A stretch of 64,000 nt of DNA, taken from assembly GCF_019656655.1 (NCBI RefSeq), contig NZ_BPMV01000001.1, forward strand, positions 930,001 to 994,000, in the 5' to 3' direction. The notes below the pieces were generated by a model that saw only the letters and a list, made by a program, of their open reading frames with translations, did no database searches and had not been told where the DNA came from. The DNA comes from Tsukamurella sp. TY48 (lineage in GTDB: Bacteria; Actinomycetota; Actinomycetes; Mycobacteriales; Mycobacteriaceae). Both the position numbers and the translations under genes were made by a program. Of the stretch, positions 1-64,000 are shown one piece after another; position 1 is the first letter of the stretch; every line of letters begins with the position of its first letter.

Positions 1-1
1 G

Positions 2-331
2 ACGGTTCCCGAGTCCGCACCGCCCCGCGCCTCGCGGGGCGAGACACTGATCCTGGACGCCTATTTCGCCGCGCGGCGCCGCTTCCGCGCGGCACCCAGT
101 GGTTTCGATGCTCCGGCGGCCCGGATCGCCGAGCACGCCGTGCTGCAGATCTGGTCACCCGCTGACGGCCCGGAGGTGGGGCGCCTGTCCCGCGACGGTG
201 CGGTCATCTCGCGCGCGGTCGAGCTCGGCCGGGCTGCGGCGATGGACGTGCTCTCCGCCGCAGGACCGGCACACCGCGAATCGGCTCGGATGATCGACCG
301 TGAGAACGCCCTCCGCCGCTATCGCGGTTGA
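2..331 (+). CDS. Unknown protein, C-terminal part (5' end outside window)
   Basis: The frame is open from the first base of the window and ends at TGA 329-331, so only about 109 C-terminal residues are present. The protein is rich in Ala and Arg, with a predicted helical end (RAVELGRAAAMDVLSAAG). I do not recognise a domain. The end loosely resembles the tail of patatin-like phospholipases (acidic stretch, then a helix with A-x-x-x-G spacing), but this is weak. It converges on the NTF2-like gene on the opposite strand, with 2 bp between them. Confidence 0.5.
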   Translation, partial: TVPESAPPRASRGETLILDAYFAARRRFRAAPSGFDAPAARIAEHAVLQIWSPADGPEVGRLSRDGAVISRAVELGRAAAMDVLSAAGPAHRESARMIDRENALRRYRG

Positions 332-333
332 TT

Positions 334-756
334 TCAGTCGGCGGCGACGGGTGTGCCCTGGTGGAACAGCACCGACCACCGGTTCTCGCGGCGCTTCCAC
401 ACGGTGAGGCGGCGGGTGACCCGGTCGCCCTGGATCAGGGTGTAGGTGAGCAGGTAGGTCGAGGCACCGGTGGCGCGCACCTGGAAGTCGCTGGTCTCCC
501 AGTCGTCGAGCGCCGGATCTGCGTATCGCTGTTCGAGCACCGACCACACGTAGTCCCTGCTGTACCGCTTCCCGGACGCGCCCACCTCCCAGAAGTCGGG
601 GGCGGTGAGGGCGAGGAAATCCTCCCGGGTGGTTCCCCACTCCGGGCGGTGGAAGATCGGCTCGCGACGGCGCAGGTCCTCGAGGACCTCGCGCAGTTCG
701 CGCGCCGTGGTGCGATCCGGTTCGCGCTCGATGTCCCGCGGGTCGAGCGCGGTCAC
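334..756 (-). CDS. NTF2-like / DUF4440 family protein
   Basis: This 140-residue protein contains the features of the SnoaL/NTF2 cone fold: an N-terminal helix followed by WGTTREDFLALTAPDFWEVG and a C-terminal beta-rich stretch ending LTVWKRRENRWSVLFHQGTP, typical of DUF4440 proteins. Members are small ligand-binding or catalytic domains of mixed function, so no substrate can be named. I chose the GTG at 754-756 because it forms a 4-bp GTGA overlap with the stop of the upstream gene; longer readings of this frame run antisense-like through that gene. Two NTF2-like proteins in one coupled transcript could form a heterodimer (inference). Confidence 0.72.
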   Translation of the reverse strand: MTALDPRDIEREPDRTTARELREVLEDLRRREPIFHRPEWGTTREDFLALTAPDFWEVGASGKRYSRDYVWSVLEQRYADPALDDWETSDFQVRATGASTYLLTYTLIQGDRVTRRLTVWKRRENRWSVLFHQGTPVAAD

Positions 757-1082
757 CCCTCGCGGATCGTCATGGAGGCGATCTTGTCGCCGTCCACGGC
801 GAAGGTGAACTCGCTGAGACCGTTCGCGTGGGTGCTGCGCCAGTCGCCGATCACCACGACGGTGGATCCGTCCACGGTCACCTTTTCGGGTGTCAGGACG
901 CCCTTGGCGCCGAGGAACTCCCCGTCGCTCCACTTCTTGATCGCGGCCCGGTCGGGGAAGACCCGACCCCAGTCGTCGACGAATCCGGTGTCGGTGAAGG
1001 CGTTCAAGAAGCCCTGCTCGTCGCCGGCGTTGACGGCGGCGATGAACGTCGCGACAGGTTCGGGGACGGTGACGTCTGACAT
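753..1082 (-). CDS. NTF2-like nuclear transport factor family protein
   Basis: This 109-residue protein starts MSDVTVPEPVATFIAAVNAG and shows the SnoaL-like pattern: an N-terminal helix with 'FIAAVNAGDEQGFLNAFTD', a central W-G-R-V segment and terminal beta strands (VTVDGSTVVVIGDWRSTHAN, EFTFAVDGDKIASMTIREG). The family includes small cyclases, isomerases and non-enzymatic binding domains. The ATG at 1082 begins the conserved part; 26 additional upstream residues in this frame are not convincing. It is translationally coupled by 4 bp to the second NTF2-like gene. Confidence 0.75.
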   Translation of the reverse strand: MSDVTVPEPVATFIAAVNAGDEQGFLNAFTDTGFVDDWGRVFPDRAAIKKWSDGEFLGAKGVLTPEKVTVDGSTVVVIGDWRSTHANGLSEFTFAVDGDKIASMTIREG

Positions 1083-1178
1083 GTTCACTCCAATCGTCGG
1101 GTGCCTCCCACCGTACTCAGGTTCGCCATACCTATGTACTCGCGGTGTCGAGATACCCACAAGCGGACCTTGTGACGC

Positions 1179-4100
1179 CTACTGCCAGTCGCGCGAACGC
1201 GAGGGCACCGTCAGGTCCATGCGTTGCAGCCGATCCGCGACCACGGTGACCGCGCCCTCGGCGTTCTGCAGCTTGCCGCGGATCAGCAGCGCGGGCGCGG
1301 ATTGCGCCAGCCGCCGGTAGCGCGCCCACAGGCCCTGACTGCACACCACGTTCACCATGCCCGTCTCGTCCTCCAGATTGATGAACGTGACGCCGCCCGC
1401 GGTGGCGGGGCGCTGCCGGTGCGTCACGGCGCCACCCACCAGGACCCGGTCACCGTCGGGCAGGGAGAGCAGGCGATCGGCCGTGATCACCCCGAGCTCG
1501 TCGAGCTTCGGGCGCAGGAACTCCGTGGGGTACTTCCCGACGGTGACCGAGGTGGCCCAGACGTCTGCGGCGGCGAGTTCGGTCTCGCTCATGCCGGGCA
1601 GGGTGGGCGGGGCGCCCGCGGTCGCGGTGCCCGGCAGACGGTCCGGTCGCTCACGCGCCGCCGCCCCGGCCTCCCACAGCGCCTGCCTGCGGTCGCGGCC
1701 GAAGCAGTCGAGCGCCCCCGAGGTGGCGAGCGCCTCCGCCTGTGCCACGGTGAGTTCCACCCGGGAGGTGAGATCGGTGAGCCGCGTGTAGGCACCGTGC
1801 GCGTCCCGTTCGGCGACGATCCGCTCGGCCAGTTCGTCGCCGATGGTGCGGATCGCGGCCAGACCCAGCCGCACCTCCAGTCCGGCGTTCTCCAGGTTCG
1901 CCCAGGGCAGGCTGATGTTCACGTCCGGACCGTGCACGGTGACCCCGTGCCGCCGCGCATCGGCCACCAGGGACTGCGGGGAGTAGAAGCCCATGGGCTG
2001 CGCCCGCAGCAGGGCGGCGCAGAAGGCCGCCGGGTGATAGCACTTGAACCACGAGGAGTAGAAGACCAGCGAGGCGAACGATTGCGAATGACTCTCGGGG
2101 AAACCGAAGTTCGCGAAGGCCGCGAGCTTCTCGAAGATGCGGTCGGCCAGTTCCCCCTCGATGCCGTGCAGCCGCTTCGCCCCCGCGTAGAACCGGTCGC
2201 GCAGTTGTTCCATCTTCTCCGTGGACCGCTTCGACCCCATGGCGCGGCGCAGCTGATCCGCCTCGGCCGGGGTGAAATCGGCGACGTCCACCGCGAGCTG
2301 CATGAGCTGCTCCTGGAACAGCGGCACACCCAGCGTGCGCCTGAGCGTCTTCCACATCGACGGATGCTCCACGTGCGGCTCCTCCTTCCCGTTACGGCGG
2401 CGGATGTACGGGTGCACCGAACCGCCCTGGATGGGGCCGGGCCGGATCAACGCGACCTCCACCACCAGGTCGTAGAAGTTCTCCGGTTTGAGCCGCGGGA
2501 GGGTGGCCATCTGGGCCCGGGACTCCACCTGGAAGACACCCACGGAATCGGCGCGGCGCAGCATCGCGTAGACCGTGTCGTCGGTGAGGTCGAGCTCGGC
2601 GAAATCGACGGCGATCCCCTTGTGCTGCTTGAGCAGATCCTGCGCGTAGTGCAGGGCGCTGAGCATGCCGAGACCGAGCAGGTCGAACTTCACCAGCCCC
2701 GCGGCGGCGCAGTCGTCCTTGTCCCACTGCAGCACGCTGCGGTTCTCCATGCGGGCCCATTCGGTGGGGCAGACATCGGCGATGGGGCGGTCGCAGATAA
2801 CCATGCCGCCGGAGTGGATTCCGAGGTGCCGCGGCAGATCGGCGATCTGCGTGGCCAGATCGATCACGCGGCCGGGCACCCCGTCGGGCACCGGGTCGTT
2901 GCGCCAGCCGTAGCTGGAGACCTGTTTACTCCAGGCGTCCTGCTGCCCTTGGGAATAGCCGAGGGCACGGGCGGTGTCGCGCACCGCGGACCGTCCGCGG
3001 TAGGTGATCACGTTGGCCACCTGCGCGGCGTACGCGCGGCCGTACTTGCGGTAGACGAACTGGATCGCCTCCTCCCGACGGTCGGACTCGATGTCGATAT
3101 CGATATCGGGTGGACCGTCGCGTTCCGGGGCGAGGAAACGCTCGAACAGCAGCTCGTTACGGACCGGATCGACCGCGGTGATCCCGAGCGCGAAGCACAC
3201 GGCGGAGTTGGCGGCGCTGCCACGGCCCTGGCACAGGATGTCGGCATCGCGGCAGAAGCTCACGATGTCGTGCACGATGAGGAAGTAGCCCGGGAAGGTG
3301 AGGGCCTCGATCACGTTCAGCTCGTGCTCGATCTGCCGGTACGCCTGTGGATTCGACTCCGGCGGACCGTATCGGCCGAGCGCTCCGCGGCGGGTGAGCT
3401 CGCGCAGCCAGGTGGCCTCGGTGTGGCCGGAGGGAACGTCGAAGGGCGGCAGGTTCGGCGCGATCAGCCTGAGGTTGAAGGCGCATTCGGCCGCCAGTTC
3501 CACGGCGCCCGCGATCGCGCCCGGATGCTCCGGCAGCAGCAGCGCCATCTCGTCGCCCGAACGCAGATGCGCACCCCCGGCCGCGGGCAGCCAGCCGTCG
3601 AGCTCATCGAGGCTGCGCCGGGCGCGGATCGCGGCCAGGGTGGCCGCGAGGCGGCGCTGGTCCGGACGGGCGAAGTGCGCGCCCGTGGTGGCGACGGTGC
3701 CCACCCCCATCCTGGCGGCGACCCCGGCGAGGAGGTGGTTGCGCTCATCGTCCTCGGGGACGCCGTGCACCGTGAGTTCCATGCTGACCCGGTCGGGACC
3801 GAACCGGTCGAGGAGCTGCGCCAGGGCGGCCGCCGCACCGTCGGGCCCCGCGGCGTCGAGCCCGCGCCGGACCGCACCCTTGCGGCAGCCGGTGAGGATG
3901 TGCCAGTGCCCGCCGGACCACTCGGCCAGGCGGTCCGGATGGAAGCGCAGCAGCCCCTTCTCCCCCGCCTCCATGTGCGCCTGCGCCATGGCGCGGGACA
4001 GGCGGCGGTAGCCCTCCTGCCCGCGCGCGAGGACCAGCAGGTGTTCGCCGTCCGGGTCTTCCGCGCCGGTGCGCTCCGCATCGTGCTGGAGCGAGAGTTC

Positions 4101-4460
4101 CGCCCCGAAGACCGTGGGCACGCCCAGGCCGAGCGCCGCCTCGGCGAACCGGACCACCCCGTAGAAGCCGTTGTGATCGGTGACGGCGAGGGCCTTCAGC
4201 CCCAGGGCGTGCGCCTGCTCCACCATCTCCTCGGGCTGCGCGGCGCCGTCGAGGAAGCTGAACGCGGTGTGGGCGTGCAGCTCGGCGTAGGGCACCCGGG
4301 AGACGCCGGGCCCCCGCTCGCCCGGCACGTAGGGCTCACGCTTGCGCGACCAGGCCGGCGAATCACCACCGTCGCCCGGGGGCTCCTCCCGCCGCGCCGG
4401 CGCGCGCCCCGAGAGCACCCGCTCCATCTCCGCCCAGCTGGGCCCGTTACTCCAACCCAC
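1179..4460 (-). CDS. dnaE2: Error-prone DNA polymerase III alpha subunit DnaE2
   Basis: This 1093-residue protein has a PHP domain near residues 58-280 ([12 protein letters not shown] at 62-73), the polymerase motif [10 protein letters not shown] (411-420), catalytic aspartates in [10 protein letters not shown] (451-460), and a C-terminal OB-fold near residue 990. Length and motifs fit DnaE2, the polymerase of the actinobacterial mutasome that works with ImuA' and ImuB in damage-induced mutagenesis and lesion tolerance (known for mycobacteria). The start is GTG 4458-4460: TATGCT lies 6 nt upstream, so the transcript is probably leaderless. A LexA-type half-site adjoins that hexamer. The partners imuA'-imuB lie 7 kb away on the same strand rather than adjacent. 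Confidence 0.96.
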
Positions 4461-4471
4461 CCCTTCAGCAT

Positions 4472-4507
4472 ACGCTCACATGTTCGATTTCACACTTCGT
4501 ATCGAAC
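4472..4507. promoter_or_regulatory. Candidate LexA-related operator region upstream of dnaE2
   Basis: On the minus strand, TCGAACATGTGAGCGT (4487 down to 4472) matches 9 of 12 specified positions of the actinobacterial LexA box TCGAAC-N4-GTTCGA. It runs straight into the TATGCT -10 of dnaE2. The same half-site is part of a perfect 7-bp inverted repeat, GTTCGAT (4482-4488) and ATCGAAC (4501-4507), spaced by 12 bp. dnaE2 is SOS-induced in mycobacteria, which supports the reading, but the box is degenerate. Confidence 0.5.
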
Positions 4508-4544
4508 GTCGCTCGCGAGGGGCTCCCCACCTAGAGTGGACACC

Positions 4545-4874
4545 GTGACGGTGACCAAGTCGATCCTGCTGTTCGGAGTGGCCGCGCTGTTCGAGATCGG
4601 CGGCGCATGGCTGGTGTGGCAGGGCATCCGGGAACACCGCGGGTGGCTGTGGATCGGCGCGGGCGTGATCGCGCTCGGCCTGTACGGGGTGGTCGCGGCG
4701 CAGCAGCCGGACGCGGACTTCGGCCGGATCCTGGCGGCCTACGGCGGCGTCTTCATCGCCGGTTCACTCCTGTGGGCGATGGCGGTGGACGGCTTCCGCC
4801 CCGACCGCTGGGACGTGACGGGCGCCCTGATCGCGCTCGTCGGCGTGGCGGTGATCATGTATGCGCCGCGCTGA
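4545..4874 (+). CDS. YnfA family (UPF0060) small membrane protein
   Basis: This 109-residue protein has four hydrophobic helices and the YnfA hallmarks [19 protein letters not shown] near the N-terminus and [20 protein letters not shown] with [10 protein letters not shown] in the second half. The family resembles small multidrug-resistance-like transporters and is annotated UPF0060. The start is GTG 4545, preceded by TAGAGT and 7 nt, indicating a leaderless transcript. It is divergent from dnaE2 with an 84-bp shared intergenic region, and its last 14 bp overlap the next gene. Confidence 0.93.
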
Positions 4875-5421
4875 ACCGCTCGCGGCCGTCCTGGTCGAAC
4901 AACTCGACCCCCGCACGGTATCGGCGCTCGCCGCGGGTGATCTGCGGCGCGCGAACCGGTTCAGCGAGCACCACCTTCCGGCCTCGTTCATCACACCGGA
5001 GTCGGTGCGCCTGTGGCGGTTACGCGACCGACAGATCAGTGACGACCCGGCCAGCGCGGACTGGATCACCGGGGCGATCGTGGACGGCGATCTGGGTCTC
5101 GTGGTGGGGCGCGCCGGCTACCACGCGCCGCCGAACGCCGCGGGCACCGTGGAGATCGGATACGCCGTCGACGAGGAGTACCGCCGCCGCGGATACGCCC
5201 GCGGCGCCCTCGAATTCCTTCTCGACCGGGCGGCCCGGGAACCGTCGGTCCGGACGGTGCGCGCCACCGTGGCACCGGACAACACGGCATCGTCGGCACT
5301 GATCGCCCAGTACGGGTTCGCCCAGGTGGGCTCGCAGATCGACGAGGAAGACGGGCTGGAGTTGATCTACGAGATCCCCAGCAACCGGGACCGGCCCGCT
5401 ATGCGCGCAGGGAGGCGATGA
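4861..5421 (+). CDS. GNAT family N-acetyltransferase (RimJ/RimL type)
   Basis: This 186-residue protein has the acetyl-CoA binding motif A of GNAT enzymes: [20 protein letters not shown], with the R/Q-x-x-G-x-A signature, followed by the strand-helix pair [20 protein letters not shown] and the G-F motif of motif B. This fits the RimJ/RimL-like branch that acetylates protein N-termini or small amines; the substrate is unknown. The ATG at 4861 overlaps the end of the YnfA gene by 14 bp in another frame, suggesting translational coupling. The 3' end overlaps the convergent TetR gene by 23 bp. Confidence 0.88.
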
Positions 5422-5941
5422 GCCGGGCCAGCGGCGGCTGCGGATCGAAATCCTCCGCCGGCAGCGCCAGTTGCCGGATGACCACCGCGTCGGTCGCATC
5501 CATCACCAGCGCCGAGGCGGCACCGTCGAGCCCCAGGCTCGCGCCGATCGCCATCCCCACCGCCTCGACGGCGGCGCGCCCGCGGCGGAGCGGCTCCTGC
5601 AGTTCCGGGTCGACGGCCGCCGCCGCGAACAGGTTCAGGCGCGCGACGCCGCGCACCCGGCCGGGCCCGACCGACCACCGCACGTAGTCGACGAGGCGCT
5701 CGGTCACCTCGTCGACCGGGAGATCGACGCCTCCGTCGAAGCCCTCCCAGAAGGCCAGGTCCTGCTCGACCATCCGGTCGACGATCCCGCGTACCAGCGC
5801 AGCTCGCGACCGGAAATGGTTCGACGTGGTGCCCGCCGGCACACCGGCGGCACCGTCGACGGCGCGATGCGTGAGGCCGCGCAACCCGCGGGTGCCCACC
5901 ACCTCGATCGCCGCGTCGAGCACCTCTTCCCGTCGTCCCAT
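5399..5941 (-). CDS. TetR family transcriptional regulator
   Basis: This 180-residue protein starts MGRREEVLDAAIEVVGTRGL, with an N-terminal helix-turn-helix (LTHRAVDGAAGVPAGTTSNHF, residues about 27-47) and a helical C-terminal ligand domain. The helix-turn-helix fits TetR. It is divergent from an FAD monooxygenase with only 44 bp between start codons and a perfect inverted repeat in that gap, so it probably represses the monooxygenase and itself. The start at 5941 was chosen over an upstream ATG in the same frame because TACTGT lies 8 nt before it and the longer version would cover the operator. Confidence 0.88.
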   Translation of the reverse strand: MGRREEVLDAAIEVVGTRGLRGLTHRAVDGAAGVPAGTTSNHFRSRAALVRGIVDRMVEQDLAFWEGFDGGVDLPVDEVTERLVDYVRWSVGPGRVRGVARLNLFAAAAVDPELQEPLRRGRAAVEAVGMAIGASLGLDGAASALVMDATDAVVIRQLALPAEDFDPQPPLARLIASLRA

Positions 5942-5960
5942 GCGGTCCGACAGTACCGTC

Positions 5961-5974
5961 ACTACATTTGTAGT
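5961..5974. promoter_or_regulatory. Candidate TetR operator between regulator and monooxygenase
   Basis: ACTACATTTGTAGT is a perfect inverted repeat (arms ACTACA and TGTAGT, 2-nt spacer) inside the 44-bp divergent gap. Its right end touches TACGTT, the -10 hexamer of the monooxygenase, and its left end lies just upstream of TACTGT of the TetR gene. A repressor bound here would cover both promoters. Confidence 0.7.
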
Positions 5975-5985
5975 ACGTTGGATCC

Positions 5986-7029
5986 ATGGCAACAGCAGCG
6001 ATCATCGGCGGCGGCATCGGCGGACTCGCCACCGCGGCACTCCTGACCGAGCAGGGCTGGGAGGTGGAGGTCTTCGAGCGGGCACCGTCACTGCCCGGTA
6101 CCGGGACCGCACTGGGGATGTGGCCCGAGGCGCTCGCCGTCCTGGACCGGGCGGGCGCCGGGGAGCGCGTGCGGGAGATCGGCATCGATCAGCGGTTCGC
6201 CGAGATCCGCAGCGCGGAGGGGCACCGCCTCGGTTCCCGGGTCGAAGCGAAGGGCGCCACCGTGATCATCTCCCGTCCGCGGCTGCTGGAATCCCTCGCC
6301 GCGGCCGCCCCCGCCGTCCGGTTCGGCGAGCGCCGCACCGATCTCGACGGGCTCGATCACGACGTGATCGTGGGCGCCGACGGGATCAACAGCATCACCC
6401 GCACGCACGTGCTCGGACACGTGGTGGAGCCGCGCCCGCTGGGCGTGGACGTGCTCATCGGCAGATGCCCCGGCAGCACCGATGTCTTCACCGAATACTG
6501 GGGCCCCGGAAGACTGTTCGGTGTCACACCGCGCGACGGCGGCTTCATCAACTGGTACGCCGAGTTCGATCCGGCGGCGATACCGGCGGCATGTCCCGAT
6601 CCCGACGCCGACCCGCGCGGCTTCCTCCGTGCGGCGTACCGCGGCTGGGACCCCCGCGTGATCGAGACGATCGAGGGCATCGAGGTCGAGTCGGCGCTGC
6701 ACTACCGCTCCCGCGATCTGCCCCGGCTGCCCCGGATCGTCCGTGACAACGTGGCGCTGATCGGCGACGCCGCCCACGCGATGGCGCCGAACCTCGGCCG
6801 CGGCGCGTGCGAGACGCTGCTCGACGCCGCCGCCCTCGCCGATGCGCTCGGTGCGGCCGACACCTTCTCCGGCGACGCGTCGGCGGCCCTGGCCGGCTAC
6901 GAACGCGCCCGCAGGCTCGCCGGCCAACGGACGATGCTGCTGTCACGGGCGATGCGCTACACCGCGCTGACCAGCAGATTGCGTGCGCCGCGCGATCTAC
7001 TGTTGCGCGGGATCGCCGCTGTCGCCTGA
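5986..7029 (+). CDS. FAD-dependent aromatic-ring type monooxygenase
   Basis: This 347-residue protein has the three landmarks of the class A flavoprotein hydroxylases: the dinucleotide-binding GGGIGGLATAALL (residues 8-20), the DG motif VGADGINS (about 129-136), and GD motif NVALIGDAAHAMAPNLGRGA near residue 255. These enzymes hydroxylate aromatic or polyketide-like substrates, or inactivate antibiotics, using NAD(P)H and O2. The substrate is unknown. TACGTT lies 6 nt before the ATG, so the transcript is probably leaderless. The 3' end overlaps the convergent MarR gene by 33 bp. Confidence 0.9.
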   Translation: MATAAIIGGGIGGLATAALLTEQGWEVEVFERAPSLPGTGTALGMWPEALAVLDRAGAGERVREIGIDQRFAEIRSAEGHRLGSRVEAKGATVIISRPRLLESLAAAAPAVRFGERRTDLDGLDHDVIVGADGINSITRTHVLGHVVEPRPLGVDVLIGRCPGSTDVFTEYWGPGRLFGVTPRDGGFINWYAEFDPAAIPAACPDPDADPRGFLRAAYRGWDPRVIETIEGIEVESALHYRSRDLPRLPRIVRDNVALIGDAAHAMAPNLGRGACETLLDAAALADALGAADTFSGDASAALAGYERARRLAGQRTMLLSRAMRYTALTSRLRAPRDLLLRGIAAVA

Positions 7030-7494
7030 GCTCTCCGGCCGATCGACCAGGGCAGCGCTGACCTTGGGCAGAATCCGGGCGAGGGCATCCACATCACCCG
7101 GGTCGAGGTCGTCGAAGACGCGGCGCCGCACCTCCGCGACGTGCGTGCGGGCCGCGGAGTCGAGGACCGCGAAACCGGCGTCGGTCAGTTCCGCGGAGGC
7201 CGACCGGCCGGCCGCGTGCCGCACCAGCCAGCCCGACTCCCCGAGCTTGCGCAGGACGTGCGACAGCCGCGACGGCGAGGAGTTGGCGGCCTCGGCCAGC
7301 GCGGACAGGCCCATCCGCCGCCCCGGCGCCTGGGAGAGCTGCGCCATCACCATGAACTCGTAGTGCGTGAGACCGGAGTCGGTCCGCAGCTGGGTGTCCA
7401 ACTTCGCCGGCAACTGCATCGCGATGTTGATCAGCGGAAGCCACGCCGACATCTCGGCGTCGGACAGCCATCGCACGTCGTCGGTCGGGCCCAC
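6997..7494 (-). CDS. MarR family transcriptional regulator
   Basis: This 165-residue protein has a MarR winged helix: LTHYEFMVMAQLSQAPGRRM, then MGLSALAEAANSSPSRLSHV (recognition helix) and the wing ESGWLVRHAAGRSASAELTD. The likely start is GTG 7492-7494, with a GGGGGTG stretch about 10 nt upstream that can serve as ribosome binding site. It is divergent from the amidohydrolase gene (gap 174 bp) and could regulate it, or the overlapping monooxygenase on the other side. No effector can be deduced. Confidence 0.88.
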   Translation of the reverse strand: MGPTDDVRWLSDAEMSAWLPLINIAMQLPAKLDTQLRTDSGLTHYEFMVMAQLSQAPGRRMGLSALAEAANSSPSRLSHVLRKLGESGWLVRHAAGRSASAELTDAGFAVLDSAARTHVAEVRRRVFDDLDPGDVDALARILPKVSAALVDRPESSGDSGDPAQQ

Positions 7495-7668
7495 GATGAT
7501 TCACCCCCATGAATGATCGGCGTCACCGCGCTTCTCGAATGACGCGTGACCCCACTGTATACGCCGCCGCGAGCCGGAAACGAGCATCGATTCGACGTCG
7601 CTGATCGCCCGATCGCCGCGAGCGGATTCGCCGGACAGCGGTTCGGACCGGTCGGTAAGTTGGCATCG

Positions 7669-8574
7669 GTGAGCGGCTCTCAGACCACCCCCGGACCCCG
7701 GACCGACGCCGAGATCCCGGCGTACCTGGAGGCGCTCGGCCTCCCCGGCCTCGCCGATATCCATGTGCATTTCCTCCCCGAGCCGATGCTGGCGAAGGTC
7801 TGGGACTTCTTCGACCGCGCCGATGTCGAATACGGCCGGGAGTGGCCGGTCACGTACCGGTTCGACGAGGACACCCGGCTCGACCTGATCCGCGGCATGG
7901 GAGTGCGTGAGATCCCCGCGCTGTGCTACCCGCACAAGCCCGGGATGGCGCAGTGGCTCAACGCCTGGTGCGCCGATTTCGCCCGCCGGGTTCCCGATGG
8001 GATCCACTGCGCCACCCTGTATCCCGAACCGGGAGTGGGCGATTACGTGGCCGCCGCGCTGGCCGACGGTGCCCGACTGTTCAAGATGCACGTCCAGGTG
8101 GGGGTCTTCGCCCCCGACGATCCGCTGCTCGATCCGGCCTGGGATGCCCTCGCGGACGCCGGGGTGCCCGTGGTGATCCACGCCGGGTCCGGTCCGATGG
8201 AGGGTCCGTACACCGGGCCGGCTCACGTCGCCGAGACACTGCGCCGGCATCCGGAGCTGACGCTGGTGATCGCCCATCTCGGCATGCCGGAGTACGACCA
8301 GTTCGCCGATCTCGCCGAACGCTTCCCGAACGTCCACCTCGACACCACGATGGCGGCGACGGACTTCACGGAGGAACTCGCGCCGATGCCGCCGGGCTAC
8401 CGGGAGCGGCTCGCCGGGCTCGCCGATCGCGTGGTGCTGGGCAGCGACTTCCCGAACATCCCCTATCAGTACGCGCATCAGCTGTTCGGTCTCGCGCGCC
8501 TCGACCTCGGCGACGAGTGGATGCGCAAGGTGCTGTGGCACAACGGGCGGAGACTGCTCGGGCACGACGGGTGA
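7669..8574 (+). CDS. Amidohydrolase family protein (COG2159-like TIM barrel)
   Basis: This 301-residue protein has the metal-binding H-x-H motif on strand 1 (ADIHVHFLPEP, residues 30-39), later metal or catalytic positions in PVVIHAGSG and VIAHLGMPEY, and the terminal aspartate in VVLGSDFPN. This pattern fits the ACMSD/2-pyrone-dicarboxylate hydrolase-like amidohydrolases, which decarboxylate or hydrolyse small metabolites. I selected GTG 7669 rather than an upstream ATG at 7546 because TAAGTT sits 7 nt upstream and the extra N-terminal residues lack homology character. Confidence 0.88.
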   Translation: MSGSQTTPGPRTDAEIPAYLEALGLPGLADIHVHFLPEPMLAKVWDFFDRADVEYGREWPVTYRFDEDTRLDLIRGMGVREIPALCYPHKPGMAQWLNAWCADFARRVPDGIHCATLYPEPGVGDYVAAALADGARLFKMHVQVGVFAPDDPLLDPAWDALADAGVPVVIHAGSGPMEGPYTGPAHVAETLRRHPELTLVIAHLGMPEYDQFADLAERFPNVHLDTTMAATDFTEELAPMPPGYRERLAGLADRVVLGSDFPNIPYQYAHQLFGLARLDLGDEWMRKVLWHNGRRLLGHDG

Positions 8575-8630
8575 GCACCACGCGGTGCCGCGGCCGGGGC
8601 CCGGCGGAGCTCCGTCGATACGATGGGCGC

Positions 8631-9899
8631 ATGCACATCCGACGGGCCGCGATCGCGCTGCTCGCGGCGGGCACCCTCACGGCGTGCAGCGGCGCGCAGC
8701 CGGAGCCCGGTCCGCTCGCCCTGGATCGCTCGACGGCGGCCTTCAACCAGGTGGGCATCGACGACGCCCGTACCGACGTGGCCGCGCTGGTGGACGCGGC
8801 CACCCGGATCGGCGCCCGGCTCGCGGAACCCGATCCCCGCGCTAGCGCCACCGCGGTCTCCCCGTGGGGGGCGCTGTCCCTGCTGGGGATGCTCCGCGCC
8901 GGAGCCGACGGTGCGACGGCGGCCCAGCTCGATGCGGCGGGCCTGGGTGCGGCACGGGATCTGCCCCGCGCGATGGCGGCCCTCACGGGGCAGACCGCGC
9001 AGTGGGCGGGCGACCCGGGAACCGTGCCGGCGGGATCGCCGCCGGCCGCACCCCTGTTCCAATCGCAGGTGGCACTGCTGGCGGCGAAGGAACCCGCAGT
9101 GCGCGAGTCGTACCTGGAGGCCCTCGCCACGAACTACGGGACGGGTGTGTACCCCGTCGACTTCGACCGTGGAGTGGGGGCGCCCCTGGGCGAGTGGGTG
9201 GCGGTGAACACGGGCAGCACGCTGACCTCGTCGCCGCTGCGCACCGATCACGACACCCGGCTCGCTGCGGCCACCACCGCCTATCTCGCGGTAGCGTGGC
9301 GGTATCCGTTCGATGCGGCGAACACCCGGCCGCGCCCCTTCACCGCGGTCGACGGCGGTGTGGTCGAACTGCCCACCATGCGGGGGACCGTTCCCGCCCG
9401 GGTCGCGGGTGGCGACGGCTTCACCGCACTGCAACTCGATTACGGCGTGGGCACGCTGGCGTTGCAGATCCTGCTGCCCAACCCCGGCGTCCCGCTCGCC
9501 GATATCACCGCCGAATCGCGGTTCACCGCGGCGCGCCTGGCGCTGGCCGCGGCGCCTGTGGCGGCGCATGAGGTCTCGCTCCCCAAGTGGCGCAGCACGT
9601 CGTGGACGGGCCTGGCCGAGCCGCTGCGCGCGCTGGGCGTGACCGGCGTACTCCCGGGCGGACACGGACTGACGGGGATCGCCGACGGTGCGCCCACACT
9701 CACCGATGCCCGCGCGGCCGCGGTGCTGACCGTGGGCGAGAAGGGAACGGCGTCGGACTCGGCTACGGCATCCGCCGCACTCGATCCGCCGCCCGGTCCC
9801 GCGCCCTTCGTCGCGGATCGTGCGTTCGCCTACGCGGTGGTGGACACGGCCACCGGGCTCTCCCTCCTCATGGGCACGGTGAACCGCCCCGGGTCCTGA
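8631..9899 (+). CDS. Serpin family lipoprotein (protease inhibitor)
   Basis: This 422-residue protein begins with a lipoprotein signal (MHIRRAAIALLAAGTLTAC, Cys19 the predicted lipidated residue). The body has serpin landmarks: VSPWGALSLLGMLRAGADG, YLAVAWRYPFD, LPKWR, and the reactive-centre region starting VGEKGTASDSATASAAL and ending FVADRAFAYAVVD with the terminal LLMGTVNRPGS. The hinge (E-K-G-T, then small residues) fits an inhibitory serpin. The loop is about one residue shorter than in alpha-1-antitrypsin, so the P1 residue cannot be fixed; the Leu-Asp-Pro part is the candidate. TACGAT lies 6 nt before the ATG. Serpins are uncommon in bacteria; here it would face the cell envelope exterior. 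Confidence 0.88.
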   Translation: MHIRRAAIALLAAGTLTACSGAQPEPGPLALDRSTAAFNQVGIDDARTDVAALVDAATRIGARLAEPDPRASATAVSPWGALSLLGMLRAGADGATAAQLDAAGLGAARDLPRAMAALTGQTAQWAGDPGTVPAGSPPAAPLFQSQVALLAAKEPAVRESYLEALATNYGTGVYPVDFDRGVGAPLGEWVAVNTGSTLTSSPLRTDHDTRLAAATTAYLAVAWRYPFDAANTRPRPFTAVDGGVVELPTMRGTVPARVAGGDGFTALQLDYGVGTLALQILLPNPGVPLADITAESRFTAARLALAAAPVAAHEVSLPKWRSTSWTGLAEPLRALGVTGVLPGGHGLTGIADGAPTLTDARAAAVLTVGEKGTASDSATASAALDPPPGPAPFVADRAFAYAVVDTATGLSLLMGTVNRPGS

Positions 9900-9989
9900 G
9901 TTCCTTCGGCGAGCGCAGATTCGGTCTCCAAAAAGTCTACCCGGATTAATCTTTCGCTAAACCCTCCACTTCAGGTTAAGGTTGAGGTC

Positions 9990-11414
9990 ATGACCTCGAC
10001 CTGGACCCGCGCGCTTCGCGCTGCGGCTCGTTCGGCCTGGGCCCTCACCGGCACCGCGCTCCTCGCCGTCATGGTGGCGCTCGTCGCCGGCGGCACCGCC
10101 TTCCTCGTGGCCGCGGGCACCAAGCCTCCCGCGCCGGAGCAGGAACGGGTCAACGCCGAGAACACGCGGGTGGCACTCAAGGCGGCCGACGAGTCACGGG
10201 CCCTGTTCGGCCTCGTGTCCAACGGCCTCACCTCCGCGAGCGCGGGACTGAACACCTCGGCGGGCGCGGTACCGCAGATCTTCGACAGCATCGACACCGC
10301 GAAGCAGGGCGCCGACCAGCTGGTGACGGGGCTCGACGAGGCATCGTCACTGTCGGTGGCCCTGAACCAGGTGAGCCGCGCGTCCGTGGCGCTGGGCGGC
10401 GCTCTCGATCGCACGCAGGGCCTGCAGCAGGTGGCGGCCGGCACCCGGGGCACGCTGGTGGTGCTGCGGCAGCGGCTGGTGGAGAACCCGTCGCCCGGCT
10501 CGGCCGGGGCAGTGGCGCAGCTCGACCGCGCGCTGAGCAGTTCCCAGGGCGTGGGCGCCCTCAACGATGTGGCCGGGCTGCGCGGCACGCTCTCCTCGAT
10601 GTCGGCCAGCCTGTCGAGTGCGTCCGCCAACGCGGACTCGTCGCTGGCCTCAGCGCGCAGCGCGGCACGGCAGCTACGCGACGGTCTCGGGAAACTGGCG
10701 AGCGCCCGCAAGGACGTCAACGAGTCGGTCGCGAACCTCACCACGGGCGTCGGCCAGCTCAAGACCGCGCTCGGCGCGATCGACGGGCAGCTCGCCCTCA
10801 CCCAGACCCGCCTGCGGTCGGTGACCGACGCTCCCGCCCCCGCTCCGGACCCGGGCACCGCCCGGCCCCTGGCGTGGGCGCTCATCGTCGGTGGCATCGC
10901 CGGCATCCTGACCTACCTGCTCTCGCTCGCCCTGTCGCACCGTCTGGCCCGCCGCGCCGCAGCCGACGAGACCCTGACCGACGCGGCACCCACTGACGGC
11001 GCTCTCATCGACGGCGCTCTCAACGACGGCGCTCTCAACGACGGCGCTCTCAACGACGTTGCCGCCGGAGAACCGGAGGCGGCCGATCCGGGCGGTGCCG
11101 AGACCGCACCCGACACCACGCCCCGCGGCCTCCCCCTCCCCGCACTCGCGGCGGCGACCACATCGGGCGACATCTTCACGATCGATCAGGCGCAGGCCGA
11201 CGAGCAGCCGACCGGTTCGCGGCGCGTGGCACCGCCGGCTGATGCGACATTGGCAGGCGTTGCGGCACAGTCGCACTCCGATAACGAGACCCAGGCCGAG
11301 GCGACGGACCAGCCGGGGAAGCGCAGCAAGTCCGGCCGGCGACGTTTCGCGATCGACCGTTCCACCGATACCAATCCGTGGCTGTCGGTATCGATCTCCG
11401 GCAGTTCGAGCTAG
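9990..11414 (+). CDS. Two-TM coiled-coil membrane protein, YhgE/Pip-like topology, unknown function
   Basis: This 474-residue protein has TM helices near residues 19-43 and 291-312. Between them is a 240-residue Ser/Ala-rich helical domain with spacing typical of long coiled coils. A charged Ala/Pro-rich cytoplasmic tail follows, containing four DGAL(I/N) pentapeptides (about 336-355) and ending in a basic patch (KRSKSGRRRF). Topology recalls YhgE/Pip proteins, but homology is not established. TAAGGT lies 7 nt before the ATG, indicating a leaderless transcript. It stops 2 bp from the convergent imuB gene. Confidence 0.7.
   Translation: MTSTWTRALRAAARSAWALTGTALLAVMVALVAGGTAFLVAAGTKPPAPEQERVNAENTRVALKAADESRALFGLVSNGLTSASAGLNTSAGAVPQIFDSIDTAKQGADQLVTGLDEASSLSVALNQVSRASVALGGALDRTQGLQQVAAGTRGTLVVLRQRLVENPSPGSAGAVAQLDRALSSSQGVGALNDVAGLRGTLSSMSASLSSASANADSSLASARSAARQLRDGLGKLASARKDVNESVANLTTGVGQLKTALGAIDGQLALTQTRLRSVTDAPAPAPDPGTARPLAWALIVGGIAGILTYLLSLALSHRLARRAAADETLTDAAPTDGALIDGALNDGALNDGALNDVAAGEPEAADPGGAETAPDTTPRGLPLPALAAATTSGDIFTIDQAQADEQPTGSRRVAPPADATLAGVAAQSHSDNETQAEATDQPGKRSKSGRRRFAIDRSTDTNPWLSVSISGSSS
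10995..11054 (+). repeat. In-gene 15-bp tandem repeat, 4 copies
   Basis: The unit GACGGCGCTCTCAAC occurs four times in tandem (the first copy ends ATC). It encodes DGALI followed by DGALN three times and keeps the reading frame. The last three copies are identical, pointing to slippage. It lies in the predicted cytoplasmic tail of the two-TM protein. Confidence 0.95.
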
Positions 11415-11416
11415 CT

Positions 11417-13000
11417 CTACTCGTACACTCCTTCCACCTCCCAACCGTCGGCGTAGCGCAGCAGTAGGGCGCGGCCGTCGTCCCTGTTCGGGGTCGGCTC
11501 CAGCAGCACCTGGGCGCGGGCGCGCAGGGTTCCGGCGCCGGGCTCCCACCACCGCTCGTCCACCAGCCACGGCCCGGCCCACCAGCGCAGTGTCCACCCG
11601 CGGCTACCCCAGGTCAGATGGGTGGGTTCGGCGGTGAAGGCGCCCCGCTCGGTGACTCGCACCGGGGAGCCCGCCGCATCGGTCACCGCGACCGCGGCCC
11701 CGGACAGCAGCACCGCGGGTGCCGGCTCCGGCATGCGGCCCGGCCAGGGTGCCGCAGGGTCTCGGGCGGGCACCGCCTCGTCGCCCAGCGGAGTCCAGGT
11801 GACCTGTTCGGCGGGACCGCGGCCGCCGCTGCGCGTCCCCACCCGCACGGCCTCCCCGCCGAGGAGTCCCTGCACCCGCACCAGTGCCCGGCGGAAGCGG
11901 GCGGCACCGTCGCCCTCGTCGCCCCACATGCCGGCCTGCAGCGCCCCGGCATCGACCACCTCGACCGGTTCCAGCCGCAGCAGCGTGATCGGTGCGCCCG
12001 GGCCGCCCGAGCGGCCGCGGCCACCGGTGAGCCAGCCGTCGATCTGCCAGCGCACCCGGTCGGCCGTGCCGTCGGGAGTCAGCGGCTGCGCGCAGCGCCA
12101 GATGCGGGTGTGCCGCTCCCCGTTCTCGGCGACGGCCGAGACCTCCAGCCGCAGGCAGGCCACCCCGGCTGCGGACAGCTTCCGGTGCAGTTCGGCCGCC
12201 AGCGCGCGGCCGGCGAAGGCCGCGGCGTCGACCCGGTCGATCGGCGGATCGGGCTGCAGTTCCGCCTCGAGGCCCGGCGGCAGGGGCGCGGTGGACGGCG
12301 GCCGATCGGCGACCGCCCGGGCCTGACGGTGCGCGGCGATCGCGTCCACACCGAAGCGGGTGGCCACGTCCGAGGTGGAGAGCGCGGCGAAGGCGCCGAG
12401 GGTACGCACACCCAACCGGCGCAGCAGGTCGATCAGCTCGGTGCGGTCCTCCGCGGACAGCGCGGGCTCGGCACCGAGCTGGGCGATGGCCAACGGGGAC
12501 AAGAACTCCGCCGAGCCTCCGGGCGGGACGATCACCCCGGTGCGGGCGGCCAGCGCCGCGGTGAAGACCTCATCGGCGACCCCGGCGAGGGACTCGGCGC
12601 CCACCGAGGAGGCGGCGTCCACCAGCTTCTCCGCCGCCTGCTCCTCACCGCCGAAGAAGCGGGCGGCGCCGCGGGCCGGGATCACGATCAACCCGGGACG
12701 CAGCACCTCGATGAGCGGAATCAGCGCGGCCACCGCACCCGCCACCGGTTCGAAGAGCCGCGCATCGCGCCCCGGGTCCGCCGCCGTCACGTGCAGGTCC
12801 GGGCAGCGCGCCTGCGAGTCCCGGCGTTTCATACCGCGCCGCACCCCGTCCGCACGGGCGGCGGCGTTGCACGCGATCACCCGGTTACCGTGCAGGACCG
12901 CCACGGGGTGATCGGGCGGTAGATCGACATCGGCCGCGGCGGCCGCGGCCGGCCAGTCCGGGCACCACAACGCCAGTATCCGCTGTTCGCGTTCGCTCAT
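11417..13000 (-). CDS. imuB: ImuB, catalytically dead Y-family polymerase of the mutasome
   Basis: This 527-residue protein has a Y-family polymerase fold with the catalytic acids missing: the first motif reads LALWCPDWPAAA, and the normal S-x-D-E motif is replaced by RPGLIVIPARGAARFFGG (101-118). ImuB is the hub that bridges DnaE2, ImuA' and the sliding clamp (known for mycobacteria). A candidate beta-clamp motif, QAGMWG, is at 355-360, very close to the position of the mycobacterial QLPLWG. The start at 13000 gives a 4-bp ATGA overlap with imuA'. The gene is probably SOS-induced as the second cistron. Confidence 0.93.
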   Translation of the reverse strand: MSEREQRILALWCPDWPAAAAAADVDLPPDHPVAVLHGNRVIACNAAARADGVRRGMKRRDSQARCPDLHVTAADPGRDARLFEPVAGAVAALIPLIEVLRPGLIVIPARGAARFFGGEEQAAEKLVDAASSVGAESLAGVADEVFTAALAARTGVIVPPGGSAEFLSPLAIAQLGAEPALSAEDRTELIDLLRRLGVRTLGAFAALSTSDVATRFGVDAIAAHRQARAVADRPPSTAPLPPGLEAELQPDPPIDRVDAAAFAGRALAAELHRKLSAAGVACLRLEVSAVAENGERHTRIWRCAQPLTPDGTADRVRWQIDGWLTGGRGRSGGPGAPITLLRLEPVEVVDAGALQAGMWGDEGDGAARFRRALVRVQGLLGGEAVRVGTRSGGRGPAEQVTWTPLGDEAVPARDPAAPWPGRMPEPAPAVLLSGAAVAVTDAAGSPVRVTERGAFTAEPTHLTWGSRGWTLRWWAGPWLVDERWWEPGAGTLRARAQVLLEPTPNRDDGRALLLRYADGWEVEGVYE

Positions 13001-13731
13001 CGCGCCACCGCCGCACGCGGTTCCGACAGGCCGCGGTACGGGTTCAGGCAGCCGCGGCCGCGCGCCGAGAAGGCGAGGTCGATGCCGCGGATGCGTCCCC
13101 GGCCCGGTTGGCCGCCCGGCCCGGCGTAGCCCTGTACGCGGGCACCGAGGTGCAGGGCGGCGCCCTCCCAGCGGCCGCCCGTCACGAGCAGGACCGCACC
13201 CTTGGAGCGGGCCCGCGCCGTGATCGCCCGGCCGCGGCTGGGCGGGACGGCGATACCGCCGAGCCCGCAGAGCACCACATCGGCACCGTCGAGCAGCACG
13301 GAGGCCACGGAGACCGGATCGGCCAGCGGGCCTTCGATGAGCGCGATGCGCTCGATATCGGCCCCCTGTTCGAGTGCCGCGGCCATGCCGAAGCCGGTGA
13401 CCCCGCACAGCGCGACGCGCGCCCCCGCCGCGGTGACGGTGGCCACCAGGGAGACGCCGAGCGAGGCCGCGCCCTCGACGGTGGCCACGCTGCCGCGTGG
13501 CAGCCCACCACCCGGAAGCAGCCGGGCCAGTTCCGGATGCACCGGGAGCACACCCTGAGTGAACTGGTGCGATGAGCCCGCTTCCGGCTCCTGAGATGCC
13601 GCGGCGAGCCTGCGGGAACCGGCCGGCTGATGTCGTTCCGGAAGCGCCGCGAGCCGCTTGCGCAGCTCCGCCAGCTTCTCCTCGCGACTGCCGGAATCCA
13701 CCGCGGAAAGCCTGTTGATCACCTGTCGCAC
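12997..13731 (-). CDS. imuA': ImuA' (SulA/RecA-like mutasome accessory protein)
   Basis: This 244-residue protein has a RecA-like core without a full Walker A: FTQGVLPVHPELARLLPGGG, then GLPRGSVATVEGAASLGVSL, and strands such as ARVALCGVTGFGM and GADVVLCGLGGIAV. It fits mycobacterial ImuA' (Rv3395c type), which joins ImuB and DnaE2 in SOS mutagenesis. The GTG start at 13729-13731 is preceded by a GGGGAGGGG stretch that acts as a strong ribosome binding site. A LexA-type box is centred about 75 bp upstream. The 3' end overlaps imuB by ATGA. Confidence 0.9.
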   Translation of the reverse strand: MRQVINRLSAVDSGSREEKLAELRKRLAALPERHQPAGSRRLAAASQEPEAGSSHQFTQGVLPVHPELARLLPGGGLPRGSVATVEGAASLGVSLVATVTAAGARVALCGVTGFGMAAALEQGADIERIALIEGPLADPVSVASVLLDGADVVLCGLGGIAVPPSRGRAITARARSKGAVLLVTGGRWEGAALHLGARVQGYAGPGGQPGRGRIRGIDLAFSARGRGCLNPYRGLSEPRAAVAR

Positions 13732-13797
13732 CCCTCCCCTAGGTTCTCTTCCGCCGGAGGTTCACCACCCTCGGCGGAGCCGCGGGGAAGACGCGAC

Positions 13798-13813
13798 TCG
13801 AAACTGTTTTCGA
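13798..13813. promoter_or_regulatory. SOS box (LexA operator) of imuA'-imuB
   Basis: TCGAAACTGTTTTCGA is a perfect inverted repeat with 6-bp arms and a 4-bp spacer. It matches the actinobacterial LexA consensus TCGAAC-N4-GTTCGA except for the C/G pair next to the spacer. Its position upstream of imuA' is where SOS control is expected. Confidence 0.85.
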
Positions 13814-13859
13814 TTGATTCAAGAGTACGACCGGGTGCCGATCGGCGTCAAGAGAGCTG

Positions 13860-13927
13860 TTCCCGCTCCCGTTTCCGCGTCCCGCTCCTGATACGAAGGG
13901 AGCGGGAAGCGGAAACGGGAGCGGGAA
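13860..13927. repeat. Long inverted repeat (28 of 30 bp) between threonine aldolase and imuA'
   Basis: The left arm is 13860-13889 and the right arm 13898-13927, separated by 8 bp. The arms match at 28 of 30 positions and are themselves built of repeated CCCGCTCC/GGGAGCGGGA blocks. It lies 68 bp past the stop of the threonine aldolase gene, so it can act as a terminator of that operon, although no U-tract follows on either strand. The stem is much longer than the other terminators in this window. Confidence 0.85.
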
Positions 13928-13995
13928 TGACGACCGTCGGCGGGCGGCCGGAACCCGCCGCACCGAGCGGGGCCTCCGGTACCGCCAGAGCGGAC

Positions 13996-15048
13996 CTACG
14001 AGGCCAGCTCGCTCCGCACCAGCTCGGCGAAATCGCGAACGTCCTGTTCGGTGGTGTCCCAGGAGCACATCCAGCGCACCTCACCGCGGGCCTCGTCCCA
14101 GAAGTAGAACGGGACCCGCTGCATCAGCGCCTCGGAGGCGGCGTGCGGGAGCACGGCGAAGACGGCGTTGGACTGCACCGGCTGGGTGAGCTCGACGCCG
14201 GGGATCTCGCCCACCAGCTCCGCCAGCAGCGTGGCCATCGCGTTCGCGTGCCCCGCGACCCGCAGGTGCAGGCCGTCGGAGAACAGCGCGAGGAACTGCG
14301 CGGCGATGAACCGTTGCTTCGAGGCGAGCTGCATCGACAGCTTGCGCACGTACTCGATCCCCTTGGTGGCCTCGGGATTGAGCACCAGCACCAGCTCGCC
14401 GCCCAGCAGACCGCTCTTGGTGCCGCCCACACTCACGATGTCGGCGCCGATGTCGGTGGTGATCGCCCGCGGTTCCACACCGAGGCTCGCCGCGGCGTTA
14501 CCCAGCCGGGAACCGTCGATGTGCAGCAGCCAGCCGCGCTCGTGCGCGTAATCGGCAAGTGCACGAAGCTCATCCACGGTGTACACCGTGCCGAGCTCGG
14601 TGGACTGCGCCACCGACAGCACCCGCGGCTGCGCCCAGTGCTCATCGCCGGCCCGGTCCGGGACCGCCGCCGAGATCGCCTCGGGGGTGAGCTTGCCGCC
14701 CACCTCGGGCACCACGAAGAGCTTGAGGCCGGCCACCTTCTCGGGCGCGCCGCCCTCGTCGACGTGGATGTGCCCGGAATCCGCGCACACCACGGCCGAC
14801 CAGCGGTCGCTCACGGCCTGCAGCGCCACCACGTTCGCGCCGGTGCCGTTGAACACCGGGAAGGCCTGCGCGCGTTCACCGAACAGCTCGCGCACCCGCT
14901 CCCCCAGTGCGGCGGTGTACTGGTCTCCGCCGTAGGCCACCTGGTGCCCCAGGTTGGCCTCGCCGATCGCGGCCAGCACCTCCGGCAGCACACCGGAGTA
15001 GTTGTCGCTCGCGAAACCCCGCTTGGCGGGATCGTGCAGCTGTGTCAT
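13996..15048 (-). CDS. Low-specificity L-threonine aldolase family PLP enzyme
   Basis: This 350-residue protein belongs to the fold-type I PLP threonine aldolase/beta-eliminating lyase family. Landmarks are FASDNYSGVLPEVLAAIGEAN at the N-terminus, VFNGTGANVVAL (66-77), LHIDGSRLGNA (175-185), and the PLP lysine in VSVGGTKSGLLGG (Lys211). The family cleaves L-threonine or allo-threonine to glycine and acetaldehyde. It is the last gene of a three-gene operon with 4-bp overlaps (ATGA here), so it may act on a dedicated beta-hydroxy amino acid made or consumed by the operon (inference). Confidence 0.92.
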   Translation of the reverse strand: MTQLHDPAKRGFASDNYSGVLPEVLAAIGEANLGHQVAYGGDQYTAALGERVRELFGERAQAFPVFNGTGANVVALQAVSDRWSAVVCADSGHIHVDEGGAPEKVAGLKLFVVPEVGGKLTPEAISAAVPDRAGDEHWAQPRVLSVAQSTELGTVYTVDELRALADYAHERGWLLHIDGSRLGNAAASLGVEPRAITTDIGADIVSVGGTKSGLLGGELVLVLNPEATKGIEYVRKLSMQLASKQRFIAAQFLALFSDGLHLRVAGHANAMATLLAELVGEIPGVELTQPVQSNAVFAVLPHAASEALMQRVPFYFWDEARGEVRWMCSWDTTEQDVRDFAELVRSELAS

Positions 15049-15758
15049 GCGGTGGTGTTCTCCTCACCGGGGATCAGGGTGTGCACGGTGCCGTTCAGCT
15101 CGGCCGCGGGAACGTCCCACAGCCCGACGAGCCGCTGCGCCACCGTCTCGATCGGCGTGTACCGCGGGAACTTCCGCTCCGGCGAGGCCTCCCGCATCTG
15201 CGGGGTGAGCAGCGCCATCACCCGCAGCGCGGTGGCCGCAGCGGCCCCGTCGCCGAAGGCATCGGCGAGCGCGAGGATCCAGGCCTCCGAGGCGGCTTTC
15301 GCCGAGGCGTACATCGCGTTCTTGGCGGTCGGCTTCGCGACCGCGGTCGAGGAGATGATCGCCAACCGGGCATCGGAGCTCGCCGCCAGCGGCGCGTAGA
15401 ACGCCCGGGTCACGCACTGCAGGCTGCGGATCAGGCCCTGGTCCAGGAAATCCCAATCGGCCGGATCGGACTCCTCGATCGCGACACCGCCGCGCCAGCC
15501 GCCCACCAGGTGCAGCACACCGTCGATACCGCCGTGATCGGTGACGATGCTCCGCGCCGCCTCGGCGGTCGCCGCATCGTCGCTGAGATCGGCCCGGTAG
15601 GCCCGCACGCCGTCGAGCGCGGTGAGAGCGGAATCCGCCTCGCCCCGGCTGATCACGGCCACCCGTGCCCCGCGCTCGACGAGCAGCGCGGTGACCGCCT
15701 GTCCGAGGGCGCCGTTCGCGCCCGTCACCACGACGGTGCGCCCGGCGACCCCGGTCAC
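15045..15758 (-). CDS. SDR family NAD(P)-dependent oxidoreductase
   Basis: This 237-residue protein is a classical short-chain dehydrogenase: nucleotide-binding TGANGALG (12-19), the active-site Ser in IISSTAV (136/137) and Y-x-x-x-K in MYASAKAA (Tyr150, Lys154). The acid ADLSDD follows strand 3 and fits cofactor binding. The GTG start overlaps the upstream DUF6421 stop (GTGA), and its stop overlaps the aldolase start (ATGA), so the three are translationally coupled. Its substrate is likely shared with the flanking enzymes. Confidence 0.92.
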   Translation of the reverse strand: MTGVAGRTVVVTGANGALGQAVTALLVERGARVAVISRGEADSALTALDGVRAYRADLSDDAATAEAARSIVTDHGGIDGVLHLVGGWRGGVAIEESDPADWDFLDQGLIRSLQCVTRAFYAPLAASSDARLAIISSTAVAKPTAKNAMYASAKAASEAWILALADAFGDGAAAATALRVMALLTPQMREASPERKFPRYTPIETVAQRLVGLWDVPAAELNGTVHTLIPGEENTTA

Positions 15759-17899
15759 GCCCCGGCCCCGACCTGCTCGGCGTCGGCGGTGATGCCGCGG
15801 GTGGAATCGACGACGGCACCCATCTTGCGGCGCAGAGCCTCGAAGAAGACGTTCAGCGGGAACTCGTCCGGCAGGACGAGATCCACCAGACCGCGCGGCT
15901 CACCGTCGAGCGGCAACGCCTGCGCGCCCTTCGCCCAGGTGGACCCGGGAGCGGGCACCACGTACGAGGAGACGAACTCGTAGGTGGCCAGCCACTGGCC
16001 CACCTTCGACCGGTCGATGCCGGTGCGGTAGAGCTCCTCGATCTCCTCGGCGAGCCGGATCACCTGGAGCGGCAGCTCCTTCCAGTCGAAGGAGAGCCGG
16101 TTGTCGCGCCAGCGCAGCGCGCCGTGACGGTGCAGGTAGGCGAACAGCAGCTGACCGCCGAGGCCGTCGTAGTTGCGCACGCGGTTGCCGGTGATCGGGA
16201 AGCGGAAGAGCCGATCGCACAGGATGGCCAGCTGCACCGGCAGACCGTACGGATGCCCCTCCTGCTGCAGGCCGTAGGCCTCGCGGAAGGTGGTGAGATC
16301 GCAGCGCAGCTCCTCGAGCGCGTACAGCCAGAAGGGCATCCGCTGCTTGATCATGAACGGATCGAAGGGCAGATCACCGCGGCTGTGGGTGCGATCGTGG
16401 ATCAGATCCCACATCGCGAACGTGGACTGCGCCAGGGCCTGCGAGGCCACCAGCCGCTCACCGTCGGGCGGGAGCTGCAGCGAAAGCACCTCCGAGGCCG
16501 CGCCGGTCACCCGGCGGAAGCGGGCCGCCTCACGGTCGCAGAAGATGGCGCCCCAGTGGAACTCGGGGGTCTTCTCCACGGTGACCGTCTCGGGGAAGAG
16601 CACCGCGGAATCGGTGTCGTAGCCGGGCGTGAAGTCCTCGAAGGCCACCGCGAGGAACTTGCCGTTGTCGAAGCGCTGCTCGACATCGGCCAGCCAGGTG
16701 GGCCAGACCACGGAGAGCAAGACGGCCTCGAAGACCTTGCCCGCGTTGCCGTTCTGCGTGTACATCGGGAAGACCACGAGGTGCTCCGCGCCGTCCACCC
16801 GGTCGAGGTCGGGACGGAAGGCGGCCAGCGACTCGTCGAACAGGGGCTTGCCGAAGCCGCCGTCGACCCAGCGCTGGAAGTCGCGCGGCAGCGCGGCGAG
16901 GTACTCGGCGTCGTGCGCGAACAGCGGTGCGAGCGCCGCGATCCGGGCCACGATCGTGTCCACGAGCGCTCCGGCCCGGGCGTGATCCGCGGCGTCGGCG
17001 ATGGAGCCGTCGGCCTCCTGAAGGGCGCGCAGCTCGTTGACGGCGGCCTTCAGGGCGCCCCAGTCGGCGCTCTGCGCGGCGGCCGAGACGGACCGCGCGC
17101 CGCGGTCGCCGTGTGCGCCCGAGGCCCAGGTGACCACGTTGGTCCACAGCGTGCGCTGATCGAAATCATCGATCGAATCGTCGCCGAAGAGATCGGAGTC
17201 CGCGAAGACCACGACGCGTCCGAGGCCGACCTGCAGGGCTACTGCGAGGGGCCGTCCGGCGGGCGACGCGCTCTCGCTGGTGCGGGCCAGGACGCTGACG
17301 CCCGGGGTGCCGGGAGGGCCCACGTCGAGCACGCCGGTGCGGTAGAAACAGGCCTCGTCGACACCGGCGACCAGGCCCTGTCCGCGCAGCTCGGGGGCGA
17401 TCACGGAGCGGATCCAGGTGGCGTTGCCGCCGAACCGGCGATCGCCCGTGGCCTCCTGCACCACCAGCGACTCCACCGTGACGCCGAAGCGTGCGAGCAG
17501 GTCGGCGAGGTTGCTTCCGGAGGTGGCGGTATCGCACTCGGCGAGCACCACGAGGCCGCCGCCGCCGCGCACGTACTGCTCGATCGCGTCGAGCTCGGCA
17601 TCCGCGTACACCGGGGGCAGGTCACCGGTGACGCGCTCGACGCCGGCGCGCGCCAGATGGGGGATCACGTAGACATCGGCGGCGCGCAGCGCGTCCACCG
17701 TGACCTGCGGTGCCGTCGCATCCGTGACGGTCATGCCGCGGCGGCGCAGTGCGTCCACCGCGACGGCGAGGCTGGCATCCTCCGGGTTCACCGGGAGCAT
17801 CTCGCGGGCGCGCTCGATCGTCGTGGCCCACGCGCTGCTTCGGGCCTGTTCGACCTGCACGCGGGGGAAGACGGTGACATCAGACATAGTCGTTCCCAT
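15755..17899 (-). CDS. DUF6421 protein with N-terminal glutamine-amidotransferase-like domain
   Basis: This 714-residue protein has two parts. Residues about 5-257 look like a DUF4350/ThuA-type Rossmann domain related to class I amidotransferases: VYVIPHLARAG, then LDAIEQYVRGGGGLVVLAEC and VGLGRVVVFADSDLFGDDSI. Residues about 270-714 carry motifs I associate with DUF6421: HLVVFPMYTQNGN, FEDFTPGYDTDSAVLFPETV, MWDLIHDRTHS and GDLPFDPFMIKQRMPFW. The many conserved acids and histidines suggest a metal-dependent enzyme, but its chemistry is unknown. ATG 17899 has AGAGG 6 nt upstream; an alternative start is 17887. It heads an operon with an SDR and a threonine aldolase. Confidence 0.82.
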   Translation of the reverse strand: MGTTMSDVTVFPRVQVEQARSSAWATTIERAREMLPVNPEDASLAVAVDALRRRGMTVTDATAPQVTVDALRAADVYVIPHLARAGVERVTGDLPPVYADAELDAIEQYVRGGGGLVVLAECDTATSGSNLADLLARFGVTVESLVVQEATGDRRFGGNATWIRSVIAPELRGQGLVAGVDEACFYRTGVLDVGPPGTPGVSVLARTSESASPAGRPLAVALQVGLGRVVVFADSDLFGDDSIDDFDQRTLWTNVVTWASGAHGDRGARSVSAAAQSADWGALKAAVNELRALQEADGSIADAADHARAGALVDTIVARIAALAPLFAHDAEYLAALPRDFQRWVDGGFGKPLFDESLAAFRPDLDRVDGAEHLVVFPMYTQNGNAGKVFEAVLLSVVWPTWLADVEQRFDNGKFLAVAFEDFTPGYDTDSAVLFPETVTVEKTPEFHWGAIFCDREAARFRRVTGAASEVLSLQLPPDGERLVASQALAQSTFAMWDLIHDRTHSRGDLPFDPFMIKQRMPFWLYALEELRCDLTTFREAYGLQQEGHPYGLPVQLAILCDRLFRFPITGNRVRNYDGLGGQLLFAYLHRHGALRWRDNRLSFDWKELPLQVIRLAEEIEELYRTGIDRSKVGQWLATYEFVSSYVVPAPGSTWAKGAQALPLDGEPRGLVDLVLPDEFPLNVFFEALRRKMGAVVDSTRGITADAEQVGAGA

Positions 17900-18014
17900 C
17901 GTTTACCTCTTACAACTCTTAACGCGATCTTAGCGGCAAAAACCCGCGGAACCGAACGGAATGCGGAGGTGAAACGTGAACGTAACCGGCCGGGCCCCGG
18001 GCCGAGAGCGCGAA

Positions 18015-18042
18015 CGGCCCCGCGGCGCATGCCGCGGGGCCG
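18015..18042. terminator. Hairpin terminator downstream of the amino-acid permease
   Basis: Perfect 12-bp arms CGGCCCCGCGGC and GCCGCGGGGCCG enclose a GCAT loop. It lies 30 bp past the permease stop, before the DUF6421 operon promoter on the same strand. No U-tract follows. Confidence 0.8.
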
Positions 18043-18072
18043 GAGATCACGGGCCTGATCAGGCCGGGTGGG

Positions 18073-19572
18073 TCACGCCACGGGATCGGGGTCGCGGTGG
18101 GCCGAGGCCGCGGCGATCGGCGTCAGGTCGGCCGTGCGCAGATCCACGGTGGGATCGCGCTTGACCAGCTTGTGCCCGGCCCACAGCCCGAGGAACAGGA
18201 TCAGCGCGGCGTACGAGGTGAGCACCAGTTCCAGGCCGCCCTCCGAACCGCTGCGGACCGAGACGTAGTACTGGCCCGCGATGACGCCGACGCACATGAG
18301 CAGGGCCACCACCGGACCCGCCGGGTACAGCCACGCCTTGTACGGCAGCTCGTCGAGCGAGCGACCCTGCAGGTTCCAGGCCCGGCGGAATCGGTAGTGC
18401 GCCCACGCGATACCGATCCAGGTGACGAACCCGGCCACCGATGACGCCGTCACCAGCACCGTGTACGCCTTGCCGTCGCCCACCTTGCTCGCCACGAAGC
18501 ACAGCGCGCCGATCGCCGCCGTGGCCGCGACGGCCGCCGCGGGGATGCCCGACTTGCTGACCTTGCCGAAGATCTTCGGGGCGCTGCCCTGGACGCCGAG
18601 GCCGTACAGCGCGCGGGTGGCGGCGTAGAGGCTGGCGTTGCCCGCCGACAGGATGGCGATCAGGATGACCGCGTTCATGATCGACGCCGCAGCATCGATG
18701 CCCGCCAGCTTGAAGACCAAGGTGAACGGGGCCACCGCCACATTCTGGTCCGACGCGTCCAACAGCTCCGGATTGGTGTACGGGATGAGGAAGCCGATGA
18801 TCGTGAGCGTGCCGATGTAGAACAGCAGGATCCGGAAGAACACCGTGCGCACGGCCTTCGGGATGGCGCTGCGCGGCTCCAACGCCTCGCCCGCGGCCAC
18901 GGCGATCATCTCCGTGCCCTGGAAGGCGAAACCGGCGATGAGGAAGACCGAGAGCATGCCGAGCGGCCAGTCCACGAAGGGCGCATCACCGATGGTCCAG
19001 TTCGAGAAGCCCGGCGACGGCCCATTGATCACACCGAGGACCATGAGCACACCCACGATGAGGAAGACCACCACGGCGATCACCTTGATCGAGGCGAACC
19101 AGAACTCGGCCTCACCGAAGGCCTTGACCGCGAACAGGTTCAGCGCGAGCAAGCCACCCAGGAAGATCAGCGACCACACCCACGAGGGCACGTCGGGCAG
19201 CCAGAACCGCATGATCAACCCGCCCGCCACCACCTCCGCGGCCAGCGTGATCGACCAGTTGAACCAGTAGTTCCATCCGGCGGCGAAGCCGAACGACGGA
19301 CTGACGAACCTGGTGCCGTACTCCTCGAACGGGTTGCTGCACGGCATGTACGCCGACATCTCGCCGAGGCTCTGCATCAGGAAGAAGACCATCACGCCCA
19401 TGAGCGCGTACGCCAGGAGCGCACCACCGGGGCCGGCGGCGTTGATGGTGGCGCCGGATGCCACGAACAGGCCGGTGCCGATGGCACCGCCCAGCGCGAT
19501 CATGCTGATGTGGCGCGTTTGCAGTCCCTTGCGAAGCGCAGGGTCGGGGGTGATTCCAAGCGGGCTGGACAC
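18073..19572 (-). CDS. APC superfamily amino-acid permease (LysP-like, AAT family)
   Basis: This 499-residue protein has about 12 TM helices. The first carries the AAT family signature RHISMIALGGAIGTGLFVAS (residues 20-39), followed by GPGGALLAYALMGVMVFFLM and the TM3 segment FAAGWNYWFNWS. The NPFEEYGTRFVSPSFG loop and FAFQGTEMIAVAAGEA fit lysine/basic amino-acid permeases of the LysP branch; the substrate is an inference. The GTG start has TACTCT 6 nt upstream (leaderless). It is divergent from the CGNR regulator by 49 bp. Confidence 0.9.
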   Translation of the reverse strand: MSSPLGITPDPALRKGLQTRHISMIALGGAIGTGLFVASGATINAAGPGGALLAYALMGVMVFFLMQSLGEMSAYMPCSNPFEEYGTRFVSPSFGFAAGWNYWFNWSITLAAEVVAGGLIMRFWLPDVPSWVWSLIFLGGLLALNLFAVKAFGEAEFWFASIKVIAVVVFLIVGVLMVLGVINGPSPGFSNWTIGDAPFVDWPLGMLSVFLIAGFAFQGTEMIAVAAGEALEPRSAIPKAVRTVFFRILLFYIGTLTIIGFLIPYTNPELLDASDQNVAVAPFTLVFKLAGIDAAASIMNAVILIAILSAGNASLYAATRALYGLGVQGSAPKIFGKVSKSGIPAAAVAATAAIGALCFVASKVGDGKAYTVLVTASSVAGFVTWIGIAWAHYRFRRAWNLQGRSLDELPYKAWLYPAGPVVALLMCVGVIAGQYYVSVRSGSEGGLELVLTSYAALILFLGLWAGHKLVKRDPTVDLRTADLTPIAAASAHRDPDPVA

Positions 19573-19621
19573 CCGATGAGAGTAGCGACCCTTTGTTACG
19601 GGCGACTACCATTCGTCCAAC

Positions 19622-20170
19622 ATGTTCTCGTACGACACCAAATCCGCGCTCGCGAGCGCTGCCGACCTGGTGAACACCGCGCCCGATGCGGACACCGGTC
19701 GCGTCGAGCGATTGCCCGACGAGGCCGCGCTGCGCGAGTTCGTGGCGCGATGGGGCTGGACCGGGCCGATCCCGATCCGCGACGACGAGCTGGAGCGGGT
19801 GTACGCGGTGCGCGCCCTGCTGCGCGAACTGTGGGACGCCGCCGGCGAGGAATCGCGCGCGGTACCCCTGATCAACCGGATGCTCCGCGAGGCCCAGGTG
19901 CTGCCGCAGTTGGCCCGCCACGACGACTGGCCCTACCACCTGCACGGATGGTCGGACGAGACGCCGATCGCCGAACGCTTCCTCGCCGAACCCGCGATGG
20001 GCCTGGTGGACATGGTGCGCGCAGACGCTCTGGACCGGCTCCGGGTGTGCTCGGCACCGGACTGCGCGGGGGTGCTCGTGGACTTCACGCGCAATTCCTC
20101 GCGCAGGTACTGCGACGACGGCTGCAACAACCGGCTGAATGTAGCCGCGTACCGCGCGCGTCGGGCCTGA
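19622..20170 (+). CDS. CGNR zinc-finger / ABATE-domain protein
   Basis: This 182-residue protein has an N-terminal ABATE domain (ALASAADLVNTA, VYAVRALLRELWDAAG) and a C-terminal zinc finger with Cys143, Cys148, Cys164 and Cys168 in VCSAPDCAG and RYCDDGCNNRLNVAAYRAR. The usual C-G-N-R core reads G-C-N-N-R here, which is a common variant. These proteins are thought to be stress-related transcription regulators. Being divergent from the permease by 49 bp, it may control it. TACCAT lies 9 nt upstream of the ATG. Confidence 0.88.
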   Translation: MFSYDTKSALASAADLVNTAPDADTGRVERLPDEAALREFVARWGWTGPIPIRDDELERVYAVRALLRELWDAAGEESRAVPLINRMLREAQVLPQLARHDDWPYHLHGWSDETPIAERFLAEPAMGLVDMVRADALDRLRVCSAPDCAGVLVDFTRNSSRRYCDDGCNNRLNVAAYRARRA

Positions 20171-20186
20171 GCTCTAGTATCGACCC

Positions 20187-21350
20187 GTGACGGAATCGAC
20201 GGGAACCGGTGGGACGACGCGGGGCGTTCCCGGGCCCGACTACCTGGTGGCCGGACGCTACCGCTTGACGTCGAAGATCGGCGGCGGCGGCATGGGCGCC
20301 GTGTGGCTGGCCCGCGACGAACGCCTCGACCGCGATGTGGCCGCCAAGCAGGTGATCTCCACCGAGGGACTCACCGACGAGCAGGCCGACGAGCTGCGCC
20401 GGCGCGCCCTGCACGAGGGCCGGATCGCCGCCCGCCTGCAGCACCGCAACGCCATCTCGATGTACGACGTGGCCATCGACCGCGGCGAGCCCTGGCTGGT
20501 GATGGAGTACCTCCCCTCGCGCTCGCTGGCGCAGGTCCTGCACATGACGGGCAGCATGCCCGACCGGCAGGTGGCCCAGATCGGCGCGCAGGTGGCCGAC
20601 GCCCTCATCGAGGCACACGAGGCCGGGATCACCCACCGCGACATCAAGCCCGGCAACATCCTGATCGCCAACCGCGGCCGCGCCTCCGGCACGGTCAAGC
20701 TCTCCGACTTCGGCATCGCCCGGATCAAGGACGAGAGCCCCGCCAGCCAGTCGGGTGTGATCACCGGGACTCCCGCCTACTTCGCGCCCGAGGTGGCCCG
20801 CGGCGGCGAACCCTCGGAGGCCTCCGACCTGTACTCGCTCGGTGCCACCCTGTACACCGCGCTCGAGGGCACGCCGCCCTTCGGCGTGGACGAGGACTCG
20901 ATGTCGCTGCTGCACAAGGTGGCCCGCGGCAAGATCGATCCGCCGAAGCACACCGGCCCGCTCACCGCGGTGATCCTGGACATGCTGCAGCCGAGCCCCA
21001 CCAAGCGCCCCTCCCTGGAGGCGGCGCGCGATCGGCTGGCCGAGGTGGCCGCGGCCGGCGGCAACACCGCCGCGGTGCTCGCCTCGCCGCTGCAGCCGGG
21101 CGAGGGCGGCACGGCGGTGTGGATGCGGCGCACCGCCGGGGAGCGTTCGCCCCGCGAGCCCCGTGCCACGCGGACGACGCCGTCGGGCAGCACTCCCCGG
21201 CCGGCCGCGCCGCGGCCCGCGACGAACTACACGCCGCCGCCGGTGGCCCCGCCGTCCGGGATGTCGAACACCGTGCTCGCGGCCTGGATCATCCTGGGTT
21301 TCGTCGTGCTCGCCGCGGTGGTCGCGGGCGTCATCCTGCTGCTCGGATAG
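20187..21350 (+). CDS. Membrane-anchored Ser/Thr protein kinase
   Basis: This 387-residue Hanks-type kinase has the glycine loop KIGGGGMGAVW (30-40), the ATP lysine Lys54, catalytic loop HRDIKPGN (150-157), DFG (174-176), activation segment GTPAYFAPE (194-202), then a Pro/Thr-rich linker and a C-terminal TM helix (about 363-386) with a very short outside tail. It has no PASTA or other sensor domain. TAGTAT lies 6 nt before the GTG start (leaderless). It is convergent with the response-regulator gene; a link to envelope signalling is suggestive only. Confidence 0.95.
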   Translation: MTESTGTGGTTRGVPGPDYLVAGRYRLTSKIGGGGMGAVWLARDERLDRDVAAKQVISTEGLTDEQADELRRRALHEGRIAARLQHRNAISMYDVAIDRGEPWLVMEYLPSRSLAQVLHMTGSMPDRQVAQIGAQVADALIEAHEAGITHRDIKPGNILIANRGRASGTVKLSDFGIARIKDESPASQSGVITGTPAYFAPEVARGGEPSEASDLYSLGATLYTALEGTPPFGVDEDSMSLLHKVARGKIDPPKHTGPLTAVILDMLQPSPTKRPSLEAARDRLAEVAAAGGNTAAVLASPLQPGEGGTAVWMRRTAGERSPREPRATRTTPSGSTPRPAAPRPATNYTPPPVAPPSGMSNTVLAAWIILGFVVLAAVVAGVILLLG

Positions 21351-21368
21351 CCGCGCACCGGCGGGCGA

Positions 21369-22040
21369 TCAGTCGGCGAGGTGCCGGGTGTGCGCCCACC
21401 GGGTGAGCGCGTTCCGGTTGCTCTGCTGCGTCTTCCGCAGAACGTTCGAGGCGTGCGTCTCCACCGTCTTCACCGAGATGAACAGATCCTCGGCGATCTC
21501 CCGGTAGGTGTAACCGCGGGCCAGTAGGCGCAGCACCTCGAGCTCGCGCGGGGTCAGCGAGTCCAGCTCGGGATCGAGCGCGGGCTCGGGCACCGGCGAA
21601 CGCCCGGTGAAGGAGTCGAGCACGAAACCGGCCAGCCGGGGCGAGAAGACGGCGTCACCGTCGGCCACCCGGCGCACCGCATCCGCCAGCTCGGGACCGG
21701 AAATGGTCTTGGTGACGTAGCCGCGCGCACCGGCGCGGATCGTGGCGATCACGTCCTCCGCGGCATCGGACACGCTGAGCGCCAGGAAGACCGGCGTCTT
21801 GTCCAGACGGGCGCGCGGCGCACCGTCGGTCACGCCGCGCAGCACGGCCACTCCGCCACCGTCGGGCATGTGCACGTCCAGCAGAACCACATCAGGTGCG
21901 GCGGAGAGGATTCCGGACACCGCCTCGGCGACGGTGCCCGCCTCGCCCACCACCTCGATGCTGGCCTCACGGGCGAGCTCTGCGCGCACGCCCGAACGGA
22001 ACACCCCGTGATCGTCGACCAGGAACACCCGGTTGCTCAC
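21369..22040 (-). CDS. LuxR/NarL-type response regulator (EsrR-like)
   Basis: This 223-residue protein has an N-terminal receiver domain (acidic pocket LVDDHGVF, phospho-acceptor Asp55 in VVLLDVHMPD, and lysine in GYVTKTISG) and a C-terminal LuxR helix-turn-helix (LTPRELEVLRLLARGYTYRE, then ISVKTVETHASNVLRK). It pairs with the PspC-type sensor kinase, whose stop overlaps its GTG start by 4 bp. The arrangement matches the EsrS-EsrR pair of Corynebacterium, which responds to cell-envelope stress (established there; assigned here by architecture). Confidence 0.92.
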   Translation of the reverse strand: MSNRVFLVDDHGVFRSGVRAELAREASIEVVGEAGTVAEAVSGILSAAPDVVLLDVHMPDGGGVAVLRGVTDGAPRARLDKTPVFLALSVSDAAEDVIATIRAGARGYVTKTISGPELADAVRRVADGDAVFSPRLAGFVLDSFTGRSPVPEPALDPELDSLTPRELEVLRLLARGYTYREIAEDLFISVKTVETHASNVLRKTQQSNRNALTRWAHTRHLAD

Positions 22041-23440
22041 GCACTCTCCTCCGCGATCGAGTCCGCCGGCTCCGCCGCGGCTGCGTCGGAACCCGGCCGG
22101 GGCACCGACAGCCGGACCTCGGTACCGCGCCCGGGCGCCGAGCGCACCTCCACGGTGCCGCCCCGACGCTCCACGCGGGACCGGATCGACTTCGCCAACC
22201 CCTGCCGATCCGACGGTACCGCGTCCGGGTCGAATCCGATGCCGCGGTCGCGCACGAAGACGGCCGCCTGTTCGGCGTCGACCTCGGCGTAGGTGTCCAC
22301 GGTCTCGCAACCGGAGTGCTTGGCGGCGTTCACCATCGCCTCTTTGACCGCGCCCATCAGCGCGGTGAAGCGATCGTCGACACCCAGCTCGTCGCCCTCC
22401 ACATCGCCCACGGTGATCACGTTGACGGCCACCCCGTGCCCGTCTTCCACATCGGCGGCGGCCGCCTTGAGCGCCGCGGCCAGCGAACTCGCGGGAGCCT
22501 CGGTGCCGCCGAACAGCCACTCGCGCAGCTCGCGCTCCTGACTGCGGGCCAGCCGTTTGACGGCGGCACCGTCGGACGACTGCTTCTGGATGAGGGCCAG
22601 GGTCTGCAGCACCGAATCGTGCAGGTGCGAGGCGATCTCCTCGCGCTCGATGGTGCGCACGCGGGCCGCGCGCTCCTCGCCGAGGTCGCGCCACATGCGC
22701 ACCCAGACGGGGACCGTGAGCAGCGCGACGCCCACGAGCGTGAGCACGACCGCGGCGAGCGCGGTGGGCAGGGCGGAGACGTCGACACGGCCGAGGAAGA
22801 CCACGGCGAGGCCGACGATCACCAGGGTGACACCGCCCAGCATGCGCAGCCAGGTGAGCAGGCGCGAGCCGCCGGGCCCGGCGGTATGCGGTGCGCGGGC
22901 CGCGAAATCGGCCTCGCGCCACACCAGGGCGGCACCCACACCGATCACGATCACGGGGACGATGAATCCGGTGTTCGAGTTGCTCGCGACCGCGGCGAGC
23001 GTGGCCGCCCCTACGACGCCGAGGACCGCCAGGGCGAGGCCGCGGCGCCGCTCGGCCGGATCGGGCTTCTCGGTATCGGTGCCGGGCCGGCAGAAGAACC
23101 ACAGCAGGGCGTACATGACGACGCCGGCACCGAGCAGCGCGAGCAGGGTGAAGGCGATGCGCACCCGGGTGACGTCGAGATCGAGGTGGTCGGCGATTCC
23201 GCCGCACACGCCGCCGATCACCGCGCCGCCGTTGCGGCGGTACATCCGCGGGTAGCCGGGCCCCACCTCCGCGGGTGCGACCTGCGGACCGGGGGTCGGC
23301 GGGCCGGGCGTCTGCGCGACCGGCGTGCTGTGCTGGGGATACGACGCAGCGCCCGGGTACCGGGGGTACACCGGGGCCCAGGCCTGGTACTGCGCCCAGG
23401 AGTTGCGTGCGCGCCGAGCGCGTTGTGATCGTCGTGCCAT
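22037..23440 (-). CDS. PspC-domain sensor histidine kinase (EsrS-like)
   Basis: This 467-residue protein begins with a Tyr/Pro/Gln-rich segment, followed by a PspC domain (about 65-120: MYRRNGGAVIGGVCGGIADH) with TM helices, four further TM segments up to about residue 247, a HisKA_3-type dimerisation helix with phospho-acceptor His274 in HLHDSVLQTLALIQ, and a HATPase domain (EAMVNAAKHS N-box; DRGIGFD; APGRGTEV). PspC plus kinase architecture is typical of actinobacterial envelope-stress sensors such as EsrS. The start at 23440 was preferred over an upstream in-frame codon. Confidence 0.92.
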   Translation of the reverse strand: MARRSQRARRARNSWAQYQAWAPVYPRYPGAASYPQHSTPVAQTPGPPTPGPQVAPAEVGPGYPRMYRRNGGAVIGGVCGGIADHLDLDVTRVRIAFTLLALLGAGVVMYALLWFFCRPGTDTEKPDPAERRRGLALAVLGVVGAATLAAVASNSNTGFIVPVIVIGVGAALVWREADFAARAPHTAGPGGSRLLTWLRMLGGVTLVIVGLAVVFLGRVDVSALPTALAAVVLTLVGVALLTVPVWVRMWRDLGEERAARVRTIEREEIASHLHDSVLQTLALIQKQSSDGAAVKRLARSQERELREWLFGGTEAPASSLAAALKAAAADVEDGHGVAVNVITVGDVEGDELGVDDRFTALMGAVKEAMVNAAKHSGCETVDTYAEVDAEQAAVFVRDRGIGFDPDAVPSDRQGLAKSIRSRVERRGGTVEVRSAPGRGTEVRLSVPRPGSDAAAAEPADSIAEESA

Positions 23441-23594
23441 CGTTTCTCGATGGTGGCACGACGGTGCGCCACCGCGCATCGGGGAACTCCCCCACTCGCA
23501 CCCGGATCGATGCGGTTACCCCGAGGCGGGACGTCCGGGAATTCAGGGTAGATCCCGATGGTCGCGGGCCGCACGGGCCAGCAGTATCGATGGC

Positions 23595-24980
23595 ATGGAC
23601 ACAGCAACCCTCTCCAGCCAGATCCGGCAGATGTGGGACACCCGGCCCCTGCGGGCCCGGCGGGCGCCCATCGCCGGCGTGTGCACCGGCTTCGCACGCC
23701 GCTACCAGGTGGACGTCGCGCTGGTGCGCGCCGCCTTCCTCGGTGCGGCCCTGCTGGGCGGCGCCGGGCTGCTCGCCTACATCGTTGCCATCTTCGTCAT
23801 GCCCAAGGAGCCCTACCGCGAGTACCGGCCCGAGCGCAGCGGCCCGCCGCCCTTCGTGCTGATCATCGCGGCGGGGATCGCGGTGACCATGGGCAGCGGA
23901 ATGAGCTCCTCGTGGCCCGGCTCCGGGCTGATCAGCGCGGCACTGCTGCTGGTCGGCTGGTACGCGCTGCACCAGCGCACCCCGGTCGCGCCTCCCGGCA
24001 CGGCGATCTCCTCGCAGTTCGTGGACGCGGGTCCCGCACCGGTGGGCGCCTGGCAGCCGCCCGCGGCCCCGTTCCGCTGGCAGCCCGCGTGGCAGCCGCC
24101 CGCCGGCACCGATCCGAGCACCTTCGCCGCGCCGGCGGAACCGCACCCCGGCGCGCGCCCCGAGGCCGAGGCGCACGCCACGGGCACGACGCAGGACCGC
24201 AAGCCCGGCGCGGACGCGCCGAGTGCCCCTGCGGTACAGGCTCATCCGCAGGCGCAGGCGTCACAGCAGCCGCAGCGCCGGGATCAGGTGACCGAGGAGA
24301 TCCGCCCGCCGCGCTGGGATCCGCTGGGCGCCGCCCCCTTCGCGTGGGATCTCCCGGAGCCGGCACAGGCCCAGGCACCCGCACCGATTCCCCGCCGACG
24401 ATCGCGGATCACCCCGGTCACGCTGGGAATCGCGCTGCTCACCGCCGCGGCGATCGCCGCCGTGAATGTGACCGGGCTGGCGTCCATCTCGCCCGTGCTG
24501 GCCGGATCGCTCGTACTCGGCGTGATCGCCGGAGGGCTGCTCTTCGGGGCGTTCCAGAAAGCCGGCTACGGACTCCTGGTGGCGGCGATCCCGCTCGCCG
24601 GATTCGTGGTGATCGCCGCGACCGCGCAGAACGTGATGAGCGGTTACGTCGACGCGCCGCGCGGTGACCGCTCGTACGTCCTCACCGACCCGACGACGAT
24701 GCCGGAGGAGTTCAAGCTCCAGGCCGGCACGCTCACCCTCGATCTGCGCGGCATGACCCTGGACGAGGACCGCAAGCTCAAGACCCGGGTGGCCGCGGGG
24801 GAAACCCGGATCACGGTGCCCGAGTCGATGAACGTCGAGGTGACCTGCTCCGTGAACGTGGGCGACACCCGGTGCCCCCAAGGAACACTCGTCGGTGTCG
24901 GCGCCAAGCCCGACGCCCCGACCCTGAAGATCGATGCCAGCGGCAACGTCGGCAGCGTGGAGGTGAACCGTGTCCGCTGA
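23595..24980 (+). CDS. PspC-domain membrane protein (EsrI-like)
   Basis: This 461-residue protein starts MDTATLSSQIRQMWDTRP, followed by a PspC domain (about 22-78: APIAGVCTGFARRYQVDVAL, VRAAFLGAALLGGAGLLAYI), more TM helices, a long Pro/Ala/Gln linker (150-265), a second TM cluster and a C-terminal beta-rich LiaF/toast-rack-like domain (TLTLDLRGMT, TRITVPESMNVEVTCSVNVG). It is divergent from the sensor kinase. In C. glutamicum the equivalent protein EsrI inhibits the kinase; the same role is inferred here. An 11-bp overlap joins it to the next small gene. Confidence 0.88.
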   Translation: MDTATLSSQIRQMWDTRPLRARRAPIAGVCTGFARRYQVDVALVRAAFLGAALLGGAGLLAYIVAIFVMPKEPYREYRPERSGPPPFVLIIAAGIAVTMGSGMSSSWPGSGLISAALLLVGWYALHQRTPVAPPGTAISSQFVDAGPAPVGAWQPPAAPFRWQPAWQPPAGTDPSTFAAPAEPHPGARPEAEAHATGTTQDRKPGADAPSAPAVQAHPQAQASQQPQRRDQVTEEIRPPRWDPLGAAPFAWDLPEPAQAQAPAPIPRRRSRITPVTLGIALLTAAAIAAVNVTGLASISPVLAGSLVLGVIAGGLLFGAFQKAGYGLLVAAIPLAGFVVIAATAQNVMSGYVDAPRGDRSYVLTDPTTMPEEFKLQAGTLTLDLRGMTLDEDRKLKTRVAAGETRITVPESMNVEVTCSVNVGDTRCPQGTLVGVGAKPDAPTLKIDASGNVGSVEVNRVR

Positions 24981-25215
24981 TGAGAACACCACGAGCACAA
25001 CGACGACCGAACCCCCGCAGAGCCGCCGGTTCTCCCCCGCTCTGCTCGTCGCCGGGCTGATCGCGCTCACCGTGGCACTGTGGGGAGCGGCCGGAGGCCC
25101 GAACCTGATCAGCGCCGAGACACTCCTGGCGGTCGTGGTGATCGGTGCCATCGCGGTGGCCGGACTGATGCTGATCATCAAGCCCACCAAGGGCACTCAC
25201 ACCGACTCGCCGTAA
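24970..25215 (+). CDS. Small two-TM membrane protein
   Basis: This 81-residue protein has a Thr-rich N-terminus and two TM helices (about 24-42 and 49-69), with a basic end (KPTKGTHTDSP). It starts at GTG 24970, overlapping the PspC protein by 11 bp, so it is translationally coupled. I do not recognise a family. Given the neighbour it may be a small accessory of the PspC/kinase system. Confidence 0.75.
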   Translation: MSADENTTSTTTTEPPQSRRFSPALLVAGLIALTVALWGAAGGPNLISAETLLAVVVIGAIAVAGLMLIIKPTKGTHTDSP

Positions 25216-25230
25216 CCGGCGACCCGACCA

Positions 25231-25270
25231 GCCCGGGGCGCGCTCCCTCACCCGCGCGCCCCGGGCTTTT
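25231..25270. terminator. Intrinsic terminator after the PspC operon
   Basis: Perfect 12-bp arms GCCCGGGGCGCG and CGCGCCCCGGGC, a 12-nt loop and then TTTT on the plus strand. It sits between the convergent PspC operon and the NmrA-like gene and can serve both. Confidence 0.88.
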
Positions 25271-25287
25271 CCCTGTTCCGGGAAAGG

Positions 25288-26094
25288 TCAGGCGGAGAAC
25301 AACTCCCGATTCGCCGCCGCCCACTGCGCCAGGCTGGTGGCCGGGCGCCCCGAGAGCTGCTGCACCAGCTCGTTCGGCTGCTGCTTCCACTCGATCGACG
25401 ACTTCTGCAGATCGAGATACCAGGAGGCCATATCACCCATCGTGGGGCGCAGCTGCTCCTCGGCTTCCTCGCGGGTGATCTGCTCGAACCGCACCGGCCG
25501 ACCGATCCCCTCGCCGATCGCCTCTGCCATCGCCACCCGGTTCAGGTACGCCGGTCCGGTGAGCTCGTAGACCTCGCCCACGTGCGGCGCACGATCCGCG
25601 GCCGTCAGCAGCGCCGCGGCGACGGCGGCGATGTCGCCCATCGAGATCGGGGCGCTCCCCGCATCGGGGTACGGCTCGCGGACCACGCCCTCGGCCACCT
25701 GGCCCGCCCAGCCCGCGAAGTTCTCCATGAACTCCCCGGGTCCGAGGACCGTCACATCGAGCCCGCTCGCGAGGATGGTGTCGGTGAGCGCCTGCCAGTG
25801 CGCGCTGCCGGAGGTGGCCACCACGTACTGGACGCCACCGTCTTTCGCCCGCTGCAGCACCTCGGCCGCGGTGGGCTCGTACGGGGCGAGGTACATGCTT
25901 GTGACGCCCTCGAAGGCACCGTCGAGCGTCTCGGGTTTGCCGATGAAACCGTTGAAGGCCTCCACGCCCGCGGGCAGATCCGCCTTGGCGGGGTTCGTGG
26001 TGAGCGCGCGGATGTCCGTCGCTCCCCTGGCCACCAGCTCGTCGACCACTTTCCGTCCGATGTTGCCCGTCGCACCCGTCACCAGAATCGTCAT
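25288..26094 (-). CDS. NmrA/NAD(P)H-binding SDR-like protein
   Basis: This 268-residue protein starts MTILVTGATGNIGRKVVDEL, with the T-G-A-T-G-x-I-G nucleotide-binding motif, and lacks a Y-x-x-x-K catalytic pair, as in NmrA-type atypical SDRs (e.g. NmrA or QorB-like redox sensors or reductases). Substrate is unknown. I chose ATG 26094 over GTG 26100 because TACCGT lies exactly 7 nt before the ATG, which fits a leaderless start, but only 1 nt before the GTG. Confidence 0.85.
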   Translation of the reverse strand: MTILVTGATGNIGRKVVDELVARGATDIRALTTNPAKADLPAGVEAFNGFIGKPETLDGAFEGVTSMYLAPYEPTAAEVLQRAKDGGVQYVVATSGSAHWQALTDTILASGLDVTVLGPGEFMENFAGWAGQVAEGVVREPYPDAGSAPISMGDIAAVAAALLTAADRAPHVGEVYELTGPAYLNRVAMAEAIGEGIGRPVRFEQITREEAEEQLRPTMGDMASWYLDLQKSSIEWKQQPNELVQQLSGRPATSLAQWAAANRELFSA

Positions 26095-26134
26095 GGACAC
26101 GACGGTACCGACGGCACCGGTCAGAAGGTGACCG

Positions 26135-27730
26135 TTATTCCCACTCGATGGTCCCCGGCGGCTTGCTCGTCACGTCGAGCACCACGCGGTTGACCTCTTC
26201 CACCTCGTTGGTGATGCGGGTGGAGATGATCTCCAGCGTCTCGTAGGGCACGCGGGTCCAGTCCGCCGTCATCGCGTCCTCGGAGCTGACCGGCCGGAGC
26301 ACGATCGGGTGACCGTAGGTGCGGCCGTCGCCCTGCACGCCCACGCTGCGCACGTCCGCGAGCAGCACCACGGGGCACTGCCAGATGGTGCCGTCCAGAC
26401 CCGCGGCGGTGAGCTCCTCACGCGCGATCGCATCGGCCTTGCGCAGCAGCTCCAGCCGATCCTTGGTGACCTCGCCGACGATGCGGATCGCCAGGCCCGG
26501 TCCGGGGAAGGGCTGGCGGCCGACGATCTCCTCGGGCAGGCCCAGCTCGCGGCCCACGGCGCGCACCTCGTCCTTGAACAGCAGGCGCAGCGGCTCGACC
26601 AGGGTGAACTCGAGATCCTCCGGAAGGCCGCCCACGTTGTGGTGGCTCTTGATGTTCGCGGTGCCGGCGCCGCCGCCGGACTCGACGACGTCCGGGTACA
26701 GGGTGCCCTGCACCAGAAAATCGATCGTGTGGCCCTCAGCCGCACGCTCGCCCAGCGCCTCTGAAGTGGCAGCCTCGAGCGCACGGATGAACTCGCGACC
26801 GATGATCTTGCGCTTCTCCTCCGGGTCGGAGACGCCCTTGAGGTGCCCGAGGAAGGTGTCCTCGGCGTCGGCGGTGATCAGGCGGGCACCGGTGGAGGCG
26901 ACGAAGTCGGTCTGCACCTGCTCGCGCTCGCCCTGCCGCAGCAGGCCGTGATCGACGAAGACACAGGTCAGACGGTCACCGATGGCCTTCTGCACGAGCG
27001 CCGCGGCCACCGCGGAGTCGACGCCGCCGGACAGTGCGCACAGCGCCAGGCCGTCGCCCACCTGCGCGCGCACGTCCTCGATCAGCTGCTCGGCGATATT
27101 GGCAGCGGTCCAGGTGGGCTGCAAGCCGGCGATCTCGTACAGGAAGCGGGTGAGCACCTCCTGGCCGTGCGGGCTGTGCAGCACCTCCGGGTGGTACTGG
27201 ACGCCGGCCATCCGCTTGTCGACGTTCTCGAACGCGGCGACCGGCGCGCCCGGAGTGGATGCGACGGTGGCGAAGCCCTCGGGCGCGATCTGCACAGCGT
27301 CGTTGTGACTCATCCACACCGGCTGCTCGGCGGGCAGTCCGGTGTGCAGCACACCGTCGCCCTCGGGGGTCAGCGTGGTGCGGCCGAACTCGCGCCCACC
27401 GGTGTTGGCGACGGTGCCGCCGAGCGCCCGGGCCATCATCTGGAAGCCGTAGCAGATGCCGAAAACGGGAACACCCAGGTCGAAGACGGCGGGGTCGAGG
27501 CTCGGCGCGTCCTCGGCGTACACCGACGCCGGTCCACCGGAGAGCACGATGGCCGCGGGATTCTTGGCCTTCACCTCGTCGGCGGTGATGGTGTGCGGCA
27601 CCACCTCGGAGTAGATCCGCGCCTCGCGGACGCGGCGGGCGATCAGCTGCGCGTACTGCGCGCCGAAGTCGACGACCAGAACCGGGGCGGGCTGGGCGGG
27701 CGAAACGCTGCTGGGCGAGGAATCCGTCAC
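26135..27730 (-). CDS. guaA: GMP synthase (glutamine-hydrolysing) GuaA
   Basis: This 531-residue protein has a class I glutamine amidotransferase domain (nucleophile Cys93 in [10 protein letters not shown], then the H and E in VQYHPEV) and an ATP pyrophosphatase domain (P-loop [16 protein letters not shown], near 230) with the C-terminal dimerisation domain. It converts XMP to GMP with glutamine and ATP. TAGACT lies 7 nt before the GTG start (leaderless). It heads a GMP-related neighbourhood with guaB3 and guaB2. Confidence 0.97.
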
Positions 27731-27754
27731 CCGGGACAGTCTAGTGGTCGCCGG

Positions 27755-28408
27755 TCAGGCCTCGCGACGGCGGACCATCTCCGTGATCCACGCCGGGGCG
27801 AAGGGCGATGTGCAGCCCTTCGACACCGGGTAGTCGGCCAGGACCTGCAGGTCTTCCCCGATGCCGATCGCGCGGGCGCGGCGGGAGGTGTCCTCGATGC
27901 CGATGGTGGCCAGCGTCTCGTTCATCGCCCACTGCAGCTTCGGCGCGGCGTCCTTCATCTGGGACTCGATCTGGTCCAGCAGGGCGTCCCGGTCGAGGTC
28001 GGTCTTCGTCACCGCGCGCGTGGTGAGCGCCCACCCCGCGGCGCGCACCCGCGGGTCGGCATCGTCGAACCATCGCGTCCGCAGCGCGTCGGCGTGCGGC
28101 GACTTCGCGACCATGTAGTTGAGCAGCCAGTCGTGCGCCTTGTCGCTGCGGGTGGAGCGGAGCATGGTGTCGAGCTCGTCGGCCGAGTAGGGCTTCGGCT
28201 TGGCGATGAGCAACGCCAGCAACTGCCCCGCGACATCGCCGGAGGCCCACAGCTCGCGCGCCAGCTCCTGATCGGTGCCGATCGACTTCGCCAGTGCGCG
28301 CAGCTTCGTCAGGTTCACGCCGTGCGGGTCGCCGTGCCGTTCGTTCACGGCGCGCGCCTTCGGGTCCTCCAGCGCGGCGAGCTCGGCCAGCGCCTCGTCG
28401 ACGGTCAT
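27755..28408 (-). CDS. AlkD-like DNA alkylation repair / HEAT-repeat protein
   Basis: This 217-residue all-helical protein has the pattern of the DNA alkylation repair family (AlkD fold): LTKLRALAKSIGTDQELARE, LAALLIAKP-type helices, DDADPRVRAAGWALTTRAV and a C-terminal WAMNETLATIGIE. The family glycosylases bind damaged DNA through HEAT-like repeats, but many actinobacterial members are uncharacterised. The start ATG 28408 has TACCCT 6 nt upstream (leaderless). Confidence 0.8.
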   Translation of the reverse strand: MTVDEALAELAALEDPKARAVNERHGDPHGVNLTKLRALAKSIGTDQELARELWASGDVAGQLLALLIAKPKPYSADELDTMLRSTRSDKAHDWLLNYMVAKSPHADALRTRWFDDADPRVRAAGWALTTRAVTKTDLDRDALLDQIESQMKDAAPKLQWAMNETLATIGIEDTSRRARAIGIGEDLQVLADYPVSKGCTSPFAPAWITEMVRRREA

Positions 28409-28424
28409 GTCCCGAGGGTAGCGC

Positions 28425-28496
28425 TCACGAATCCGGGTTCTGCGGGCACAGACGGGAAGATTCTGCCGAGTACCGTCGCAGAACCCGAATTCGTGA
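28425..28496. repeat. 20-bp inverted repeat flanking a 32-bp spacer, between choD and AlkD-like gene
   Basis: The left arm is 28425-28444 and the right arm 28477-28496, matching at 19 of 20 positions (TCACGAATCCGGGTTCTGCG against its complement). It starts 8 bp past the choD stop, so it can act as a choD terminator, and a second, smaller inverted repeat (ACGG/CCGT) lies in the spacer. The arms could also be the ends of a small mobile repeat. Confidence 0.8.
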
Positions 28497-28503
28497 AGCC
28501 GGA

Positions 28504-30246
28504 TCAGACCTGGGGCTGTGCGTCCTGCGCCGGGCGCACCTTGGGCAGCGGCAGCAGCAGCTGTCCGGGCGCCCCCTCCGGCACGGCGGGCGAGACCGGC
28601 GCCGTGGGCACGATCCGCTGGTAGCCGGAGCCCTGCGCGGGGCGGGCGTCCTTCTCCCCCTTGTTCGGCCACAGCGAGGCGGCGCGCTCGGCCTGCGCGG
28701 CGATCGACAGCGACGGGTTCACACCGAGGTTGGCCGAGATGGCGGCACCGTCGACCACGAACAGCGACGGGTAGTTGTGCACCCGGTGGTACGGATCGAT
28801 CACGCCCTGCTCCGGCGTCTCGGAAATGGCTGCGCCGCCGAGGAAGTGCGCCGTCATCGGGACGTTGAAGATATCGCCCCAGGTGCCACCGGCCACGCCG
28901 TTCAGCTTCTCGGCGCCGATCCGCGCGGCTTCGTTGCCCGCCGGGATCCAGGTGGGGTTCGGCGCGCCGTGGCCCTGCTTGGAGACCATGCGCCGCTTCT
29001 TCGAGCCGGGAATCTTCTTGGTGTACGTGGTGATCGAGTTGTCGAGGCTCTGCATCACCAGCAGGATCAGCACGCGCTGACCCCAGTTCTTCTGGGTGAG
29101 CAGCAGTTTCAGATCGGAGGGCTTGCGCGCCAGGCCCTTGACGAAGCCGCCGAGGCGGGTGCGCTTCTCGTCACCGTCCACGAGAAGGGTCTGCAGCAGG
29201 CCCATGGCGTTGCGGCCGGGGCCGTAGCGGACCGGCTCGATGTGGGTGTCGGGGCGCGGGTAGAAGGAGCTGGTGATCGCCACGCCCTTGGACAGGTCCT
29301 CGTTCGGATCGGCGACGGTGCGCGCGGAGCCCAGGATCGACTCCGAGTTGGTGCGGGTGAGCACGCCGAGCCGATCGGACAGCTCGGGCAGGGCGCCGGT
29401 GTCCTTGAGGTGGTGCAGCAGCGTCTGCGTGCCCCAGGTGCCCGCGGCGAAGACCACGTTGTCCGCGGTGTACACGGTGCGGTTCTTCCGCGCGATCGCG
29501 CCGGTGCGCTCGGTGTCGATCTCCCACACGCCCTTGCGACCCTCGCGGACGCCGGTCACCGTGGTCATCGGGATGAACCGGGCCCCGCCCTTCTCGGCGA
29601 GGTGGATGTAGTTCTTCATCAGGGTGTTCTTCGCGCCCACCCGGCAGCCCGACATGCACTGTCCGCATTCGGTGCAGCCGGTGCGAGCAGGGCCCGCGCC
29701 GCCGAAGAAGGGATCGGCGTCGGTGCGGCCGGGCTGGTTGAAGTACACGCCCACGGGGGTGGCGACATAGGTATCGCCCACGCCCATCTCGTCGGCGATC
29801 TGCTTGATCACGCGGTCGGACGGGGTCTCGTGCGGGTTCTTCACCACGCCGAGCATGCGCCGGGCCTGGTCGTAGAACGGGCTGAGCTCATCGTCCCAGT
29901 CGGTGATGTCCTTCCACTGCGGGTCGTTGAAGAACGGCGCCGGCGGCTTGTACAGCGTGTTGGCGTAGTTCAGCGAGCCGCCGCCCACGCCGGCGCCCGC
30001 GAGCACCACGGCGTCGTTGAGCAGGTGGATGCGCTGGATGCCGAAGCAGCCGAGCTTCGGCGCCCAGAGGAACTTCTTGAGGTTCCAGGTGGTCTCGGCG
30101 AAGTCCTCGTCGTTGAAGCGCTGTCCGGCCTCGAGGACGCCCACGCGGTAGCCCTTCTCGGTGAGCCGCAGCGCCGTGACGCTGCCGCCGAACCCGGAGC
30201 CGATCACCAGGACGTCGAAGTGGTCGCCCGTCTTCTGCTTGACCAT
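28504..30246 (-). CDS. choD: Cholesterol oxidase-type GMC oxidoreductase ChoD
   Basis: This 580-residue FAD protein has the dinucleotide motif VLVIGSGFGGSVTALRL (13-29) and the GMC-like GAGVGGGSLNYANTLYKPP, with a C-terminal VVDGAAISANLGVNPSLSI. Order and sequence match the ChoD (Rv3409c) type protein next to guaB3. Mycobacterial ChoD is annotated cholesterol oxidase, though a role in sterol metabolism is debated. The segment GCTECGQCMSGCRVGAKNT carries a Cys cluster (about 185-205) of the kind seen in some GMC enzymes. GGGG stands 8-11 nt before the ATG. Confidence 0.9.
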   Translation of the reverse strand: MVKQKTGDHFDVLVIGSGFGGSVTALRLTEKGYRVGVLEAGQRFNDEDFAETTWNLKKFLWAPKLGCFGIQRIHLLNDAVVLAGAGVGGGSLNYANTLYKPPAPFFNDPQWKDITDWDDELSPFYDQARRMLGVVKNPHETPSDRVIKQIADEMGVGDTYVATPVGVYFNQPGRTDADPFFGGAGPARTGCTECGQCMSGCRVGAKNTLMKNYIHLAEKGGARFIPMTTVTGVREGRKGVWEIDTERTGAIARKNRTVYTADNVVFAAGTWGTQTLLHHLKDTGALPELSDRLGVLTRTNSESILGSARTVADPNEDLSKGVAITSSFYPRPDTHIEPVRYGPGRNAMGLLQTLLVDGDEKRTRLGGFVKGLARKPSDLKLLLTQKNWGQRVLILLVMQSLDNSITTYTKKIPGSKKRRMVSKQGHGAPNPTWIPAGNEAARIGAEKLNGVAGGTWGDIFNVPMTAHFLGGAAISETPEQGVIDPYHRVHNYPSLFVVDGAAISANLGVNPSLSIAAQAERAASLWPNKGEKDARPAQGSGYQRIVPTAPVSPAVPEGAPGQLLLPLPKVRPAQDAQPQV

Positions 30247-30387
30247 TGCAGTTCCCCTATCACCCGTCCTGCGCGGACATGTGTCACCGGGCCGCGGCTG
30301 AAACGGCCCTACTGACGGGTAACGGTACTACTAAACACCACTCAATAACAGTGCTTCGGCGGCTTCCACGGTCCGACCCGAGCGGAT

Positions 30388-30407
30388 TCGCGAACCTCAG
30401 TTCGCGA
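30388..30407. terminator. Hairpin at the guaB3 3' end
   Basis: Perfect 8-bp arms TCGCGAAC and GTTCGCGA around a CTCA loop, overlapping the guaB3 stop codon. It has no clear U-tract. The 30247-30387 gap also holds the choD leader; no known regulator motif was recognised. Confidence 0.55.
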
Positions 30408-31554
30408 CGTTCAGGCCCACCTTCTGGAACTCCTTGAGCTCGCTGTAGCCCGACTTGGCCATCGACCGACGCAGGCCGCCGACCAGGTTCAACTGGCCGT
30501 TCGGCTCCACCGACGGACCGGTGAGGATGGTCTGCAGCGACGGGGCCGCACCGTCGCGGGCGTCGAGCCCGCTCAGCTGCGCCGGTGCCACGGCGCCGCG
30601 CGGCATCGACGGGTGCGCGGCCACCGAGGGCCAGTACCAGCCCTTGCCCGGCGCCTCGGCCGCCACGGCCAGCGGCGCACCCAGCATGGTGGCGTCGGCG
30701 CCGCAGGCGATCGCGCGGGCCACATCGCCCGAGCTGTAGATGTCGCCGTCGGCGATCACGTGCACGTAGCGGCCGCCGGTCTCGTCGAGGTAGTCCCGAC
30801 GGGCCGCCGCGGCGTCCGCGATCGCGGTGGCCATCGGCACGCCGATGCCGAGCACCTCGCGGGTGGTGGTGGCGCCCTCGGCCGAGCCGTAGCCCACGAT
30901 GACGCCCGCCGCACCGGTGCGCATCAGGTGCAGCGCGGTGCGGTGATCGCTCACGCCGCCCGCGACCACGGGCACGTCCAGATCACCGATGAAGGTCTTC
31001 AGGTTCAGCGGCTCCCCCGACGGCTCCTCCGCCGAGACGTGCTCGGCCGAGATGATCGTGCCGTGGATCACCAGCAGGTCGATGCCCGCCTGCAGCAGCG
31101 TGGGGGTCAGCTCCCGCGCGCGCTGCGGGGAGACCCGCACCGCCACCGTGACCCCGGCGTCGCGCACCCGGGTGACGGCCGCCGCCAGCAGCTCCGGGTC
31201 GACCGGCGCGGCGTGCAGCAACTGCAGCTTGCGGATCGCGGCCACACCGGTGATGTCCGACGCCGCGAGCTCGACGACCTCGCGGATCTTCGCCTCGGCG
31301 TCACGATGCCGCGAGAACAACCCCTCGGCGTTGAGCACGCCGAGCCCACCCAGCTTGCCCAGCTCGATCGCGAACTCCGGCGAACCGATCGCGTCGGTCG
31401 GATGCGACAGGATCGGGGTGTCGAAGCGGTACGCGTCGAGCTGCCAGGCGGTGGACACCTCCTTCGAGGAGCGGGTGCGCCGCGACGGGACGATGTTGAC
31501 GTCCTGCAGCTCGTAGGTGCGTCGGGCCGTGCGGCCCATGCCGATCTCAACCAT
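30397..31554 (-). CDS. guaB3: GuaB3 family IMP dehydrogenase-related protein
   Basis: This 385-residue TIM-barrel protein starts MVEIGMGRTARRTYELQDVN, as in mycobacterial GuaB3. It lacks CBS domains. The loop that carries the catalytic Cys in IMPDH is GYGSAEGATTTREVLG (221-236) here, without Cys; the only Cys is elsewhere (ACGAD). The substrate is unknown; a cyanobacterial GuaB3 was reported to act on XMP, from memory. I chose ATG 31554 to match the conserved N-terminus, although the frame continues upstream to a TTG. Confidence 0.92.
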   Translation of the reverse strand: MVEIGMGRTARRTYELQDVNIVPSRRTRSSKEVSTAWQLDAYRFDTPILSHPTDAIGSPEFAIELGKLGGLGVLNAEGLFSRHRDAEAKIREVVELAASDITGVAAIRKLQLLHAAPVDPELLAAAVTRVRDAGVTVAVRVSPQRARELTPTLLQAGIDLLVIHGTIISAEHVSAEEPSGEPLNLKTFIGDLDVPVVAGGVSDHRTALHLMRTGAAGVIVGYGSAEGATTTREVLGIGVPMATAIADAAAARRDYLDETGGRYVHVIADGDIYSSGDVARAIACGADATMLGAPLAVAAEAPGKGWYWPSVAAHPSMPRGAVAPAQLSGLDARDGAAPSLQTILTGPSVEPNGQLNLVGGLRRSMAKSGYSELKEFQKVGLNVAN

Positions 31555-31625
31555 GTCGCGCAACGCGCTCGGTCCTTCCGGGACGGGGTAGGGACTCTCC
31601 CTCGACGGGCGAGCCCCGCGGAGCT

Positions 31626-33643
<2,018 letters not shown>

Positions 33644-33657
33644 GCCCCTCGACGAGG

Positions 33658-33686
33658 AAAGCCCCCACCTGATCGGTGGGGGCTTT
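33658..33686. terminator. Intrinsic terminator between DUF5319 and rsdA
   Basis: Perfect 12-bp arms AAAGCCCCCACC and GGTGGGGGCTTT around a TGATC loop, with a T-rich run after the right arm. It separates two convergent genes and can work in both directions. Confidence 0.9.
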
Positions 33687-33703
33687 CTCGTGGGATCGAA
33701 CCG

Positions 33704-34846
33704 TCAGCCGGGGAGCTGACCCGGGCGCTCCACCGTGAACGTGGGGCTCGAGGCCACCGTCGTCGTGGTGGTCACCGGCGGCCGGGTGGCGGTCGGCGGG
33801 ACCGTCGTCGTGGTGGTCACCGGCGACCCCGTGGTCGTCGTCGCGGTGGCCGGGTCCGTGGTGGTCGGCTCCGTCGTCGTGCTCGTCGTCGGCGGGGTGG
33901 TCGTCGTCGGATGCGGCGTCGTCGTAGTGGGGTACGGCACCGTGGTCGTGGGCAGCGGCGTCGGCAGGATCGTGGTCGGGACCGACGTGGACGACCGCGG
34001 ATCCGGCGGACGCACCGTGACCGGCGCCGTCGCCGAGGCGGAAGCCGAGGTCGTGGCACCGAGATCGGTGGACCCGACGGGCAGCCCGGCCCGCGCCTCG
34101 GCCTGACGGATCTGCTCCTCCAGGGCCGCACGCTGCTTGTCGTTCTTCACCTTCGCGGCCTGCTGCCGCGCACTGACCAGGGCGGACTGCGCCGCGGCCT
34201 GATCACCCGACGAGGCATCGCGATCGGCGCTCTCGATCTGCGCCTTCGCCTCCGAGGTCGCCAGCGTCTGCGAGGCGGCGTCCGAGAAGACGACCTCCTT
34301 GACGCTCCACAGCGCACCGTCGCCCGGGCTCGCGGCGTTCACCAGCACACCGCCACCGCCCAGGATCGCGACCGCGGCTGCGGCGGAGCCCATGGCCAGC
34401 CCCAGCTTGCGGCTGCGGCGGGCATTGCGGGCGTCGGCCAGCGAGGTGACACCGGCACCGTCGCCACCGGCCTTGCGCCGCTCGGCCTCGGCCATCAACT
34501 CGTCGACGGACGGTCCCGCGGCGACGGGCGTGGTGACGATCTCGTCGCGCCAGTCGGCGAGCAACGAGGCGAGTGCGAACTCGGTGTGATCGGACGTGCT
34601 GACGGCACCGCCGGCGGCGAGCGCCTCGATCAGTTCGTCGTCGCGGCGAACCGCGGCGACGTCGACCGGCGCACCGTCGTCGGTGACCCGGTCGATGAAG
34701 CCGGTGTCGGCGTTGCGATTGTCGGGCGTGCCACCGGGACGCATCGGTCGCATCGGCGGGCCCAGACGGTGAGCGGCCGTGCGTTCGGGATCACGAGGAT
34801 CCCCCGTCGCCCCATCGCGGGGATTCCGCGGATCGTTGCCGGCCAT
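33704..34846 (-). CDS. rsdA: Anti-sigma-D factor RsdA
   Basis: This 380-residue protein has an N-terminal sigma-binding segment (DDELIEALAAGGAVSTSDHT, then FALASLLADWRDEIVTTPV), a TM helix near residues 149-170 (LGLAMGSAAAAVAILGGGGV), a coiled-coil part (about 200-260) and a Thr/Pro-rich C-terminal tail with TTTT-type runs. It fits Rv3413c, which holds SigD inactive at the membrane and releases it when degraded. The start ATG overlaps the sigD stop (TAATG), so production is coupled to sigD. Confidence 0.95.
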   Translation of the reverse strand: MAGNDPRNPRDGATGDPRDPERTAAHRLGPPMRPMRPGGTPDNRNADTGFIDRVTDDGAPVDVAAVRRDDELIEALAAGGAVSTSDHTEFALASLLADWRDEIVTTPVAAGPSVDELMAEAERRKAGGDGAGVTSLADARNARRSRKLGLAMGSAAAAVAILGGGGVLVNAASPGDGALWSVKEVVFSDAASQTLATSEAKAQIESADRDASSGDQAAAQSALVSARQQAAKVKNDKQRAALEEQIRQAEARAGLPVGSTDLGATTSASASATAPVTVRPPDPRSSTSVPTTILPTPLPTTTVPYPTTTTPHPTTTTPPTTSTTTEPTTTDPATATTTTGSPVTTTTTVPPTATRPPVTTTTTVASSPTFTVERPGQLPG

Positions 34847-35418
34847 TACATCTCACCTTCTTTCTCGATCTGGTTCTTCAACTTCGCCAGCGCGCGATGC
34901 TGAGCGACGCGGACGGCACCTGCGGTACCGCCCACCGCCTCCGCGGTCTCCTCGGCCGAGAGGCCGACGACGACGCGGAGGATCAGGATCTCGCGCTGTT
35001 TCTCCGGGAGCGTGCCGAGCAGGCGGGCCATCCGTTGGTTCGCCTCCGACTCGAGTGCGGTGACCTCGGGGCCGCCTTCCAGCGACGCTCTCTCTGGCAT
35101 CTCGCTCACGGGATCGGATTTGTTACGCGTGGCGGCGCGGAAGCCGTCGGCGACCTTGTGCGCGGCGATGCCGTAGACGAATGCCATGAACGGGCGACCC
35201 TGGTCTTCGTACCTGGGCAGGGCCATCATGACCGCCATACACACCTCCTGCGCGATGTCTTCCGCTGACAGCGAGTGACGCTCACCACCACCGACCCGCG
35301 CACGGCAGTACCGCACGACCAGAGGCCGGATGGAATCGAGAACGTCCGCGAGCGCCGACCTGTCGCCGCGTGCGGCTTCACGCACGGCCCGGTCGAGCTC
35401 CTCACCTGTCAGAATCAT
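34846..35418 (-). CDS. sigD: RNA polymerase sigma factor SigD
   Basis: This 190-residue ECF-type sigma factor has region 2 (SAEDIAQEVCMAVMMALPRY and FMAFVYGIAAHKVADGFRA, 51-95) and region 4 (LGTLPEKQREILILRVVVGL, then SAEETAEAVGGTAGAVRVAQ, 134-173). The order sigD-rsdA next to whiB3 matches mycobacterial Rv3414c-Rv3413c. It drives genes for ribosome, resuscitation and starvation response in that genus. I chose ATG 35418 because the frame's longer N-terminus lacks a sigma region. Confidence 0.96.
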   Translation of the reverse strand: MILTGEELDRAVREAARGDRSALADVLDSIRPLVVRYCRARVGGGERHSLSAEDIAQEVCMAVMMALPRYEDQGRPFMAFVYGIAAHKVADGFRAATRNKSDPVSEMPERASLEGGPEVTALESEANQRMARLLGTLPEKQREILILRVVVGLSAEETAEAVGGTAGAVRVAQHRALAKLKNQIEKEGEM

Positions 35419-35438
35419 CGCCAGCCTGCATCCTGCCG

Positions 35439-36290
35439 TTACAGTCTTCCCATTTCCGCGCCATCGCGAATCCACTTCGCCTCGATGGTCGCGGCCTCCC
35501 GCGCGAAACGCTGCCCCCGCACCTCATCTGACAACGCGGTCATCAGTTTCGCACCGGCCCACTGTAGAGGATCGAACCCACCCTCGGTGGCGATCGCATA
35601 CGCCGTACGGGCCAGCTCGGTCGCGCGTCCCACATCGCCCGACGCGGCCGCCGCGGAAGCGGCGATGAGCTGCGTCTTCGCATGATGACGGGGGTGCGCC
35701 GGCCCCGGATCGCCGTCGATCAGAGCGGTCAGCGAGCGGCCGGCTCCGGCGGTATCGCCCGAGTAGATCGCCAGCTCGGCCGCCACCCAGTCCCGTCGCA
35801 GGGCCGCCCGCGACACCGTCCACCAGGGCGACTCGACGCCGGCGTCCGCCGCTTCCAGTTCCGTGTCGGCACGGGCCAGCATCGCCGCGGCCAGGGCGAA
35901 TCGACCGACGCCGAGCGCGTCGGCCGCGAGCCCGACGAGGGCGTCGACCCGCACCGCCACCGCGAGCCCCGCATCGTCGCCGGGCAGTCCCGCCGCGAGG
36001 GACCACGCGGCACCGTCGCTTCCCGACGCCCGACGGTGCCCGCCGGACTGGCGCAGCATCGACGCCTCCAGGCACCGCGCCGCCGACCCGAAGGCCCCGG
36101 TACGGATGGTGGCGGAGAGCGCCCGCGCCGCGGCGAATCGTCCCCGGCCGGCCAGCGCGACCGCGCGGAGCCAGGCGCGACCCTCGGGGTCTCCGGCCGC
36201 CGCCCCGGCCCCCGCGCCCAGCCCGAAGGCCGCCACGAGCGCACCGTCCAGCTCCGGCGTCGCCCGCGACCCCGGGATCCCCGTTTCCAA
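35439..36290 (-). CDS. Rv3415c-like helical (TPR-like) protein
   Basis: This 283-residue protein is built of alanine-rich helices spaced like TPR or HEAT pairs (for example RAWLRAVALAGRGRFAAARALSA and WVAAELAIYSGDTAGAGRSLTALIDGD). Its place between sigD and whiB3 matches Rv3415c, whose function is unknown. The start is a TTG at 36288-36290 with AGAGG 8 nt upstream. It is divergent from whiB3, with the 374-bp gap described separately. Confidence 0.85.
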   Translation of the reverse strand: METGIPGSRATPELDGALVAAFGLGAGAGAAAGDPEGRAWLRAVALAGRGRFAAARALSATIRTGAFGSAARCLEASMLRQSGGHRRASGSDGAAWSLAAGLPGDDAGLAVAVRVDALVGLAADALGVGRFALAAAMLARADTELEAADAGVESPWWTVSRAALRRDWVAAELAIYSGDTAGAGRSLTALIDGDPGPAHPRHHAKTQLIAASAAAASGDVGRATELARTAYAIATEGGFDPLQWAGAKLMTALSDEVRGQRFAREAATIEAKWIRDGAEMGRL

Positions 36291-36664
36291 AGATTTAACC
36301 TCTCGAATTTTGCGCGCTCACCGCGACCCCAAGGCTGCCGATTCTCACGCGAATGTTACCTGACGGTAAAGTCGGACACCGCGACAATGTCGCAGATTCA
36401 CACTCAATCCACGCCGTGGAAATAGTCTTTCTTACACCGTTGGCCAGCACTCCAGCGGTTCTCTCGGTAGCATTTTGCTGTCGCAAAATTGGCACGTGAG
36501 GGGTGCCGACAATGAACGCAATGTTAAATCTCGACGTGATTCGTGGTCCGGTCGGAATACCCTCACGAGGTTGACCTTCCTCTCGCTAACTGCATACGGT
36601 GAGCGCAGCGGAACAACGACGTTTCGATGCCAGCGAAGACGACGCCGAGCGTTTGGAGAATGCG
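36291..36664. promoter_or_regulatory. whiB3 leader / divergent promoter region (374 bp, no gene)
   Basis: This AT-richer gap holds no supported gene. It has several inverted repeats: GCGACAATGTCGC (36381-36393), TTACC-TGAC-GGTAA around 36358, and the strong repeat listed separately. whiB3 has a GGAGA ribosome binding site before ATG 36665. The density of palindromes suggests several DNA-binding regulators, consistent with whiB3 being a redox-controlled gene in mycobacteria. Confidence 0.6.
36472..36489. promoter_or_regulatory. Candidate operator: 7-bp inverted repeat upstream of whiB3
   Basis: ATTTTGC-TGTC-GCAAAAT is a perfect inverted repeat with 7-bp arms and a 4-bp spacer. It lies in the whiB3 promoter region, about 180 bp before the start codon. 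It may bind a regulator or form a hairpin in a longer leader. Confidence 0.55.
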
Positions 36665-36961
36665 ATGCCTCAGCCTAATGAGCTCCCGGGGCCCAATGCC
36701 GATTTCTGGGATTGGCAGATGCGGGGTGTGTGTCGTGGCGTCGACAGCTCGGTGTTCTTCCATCCGGACGGTGAACGGGGCCGGGCCCGCGCCCAGCGCG
36801 AACGGCGCGCCAAGGAGCTGTGCCACACCTGCCCCGTGCTGGTCCAGTGCCGCAGCCACGCGCTCGCGGTCGCGGAGCCGTACGGGATCTGGGGCGGACT
36901 GTCCGAGTCCGAACGCGCCACCCTCATGAAGCGGGACGCCCGGCGGCCGATCGCCGGCTGA
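36665..36961 (+). CDS. whiB3: Redox-sensing transcription factor WhiB3
   Basis: This 98-residue protein starts MPQPNELPGPNADFWDW, like mycobacterial WhiB3. The four conserved cysteines (Cys23, 53, 56, 62) bind a [4Fe-4S] cluster, the GIWGG turn is at 74-78, and the basic end (RDARRP) contacts DNA. WhiB3 senses redox state and O2/NO and controls lipid metabolism in mycobacteria. I placed the start at ATG 36665; the in-frame upstream ATG at 36599 adds 22 residues not seen in the family. GGAGA precedes it. Confidence 0.95.
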   Translation: MPQPNELPGPNADFWDWQMRGVCRGVDSSVFFHPDGERGRARAQRERRAKELCHTCPVLVQCRSHALAVAEPYGIWGGLSESERATLMKRDARRPIAG

Positions 36962-36970
36962 CCCTCTCGC

Positions 36971-37825
36971 CTACGCCACCGGCGGCCCCTGATCGATCCG
37001 CGCCCGAGTGCGCGCGGCCTCGTCGGGGGCGCCGAGATCGTCCCAGTACGAATCGACGAACCACGTGTAGCCGACGTCCGCGAGCTGTGCGGCCCGTTCC
37101 ACGGAACGGGAGCGCTCGGCGATCGGATAGCCCGCCTCCCCCACCAGGTCGTACGGAGAGGTGAATCCCGCCTCCGTCCGGAGCTGGAGGACCTCGCGCG
37201 CGATGGCCGCGTATTCGTCGACGGTGGCGTCGTAGGTCTCCGGTGCCACCCCGGCGGGCGGTCGGAAGTTGGGCAGCAGCCCGTCGCACCGCGCGGCGCG
37301 GGCCATCGACTTCCGCGCCCCGGCCAGGCCGACGCACCACACGGGGATGCGCGGCCGCTGGACAGAGGGCGGCGCGGCGAGAGGACCCGGATCGAGTGCC
37401 TTCACGGTGTGATGGCGCCCGTCGTACGAGAACGGTTCTCCCGACCACAGCCCGAACAGCACGTCGAGGTTCTCGTCCAACAGCTCGGCGCGCGTCCTGC
37501 GCCCCTGATCGGGTTCGAAGGCCGTCCACTCCTCCAACACCGCGCCGAGCCCGACCGGCAGGATCACCCTGCCTCCGGAGAGCAGGTCGAGGCTGGTGGT
37601 GACGCGGGCCAGATCCCACGGCCGCCAGCGCGACAGCGGGGTGAGCATCGTGCCGAGGCGGATCCGTTCCGTGGCGACGGCGGCCGCCGTGAGCGCGACC
37701 CAGGCGTCGAGCCCCGCAACCGACTCCCAGGAGAAGACGGCGTCCCACCCGGCCTCCTCCGCGGCCCGTGCCGCGTCGGCGAACCGCCGGGGGTCCCGGT
37801 CCGTCACCACGATCCCGTACCGCAT
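36971..37825 (-). CDS. LLM-class F420-dependent oxidoreductase
   Basis: This 284-residue protein is a bacterial luciferase-like TIM barrel: FADAARAAEEAGWDAVFSWE, RLGTMLTPLSRWRPWDLAR, RVTTSLDLLSGGRVILPVGL, and a C-terminal VDEYAAIAREVLQLR. Many mycobacterial and other actinobacterial members use coenzyme F420. Substrate is unknown. TACGGT lies 6 nt before the ATG (leaderless). It is convergent with whiB3, with 9 bp between them. Confidence 0.87.
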   Translation of the reverse strand: MRYGIVVTDRDPRRFADAARAAEEAGWDAVFSWESVAGLDAWVALTAAAVATERIRLGTMLTPLSRWRPWDLARVTTSLDLLSGGRVILPVGLGAVLEEWTAFEPDQGRRTRAELLDENLDVLFGLWSGEPFSYDGRHHTVKALDPGPLAAPPSVQRPRIPVWCVGLAGARKSMARAARCDGLLPNFRPPAGVAPETYDATVDEYAAIAREVLQLRTEAGFTSPYDLVGEAGYPIAERSRSVERAAQLADVGYTWFVDSYWDDLGAPDEAARTRARIDQGPPVA

Positions 37826-37870
37826 GTCCCGACCGTAGCCCCGTCCACCGACACGTGCAGCGGATACGAC

Positions 37871-37901
37871 GGCGCCCCCGGCCGGAAGGGCCGGGGGCGC
37901 C
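37871..37901. terminator. groEL1 terminator hairpin
   Basis: Perfect 13-bp arms GGCGCCCCCGGCC and GGCCGGGGGCGCC around GGAAG lie 20 bp after the groEL1 stop. Confidence 0.85.
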
Positions 37902-37920
37902 GAAGCGGTGCGGGTGGTGC

Positions 37921-39618
<1,698 letters not shown>

Positions 39619-39918
39619 TTACTTGCCGATGACGGCGAGCACGTCGCGCGAGCTGAGCACGAGGTACTCCTCGCCGCCGTACACGAACTCGGTGCCGCCG
39701 TACTTGCTGAACAGCACGGTGTCGCCCTCGCTGATGCCGGTGGGGACGCGGTTGCCCGCCTCCGTCACGCGGCCCTCGCCCACGGCGACGACGGTGCCGG
39801 TCTGCGGCTTCTCCTTGGCGGTGTCCGGAATAACCAGACCCGAAGCAGTGGTGGTCTCAGCCTCGGTGGCCTTGACCAGGATCTTGTCGTCAAGCGGCTT
39901 GATGTTCACGCTTGCCAC
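39619..39918 (-). CDS. groES: 10-kDa co-chaperonin GroES
   Basis: This 99-residue protein has GroES landmarks: [18 protein letters not shown] at the N-terminus, the mobile loop [20 protein letters not shown], and [20 protein letters not shown]. It caps GroEL during folding. The GTG start at 39918 has a GGAGGCGAACT ribosome binding site. A CIRCE element lies upstream, so HrcA probably represses the operon. Confidence 0.97.
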
Positions 39919-40031
39919 AGTTCGCCTCCATGTGTGGATATCGGTGTCATTTGTCTGGCCCGAAAGTCACAGCCGTCGTCGCGGGTGCCGGCGTCACCTT
40001 GTGTGCCGAGTCGCCTCGACACACGAACCAC

Positions 40032-40058
40032 TTAGCACTCTACCCATGGGAGTGCTAG
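40032..40058. promoter_or_regulatory. CIRCE element (HrcA operator) of groES-groEL1
   Basis: TTAGCACTC-N9-GAGTGCTAG matches the CIRCE consensus TTAGCACTC-N9-GAGTGCTAA with a single change in the last base. It lies about 115 bp before the groES start. Confidence 0.93.
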
Positions 40059-40084
40059 CGCTTCAAGGCCCGGCCTGCGAGATG

Positions 40085-41449
40085 TCAGTGGGTGAGGTTC
40101 TCGACCATCAGCACCTGCAGCTCACCGACCAGGAAACCGAGGATCGCACCCACCATGATCAGGGTCTTCTCATCGGCCTGGAACGCGGGGCGCAGGACGC
40201 CCTCGAACTCCTCGGGTGTCATCGCGGCCATCTTCTCGATCATCGTGGCGCGAATGTCGAGCTTGGCGTCGAGGTAGTCGGTGGCCTCGCCGAGGATCAC
40301 GGGCAGGGCGGTGACGAAGTCGTCGGCACCCGCCCGCGACATGGGGCCGATCTGCGTCATGTCGAGCCCGCCCGCGACCTTCCCCACGGGGCCGCCGACC
40401 GCGCTGCCCACGGCGCCCACCGCGTCGGCGACCACCCCGACCAGCGCGCCGACGGTGACGGGGCCGACGCCGATGCCGTCGAGCCCGGTGCTGCGGCGCA
40501 GCGCCTTCTCGATGTTCGGCATCTCCTCCTCGATCGCCTCGCGCAGCACGCCGGCCACCACGGTGACCAGTTGGTCGCGGTGCGGACCGGTGAACAGCGA
40601 GCGGACCAGCCGGTCGGAGGTGAGCACGCGGGCGGCGATGAGGCTGCCGTACTCCTCGGAGACCGCGATGCGGTGCTTGAGGAACAGGCCCTGCCATTCG
40701 ACGAGGCCGAGGTAGCGCTTCGGTTCCTTGGGGTTGAAGATCAGGCGCAGCGCGGCCCAGTCGGTGAACCAGCCGGTGAAGAGGCCGAACAGCGGCATCA
40801 CCCAGGGGTTGCGGAACACCGCCCAGGCGGCGGCCTGCAGGATGCCGATGAGGAAGCCGAAGACCAGGCCGCTGCGCCGGATGAAGGCGAACTCGCGCCG
40901 GCCGACGTCGAGGAACATCTTCTCCAGCAGGTCCGGATCGGCGAGCACCTCCCGCGTCACCATCTCCTTGAGATCGAAGACCTCGTCGAGGTTGTCGCGG
41001 ATGGCGGCCACGAGCTGCGGCACGAGCGACCGGGCGATCACCTGTGCGCGCTGCACCACGAGGTCACGGCCGGTGCCGGGCAGCAGGTTCCACAGCGCGG
41101 GCTGGTACTCGGCGGCTACCACGGGCACGATGCGGGCGACTTCGCGGCGCAGGGCGCGCTCCATCCGGTCGCCGAGTTCCTCGGGATCGACCTTCTCCAG
41201 GATCTCGGAGGCGGAGACCAGGCGGTCAGTGAGGGTGTCGCACAGCACCTCGACCATCTGCGGGGCGCGCTTGGGGATGATGCCCTGCCAGCCGAGCTTG
41301 CCGATGCCCCTGAACTGCTGCGGCCGGAACATCATTCGGATCGCAACGATCTTGGTGCCCCAGCCGATGAGCGCGGCGATGATCGGCATCGACGCGTAGA
41401 TCGGCCAATTCCGTTGCAGGTCGGCGGTGATCGCTGCCCAGGACTGCAT
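40085..41449 (-). CDS. DUF445 family membrane protein
   Basis: This 454-residue protein has the DUF445 pattern: an N-terminal TM helix with IIAALIGWGTKIVAIRMMFR, then GIGKLGWQGIIPKRAPQMVE, a repeat of this half later (WVMPLFGLFTGWFTDWAALR, then LGLVEWQGLFLKHRIAVSE), and a C-terminal TM helix (LIMVGAILGFLVGELQVL). Function is unknown; some members are linked to the cell envelope. TACTGT lies 6 nt before the ATG. Confidence 0.9.
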   Translation of the reverse strand: MQSWAAITADLQRNWPIYASMPIIAALIGWGTKIVAIRMMFRPQQFRGIGKLGWQGIIPKRAPQMVEVLCDTLTDRLVSASEILEKVDPEELGDRMERALRREVARIVPVVAAEYQPALWNLLPGTGRDLVVQRAQVIARSLVPQLVAAIRDNLDEVFDLKEMVTREVLADPDLLEKMFLDVGRREFAFIRRSGLVFGFLIGILQAAAWAVFRNPWVMPLFGLFTGWFTDWAALRLIFNPKEPKRYLGLVEWQGLFLKHRIAVSEEYGSLIAARVLTSDRLVRSLFTGPHRDQLVTVVAGVLREAIEEEMPNIEKALRRSTGLDGIGVGPVTVGALVGVVADAVGAVGSAVGGPVGKVAGGLDMTQIGPMSRAGADDFVTALPVILGEATDYLDAKLDIRATMIEKMAAMTPEEFEGVLRPAFQADEKTLIMVGAILGFLVGELQVLMVENLTH

Positions 41450-41488
41450 GGCGACACAGTACGCACGCGGCGCAGCCCCCGGGGCCGG

Positions 41489-42235
41489 TTAGGAGGACTC
41501 GGATCGCACCTGGTCGACGTACCGAACGAGGCCGTCGACGAGCCGGTCGAGCCCGAAGACGTAGGCGGCGTCACCGTCGTGGGCGGCACCCATCGCCTCG
41601 CCCGCGGCGGTGCCGACGCGGGAGGCGAGCGGATAGTCGGCGGGGTCGATGACCGCCGCGAGGGCTGCGCCGTAGTCGGCCCACCACTGCGCCGGGGTCG
41701 CGGGATCCGGTCGGCGCGCGGCCTCGTCGCGCGCTGTCCCGCGGACGAAACCGAGTACCTGGTTCAGGCACAGGTCCATGGGCACGTCGTCGAGCCCGAG
41801 CCCGTCGAAGACGGCGAGTTCGGTCTCGTACTTCCCGACGGTGCCGGGCCCCAGGACGGGACTCTCAAGCGGCGCGTCGGTGAGCCAGGGGTGCGCGCGG
41901 TGGGCGGCCAGGTTGCGGTCGGCGAGTTCGCGCACCGATTGCGGCCAGGGCTGATCGATGGGTCCGGCCGCGTGCACCTCGGCGTTGACGGCATCGGTCA
42001 TGAGGTCGAGGAGGCGCTCTTTCCCGTCGGCGTAGGTGTACACGGCCATCCGTGAGGCGCCGACCTCCTCGGCGATCCGGCGGATGGTGGCGGCCGCGAG
42101 GCCCTCGGCATCGGCGATCCGGATCGCGGCCGCGACCACGGTGTCCACGTCGAGCCGGGACTTGGGCCCGCGGCGCGACGGCTCGGGCACGCGCCACAGC
42201 AGCCGGACGAAGCGCGCGGCGTCGGATTCGGTCAC
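41489..42235 (-). CDS. TetR family regulator with TetR_C-type ligand domain
   Basis: This 248-residue protein has the TetR helix-turn-helix (LDVDTVVAAAIRIADAEGLA, then IRRIAEEVGASRMAVYTYAD, residues about 28-70) and the long C-terminal domain of the TetR_C_1 group. The GTG start at 42235 yields MTESDAARFV. It is divergent from a small VOC protein across a 68-bp gap, which it probably controls. Confidence 0.87.
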   Translation of the reverse strand: MTESDAARFVRLLWRVPEPSRRGPKSRLDVDTVVAAAIRIADAEGLAAATIRRIAEEVGASRMAVYTYADGKERLLDLMTDAVNAEVHAAGPIDQPWPQSVRELADRNLAAHRAHPWLTDAPLESPVLGPGTVGKYETELAVFDGLGLDDVPMDLCLNQVLGFVRGTARDEAARRPDPATPAQWWADYGAALAAVIDPADYPLASRVGTAAGEAMGAAHDGDAAYVFGLDRLVDGLVRYVDQVRSESS

Positions 42236-42303
42236 GGGAACAATCCTGCCACCCCACGCGTTAAACTCATGTCATTGTCCGCTAATTATGCATCGGAGAG
42301 CCC

Positions 42304-42702
42304 ATGAACATCACCTCACACACCCTTTCGCTCAACGTCGCCGACCCGATCGCCTCCGCGGAGTTCGTCCGCCGCCACTTCGGTTACACCCCGCAGATGA
42401 GCTTCGACGGTGTGGAATCGGTGGCGGCACCGGACGGCGGACCGTCGATCGTGTATCTACGCACGGGCCTGTCCACGTTCAAGCCCGAGAGTCAGGCCGG
42501 TTCAGCGACCGGCCTACTCGTGGTGTTCACCGTGGACGACATCGACACGCAGTACCAGCGGCTGCGGGCTGCCGGGGCGCCGGTGGTGACGGCCATCGAG
42601 ACCGAGCCCTGGGGCGAGCGGTACTTCCAGACCGCCGACCCCAACGGCGTCGTCTATCAGCTGGTGCAGTGGGTCACCGCCGACGGCGAGCCTCCCCGCT
42701 AG
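42304..42702 (+). CDS. VOC family (glyoxalase/bleomycin-resistance fold) protein
   Basis: This 132-residue protein has the two beta-alpha-beta-beta-beta modules of VOC proteins: HTLSLNVADPIASAEFVRRH at the start, and TVDDIDTQYQRLRAAGAPV with YFQTADPNGVVYQLVQWV at the end. The family covers dioxygenases, glyoxalases and antibiotic-binding proteins; the substrate is unknown. A GGAGAG stretch stands before the ATG. Confidence 0.86.
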   Translation: MNITSHTLSLNVADPIASAEFVRRHFGYTPQMSFDGVESVAAPDGGPSIVYLRTGLSTFKPESQAGSATGLLVVFTVDDIDTQYQRLRAAGAPVVTAIETEPWGERYFQTADPNGVVYQLVQWVTADGEPPR

Positions 42703-42711
42703 CTCGACGAC

Positions 42712-42744
42712 GCGCGCCCCCGGCTTCGAAAGCCGGGGGCGCGC
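42712..42744. terminator. Bidirectional terminator between VOC and MFS genes
   Basis: Perfect 15-bp arms GCGCGCCCCCGGCTT and AAGCCGGGGGCGCGC enclose CGA between convergent genes. No U-tract. Confidence 0.85.
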
Positions 42745-42758
42745 AGCGTTATCGGGCG

Positions 42759-44270
42759 TCAGTCGACCAGCTGTGGAGCCGGAGTGGCCTGGGCCTGCGG
42801 CCGGGAGAGCCCGAGGACGACGGCGGTGCCGGCGATCCCGACCACGGTCAGGCCCACGATCACCGTGATGGCGGTGGTCATGCCGGGCAACAGCTGCCCG
42901 GGCTCGGCGGCGACGTGCCCACTGGTGGTGATCGCGGTGACCACGGCCATCATCACCGCGCCGCCCACCTGGATGAAGGTGTTGAGAAGGCCCGAGGCCA
43001 GACCCTGCTCATCGTCGTCGACACCTGCGGTGGCCTGCGAGTTCACCGCCGGGAAGGTGAGTGCGAAGCCCACGCCCAGCAGCAGAATGGTGGGGAACAG
43101 GAACACCCAGTAGCTGGCGCCGGGCTCGGCGCGCAGGAACCAGGCGTACGCGCCGAGGAAGGCGAGCAGGCCCACCGCGACGAGCACGGTGCTGTTCACC
43201 CGGTCGAGCACGGCGTCGATCTTGGTGGCCGAGGCCACCACGAGCAGGCCTGCAGGTAGGAAGGCGAGCGACATCGCCACCGGGCTCCAGCCGAGCGAAT
43301 CCTGCACGTACAGCGTCACCAGGAACTGGAAGGCCGCGTAGCCGCCGAACATCACGAATCCGGCGAGGTTCGCGTGCACCAGCCGCACCGACTTCAGGAT
43401 CGACAGGCGCACCAGCGGGTGCGGGTGCTTGAGCTCGATCACCACGAAGGCCACGGCCAGGAGTGCGGCCACGGTGAACAGGGTGAGCACGGTGGCGGAG
43501 GTCCAGCCCAGGCCGGGCGCCTGGACCACGGTGTACACCAGCAGGAGCAGGGCACCCGTGGAAGTGAGCGCGCCCGCCACATCGAATCGCTTGAGGGCGA
43601 ACTTCTCCGACGGTGCGGCCTTCGGGATCACCTTCCAGCCGAGCACCACGAGCGCGAGAGCGATCGGGCCGGGGAAGAGCAGGGTGAGCCGGTAGGAGAC
43701 CTCGGTGAGCAGGCCGCCGAAGACGAGGCCGAGAGAGAAGCCGGAGGCACCGCACACGGTGTAGATGGAGAAGGCCTTGTTGCGGGCGGGCCCCTCGGCG
43801 AAGGTCGTGGTGATGATCGACAGTCCGGCGGGCACGGTGAAGGCCGCGGCCACGCCCTTGATGAAGCGCAGCGCGATCAGCACGGCGGGCACGTCGATGA
43901 AGGCGGTGGCGACGGAGGCGATACCGAAGACGAGCACGGCGCCGAGGAAGACGGGGCGGCGGCCCAGCAGGTCGGCGGCGCGGCCACCGAGCAGGAGCAG
44001 ACCGCCGTAGCCGAGCACGTAGCCCGAGACGATCCATTGCAGGGCCGCGGGTTCCATGCCGAGGGCGGCCTTGATGGAGGGCAGTGCCACGCCCACCATC
44101 GAGATGTCGAGGGCGTCCAGGAAGAGCGCGCCGCAGAGGACGAGCAACAGGAGCCAGGTGCGGGAGGTCCATCCGGTCGGCGAGGTCACGTGGAGCGACG
44201 GTGCGTCGGACCCGGTGGGCGCTGTCGGGTTCTCGTGTGTGGTGGTCACGAGCGAGAACTCTATGCGCAT
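42759..44270 (-). CDS. MFS drug transporter, DHA2-type
   Basis: This 503-residue membrane protein has about 14 hydrophobic helices and the MFS motifs of the DHA2 family: LDALDISMVGVALPSIKAAL in TM1, the GGRAADLLGRRPVF loop (motif A) and GGLLTE. Such proteins export drugs or metabolites with proton antiport. The start is ambiguous: ATG 44270 or GTG 44249. It is divergent from a MarR gene, a common arrangement for efflux control. Confidence 0.9.
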   Translation of the reverse strand: MRIEFSLVTTTHENPTAPTGSDAPSLHVTSPTGWTSRTWLLLLVLCGALFLDALDISMVGVALPSIKAALGMEPAALQWIVSGYVLGYGGLLLLGGRAADLLGRRPVFLGAVLVFGIASVATAFIDVPAVLIALRFIKGVAAAFTVPAGLSIITTTFAEGPARNKAFSIYTVCGASGFSLGLVFGGLLTEVSYRLTLLFPGPIALALVVLGWKVIPKAAPSEKFALKRFDVAGALTSTGALLLLVYTVVQAPGLGWTSATVLTLFTVAALLAVAFVVIELKHPHPLVRLSILKSVRLVHANLAGFVMFGGYAAFQFLVTLYVQDSLGWSPVAMSLAFLPAGLLVVASATKIDAVLDRVNSTVLVAVGLLAFLGAYAWFLRAEPGASYWVFLFPTILLLGVGFALTFPAVNSQATAGVDDDEQGLASGLLNTFIQVGGAVMMAVVTAITTSGHVAAEPGQLLPGMTTAITVIVGLTVVGIAGTAVVLGLSRPQAQATPAPQLVD

Positions 44271-44335
44271 GCATTCAATGTGTCTACATTTATTTCTTAG
44301 GAATATTTTGCGCGCGCCCGGTGTAGCATGTGGCC

Positions 44336-44800
44336 ATGACGGTCAAAGGCGACATCGCGCCGGCGGCGGAGGCGGGCCCCGAGTCCGAGGCCGACGAGGC
44401 GCTGGCCGCGCAGTGGCACCAGCTGATGCGCGACTACGCGCGCATGTCGTGTGCGCTCGACCGGGCTCTGAGCGCCCACGACCTCACCTCGTCGGAGTTC
44501 GAGGTCCTGGAGCAGCTCGCCCGGGCCGGCACCGACGGCCTGCGCATGGCGGATCTCGCCGAGCGCGTGCACCTGTCGCAGTCGGCACTCTCACGACTCG
44601 TCGCGCGACTGGAACGGGACGGCCTCGCCGCCCGCTCGATGTGCTCGAGCGATCGCCGCTCGGTTTTCACCACCATCACCGAGGAGGGCGGGCGCCGCTA
44701 CGCCGACGCCCGCCCCACTCAGCGGTCCGTGCTCCGCGCGGAGGTCGCCACCTGCCGGGTGGGCGAATACCTGTGCGGCGAGGAGAATTCCGCGAACTAG
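44336..44800 (+). CDS. MarR family regulator, divergent from MFS exporter
   Basis: This 154-residue protein has a MarR winged helix: LTSSEFEVLEQLARAGTDGL, MADLAERVHLSQSALSRLVA (recognition helix) and ERDGLAARSMCSSDRRSVFT (wing). TAGCAT lies 6 nt before the ATG (leaderless). ATGCGCAT and ATGCAT elements between the genes are possible parts of an operator. Its stop overlaps the convergent hydrolase stop by 3 bp. Confidence 0.88.
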   Translation: MTVKGDIAPAAEAGPESEADEALAAQWHQLMRDYARMSCALDRALSAHDLTSSEFEVLEQLARAGTDGLRMADLAERVHLSQSALSRLVARLERDGLAARSMCSSDRRSVFTTITEEGGRRYADARPTQRSVLRAEVATCRVGEYLCGEENSAN

Positions 44801-45492
44801 CTCGCAGTCCCGGCCACGGCGGCGTCGATCAGATCAGCGATCTCCGCGGGGTGCGAGGCGAGCGACGCGTGGCTGGCCTCGAGCTCGATCACGCCGCGGG
44901 GTGCGATCCGCTCCGCCATCCGACGCTCGTTGTCCGGGTGGATCATCCGATCCTCGGTGGACACCTGGTACCAGCTGGGCTTGTGCCGCCACGCGGGCTC
45001 GGTGATCGCATCACCGAAAGTGGATGCCAGCGGCGCCTTCTGCGTGACCGCCATGACCAGCGCCTCGTCGGCGGAGAGGTCCTGGGCGAAGTTGGCGTGG
45101 AACTCGTCCTGCTTGATCCACAGGTAGCCGTCCGAATCAGGGGCCAGTGCCGCCGCACCGGCCGGCGGGTTCTCCTGAGTGATGCCGCCGGGGCTCTCCC
45201 CCGCATCGGGGGCGAAGGCCGCGACGTACACCAGTCCGACGACATTGGGCAGGTTACCCGCCTCGGTGATCACGGCGCCGCCGTAGGAGTGGCCCACCAG
45301 GATCACGGGCCCGTCGACCTGCGCCACCATCTTGCGGGTGCGCTCCGCATCGTCCGCCAGCGAGGTGAGCGGGTTCTCCACGGCGCGCAGCTCGGGGTAG
45401 CCGCGCTTGCGGAGTTCGACGATCACTCCGGCCCAGTGGGCGGCGCCGCCCCAGAAGCCGTGAACGAGGACGATGGTCGGCTTGTCAGTCAT
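44797..45492 (-). CDS. Alpha/beta hydrolase family protein
   Basis: This 231-residue protein starts MTDKPTIVLVHGFWGGAAHW, with the nucleophile elbow VGHSYGG and a C-terminal catalytic His (ELEASHASLAS). The W near the oxyanion hole and the cap composition fit the salicylate-esterase/EstC-type branch, but the substrate is unknown. I chose the ATG at 45492; 13 residues more could be read upstream. It is divergent from the AraC regulator. Confidence 0.85.
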   Translation of the reverse strand: MTDKPTIVLVHGFWGGAAHWAGVIVELRKRGYPELRAVENPLTSLADDAERTRKMVAQVDGPVILVGHSYGGAVITEAGNLPNVVGLVYVAAFAPDAGESPGGITQENPPAGAAALAPDSDGYLWIKQDEFHANFAQDLSADEALVMAVTQKAPLASTFGDAITEPAWRHKPSWYQVSTEDRMIHPDNERRMAERIAPRGVIELEASHASLASHPAEIADLIDAAVAGTAS

Positions 45493-45564
45493 TGCGTGTG
45501 CCCTTCCGGTGATGCGAACTATGCTGTGCACGACCCAGAGTAGAAGGATGTTCAGTCAAACAAC

Positions 45565-46437
45565 ATGCCTGAATCGACGTATTTCTTTGCAGATCGTCCA
45601 GACGTCTCCCGCCCTGATGCCCTGTCGGAACTCCTCCGATCGGTGCGGCTGTACGGCGTTCGCGCGGCACGATACGTGTCCGAGGGACCCTTCAGCGAGC
45701 ACGTCGCAGACCGGCGGTTGGTCTATCTCGCCGTCTCCGCCGGGCTCACCGTTCGGGTGGGCGATGCCGATGTCCCCCTCGCGCCGGCGGATATGGTGCT
45801 GCTCGCCCGCGGTGACGAACACTTGCTCCACGGCACGGGAGCCACCGAGTGGGTGCGAGGCGAATTCGACGTCGACTCCGCCGTGGCCGACCCGGTGCTG
45901 TCCGTCCTTCCCCCGCTGATCCGCTGCGCCGCCGACGACCCCGGCGCGCAATGGCTTCCGCTGAGCCTGTACCTGCTGCTCGATGAGGCGAAGAACCCGC
46001 GTCCCGGCGGGGATGTGATGTCGTCCCGGATCCTGGAACTCTTGTTCATCCACGCCCTCCGCCATTGGGCCGCAACCGGTTCCGAATCGAATCCGGGCTG
46101 GCTCACCGCTGCGATGGATCCGAGCATCGGACCGGCCCTGACGGCTGTGCACGCGCATCCGGACCGGCCGTGGACGGTGGCGGAGCTCGCCGAGGTCGCG
46201 ATGCTGTCCCGATCGGCCTTCGCGGCGAGGTTCACCCGGCTGCTCGGCGTGGCACCGGCGGCGTACGTGACCGACCGGCGGCTGGACCGTGCGGCCGAGC
46301 TGCTGCGGGAATCCGATCTGCCGGTCGGAGAGGTCGGGCGCGCTGTGGGCTACGGGTCGGAAGCGGGCTTCAGCCGGGCCTTCTCACGGCGGTACGGCGC
46401 GTCGCCGCGTCGCTGGCGCACAGGGGTGGACGGCTAG
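45565..46437 (+). CDS. AraC family transcriptional regulator (cupin_6 type)
   Basis: This 290-residue protein has an N-terminal cupin-like domain (YLAVSAGLTVRVGDADVPLA) and a C-terminal pair of AraC helix-turn-helix motifs (WTVAELAEVAMLSRSAFAAR and VGEVGRAVGYGSEAGFSRAF, near 213-232 and 259-278). It is divergent from the alpha/beta hydrolase by 72 bp, so the hydrolase is the likely target. Effector unknown. Confidence 0.9.
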   Translation: MPESTYFFADRPDVSRPDALSELLRSVRLYGVRAARYVSEGPFSEHVADRRLVYLAVSAGLTVRVGDADVPLAPADMVLLARGDEHLLHGTGATEWVRGEFDVDSAVADPVLSVLPPLIRCAADDPGAQWLPLSLYLLLDEAKNPRPGGDVMSSRILELLFIHALRHWAATGSESNPGWLTAAMDPSIGPALTAVHAHPDRPWTVAELAEVAMLSRSAFAARFTRLLGVAPAAYVTDRRLDRAAELLRESDLPVGEVGRAVGYGSEAGFSRAFSRRYGASPRRWRTGVDG

Positions 46438-48212
46438 CGCGGCGCGTCGTCCGCCCGGTCCGGGCGCGCGGCGTAGACCGCACCCACTGCCAGCAGTGCC
46501 ACGCCCACCACGAGGAAGGCGATCACCCGGACCACACCGTCGAGCGAGGCCAGGTCGAACAGGAAGAGCTTTGCGACTGCCGCGCCGATCATCACCAGTC
46601 CGGCGACGGTGGTCGCCGGGCCCGTGCCCGGACGGCGCACGAGCACGGCTGCGGCGCCGACGGCCATCCAGGTGACGGTGGCGAGGCCGTGGCCCCAGCG
46701 CATGCCGGCCGGGCCGGCAACGGCCCAGCCCGCGTTGACCAGCAGCACGGTGGTGGAGCCGAGGATGATCGCGCCACCGGCGATGAGGATGGCGGTGCGC
46801 CGTTCGGCGGGCACCGCGCCCGATCCGCGCCACACCAGGACGGCGCCGAAGGCGATACCCAGTGCGGACGCGACCAGGACGCCGGCGGATCCCGCGTAGC
46901 GCACGGTCTCGGACGATGTGGCGAGCACGGTGGCGCCGAAAGTCCCTACACCGAGCAGGATTCCGATGCCACCGAGAATGCATCCGCACGTCATGGCCAC
47001 CCGGTCGCGCGCGCCGGCCGAGAGCGCCACGGTGCCCGCACCCAGGAGCGCGGCGGGAATCCACACCGTCGGCACGAGGACCGCGATCCCCGCCAGCGCG
47101 GCGACCGTGGCGGTGCCGAACCACGCGGCGCGGACCCCGATCACGGTGCCGGGCAGCAGACCCATCGCCACCGCGCCGGCGATGAGGGCGGCCACCCCGC
47201 CGGCCGCGGCCCACGCGGGCGCCCCGGGGAGCGCGACGAGCACGGGCAGAGCAGCGATCATGCCGCCGGCGACGAGCGGCAGGGCGCGACCGTCACGGGC
47301 ACGCGGATCGGCGGCGGCGAGCAGGCCCACGGTCGCGCCCAGTACGGCCGCACCCAGGGCGGGGAGCGCCTCGGCCGAATCGGCGGCCAGGGCGAGCACC
47401 GCGAGCGTGCCGGAGGTTCCCACCGAGCGGACCAGGTGCAGCCATTGCCAATCCGCGGGGCGACGCACCCCGATCGAGGCGATCGCCAGGATCACCGTGA
47501 ATCCGCCGAGGAGGTACCCGGAGTCCGCGAGCGGCGGCGCCAGCGGATAGATCGGTGCGAAGACGGCTATACCGAGCCACTGCGAGTTCCACCGCGACGC
47601 GAGCCAGAGCCCGCCGAGCGCGATGAGCCCCGAGAGCGCCAGGCCGACGGCCGGATTCACCCAGTGGTAGATACCGGTGATCGCCACGGTGTCGAGGTAG
47701 GCGGCGGCCACACCCGTGGCGGCGAGGGCGCTGGCCCCCACGGTCCCGCCCGGGCGGCGGTGCAGCCAGAGCGCGGTGCCGAGCAGTCCCGCGGCCAGTG
47801 CGGTGCCGAGGCCCACGCGCACGGCCGGGCCGAGCAGCCCGGCCTGGGCGGCGAGCACGAGCAGGAGCGCGACGCCCACCAGCGTCACCAGGACCCCGGC
47901 GCCGGCGAGCACTCGCCCCACGGTGAAGGGCGAGGCCGCGCTCGGCGTCGCCGCGGGCGCGGGCGCGGAACCGGGGCCCGGCGTCCAGACGGGGCCGGAC
48001 ACACCGATGATGGGCCGGGCGGGCGGCACGGGCCGGGGAGCGGGCAGCGGCGCCGGGAGCGGCCGGGCCGGGACCTGTGCGGGAACAGGGGCGACGGTGC
48101 CGCGCGGGTCGCGGGCGATCTCGCCGAGCTCCACCTGCATCCATTGCAGGCGGCGCACGGTGATATCGAGCTCGGTGGCGAGCCGGGCGATCCGGGAGTC
48201 GGTTGCGGTCAT
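46434..48212 (-). CDS. DUF2339 family polytopic membrane protein
   Basis: This 592-residue protein begins with a heptad-patterned helix (RIARLATELDITVRRLQWMQ), a Pro/Ala-rich linker, then about 18-20 TM helices rich in Ala and Gly (for example VLAGAGVLVTLVGVALLLVL). This order fits DUF2339 proteins. Function is unknown. The stop overlaps the AraC stop region by 4 bp in a convergent layout. Confidence 0.85.
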   Translation of the reverse strand: MTATDSRIARLATELDITVRRLQWMQVELGEIARDPRGTVAPVPAQVPARPLPAPLPAPRPVPPARPIIGVSGPVWTPGPGSAPAPAATPSAASPFTVGRVLAGAGVLVTLVGVALLLVLAAQAGLLGPAVRVGLGTALAAGLLGTALWLHRRPGGTVGASALAATGVAAAYLDTVAITGIYHWVNPAVGLALSGLIALGGLWLASRWNSQWLGIAVFAPIYPLAPPLADSGYLLGGFTVILAIASIGVRRPADWQWLHLVRSVGTSGTLAVLALAADSAEALPALGAAVLGATVGLLAAADPRARDGRALPLVAGGMIAALPVLVALPGAPAWAAAGGVAALIAGAVAMGLLPGTVIGVRAAWFGTATVAALAGIAVLVPTVWIPAALLGAGTVALSAGARDRVAMTCGCILGGIGILLGVGTFGATVLATSSETVRYAGSAGVLVASALGIAFGAVLVWRGSGAVPAERRTAILIAGGAIILGSTTVLLVNAGWAVAGPAGMRWGHGLATVTWMAVGAAAVLVRRPGTGPATTVAGLVMIGAAVAKLFLFDLASLDGVVRVIAFLVVGVALLAVGAVYAARPDRADDAPR

Positions 48213-48259
48213 GCCTCAACGATCCCGGACCCGGCCCGCCGCCGGATGCGTACGACTAC

Positions 48260-49741
48260 TCAGTCGCGCGGGGTACTTCCCGCCAACTCCTTCTCCTGCG
48301 CCTGGTCGGCGGCATCGCCACGCGGGATGAAGACGGCGATGACGGCGGCCACCAGCGCGGCGACGGCGGCCACCACGAAGATGGTCTGGAAGGCGCCGGC
48401 GGTGGGGATCACATGGCCCGCCATGGTGACCGACTTCGCCGAGATGATGGCCGCGGCGACGGCGGAGCAGATGGTGGTGCCCAGCGAGCGCATCAGGGCG
48501 TTGAGGCCGATCGCCGCACCGGTCTCGTTCGGAGGCACGGCCGACATGATGATCGTGGGCATCGCGGCGTAGGCGATGGCGACACCCACGGTGCCGACGA
48601 CGCTGGCCAACGACAGCTTCCACGCGGCGTCCATCATCAGGTACGCCAGCACGTAGCCGAAGGAGACCACCAGGGCGCCGATCGCCAGGGTGTAGGTGGG
48701 CCCGATCTTGCGGATGAGGATGCTGGAGACGGGCGCGAAGATCATCATCATGATGCCGCCCGGCATCATCCACAGGCCGGCCTCGAGCAGCGACTTACCG
48801 AGTCCGAATCCGGTGGCGGTGGGGTACTCCATGATCTGCGGTACCGCCAGCATCATCGCCATCATGCCGAAGCCGATGGTGATGGTCGCGATGTTGGTGA
48901 TGAGCACCCGCGGACGGGCGGAGGTGCGCAGGTCGACGAGCGGATCGTCGTGGCGCAGTTCGTAGGCGCCCCAGGCGAACAGCACCAGGACGCCGCCGAT
49001 CCCCAGGGTGAGGGTGCCGACCGAGGTCCAGCCCCAGTCGTTGCCCTTGCTGATGGCGACGAGCGTGCCGACCAGTCCCACGGCCAGACCGAGGGTGCCG
49101 ATCACGTCGATCCGGCCACCCACGCCGGGGGCGCCGTTGGGCAGCACGAAGACCACCGCCGCGAGGATGAGCAGCGCCAGGCCGGTGGAGACCCAGAACA
49201 GCATGTGCCAGTCGTAGGTCTGCGCGATCCAGGCGGAGAGCGGCAGGCCGATGGCGCCGCCCACGCCGAGGGTGGCGCTCATCGCGGCCACGGCGGTGGC
49301 GGTCATCGACGGCGGGGTCACCTCGCGCATCATGCTGATGCCCACCGGGATGAAGGCCATCGCCAGGCCCTGCAGTACGCGGCCGACGAGCATCATGAGC
49401 AGACCGTCCGACAGTGCCGCCGCCAGCGAGCCAGCCACCAGGAGCACAGCGGTGAGGATCAGGACGGGGCGTTTGCCGATCATGTCGGCGAGCCGGCCGC
49501 CCACGGGCATGGCGACGGCGGCCGCGAGGAGGGTCGCCGTGATCACCCAGGAGGCGTTCGCCGACGAGGTGTTCAGCAACTGAGGCAGTTCGGGCTGGAT
49601 GGGGATCACGAGCGACTGCATGAGCGCGGCCACCATGCCGCCGAAGCACAGGATGATCACGGTCACGAGGGGGTGATTGCGGCGGGAAGCGCCGGAATCA
49701 GGCGCAGCGGACTGGGCCGCGGCGGAAACATTGCTGGTCAC
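48260..49741 (-). CDS. MFS drug transporter, DHA2-type (second copy)
   Basis: This 493-residue protein has about 14 TM helices with MFS motifs: PELPQLLNTSSANASWVITA, PVGGRLADMIGKRPVLILTA (motif A) and GVGGAIGLPLSAWIAQTYDW (motif C-like). GTG 49741 is the probable start, with GAAGGA upstream; the longer reading of this frame crosses the promoter. It is divergent from a MarR gene. The same arrangement appears at 42.7-44.8 kb. Confidence 0.9.
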   Translation of the reverse strand: MTSNVSAAAQSAAPDSGASRRNHPLVTVIILCFGGMVAALMQSLVIPIQPELPQLLNTSSANASWVITATLLAAAVAMPVGGRLADMIGKRPVLILTAVLLVAGSLAAALSDGLLMMLVGRVLQGLAMAFIPVGISMMREVTPPSMTATAVAAMSATLGVGGAIGLPLSAWIAQTYDWHMLFWVSTGLALLILAAVVFVLPNGAPGVGGRIDVIGTLGLAVGLVGTLVAISKGNDWGWTSVGTLTLGIGGVLVLFAWGAYELRHDDPLVDLRTSARPRVLITNIATITIGFGMMAMMLAVPQIMEYPTATGFGLGKSLLEAGLWMMPGGIMMMIFAPVSSILIRKIGPTYTLAIGALVVSFGYVLAYLMMDAAWKLSLASVVGTVGVAIAYAAMPTIIMSAVPPNETGAAIGLNALMRSLGTTICSAVAAAIISAKSVTMAGHVIPTAGAFQTIFVVAAVAALVAAVIAVFIPRGDAADQAQEKELAGSTPRD

Positions 49742-49763
49742 AGGGCAGTCCTTCGGACGATTC

Positions 49764-49775
49764 CACATGCATGTG
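49764..49775. promoter_or_regulatory. Candidate MarR operator (12-bp palindrome)
   Basis: CACATGCATGTG is a perfect palindrome in the 130-bp gap between the MFS and MarR genes, just upstream of the MFS start. A second small repeat, GTTGC-CT-GCAAC (49794-49805), lies nearby. Confidence 0.55.
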
Positions 49776-49871
49776 TGTAACATACATATTGTTGTTGCCT
49801 GCAACCATATGCCCCGGAACGGGCGGCGTGCAACACGGACGATCCGGACTGCGGGCAGAATCGGAGCTGAT

Positions 49872-50300
49872 ATGGACGACGCGGCGCGGCGCCTGGAGCG
49901 CGAGATCAACACACTCGGGCAGCATCTGCGTGCGCGGCCGAAGTCGATGGAATTGCGCCTGGATCGCTCGGCCTACCTCGTGCTGCTCCTGCTCGACTGC
50001 AACGGCCCGCAGACGCTCAAGGAGATCGCGACGGCGATGGAGTTGGAGCAGTCCACCGTGAACCGGCAGGTGAACCGCGCGATCGATCGCGGCCTGCTGG
50101 AATCGGTGACCGCCGAGGCGGGGCCCCGGCTGATCCGCGCCACACCGGCGGGCGACGAGGCCTTCCAGCGCGACCGCGAGGTGAAGCTGCGGGGTATCGC
50201 GAGCATCCTGGGTGACCTCGACCCCGAGCATCGGGAATCCCTGATCTCCAGCCTGGTCGCCCTCAACGCGGCGCTCGAATCCCGGAGCGGGCGGGGCTGA
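49872..50300 (+). CDS. MarR family regulator, divergent from second MFS exporter
   Basis: This 142-residue protein starts MDDAARRLEREINTLGQHLR and has a MarR winged helix (LKEIATAMELEQSTVNRQVN, then RGLLESVTAEAGPRLIRATP). I chose ATG 49872; the frame extends further upstream, across the promoter. It probably controls the exporter at 48.3 kb. It is convergent with tsaD, 4 bp away. Confidence 0.87.
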   Translation: MDDAARRLEREINTLGQHLRARPKSMELRLDRSAYLVLLLLDCNGPQTLKEIATAMELEQSTVNRQVNRAIDRGLLESVTAEAGPRLIRATPAGDEAFQRDREVKLRGIASILGDLDPEHRESLISSLVALNAALESRSGRG

Positions 50301-50304
50301 TCCG

Positions 50305-51339
50305 CTACACCTTGCTGCGGCGCACCGACAGGCCGGGATCGGTGGCCGCGCGCAGGTCCGTCGGCCTGGGATCGGCATCGATCACGTGCGCACCCAGGGT
50401 CGCGATCATCACGCCGTTGTCGGTGCACAGGCGCGGTTTCGGCACGCGCAGCTCGAAACCCGCAGCGTCGCAGCGCTCCTGAGCGAGCGAACGGATACGC
50501 GAGTTCGCAGTGGCGCCGCCGCCGAGCACAAGCGTCTCGACGCCCGTGTCCTGCGCCGCACGGATCGCCTTGAAGGTGAGGACGTCCGCGACGGCCTCCT
50601 GGAAAGAGGCGGCGATGTCCTCGACCTGCAGGGCGCGCCCCGCGGCCTTCTCGGCCTCCACGTGCCGGGCCACCGCCGTCTTGAGACCGCTGAACGAGAA
50701 GTCGTGGCGGGCATCCTGCTGCCGGGTCATGGCGCGCGGGAAGCGAATCGCGTTCGGGTCACCGCGCTGCGCCAGCTCGTCGATCACGGGTCCGCCCGGG
50801 TAGCCGAGGCCGAGCAGCCGCGCGACCTTGTCGAAGGCCTCCCCCGCGGCATCGTCGACGGTGGTGCCGAGCTCGGTGATCGGGGCCCCCAGATCGGTGA
50901 CGTGCAGCAGATGCGTGTGCCCGCCGGAGACGAGCAGCGCGACGCAGGGCGGCATCGGCCCGTGTTCGAGGGTGTCGACGGCGACGTGTCCGCCCAGGTG
51001 GTTGAGGCCGTAGAAGGGCACGTCCCAGGCCGCGGCGTAGGCCTTCGCGGCGGCGACACCCACCAGCAGCGCACCGGCCAGCCCTGGGCCGATGGTCACG
51101 GCCAGCGCGTCCGGGCGCTCGACGCCGGCGGTCGCGAGGGCGCGGCGCATCGTCGGGACGATGGCCTCCAGGTGCGCGCGCGAGGCCACCTCGGGCACCA
51201 CTCCCCCGAATCGGGCGTGCTCGTCCTGCGACGATGCCACCTCGTCGGCCAGCAGGGTGGCGGTGCGGGTTCCGGCGTCCCAATCGACGATGCCCACGCC
51301 GGTCTCGTCGCACGAGCTCTCGATCCCCATCACGATCAT
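50305..51339 (-). CDS. tsaD: tRNA N6-threonylcarbamoyladenosine transferase TsaD
   Basis: This 344-residue protein has the ASKHA fold with [18 protein letters not shown] at the start, the metal-binding histidines in [10 protein letters not shown] and the [18 protein letters not shown] segment. With TsaB and TsaE it adds threonylcarbamoyl to A37 of ANN-decoding tRNAs. Its ATG overlaps the rimI stop (ATGA). It is convergent with the MarR gene. Confidence 0.96.
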
Positions 51340-51800
51340 CGGATCGGCTCCCTCTTCATGGTGTACGCATCGGCACCGGACGGCCGGTAGTAATTCTTCC
51401 GCGTGCCGACGGTGACGAATCCGTTGCGCTCGTACAAGTTTCGGGCGGTGTCGTTGTCAGTGCGCACCTCCAGGAAGACGGCGCCGCCGTGCTTGTCGGC
51501 ATCGTCGAGCAGTCGCCGCAGCAGGGCGTAGCCGATGCCCCGGCCCTGGTACCGCGGATCGACCCCGATGGTGTGCACCTCGGACTCGGGGAAGAAGGTG
51601 TTGCCCAGCAGGCCGAGTCCGGCGTAGCCGATCAGTTCCCCGCCGTCACGAGCGGCGTAGAACCGGACGTCCTTGTGATCCGCCTCGGAGCGGAACGCCG
51701 AAGCGGGCCAGGGATTGTCGCCGGGGAACAGGATCTTCTCCAGGTCGGCGCAGCGCTCGGCATCGTCGGCGCGGAGCGCATCGATCACGATGTCAGCCAC
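51336..51800 (-). CDS. rimI: Ribosomal-protein-alanine N-acetyltransferase RimI
   Basis: This 154-residue GNAT protein has the acetyl-CoA motif [20 protein letters not shown] (about 80-100) and [18 protein letters not shown]. RimI acetylates the N-terminus of ribosomal protein S18 in E. coli; the target here may be wider. The start GTG 51800 overlaps the tsaB stop by 8 bp, in the tsaB-rimI-tsaD operon. Confidence 0.93.
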
Positions 51801-52368
51801 GCGAGGCCATCTCCACGGCGTCGGGCCGGCGCAGGTACAGCGGCACCAGGGGCTGCGGCGGGGTGCCGATCAGGTGGCGCCCCACGGCCACCAGGGTCTG
51901 CGGTGTGGGCGAGCCCTCGACCACGGTGGCACCCGCAGCGTCCAGTTCGGCGGGCTTGATCACGCCCGGCCCCTCCGTGCGTTCGCCGTCGCGGTAGCGG
52001 GCCCAGTAGACCTCCTTGCGGCGGGCGTCGGTCACGACGAGGACATCGCCGGGATGCCCGTGCGCGATCGCGTCCAGGCTGCACACACCGTGCACCTCGA
52101 TGCCGAGCGCATCGCCGAAGGCGGCGCCGGTGGCCATACCGACGCGGAGTCCGGTGAACGGTCCCGGGCCGCAGCCCACGATCACGGCGCCGAGATCGGA
52201 GCGCTGCAGCCCGGATTCGGCGAGGCATTCGAGGATGAACGGGGTGAGCACCTCGGCGTGACCGCGGGAGTGCGTCTGTCCGCGCTCAGCGAGTACCCGG
52301 CCGGATTCGAGGTCGACGATGCCCACCGTGAGCGCCGGTGTGGCGGTATCGAGGGCGAGCACGAACAT
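51793..52368 (-). CDS. tsaB: tRNA threonylcarbamoyladenosine biosynthesis protein TsaB
   Basis: This 191-residue protein has the ASKHA N-terminal lobe (LALDTATPALTVGIVDLESG) and the dimerisation segment VIVGCGPGPFTGLRVGMATG. TsaB is the scaffold of the TsaD-TsaB-TsaE complex. TAACCT lies 6 nt before the ATG (leaderless). In mycobacteria tsaE lies directly upstream; here a plus-strand gene and the giant gene separate them. Confidence 0.95.
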   Translation of the reverse strand: MFVLALDTATPALTVGIVDLESGRVLAERGQTHSRGHAEVLTPFILECLAESGLQRSDLGAVIVGCGPGPFTGLRVGMATGAAFGDALGIEVHGVCSLDAIAHGHPGDVLVVTDARRKEVYWARYRDGERTEGPGVIKPAELDAAGATVVEGSPTPQTLVAVGRHLIGTPPQPLVPLYLRRPDAVEMASRG

Positions 52369-52508
52369 AGGTGCAGGTTACCGCCTCGGGGCCGCCCGCC
52401 CCGAATCCGTGAGCTGGGCGGCATCCGGTTCGTTCGGGTCGACGGTGCGCCCACCTTCGTCTCGCTGGACCGGCTGACACTGTCAGTGGAGGGGCGCACG
52501 ATGGGGAC

Positions 52509-53138
52509 ATGAGCAACGAATCCCTCGACGATTGGGCTCCGCTCGTGCGGGGCCTGCGCACCCGCTTCCGCACCGGCGATTTCGCCACCGGCCTCGCCCT
52601 GGTCACCGAGTTCGCCGCCGCGGCGGAGGAGGCGAACCACCATCCCGATCTCACGCTCACCTACGGCCACGTGGACGTATTGCTCTACAGCCACGATGCG
52701 GGCCGGGTCACCGATCGGGACCGCACCCTCGCGGCGCGGTACTCAGAGCTGGCGCGCGCCCGCTCCGTCCCCGCCGAGCCGCTGGCCCTCACCGTCGTCG
52801 AGCTCGGCCTCGACACGGCGGACCAAGCGGTGATCGCGCCGTTCTGGGCGGCCGTACTGCGGCTCGAGGCGAAGCAGGGGAAGTACGAGGAGTTCGAGAT
52901 CCGCGCGCATGACGCCGACGCCGTGCTGTGGTTCCAGGGCACCGAACCGCACGACCCACCGCGGCAGCGGTTCCACCTGGACGTGTGGGTCGATCCACGC
53001 GAGGCGCAGCCGCGGATCGCCGCCGCGCTGGCGGCCGGCGGGCGCCTGGTCACCGACGCCTACGCACCGTCGTTCTGGGTGCTCGCGGACCCCGACGGCA
53101 ATCACGCCTGCATCTGCACCGTGACCGGGCGGGACTGA
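52509..53138 (+). CDS. PCD (pterin-4a-carbinolamine dehydratase)-VOC fusion protein
   Basis: This 209-residue protein fuses two modules. Residues 1-80 carry the PCD signature: EEANHHPDLTLTYGHVDVLL (His44, His45, Pro46). Residues 95-209 form a VOC half-barrel (FWAAVLRLEAKQGKYEEFEI, then RFHLDVWVDPREAQPRIAAA and FWVLADPDGNHACI). Similar fusions occur in actinobacteria, but the reaction is unknown. It lies between tsaB and tsaE on the opposite strand, 12 bp from the giant gene stop. Confidence 0.85.
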   Translation: MSNESLDDWAPLVRGLRTRFRTGDFATGLALVTEFAAAAEEANHHPDLTLTYGHVDVLLYSHDAGRVTDRDRTLAARYSELARARSVPAEPLALTVVELGLDTADQAVIAPFWAAVLRLEAKQGKYEEFEIRAHDADAVLWFQGTEPHDPPRQRFHLDVWVDPREAQPRIAAALAAGGRLVTDAYAPSFWVLADPDGNHACICTVTGRD

Positions 53139-53150
53139 CCGGGGCCCTGC

Positions 53151-56100
53151 TCACTCGGTCGTATCCACGACCGCGGTCCGCAGATCGTCCCGTTGCGCCG
53201 GCTCCTCCTTGTGGTCGAAGGGATCGGCGTCCGGGGTGTCGTCCTTGGGGACGGCCTTCGTGGAACCACTGCCCGAGGTGCTCGAATCGGCACTGCCCTT
53301 GCCGGGGCTGCTTCCACCCGGGGTGACTCCGCCCGAACTGCCGGTGGGCGACTTGGGCGGATCGGCGACACTCGGGTCGGCCGTCGTGGCGTCGTGAGCC
53401 TTGTCGGTGCTGCCGCCGGTGTCGGACTTGGTCGGCGCCTCTCGCTGCGTGCTGTCCGCGGGTGTCGTGGGCTTGTCCGCCCCGCCGGCCCGAGCCGCAT
53501 CGTTCGCCGCCTTCTCCGCAGCCGCGGCCCGGTCGGCAGCATCGGCCGCGGCCTTCTCCGCGGCCGCACGGTCGGCAGCGGAGCGCTCCGCACCGTCGCG
53601 GTCCACCGGGGGTTTCGACGCCTCCTGGGCCGCCTTGTCCGCGGCATCCTTGGCCTTGGCCGCATCGGCCGCGGCGGCCTTGGCCTCCGCATCGGCCTGA
53701 GCGGCGTCCCGCGCGGCATCGGAGGCGGCCTTATCGGCGGCAGCGTGCTCGGCGGCTTCCTTATCGGCATTGGCGCGCTCGGCCGCAGCCTTATCCGCAG
53801 CCTCCTTCGCCGCCGCTGAGGAATCCGCAGCCGCCTTATCCGCCGCAGCCTTATCCGTGTTCGCCTTCTCGACCGCGGCCTCCGCCGCTGCCGCCTTATC
53901 AGCGGCTTCCTTCGCCGCCGCCGACGAATCCGCAGCCGCCTTATCCGCCGCAGCCTTGTCTGCGTTCGCCTTATCCGCGGACTCCTTCGCCGCCGCTGCC
54001 TGCTGTGCCGCTGCGGCCTCCTTCGCAGCCGCGGCGTCCTTCGCTTCCGCGGCGCGATCCGCGGCGGCCGAGCTGTCGGCCAGCGCCTGGTCCGCCTTGT
54101 CCTTGGCGGCCCGCGCCTCGTCGGCTGCTGCGGCGGACCGGTCCGCCGCTTCCTTGTCGGCAGCCGCCTTCTGCGTGGCGTCCGCTGCGGCCGCGTCCGC
54201 CTGCTTCTGCGCCTCAGCGGCATCGGCGGACGACTTCTCCGCCGCCTTCTGCGCCTCGGCCGACTTGTCCGCCGCCGCCTGGTCGGCAGCCGCCTTGTCC
54301 TGCGCTTCCTTCGCCTTCTCGGCGGCCTTATCCTGTGCCGCAGTGCTGTCCGCGGCCGACTTCTCAGCGGCGTCGCGGGCCTGCTCGGACTCGTCGGCCT
54401 TCGCCTTATCGGCGGCGGCCTTCTCGGATGCGGCCTTGGCCTCATCGGCGGCGTCCGCAGCGGCCTTATCGGCGGCCTTACGTTCGTCGGCGATCTTGCT
54501 CGCGTCCGATGCCGCTTGGTCTGCTGCGGCCTTATCCGCGGCAGCCTTATCGGAGGCGTTCTTGGCCGAGTCGGCCTTCTCCGCGGCCGCCTTATCCGCC
54601 GCCGCGCGGTCCTCCGCAGCCTTATCGGCAGTGGCCTTGTCCGCCGCCGCCTTATCGGACGCCGCCTTGGACGCGTCCGCGGCAGCCTTCTCGGCTGCGG
54701 CCTTATCGGAGGCGTCCTTCGCCGCATCGGCGGCGGCCTGATCAGCGGACGACTTATCGGCGGCGGCCCGGTCGGCGGCAGCCTGATCAGCGGCCGCCTT
54801 GTCCGCGGCGGCCTTCGAGGCCGCGTCCGCATCGGAGCTGGCCTTCGCCGCGTCCGAGGCCGCCTTATCGGCTGCGGCCTTCTCTGCGGCGGATTGATCC
54901 GAGGCAGCCTTGGCCGCGTCGGCCTTATCGGCGGCGTCCTTACGTGCGGCATCGGCCCGCTCCTGCGCCGCAGCAGCATCCGCCGCAGCCTTATCCGCCG
55001 CATCCTTCGCCGCCGCAGCCTCATCCGACTCCGACTTCGCCTTCGCCGCCGCATCCGCAGCAGCCTTATCCGCCGCAGCCTTCTCCGACGCCTCCTTATC
55101 GGCAGCCGCAGCAGCATCACGCGCCTTCGCAGCCTCATCGCTCGTACTCGCCGCATCCGCAGCGGCCTTATCCGCCGCCGCCTTGTCCGCAGCCGCCTTA
55201 TCCGCCGCCGACTTATCAGCCGCGGCCTTATCCGCCGCCGCCTTATCCGCAGCTTCCTTATCCGCCGCCGACTTATCCGCAGCAGCCTTATCGTCGGCAG
55301 CCTTCTTCGACGCCGCATCCGACGCCGCAGCAGCATCCGCCGCAGCCCTCGCCGCATCCGCCGCATCCTTATCCGCAGCCGACTTATCCGCCGCAGCCCG
55401 ATCCGACGCCGCCTTATCGTCCGCAGCCTTCTTCTCCGCAGCATCCCGCGCAGCCGCAGCATCCGACGCAGCCTGCGCCGCATCCGACGCCGACTTATCC
55501 GCAGCCGACTTATCCGCCGCCGCCTTATCAGCAGCAGCCTTCGCATCCGCCGCCCGATCCGCCGCCGCCTTCGACGCCGCATCCGCATCCGAACTGGCCT
55601 TCGCCGCATCCGCAGCCGCCTGATCCGCCGCCGACTTATCCGCCGCAGCCTTATCCGCCGCAGCCCGATCCGACGCCGCCTGATCCGCAGCCTTCGACGC
55701 CGCATCCGCCTTCGCCGCAGCATCCTTCTCCGCAGCATCACGCTCCGCAGCAGCCTTCTCCGCCGCAGCCTTCGTATCCGCCGCCTTCTGCGCCGCCGCA
55801 GCATCCACATCCGTCTTACCGGCCACATCAGCCGCCGCAGCATCCGCCGCCCGCTGCGCCTGATCCGCCTCCGCCGCAGCCTTATCCGCCGCAGCCCGCG
55901 CCTCATCCGCAGCCGACTTATCCGCCGCAGCCTTATCCGCAGCCGCCTTCGCAGCAGCGTCCGCCTGCTCCTGCGCCGCCTTAGCATCCGCCGCAGCCTT
56001 ATCCGCAGCATCCTTCGCAGCCGCAGCCTCATCCGCCGCCGCCTTATCAGCAGCAGCCTTCTCCGACGCCGCCTTCGCAGCAGCATCCGCCTGCTCCTGC

Positions 56101-59100
56101 GCCGCAGCAGCATCCGCAGCAGCCTTATCCGCCGCATCCTTCGCCGCCGCAGCCGCATCCGACTCCGACTTCGCCTTCGCCGCCGCATCCGCCGCAGCCT
56201 TATCCGCCGCCGCCTTCTCCGCCGCCTCCTTATCGGCAGCCGCAGCAGCATCACGCGCCTTCGCAGCCTCATCGCTCGTACTCGCCGCATCCGCAGCGGC
56301 CTTATCCGCCGCCGCCTTGTCCGCAGCCGCCTTATCCGCCGCCGACTTATCAGCCGCGGCCTTATCCGCCGCCGCCTTATCCGCAGCTTCCTTATCCGCA
56401 GCCGACTTATCCGCAGCAGCCTTATCGTCGGCAGCCTTCTTCGACGCCGCATCCGACGCCGCAGCAGCATCCGCCGCAGCCCTCGCCGCATCCGCCGCAT
56501 CCTTATCCGCCGACGCCTTATCCGCCGCAGCCCGATCCGACGCCGCCTTATCGTCCGCAGCCTTCTTCTCCGCAGCATCCCGCGCAGCCGCAGCATCCGA
56601 CGCAGCCTGCGCCGCATCCGACGCCGACTTATCCGCAGCCGACTTATCCGCCGCCGCCTTATCAGCAGCAGCCTTCGCATCCGCCGCCCGATCCGCCGCC
56701 GCCTTCGACGCCGCATCCGCATCCGAACTGGCCTTCGCCGCATCCGCAGCCGCCTGATCCGCCGCCGACTTATCCGCCGCAGCCTTATCCGCCGCAGCCC
56801 GATCCGACGCCGCCTGATCCGCAGCCTTCGACGCCGCATCCGCCTTCGCCGCAGCATCCTTCTCCGCAGCATCACGCTCCGCAGCAGCCTTCTCCGCCGC
56901 AGCCTTCGTATCCGCCGCCTTCTGCGCCGCCGCAGCATCCACATCCGTCTTACCGGCCACATCAGCCGCCGCAGCATCCGCCGCCCGCTGCGCCTGATCC
57001 GCCTCCGCCGCAGCCTTATCCGCCGCAGCCCGCGCCTCATCCGCAGCCGACTTATCCGCCGCAGCCTTATCCGCAGCCGCCTTCGCAGCAGCGTCCGCCT
57101 GCTCCTGCGCCGCCTTAGCATCCGCCGCAGCCTTATCCGCAGCATCCTTCGCAGCCGCAGCCTCATCCGCCGCCGCCTTATCAGCAGCAGCCTTCTCCGA
57201 CGCCGCCTTCGCAGCAGCATCCGCCTGCTCCTGCGCCGCAGCAGCATCCGCAGCAGCCTTATCCGCCGCATCCTTCGCCGCCGCAGCCTCATCCGACTCC
57301 GACTTCGCCTTCGCCGCCGCATCCGCAGCAGCCTTATCCGCCGCAGCAGCGGCTTCGGCGATGGCCTCGCGCTCCGCCTTCGTCGCATCGGCGGCGGCCT
57401 GATCCGCGGCTGCCTTGTCCGCCGCGGCCCGGGCGGCCGCATCGGGGTCGTTCGGGTTCTTCGCGGCATCGGCGGCGGACTTGTCCGCCTTGTCCTTAGC
57501 CGCAGCGGCCTTGTCCTTGGCCGCCTTCACCGCGGTGTCGTCGTAGTCGACATTGCCCACGGCCGCAGCGGAGGCGTCCGCCGCCTTATCCGCGGCGGCG
57601 GACTTGTCGGCCGCATCGGCGGCGGCCTTATCAGCCTGATCCTTCGCCTTGTTCGCCTTGTCGAGGGCGTCGCGCGCGCCGGCTTCCGCGGCGATCGCGG
57701 CCTGCCGGTCCTTGTCCGCCGCGGCCTGGTTGGCCGCGGCCTTATCGGAGGCCGCCTTCGCGGCGTCGGCATTGGCGTCGGCCTGGTCCTGCGCCTTCTT
57801 GGCCGCATCGAGGTTGGACTGCGCCTTCTTGATCCGCTGCAGCAGGATCTTGTCGAGCGCGTTGTAGATGAGGCCCTTCTCGGCGTCGTCCAGTTCCTTC
57901 TGGCGCTGGTCCACCAGATCCTGGGCCGCCTTGGCGTCGCTGTCGGCCTTCTTGCTGGCGTTAGCCGCGTCCGCGGCCTTCGCATCCGCCTCCGCGGCGG
58001 CGGCCTTCGCCTGCTCGATGGCCGCGACCTGCGCCTGAGCCTCCTGCTGCGCCTTCGCCGCGTCCGATGCGGCCTGATCCGCGCTGGCCTTATCGGATGC
58101 CGCCTTCGCTGCCGTCTGCGCATCGTCCAGCGCCTTGTTGGCCGCGATGGAGGTCGCCTGCGCGGTCGCACTGTCTGCGGCCGCTTGATCGGCCGTCGCC
58201 TTATCGGCTGCAGCCTTATCGGCGGCCGTCTTCGCCGCTGCCTCGGTCTCGCTCTTGGTCTGCGCGGCCTGATCCGCCGCGCGCTTGGCGTTCTCCTCGT
58301 CGGCGGCCGATTTGTCGGCGGCCGCGCGGCTCGATGCCGCGTTGTCGGCGGCGGTCTTCGCCGCTGCATCCGCCGCCGCGCGCTGATCCGCTGCCCCGTC
58401 TGCCGCCGACTTCTGCGCTGCCGCATCGGAGGCCGACTTCTGGGCTGCGGCCTCGGCTGCGCTCGCCTTGCCCGCGGCGTCCGAGCTCGCCGCGGCCTTA
58501 TCCGCAGCGGCCTTATCCGCCGCCGCCTTCGCCTGCTCCGCCTGGGCCTTCTCGGCGCTCGCCGTGTCCGCTGCGGCCTTGGCATCCGCAGCGGCCTGCG
58601 CCGCCGCCTGGTCTGCGGCGGTCTTCGCAGCAGTGGCCTCGTCCGCCGCGGCCTTCGCCGCATCCGCGTCGGACTTCGCCTGATCCGATTGGCCCGCCTT
58701 GTCGGAGGCGGCCTTCTCCTTGTCGCCCGCGGCCTGAGCGGCGGCGGCCTTGTCATCGGCCGCCTGCTTCGCATCGGCCGCGGTCTTCTCCGCCGCGGCT
58801 TGCGATGCGGCGGCGGCATCCGCCTCGGACTGTTGCCGCGCGGCGTTATCCGCAGCGGCCTGAGCAGCGGCCTCGCGGTCCTTGGCCGCCTGCGCCGCAT
58901 CGGCGGCGTCCTGCCGAGCCTTCTCGGCATCCGCAGCGGACTTGTCCGAGGCATCCTTCGCCGCCGCGGCCCGGTCCGCGGCCGCCTGTGCTGCAGCAGC
59001 TTTATCCGACGCGGCCTGTGCCGCATCCGCCGCCGCCTTGGCAGCCGAATCCTTCGCCGCCGCAGAGCCGTCCGCCGTCGCACGATCCGCCGCAGCCTTA

Positions 59101-62100
59101 TCCGACGCCGCCTTCGCCGCCGCATCCGCATCGGACCGGGCCTTCGCCGCCTCCGCAGCCGACTTCTCCGACGCCTCCTGCGCCGCCCGAGCCTTATCGG
59201 CGGCTGCTGCCGCCTCGCTCGCCCGGTCCGCGGCCACCTTGGCGGCGGCATCCTTCTGCGCCGCGGCATCCGCCGCCGCCGCACTACTCGCCGATGCCTG
59301 TTCGGCGGCCTTCGCGGCAGACTCCGCGGACGCCGCCGCGGCGGCCGAGTTGCTCGCCGCCGCTGCCGCCGCAGCCGCCGTCTCCGCCGCGTTCTTGTCG
59401 GCAGCCGCCTTCGCGGCATCGGCGGAAGCCTTGTCCGCCTGCGACTTCTCCGCCGCTGCCTGATCAGCAGTCGCCTTATCGGCGGCGGCCTTCGCCGAGG
59501 CCTCCGACTGGTCCCGAATCGTCACCGCATCGGCGGCGGACTTCTGGGCCGCCGCCTCATCGGCCGCAGACTTCTGCGCTGCGGCGTCCGCTGCGCTCGC
59601 CTTGTCCGCGGCGTCCGAACTGGCCGCGGCCTTCTCAGCAGCGGCCTTATCCGCGGCGTCCTTGGCCTGTTGCGCTTGCGCCTTCTCGGCGTTCGCCTGG
59701 TCTGCGGCCGCCTTGGCATCCGAGGCCGCCTGCGCCGCGGCCTCATCCGCCGCAGTCTTGGCGGCGGCGGCATCGTCGGCCGCGGCCTTGGCCGCATCCG
59801 CATCAGTCTTCGCCTGGGCCGACTGATCCGCCTTATCAGCGGCCGCCTTCGCCGTGTCCGAGGCCGCCTGCGCCGCGGCATCCGCCTGGGACTGATTGCC
59901 GGCGGCGTCCGCGGCGGCCTTCTCGGCAGCTGCTTGATCGGCGGCTGCCTTATCCGAGGCCGCCTGCTTGCGGTCCGCCTCATCGGCGGCGGACTTCGCC
60001 GCCGCATCGCGGTCCTGCGCGATCTTCGCGGCGTCAGCGGCCGCCTTCTCCGCGGCCGCCTGATCGGCGGCAGACTTGTCCGCCGTGTCCTTCGCCGCCG
60101 CGGCGGCATCCGCCGCGGCCTTCGAAGCGGCGTCCTTATCCGAGGCCACCGACGCCGCATCCGCCGCCGCCTTGGCAGCCGAATCCTTCGCCGCCGCAGA
60201 GCCGTCCGCCGTCGCACGATCCGCCGCAGCCTTATCCGACGCCGCCTTCGCCGCCGCATCCGCATCGGACCTGGCCTTCGCCGCCTCCGCAGCCGACTTC
60301 TCCGACGCCTCCTGCGCCGCCCGAGCCTTATCGGCCGCGGCGGAGGCATCGGAGGCCTTGTCGGCCGCGTCCTTCGCGGCGGCGTCCTTCTGCGCCGCGG
60401 CATCCGCCGCCGCCGCACTACTCGCCGCGGCTTCCTCCGCCGCCTTCGCGGTCGCGTCCGCCGTGACCGCCGCAGCGGCCGAGTTGCTCGCGGCATCTGC
60501 TGCGGCAGCGTTCTTCTCGGCCGCGTCCTTATCGGCCTGCGCCTTCGCATTGTCGGCGGCGGACTTATCCGCCTGTGCCTGGTCCGCCGCCGCCTTATCG
60601 GCGGCCGCCTTGTCCGAGGCGGCCTTCGCGGCGGACTCCGCCTGATCGCTCGCCTGCGCCGCGTCCGACGCCGCCTTCTGCGCCGCCGACGCATCGTCGG
60701 CGGACTTCTGTGCAGCAGCCTCCGCAGCATCGGCCTTCGCCGCGGCGTCGGTGCTGGCCGCGGCCTTGTCCGCGGCCGCCTTGTCCGCGTCTTCGCGCGC
60801 CTTGGTCGCGGCATCGCTGTTCGCCGCGGCCTTGTCGGCGGCGTCCTTCGACGCGGCTGCCGCATCGTCGGCGGTCTTCTGGTCGGCCGCCTTATCCGCG
60901 GCAGCCTTCTCGGCCGCATCCGCAGCCTTCTGCGCATCCGCCTGCTCCGCCGCGGATTTATCCGCCACGGCCTTGTCGGCGGCGGCCTTATCGTCGGCGG
61001 CCTTCTGGTCGGCCGCCTTATCCGCGGCAGCCTTCTCGGCCGCATCCGCAGCCTTCTGCGCATCCGCCTGCTCGGCGGCGGACTTATCTGCGGCGGCTTT
61101 ATCCGCCGCTGCCTTCTCGGAGGCTGCCTCGGCGGCCTTCTCGGCCTCCTCGTGCTTCGGATCGTTCTGCGCCGCTTCGGCGGCCTTCGCCGCCTCCTCG
61201 GCCGCGGCCGCGGACTTGTCCGCCGCCGCCTTATCGGAGGCCGCCTTATCCGCGGCGGCCTTCTCGGCATCGTCCGCGCGCTGGCGGTCCGCGGCGGCAT
61301 CGGCCGCGGCCTTATCCGCCGCCGCCTTATCCGCTGCGGACTTGTCCGCAGCGGCCTTATCGGCCGCGGCCTTCTGGTCCGCGGCATCCTTCGCTGCGGC
61401 GCGATCGGCGGCTTCCTTCTGTGCCGCGGCCTTGTCGGCGGCAGCCTTCTCCGCTGCGGCGGAGGCCTTCTCGGATTCCGCCTGCGCCTCGGAAAGCCGG
61501 TCCGCCGCCTCCTTCGCGGCCGCCGACTTGTCGGCTGCTTCCTTATCGGCCGCTGCCTTGTCCGAGGCCGCCTTCTCGGCAGCGGCGGAGGCCTTCTCGG
61601 CGGCATCCTTGGCCGCGGCGAGATCGTCCGCCGCGCTCTTCGCGGCGGCGTCCTTCTCGGCCGCGTTCTTCTCGGCAGCGGCCTGATCGGCAGCGGCCTT
61701 CTCGGCGGCGGCCTCCGCGTCCTTCGCAGCCTTGTCCGCATCGAGGAAACGGCGGGCGGCGTCGGCTGCCTTCTGCGCTGCGGCGTCCGAGCTCTTGTTG
61801 GCCGCATCCGCGGCAGCGCGGGCGCGCTCGGCGTCGGCGGCGGCGCTGTTGGCCGCGATGCGAGCTGCGATGGCGTTCGCCCGCGCGATCAGGGTGTAGT
61901 CCGCGATCCGGGGACCGACGGGATCCACCGGGCGGCCGTCGATCACGGCACTGATCGCACCGATGCCGATGACGCGTGGGCCCAGCGCACCGTCGTAGTC
62001 GCCCTTGGGGCTGGTGCAGTCGATCTCCATCGGGCTGAGGATCGGGCTGATGCCGGGCTGTACGGGACGCTTGACGTAGCAGCCCGGGACCACCTCGGTG

Positions 62101-62375
62101 ATGCCGTTGCCGCCGGGGGCCGGGGTGCGCGGTCCCGCACCGTTCCCGCCGTTCGCGACCCCGGTGGCGCCGGCCGTGGCCGGACTCCCGCCCTGGCCCG
62201 CACCGGTCGCCGCCGAACCGGCCGCCGGGCCGGCCTGGTCGGTGGCCGCGGTCGGTGGCGCGTTTCGCGTATCACCGTCCGCCGTGCTCTGATTCCCGCC
62301 GTTGGTCCCACACGCACTTGCGGTGATCAGACCCACGACGGCGACACCTGCGACTACTGCCCGCGACTTAGTCAT
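53151..62375 (-). CDS. Giant alanine-rich helical-repeat lipoprotein, about 3,074 aa
   Basis: The protein begins with a lipoprotein signal (VVAGVAVVGLITASAC, Cys22 predicted lipidated), then a Gly/Thr-rich linker (23-90), a small domain with Cys99 and Cys120 (about 91-165), about 2,780 residues of Ala-rich repeats based on K/D/E-A-A-A-D motifs, and a disordered Gly/Ser/Pro tail (last 120). No cysteine was seen in the repeat. A non-repeat island (LIYNALDKILLQRIKK, near 1500) breaks it. Nothing resembles LPXTG. ATG 62375 has AAAGG 9 nt upstream; the frame also allows a TTG 9 nt earlier. Function is unknown; an extended surface rod, spacer, tether or adhesin is inferred from shape only. Confidence 0.85.
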   Translation of the reverse strand: MTKSRAVVAGVAVVGLITASACGTNGGNQSTADGDTRNAPPTAATDQAGPAAGSAATGAGQGGSPATAGATGVANGGNGAGPRTPAPGGNGITEVVPGCYVKRPVQPGISPILSPMEIDCTSPKGDYDGALGPRVIGIGAISAVIDGRPVDPVGPRIADYTLIARANAIAARIAANSAAADAERARAAADAANKSSDAAAQKAADAARRFLDADKAAKDAEAAAEKAAADQAAAEKNAAEKDAAAKSAADDLAAAKDAAEKASAAAEKAASDKAAADKEAADKSAAAKEAADRLSEAQAESEKASAAAEKAAADKAAAQKEAADRAAAKDAADQKAAADKAAADKSAADKAAADKAAADAAADRQRADDAEKAAADKAASDKAAADKSAAAAEEAAKAAEAAQNDPKHEEAEKAAEAASEKAAADKAAADKSAAEQADAQKAADAAEKAAADKAADQKAADDKAAADKAVADKSAAEQADAQKAADAAEKAAADKAADQKTADDAAAASKDAADKAAANSDAATKAREDADKAAADKAAASTDAAAKADAAEAAAQKSADDASAAQKAASDAAQASDQAESAAKAASDKAAADKAAADQAQADKSAADNAKAQADKDAAEKNAAAADAASNSAAAAVTADATAKAAEEAAASSAAAADAAAQKDAAAKDAADKASDASAAADKARAAQEASEKSAAEAAKARSDADAAAKAASDKAAADRATADGSAAAKDSAAKAAADAASVASDKDAASKAAADAAAAAKDTADKSAADQAAAEKAAADAAKIAQDRDAAAKSAADEADRKQAASDKAAADQAAAEKAAADAAGNQSQADAAAQAASDTAKAAADKADQSAQAKTDADAAKAAADDAAAAKTAADEAAAQAASDAKAAADQANAEKAQAQQAKDAADKAAAEKAAASSDAADKASAADAAAQKSAADEAAAQKSAADAVTIRDQSEASAKAAADKATADQAAAEKSQADKASADAAKAAADKNAAETAAAAAAAASNSAAAAASAESAAKAAEQASASSAAAADAAAQKDAAAKVAADRASEAAAAADKARAAQEASEKSAAEAAKARSDADAAAKAASDKAAADRATADGSAAAKDSAAKAAADAAQAASDKAAAAQAAADRAAAAKDASDKSAADAEKARQDAADAAQAAKDREAAAQAAADNAARQQSEADAAAASQAAAEKTAADAKQAADDKAAAAQAAGDKEKAASDKAGQSDQAKSDADAAKAAADEATAAKTAADQAAAQAAADAKAAADTASAEKAQAEQAKAAADKAAADKAAASSDAAGKASAAEAAAQKSASDAAAQKSAADGAADQRAAADAAAKTAADNAASSRAAADKSAADEENAKRAADQAAQTKSETEAAAKTAADKAAADKATADQAAADSATAQATSIAANKALDDAQTAAKAASDKASADQAASDAAKAQQEAQAQVAAIEQAKAAAAEADAKAADAANASKKADSDAKAAQDLVDQRQKELDDAEKGLIYNALDKILLQRIKKAQSNLDAAKKAQDQADANADAAKAASDKAAANQAAADKDRQAAIAAEAGARDALDKANKAKDQADKAAADAADKSAAADKAADASAAAVGNVDYDDTAVKAAKDKAAAAKDKADKSAADAAKNPNDPDAAARAAADKAAADQAAADATKAEREAIAEAAAAADKAAADAAAKAKSESDEAAAAKDAADKAAADAAAAQEQADAAAKAASEKAAADKAAADEAAAAKDAADKAAADAKAAQEQADAAAKAAADKAAADKSAADEARAAADKAAAEADQAQRAADAAAADVAGKTDVDAAAAQKAADTKAAAEKAAAERDAAEKDAAAKADAASKAADQAASDRAAADKAAADKSAADQAAADAAKASSDADAASKAAADRAADAKAAADKAAADKSAADKSASDAAQAASDAAAARDAAEKKAADDKAASDRAAADKASADKDAADAARAAADAAAASDAASKKAADDKAAADKSAADKEAADKAAADKAAADKSAADKAAADKAAADKAAADAASTSDEAAKARDAAAAADKEAAEKAAADKAAADAAAKAKSESDAAAAAKDAADKAAADAAAAQEQADAAAKAASEKAAADKAAADEAAAAKDAADKAAADAKAAQEQADAAAKAAADKAAADKSAADEARAAADKAAAEADQAQRAADAAAADVAGKTDVDAAAAQKAADTKAAAEKAAAERDAAEKDAAAKADAASKAADQAASDRAAADKAAADKSAADQAAADAAKASSDADAASKAAADRAADAKAAADKAAADKSAADKSASDAAQAASDAAAARDAAEKKAADDKAASDRAAADKSAADKDAADAARAAADAAAASDAASKKAADDKAAADKSAADKEAADKAAADKAAADKSAADKAAADKAAADKAAADAASTSDEAAKARDAAAAADKEASEKAAADKAAADAAAKAKSESDEAAAAKDAADKAAADAAAAQERADAARKDAADKADAAKAASDQSAAEKAAADKAASDAAKASSDADAASKAAADKAAADQAAADRAAADKSSADQAAADAAKDASDKAAAEKAAADASKAASDKAAADKATADKAAEDRAAADKAAAEKADSAKNASDKAAADKAAADQAASDASKIADERKAADKAAADAADEAKAASEKAAADKAKADESEQARDAAEKSAADSTAAQDKAAEKAKEAQDKAAADQAAADKSAEAQKAAEKSSADAAEAQKQADAAAADATQKAAADKEAADRSAAAADEARAAKDKADQALADSSAAADRAAEAKDAAAAKEAAAAQQAAAAKESADKANADKAAADKAAADSSAAAKEAADKAAAAEAAVEKANTDKAAADKAAADSSAAAKEAADKAAAERANADKEAAEHAAADKAASDAARDAAQADAEAKAAAADAAKAKDAADKAAQEASKPPVDRDGAERSAADRAAAEKAAADAADRAAAAEKAANDAARAGGADKPTTPADSTQREAPTKSDTGGSTDKAHDATTADPSVADPPKSPTGSSGGVTPGGSSPGKGSADSSTSGSGSTKAVPKDDTPDADPFDHKEEPAQRDDLRTAVVDTTE
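54961..57346 (-). repeat. Tandem 1134-bp repeat units (2.1 near-identical copies) in giant gene
   Basis: Unit 1 spans 54961-56094, unit 2 56095-57228, and a 118-bp third partial copy runs to 57346. Anchors repeat exactly 1134 bp apart (e.g. CTCGTACTCG at 55141 and 56275; GACTTATCCGCCGCCGCC at 55507 and 56641). Differences are a few substitutions. 1134 bp is 378 codons, so the frame is kept. Codon choice in this block (GAT-AAG-GCT-GCG-GCG) differs from flanking parts of the same gene, which use more GAC and GCC. Confidence 0.93.
55965..56216 (-). repeat. 126-bp sub-repeat inside the 1134-bp unit
   Basis: CTGCTCCTGCGCCG occurs at 55965 and 56091, 126 bp apart, as part of a 42-residue repeat (KDAADKAAAD at the start of each). 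The same 126-bp spacing reappears at 60877 and 61003 (TTCTGGTCGGCCGCCTTATC). 1134 is nine times 126. Confidence 0.85.
59020..60334 (-). repeat. Older 1134-bp periodicity: near-identical 181-bp blocks
   Basis: Positions 59020-59200 and 60154-60334 match with one difference, exactly 1134 bp apart. Diverged landmarks keep the same period: GCGGCGTC at 58474, 59608 and 60742, and GACTTCTG at 58435, 59569 and 60703. So the gene seems to have grown by repeated duplication of a 378-codon unit, some old and some recent. Confidence 0.88.
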
Positions 62376-62557
62376 CTTCTGCAACCTTTACTACACAGAC
62401 TTGAAGATAGACTTTACCCATACTTCCGATTTTTGCAGCCCCGAATAGGACATATCACCGCAGGAAACGTGAACTGCGACAAAACTGTCCCGACGCGACA
62501 TTCAGAGGTCATACGTCGTTGGCCGTACGGTTGCCTCGGCGCGGGTACCGAGGCGGT
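62376..62557. promoter_or_regulatory. AT-richer promoter region of the giant gene, with tsaE terminator
   Basis: This 182-bp gap between the giant gene start and the tsaE stop is richer in A/T than the surroundings. No -35/-10 pair is convincing. It holds a tsaE-side hairpin listed next. The giant gene is thus probably transcribed from its own promoter rather than by read-through from tsaE. Confidence 0.5.
62533..62554. terminator. Hairpin just after tsaE
   Basis: Arms GCCTCGG and CCGAGGC around an 8-nt loop lie 3 bp past the tsaE stop. No U-tract. Confidence 0.6.
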
Positions 62558-62998
62558 TCAGGCCTCGACCCACCGCCACTGCGCGGTGCGCACATCGGTG
62601 CCCTCGGCACGACGCAGCCGCACCATCAGGTGCCGATCGGTGAGGCGCTCGGCCACACCCTCGCCCCACTCGACGACGACGACGCAGTCCTCGAGGTCGG
62701 TATCGAGGTCGAGTGCGTCCAGATCGTCGAGCCCGCCCAGGCGGTAGGCGTCGACGTGCACCAGACCGGGCCTGCCCGGCGCACCCGGACGGTGCTCGCG
62801 AGCGATGATGAAGGTGGGGCTCGAGACCCTGCCCTGTACGCCGAGTCCGGCGGCGATCCCCCTGGTCAGCGCCGTCTTACCGGCGCCGAGCGGACCGTCG
62901 AGGATCACCAGATCGCCCGCGGCGAGGCCGGCCGCCAGTTCCCGGCCCAGCGCCTCGGTGTCCTCCACCTCGGGCAGCGTCCGCTCTTCGCCGGTCAT
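62558..62998 (-). CDS. tsaE: tRNA threonylcarbamoyladenosine biosynthesis ATPase TsaE
   Basis: This 146-residue P-loop ATPase has Walker A GPLGAGKTALTRG (Lys41), SSPTFIIAREH and VHVDAYRLGG, the TsaE signature. It drives the TsaD-TsaB complex. The start ATG 62998 overlaps the stop of the upstream hydrolase (ATGA). tsaB and tsaE are split here by about 10 kb, unlike the contiguous mycobacterial order. Confidence 0.95.
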   Translation of the reverse strand: MTGEERTLPEVEDTEALGRELAAGLAAGDLVILDGPLGAGKTALTRGIAAGLGVQGRVSSPTFIIAREHRPGAPGRPGLVHVDAYRLGGLDDLDALDLDTDLEDCVVVVEWGEGVAERLTDRHLMVRLRRAEGTDVRTAQWRWVEA

Positions 62999-64000
62999 CG
63001 CGGCACCGCCCGGTCGACGAGCGCCGCCACCGCGAGCGCCACCCGGTCGGCGGCCTCGAGGATCAGCATGTGCCCGGTGTTCGCGAGCACGATCAGCTCG
63101 GTGTCCAGCTCCTCGGCCATCGCCTTCGACTTGCGCAGCGGGGTCATCCAGTCGTGATCGCCGCACACCACCGATGTCGCGATGTCGCGCAGGATGGGCA
63201 GCGCGTCCTGTTCGTCGTAGCTCTCCAGGGCGGCCATGAATCCAGCCGTGGTGTCGAGCGGGGCCGACAGGCTCATCGTCGACGAGAAGTGGGTCATGGT
63301 GGCGCTGCGGTCGCCGCGACCGTAGGCGCCGGCGGTGACGAAGGGTTCGGCCAGCGGTTTGACCGCGTCGCGTCCGCGGCCCACCACCGAGGGCAGGAAC
63401 CGCACCGCGGCGCGGAACATGTCGAGCACCGGATTACGCAGCGCGGCAGCCAGACCGGAGTCGGTGAGCGCATGCGAGGCGGTTCCCAGGAGTGCCGCTC
63501 CCACCACCCGGGAACCGATCAGGTCCGGGTGCCCGGTGGCGAGCGCGCAGATCGCCATGCCGCCCATCGAGTGCCCCACCAGGACCACCGGGCCGGTCGG
63601 CACCAGGGCGTCCATCACGGTGGCGATGTCGTCGCCCAGCAGTGCGACGGTGCTCTGCTCGGGCGTGCACGAGCCCGAGTCGCCGTGCCCGCGGCAGTCC
63701 GGGAAGACCATCCGGACCCCGTCGCCCCAGCGCCTCTGCAGGGCGTTGCGCACCAGCACCCAGCTCGCGGACCGGAGCGTGAACCCGTGGATGAACAGCA
63801 CCGTGATCGGGGCATCGCGCGGGCCGACCTCGCGGACGTGCAGCGGCACACCGTCGGAGCTCATGACGATCGTCTCCCGGTCGGACCGGAAGGTGAGGTC
63901 GTCGGCGCTGATCGGGTCGTCGTCGACCCGCACGCCGAGCGCGCGGCGGGCGGCGGCGAGTCCCGTCAGCGTGGCGACAGCGACCGACGTGCCGAGACCG
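62995..64000 (-). CDS. Alpha/beta hydrolase, N-terminal end outside window
   Basis: The frame is open to the window edge; about 335 residues are visible. The visible N-terminal end (VAVATLTGLAAARRA) may be the end of a TM or signal helix. The rest has oxyanion motif FIHGFTL, nucleophile elbow VGHSMGG, catalytic acid in CGDHDWMTP and His in NTGHMLI. It overlaps tsaE by 4 bp. A hydrolase next to tsaE and upstream alr is common in actinobacteria (from memory); substrate unknown. Confidence 0.85.
   Translation of the reverse strand, partial: GLGTSVAVATLTGLAAARRALGVRVDDDPISADDLTFRSDRETIVMSSDGVPLHVREVGPRDAPITVLFIHGFTLRSASWVLVRNALQRRWGDGVRMVFPDCRGHGDSGSCTPEQSTVALLGDDIATVMDALVPTGPVVLVGHSMGGMAICALATGHPDLIGSRVVGAALLGTASHALTDSGLAAALRNPVLDMFRAAVRFLPSVVGRGRDAVKPLAEPFVTAGAYGRGDRSATMTHFSSTMSLSAPLDTTAGFMAALESYDEQDALPILRDIATSVVCGDHDWMTPLRKSKAMAEELDTELIVLANTGHMLILEAADRVALAVAALVDRAVPR

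Follow-up and report, generated by a model that had tools for sequence, protein, structure and literature searches.

Repeat proteins usually change length freely. Among long helical proteins, the central domain of TolA is an Ala/Lys-rich periplasmic helix tethered to the inner membrane, and the Alacoil is antiparallel with an Ala core; the Alacoil and Ala-zipper cases known to us are short. For the arms of SMC proteins, the available text of PMC5344682 describes a long-range length constraint, with natural lengths spaced about 100 aa apart. According to the available text of PMC12863079, the Apilactobacillus kunkeei proteins Giant1–5 are extracellular and have 3,000–8,000 aa, Giant1–3 consist of parallel alpha-helical repeats, Giant5 is one long single helix, and Giant3 is predicted to be about 0.2 µm long.

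In this study, we analysed a window of 64,000 nucleotides (the whole stretch of DNA, to which all coordinates refer unless another locus is named) from Tsukamurella sp. TY48, whose genome comprises 4.37 Mb in two contigs. With slightly more confidence than doubt, we believe that a giant exported protein encoded here is an antiparallel, Ala-based coiled-coil hairpin, with its arms paired roughly in register, which most likely serves as a tethered surface stalk or spacer. In the openly licensed literature, no description of this protein or of such an extracellular antiparallel hairpin was found.

Results

The giant gene and its surroundings

The initial annotation had placed a 9.2-kb lipoprotein gene with two Cys and an Ala/Asp/Lys-rich product at 53151..62375, and this was borne out. 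The open reading frame, on the minus strand, begins with the ATG at 62375, ends with the stop at 53151, and gives a protein of 3,074 aa (Ala 47%, Asp 14%, and Lys 11%), with LITASAC, C99 and C120 in place (Table 1). TTG 62384 is an alternative start, and by eye, AAAGG lies 9 bases upstream of the ATG. The mark of a bacterial lipoprotein, judged by eye rather than with a predictor, was present in residues 1–22, which end in LITASAC with Cys22 and are kept in the T. paurometabola ortholog; the dN/dS of the signal peptide between the two proteins was 0.03 across 22 codons. Ala at position -3 is a less usual residue of a lipobox. Cys22 is probably lipidated, and a linker of about 70 residues separates it from the two-Cys region. 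The rod proper covers residues ~169–2950 (~2,780 residues).

Table 1. Features of the giant protein and their positions in the window
Feature	Position	Strand	Basis or remark
Signal peptide and lipobox LITASAC, Cys22 (residues 1–22)	62310..62375	minus	By eye; G004 95% identical
Two-Cys region (residues 93–165; C99 and C120, 21 apart), common to paralog family B	61881..62099	minus	Alignments A1, A5
Rod-start motif RIADYTLIARANAIAARIAANSA (residues 156–178), conserved	61842..61910	minus	Present also in paralog family B
Arm 1 (residues 164–1500, 1337 aa)	57876..61886	minus	42-residue register, landmarks
Older 378-aa (9x42) duplication in arm 1, both copies (residues ~528–1321)	58413..60794	minus	77% nt identity, ~413 aa
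Central hydrophobic hinge/tip, AEKGLIYNALDKILLQRIKK and flanks (residues 1488–1530)	57786..57914	minus	Hydrophobic tip in all 6 proteins
Arm 2 (residues 1517–2921; 1421 from hinge residue 1501)	53613..57827	minus	42-residue register, landmarks
VGNVDYDD ... NPND motifs (residues 1606–1643), ~106 and 139 residues past the hinge	57447..57560	minus	Conserved
Recent 378-aa (9x42) duplication in arm 2, both copies (residues ~1678–2473)	54957..57344	minus	99% nt identity, ~420 aa
Local 105-bp (35-aa) tandem	53782..54001	minus	TRF
PPVDR motif and last Ala-rich stretch (residues 2922–2963), base of arm 2	53487..53612	minus	PVD[RK] in 5 of 6 proteins; the sixth is IS-interrupted
Pro/Ser/Gly-rich C-terminal tail, probably disordered (residues 2964–3074)	53154..53486	minus	Sequence

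The searches of the whole protein against Pfam and NCBIfam gave no fitting family. The sole Pfam match, Extensin_1, scored 23 bits against a gathering score of 105 and was rejected as a compositional chance match. The hinge region had no match in Pfam, and neither the hinge profile nor a 210-aa rod segment matched any PDB sequence. A scan for promoters and terminators gave no promoter-like site, and terminators were not above shuffle.

By Pfam matches, the gene is flanked by tsaE (62558–63166) and by a gene at 51793–52368 that matches TsaD and that we take to be tsaB. The tsaE and tsaB matches were present in all 16 Tsukamurella genomes, ~2.7–10.2 kb apart by coordinates. The interval between them (51793–63166; loci L054–L068) is a variable site and lacks the giant gene in 14 of the 16 genomes; no giant Ala-rich ORF was among the five longest ORFs of each of these 14 intervals. 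A fused pterin-4a-carbinolamine dehydratase and glyoxalase-like protein is encoded at 52509–53138 on the plus strand, convergent to the giant gene. An antisense ORF of 2,743 aa (54516–62747, plus strand) spans most of the giant gene. Because long antisense ORFs also overlie three of the four genes of the second family described below, this ORF is most likely a mere by-product of the GC-rich codons for Ala, Asp, and Lys.

Relatives of the giant protein

The proteins are labelled by family and genome: A_G000 is the giant protein of the own genome (G000), A_G004 is the T. paurometabola ortholog, and B_ denotes a second family. The initial annotation had held that absence from other strains would speak against its reading. 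A search with its N-terminus indeed left 14 of the 16 Tsukamurella genomes unmatched and found family A in G000 and G004 only, but the A gene of G004 is an intact ortholog of 2,309 aa. A profile of the N-terminus brought up a further family of giant genes, B, with matches in G000, G004, G005, and G007; their E-values (2e-5 to 8e-5) are weak, and we accepted them because the hinge bears them out. The hinge profile found A in G000 and G004, B in G000, G004, G005, and G007, and neither in the other 12 genomes, giving a total of six genes in 4 of 16 genomes. Some of the 12 absences may be assembly gaps, because several of these assemblies are drafts of 70–890 contigs; those in few contigs (1–9) that lack both families are G003, G008, G010, and G015.

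The B proteins are ordered as signal, two-Cys motif, Gly-rich stretch, rod-start ARAxAxxARIAA, rod, and Ser/Gly-rich tail (the tail in three of four). A Sec-type signal was present in three of the four, the frame of the G005 gene being cut by a TAG, and the two Cys of the C-Y-x-x-R motif were 21 residues apart in three of the four, the same spacing as in A. The G005 gene (G005:C1:1958209-1959120) has this one in-frame TAG in its N-terminal part, which may stem from a sequencing error or mark a true pseudogene. At L080 12180–12902 (minus strand), the Gly-rich GFGxG stretch of family B, ~150 residues long, lies between the two-Cys motif and the rod, which may be an alternative anchor in the mycolate layer. 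In the own-genome B gene (B_G000; G000:C1, L107 7365–8537, L080 below 2541), arm 2 is interrupted by an opposite-strand transposase gene (rve, HTH_Tnp_1), presumably of IS3 type, and rod-like and tail-like reading frames carry on past the insertion sequence (IS). In a tree of tsaE and tsaB, G000 and G004 fell together (support 0.976) and G007 and G005 fell elsewhere, so the distribution of B is patchy.

Among the genomes searched, the gene family has so far been found in Tsukamurella only, with no convincing member elsewhere. Beyond the genus, the hinge profile matched 1 of 385 genomes of the same taxonomic family, weakly (G340, E 8.5e-4), which we treated as chance, and of 394 genomes drawn across the class, the own genome alone matched at 1e-5. 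A rod query of 301 genomes of that family found G000, G004, and G005 alone at 1e-10 and missed G007, so it is insensitive. The N-terminal matches in G031, G169, G263, G298, and G319 (E 4e-5 to 6e-4) were attributed to chance, these being per-genome E-values over 401 genomes; these matches and that of G340 sit in frames of 338–1127 aa. A match in G001 was rejected, as by eye it is antisense to a different gene. Additional candidate matches occurred in G002 (E 9e-4) and as a second match in G000 (C2, E 6e-5). The scan of viral contigs gave no relative; nor did that of genome contigs, which is weak evidence of absence, as the T. paurometabola gene was missed too and near records were possibly omitted.

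Periodicity of the rod

The initial annotation had described repeat spacings of 105, 126, and 1134 bp and interpreted them as growth in heptad register. The 126-bp spacing agrees with several TRF arrays and with an identity of 0.433 at a lag of 42 residues, compared with 0.296 +/- 0.008 in shuffles of the whole protein. Folding at 42 residues gave a single register along the rod, weakest around the hinge. The 1134-bp spacing also stood, with an identity of 0.535 at lag 378 and GAATCC at 59047 and 60181 (1134 apart); it is not protein-wide, however, and comes from two separate duplications, one in each half. The 105-bp spacing was found where it had been reported (GAATCC at 53821 and 53926) but belongs to the local tandem at 53782–54001 alone. 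As a general unit, 35 residues were rejected, with an identity of 0.309 at lag 35 against the shuffle value of 0.296. Steps of 42, 378, and 504 residues agree with growth in heptad register, whereas indels of 27, 5, and 28 residues between relatives do not.

At short range, the period is 5/10 and not 7: the identities at lags 5 and 10 were 0.402 and 0.411, respectively, and that at lag 7 was 0.26, under the shuffle value. The heptad survives in another form, a stripe of Ala with a spacing of exactly 3.5 residues (42/12), which in the giant protein is second in strength to that at 5.25. In the Fourier analysis, Lys/Arg peaked at 42/17, and Ala peaked at 42/8, 42/12, and 42/9. Across the arms of the six proteins, with arm 2 taken from 145 residues past the hinge, the Ala power at 3.5 residues ranged from 8.2 to 81.8 in all but one of the 12 arms, the exception being arm 1 of the G004 ortholog with 3.3, and that at 3.6 residues was 0.2–3.3. 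The 3.5-residue stripe of a coiled coil was thus present in 11 of 12 arms, though the 5.25-residue harmonic exceeded it in 8 of 12. The short repeat pattern is the pentad AAADK, which sets Lys four residues ahead of the next Asp and so places opposite charges at i,i+4. In the giant protein, the opposite-charge i->i+4 pairs and the like-charge pairs numbered 395 and 31, compared with 161 +/- 11 and 169 +/- 11 in shuffles, respectively, and the opposite-charge pairs were 2.1–2.7 times expectation in all six proteins. Because of the Ala stripe and this charge pairing, we believe that the rod is likely a helix in a coiled coil. The view of the initial annotation, a lipid-anchored rod that is helical and probably a coiled coil, is therefore supported. 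A single unidirectional rod is not supported: a conserved hinge near the midpoint, which had been overlooked, near-equal arms, and equal duplications in both arms suggest a chain that folds back on itself.

Hinge and arms

All six proteins have a non-Ala hydrophobic segment with conserved flanks near the middle of the rod. The tip is GLIYNALDKILLQRI in both A proteins, and the B tips are GLLTPIINLLF, GLIGGLLEWLF, GSIFSPFWELL, and GVLTVILSLLF. Gly stands at the centre in all six, Gly-Gly in all four B proteins, and Pro at most 15 residues away in three of the four B proteins; by eye, the hydrophobic patch has Leu/Val at intervals of seven to eight residues to either side. Past the hinge, the six proteins carry VG..xYD[DN] at ~103–107 residues and NPND/HPDD at 136–140 residues.

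Taking arm 1 from the rod-start motif to the hinge and arm 2 from the hinge to the PVD motif, we compared the arms of the five proteins that have both ends. The lengths of arm 1 and arm 2 were 1337 and 1421 in A_G000, 959 and 1011 in A_G004, 959 and 1041 in B_G005, 1464 and 1547 in B_G007, and 932 and 1044 in B_G004. Arm 2 was longer every time, by 84, 52, 82, 83, and 112 residues, respectively. In B_G000, arm 1 has 1464 residues, and the chain is already 1783 residues past the hinge, with no PVD, where the frame ends in the IS, so these arms are unmatched. As this gene is broken, the constraint may be gone, or the rule of matched arms may be loose. A test of charges between the arms did not single out the hinge-centred register, and the best offsets differed among proteins.

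Paired duplications

At a cut of at least 80% nt identity over at least 100 aa, three of the six proteins had large duplications, each in both arms with equal lag: 378/378 in A_G000, 504/504 in B_G007, and 504/504 in B_G000, where 504 aa is 12x42 and arm 2 of B_G000 holds a further copy (lag 1008). The same cut gave none in A_G004, B_G004, and B_G005. Block edges were placed by maximum-likelihood fit, with the tip set 7 residues past the hinge residue. In A_G000, the blocks were mirrored about the tip, at 188–980 residues in arm 1 and 170–964 in arm 2, an agreement within 18 residues. In arm 1 and arm 2, respectively, the blocks lay at 583–1416 and 487–1501 in B_G007, and at 635–1371 and 470–1763 in B_G000; a laxer cut moved the arm-1 inner edges to 480 (B_G007) and 477 (B_G000). 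Because the copies are mosaics, the arm-1 edges of these two proteins are uncertain and depend on the cut. We do not claim an exact mirror in the B proteins: cut-dependent edges agreed within 6 residues, but the maximum-likelihood inner edges (583 vs 487 and 635 vs 470) did not.

A rough null model, devised after seeing the data, placed one tandem duplication of 1–15 units at random in each arm; it gave p 0.067 for equal size and p 0.0047 for equal size with inner edges within 20 residues, the latter for A_G000 only. We counted two independent cases, because the duplications of B_G000 and B_G007 may go back to a single event in an ancestor. For much of their extent, the copies in these two are more alike within than between species, which may reflect either separate duplication or gene conversion. 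The two duplications of A_G000 look unequal in age (77% identity in arm 1, 99% in arm 2), which means either that the arms were once unequal or that arm 2 was refreshed by gene conversion. An origin of the arms as direct repeats, as the cause of their equal length, was disfavoured because the A_G000 blocks match in distance from the hinge and not from the N-terminal ends of the arms.

Conservation between species

Gapless alignments of 819, 997, and 1000 aa were obtained between species at 57–63% identity, and 658 residues aligned without a gap between A and B at 47% identity. Outside the duplications, species differed mostly by substitutions and hardly by indels. In T. paurometabola, A has lost 27 and 5 residues from its arm 2 and B has lost 28 from its arm 1, with no equal loss in the opposite arm. 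The giant protein is under purifying selection, with dN/dS of 0.14–0.23 in three rod segments, at a dS of 1.1–1.6, near saturation.

Discussion

We propose in-register antiparallel pairing because the arms are near-equal about the hinge and the duplications are equal in both. After export and lipidation at Cys22, arm 1 would run outward for ~1,340 residues, the chain would turn at the short hydrophobic tip GLIYNALDKILLQRI, and arm 2 would return over ~1,400 residues and leave the C-terminal tail near the base. With a helix rise of 0.1485 nm per residue, the hairpin would measure ~200 nm, and that of the T. paurometabola ortholog, which has no duplication, ~142 nm, with a range of 142–217 nm for arms of 959–1464 residues. 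Large changes in length would survive if they were equal in both arms, at a similar height and in whole 42-residue units, and the sequences suggest that evolution keeps the two arms matched. The tip would be held away from the cell, where it might serve adhesion or aggregation of mycolate-coated cells, and family B would form the same hairpin behind its Gly-rich stretch, without the lipid anchor.

The pairing of the helices and the folding of one chain upon itself, both read from sequence, have to be weighed against other arrangements. Near-equal arms and mirrored duplications would equally be predicted by an antiparallel homodimer, in which straight ~400-nm rods pair head to tail about their centre as a double-ended fibre. 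However, the central Gly, the Pro, and the hydrophobic patch with spaced Leu/Val are as expected of a turn, and a fibre built of two lipid-anchored chains would be anchored at either end; with Gly and a hydrophobic tip in the middle and the anchor at one end, an intramolecular hairpin fits better, and we regard the dimer as distinctly unlikely. The strong i->i+4 ion pairs and the high Ala content would suit an isolated single alpha-helix (SAH) or a parallel coiled-coil rod that leaves the membrane with a flexible break in its middle, as would the longer arm 2 of the broken B_G000. But neither of these predicts near-equal arms or equal duplications, and an SAH has no need of an Ala stripe at exactly 3.5 residues, so this arrangement also seems unlikely. 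Low-complexity, mainly disordered filler produced by replication slippage, with the arm match a coincidence, would explain the composition, the tandem repeats, and the lack of a family match; against it stand the 819–1000 residues free of indels between species, the coherent 42-residue register, the low dN/dS, and the conserved hinge, and we consider it very improbable.

A different question is the role of the hairpin. The same structure could instead work within the envelope, as a linker in the periplasm or mycomembrane or as a gauge of width, in the manner of TolA, a role that overlaps with our main reading. It has a probable N-terminal lipid anchor, and its hydrophobic tip could dock into the outer (mycolate) membrane. 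Yet mycobacterial-type envelopes are several times thinner than 142–217 nm, so the hairpin would have to lie flat or protrude, and arm length varies by more than half among the proteins (932–1464). We therefore regard the linker as possible but doubtful. The role of a tethered surface stalk or spacer is most likely, since the hairpin would exceed the thickness of the envelope.

If the surface-stalk hairpin is true, it would be a giant extracellular antiparallel coiled-coil hairpin, a kind for which no description was found, an adjustable-length molecular ruler, a test case for the origin of compensating duplications, and a structure that opportunists with a mycolate coat may display on their surface. 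It would also be a natural experiment, as equal changes in two distant halves of one chain hint at a fold from sequence alone.

Comparison with known systems

As in SMC, Rad50, and MukB, a central hinge parts two long arms in the giant protein, and the arm lengths seem to be constrained over a long range. We hold it an even prospect that it is a secreted, membrane-tethered, SMC-shaped hairpin of ~0.2 µm, whose Ala-coiled-coil arms are kept matched in evolution via paired duplications that add equal numbers of 42-residue units to both, and which forms an adjustable-length surface stalk whose base is interchangeable, either a lipid anchor or a Gly-rich stretch. It differs from SMC in arms ~3–4.5 times longer than the 47–49 nm of SMC, in its 42-residue register, and in its signal peptide; its stripe is of Ala, whereas the SMC coiled coil has a Leu/Ile stripe. 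The whole protein had no match in Pfam or NCBIfam to the ABC ATPase head halves of SMC/Rad50, and its ends are the lipobox and two-Cys region and the Ser/Gly tail. For an SMC hinge or Rad50 zinc hook, the hinge gave no Pfam and no PDB match, and by eye the hinge alignment has no Cys. With TolA it shares an Ala/Lys-rich tethered helix, but it is several times longer and has a central hinge and a probable lipid anchor; Pfam and NCBIfam gave no match to TolA family domains. Giant1–5 belong to another phylum and are likened here by description only, the available text of their report making no mention of a central hinge or matched arms. The arms of the giant protein would have ~1,300 residues, in contrast to the short Alacoil and Ala-zipper cases. 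What would be shared with these is an Ala-core coiled coil; PMC3037368 deals with coiled coils of this kind. SAH (ER/K) domains, as the available text of PMC5347031 describes them, share dense salt bridges along a long helix, whereas in the giant protein the acidic residue is mostly Asp, about half of the residues are Ala, and an Ala stripe runs at exactly 3.5 residues.
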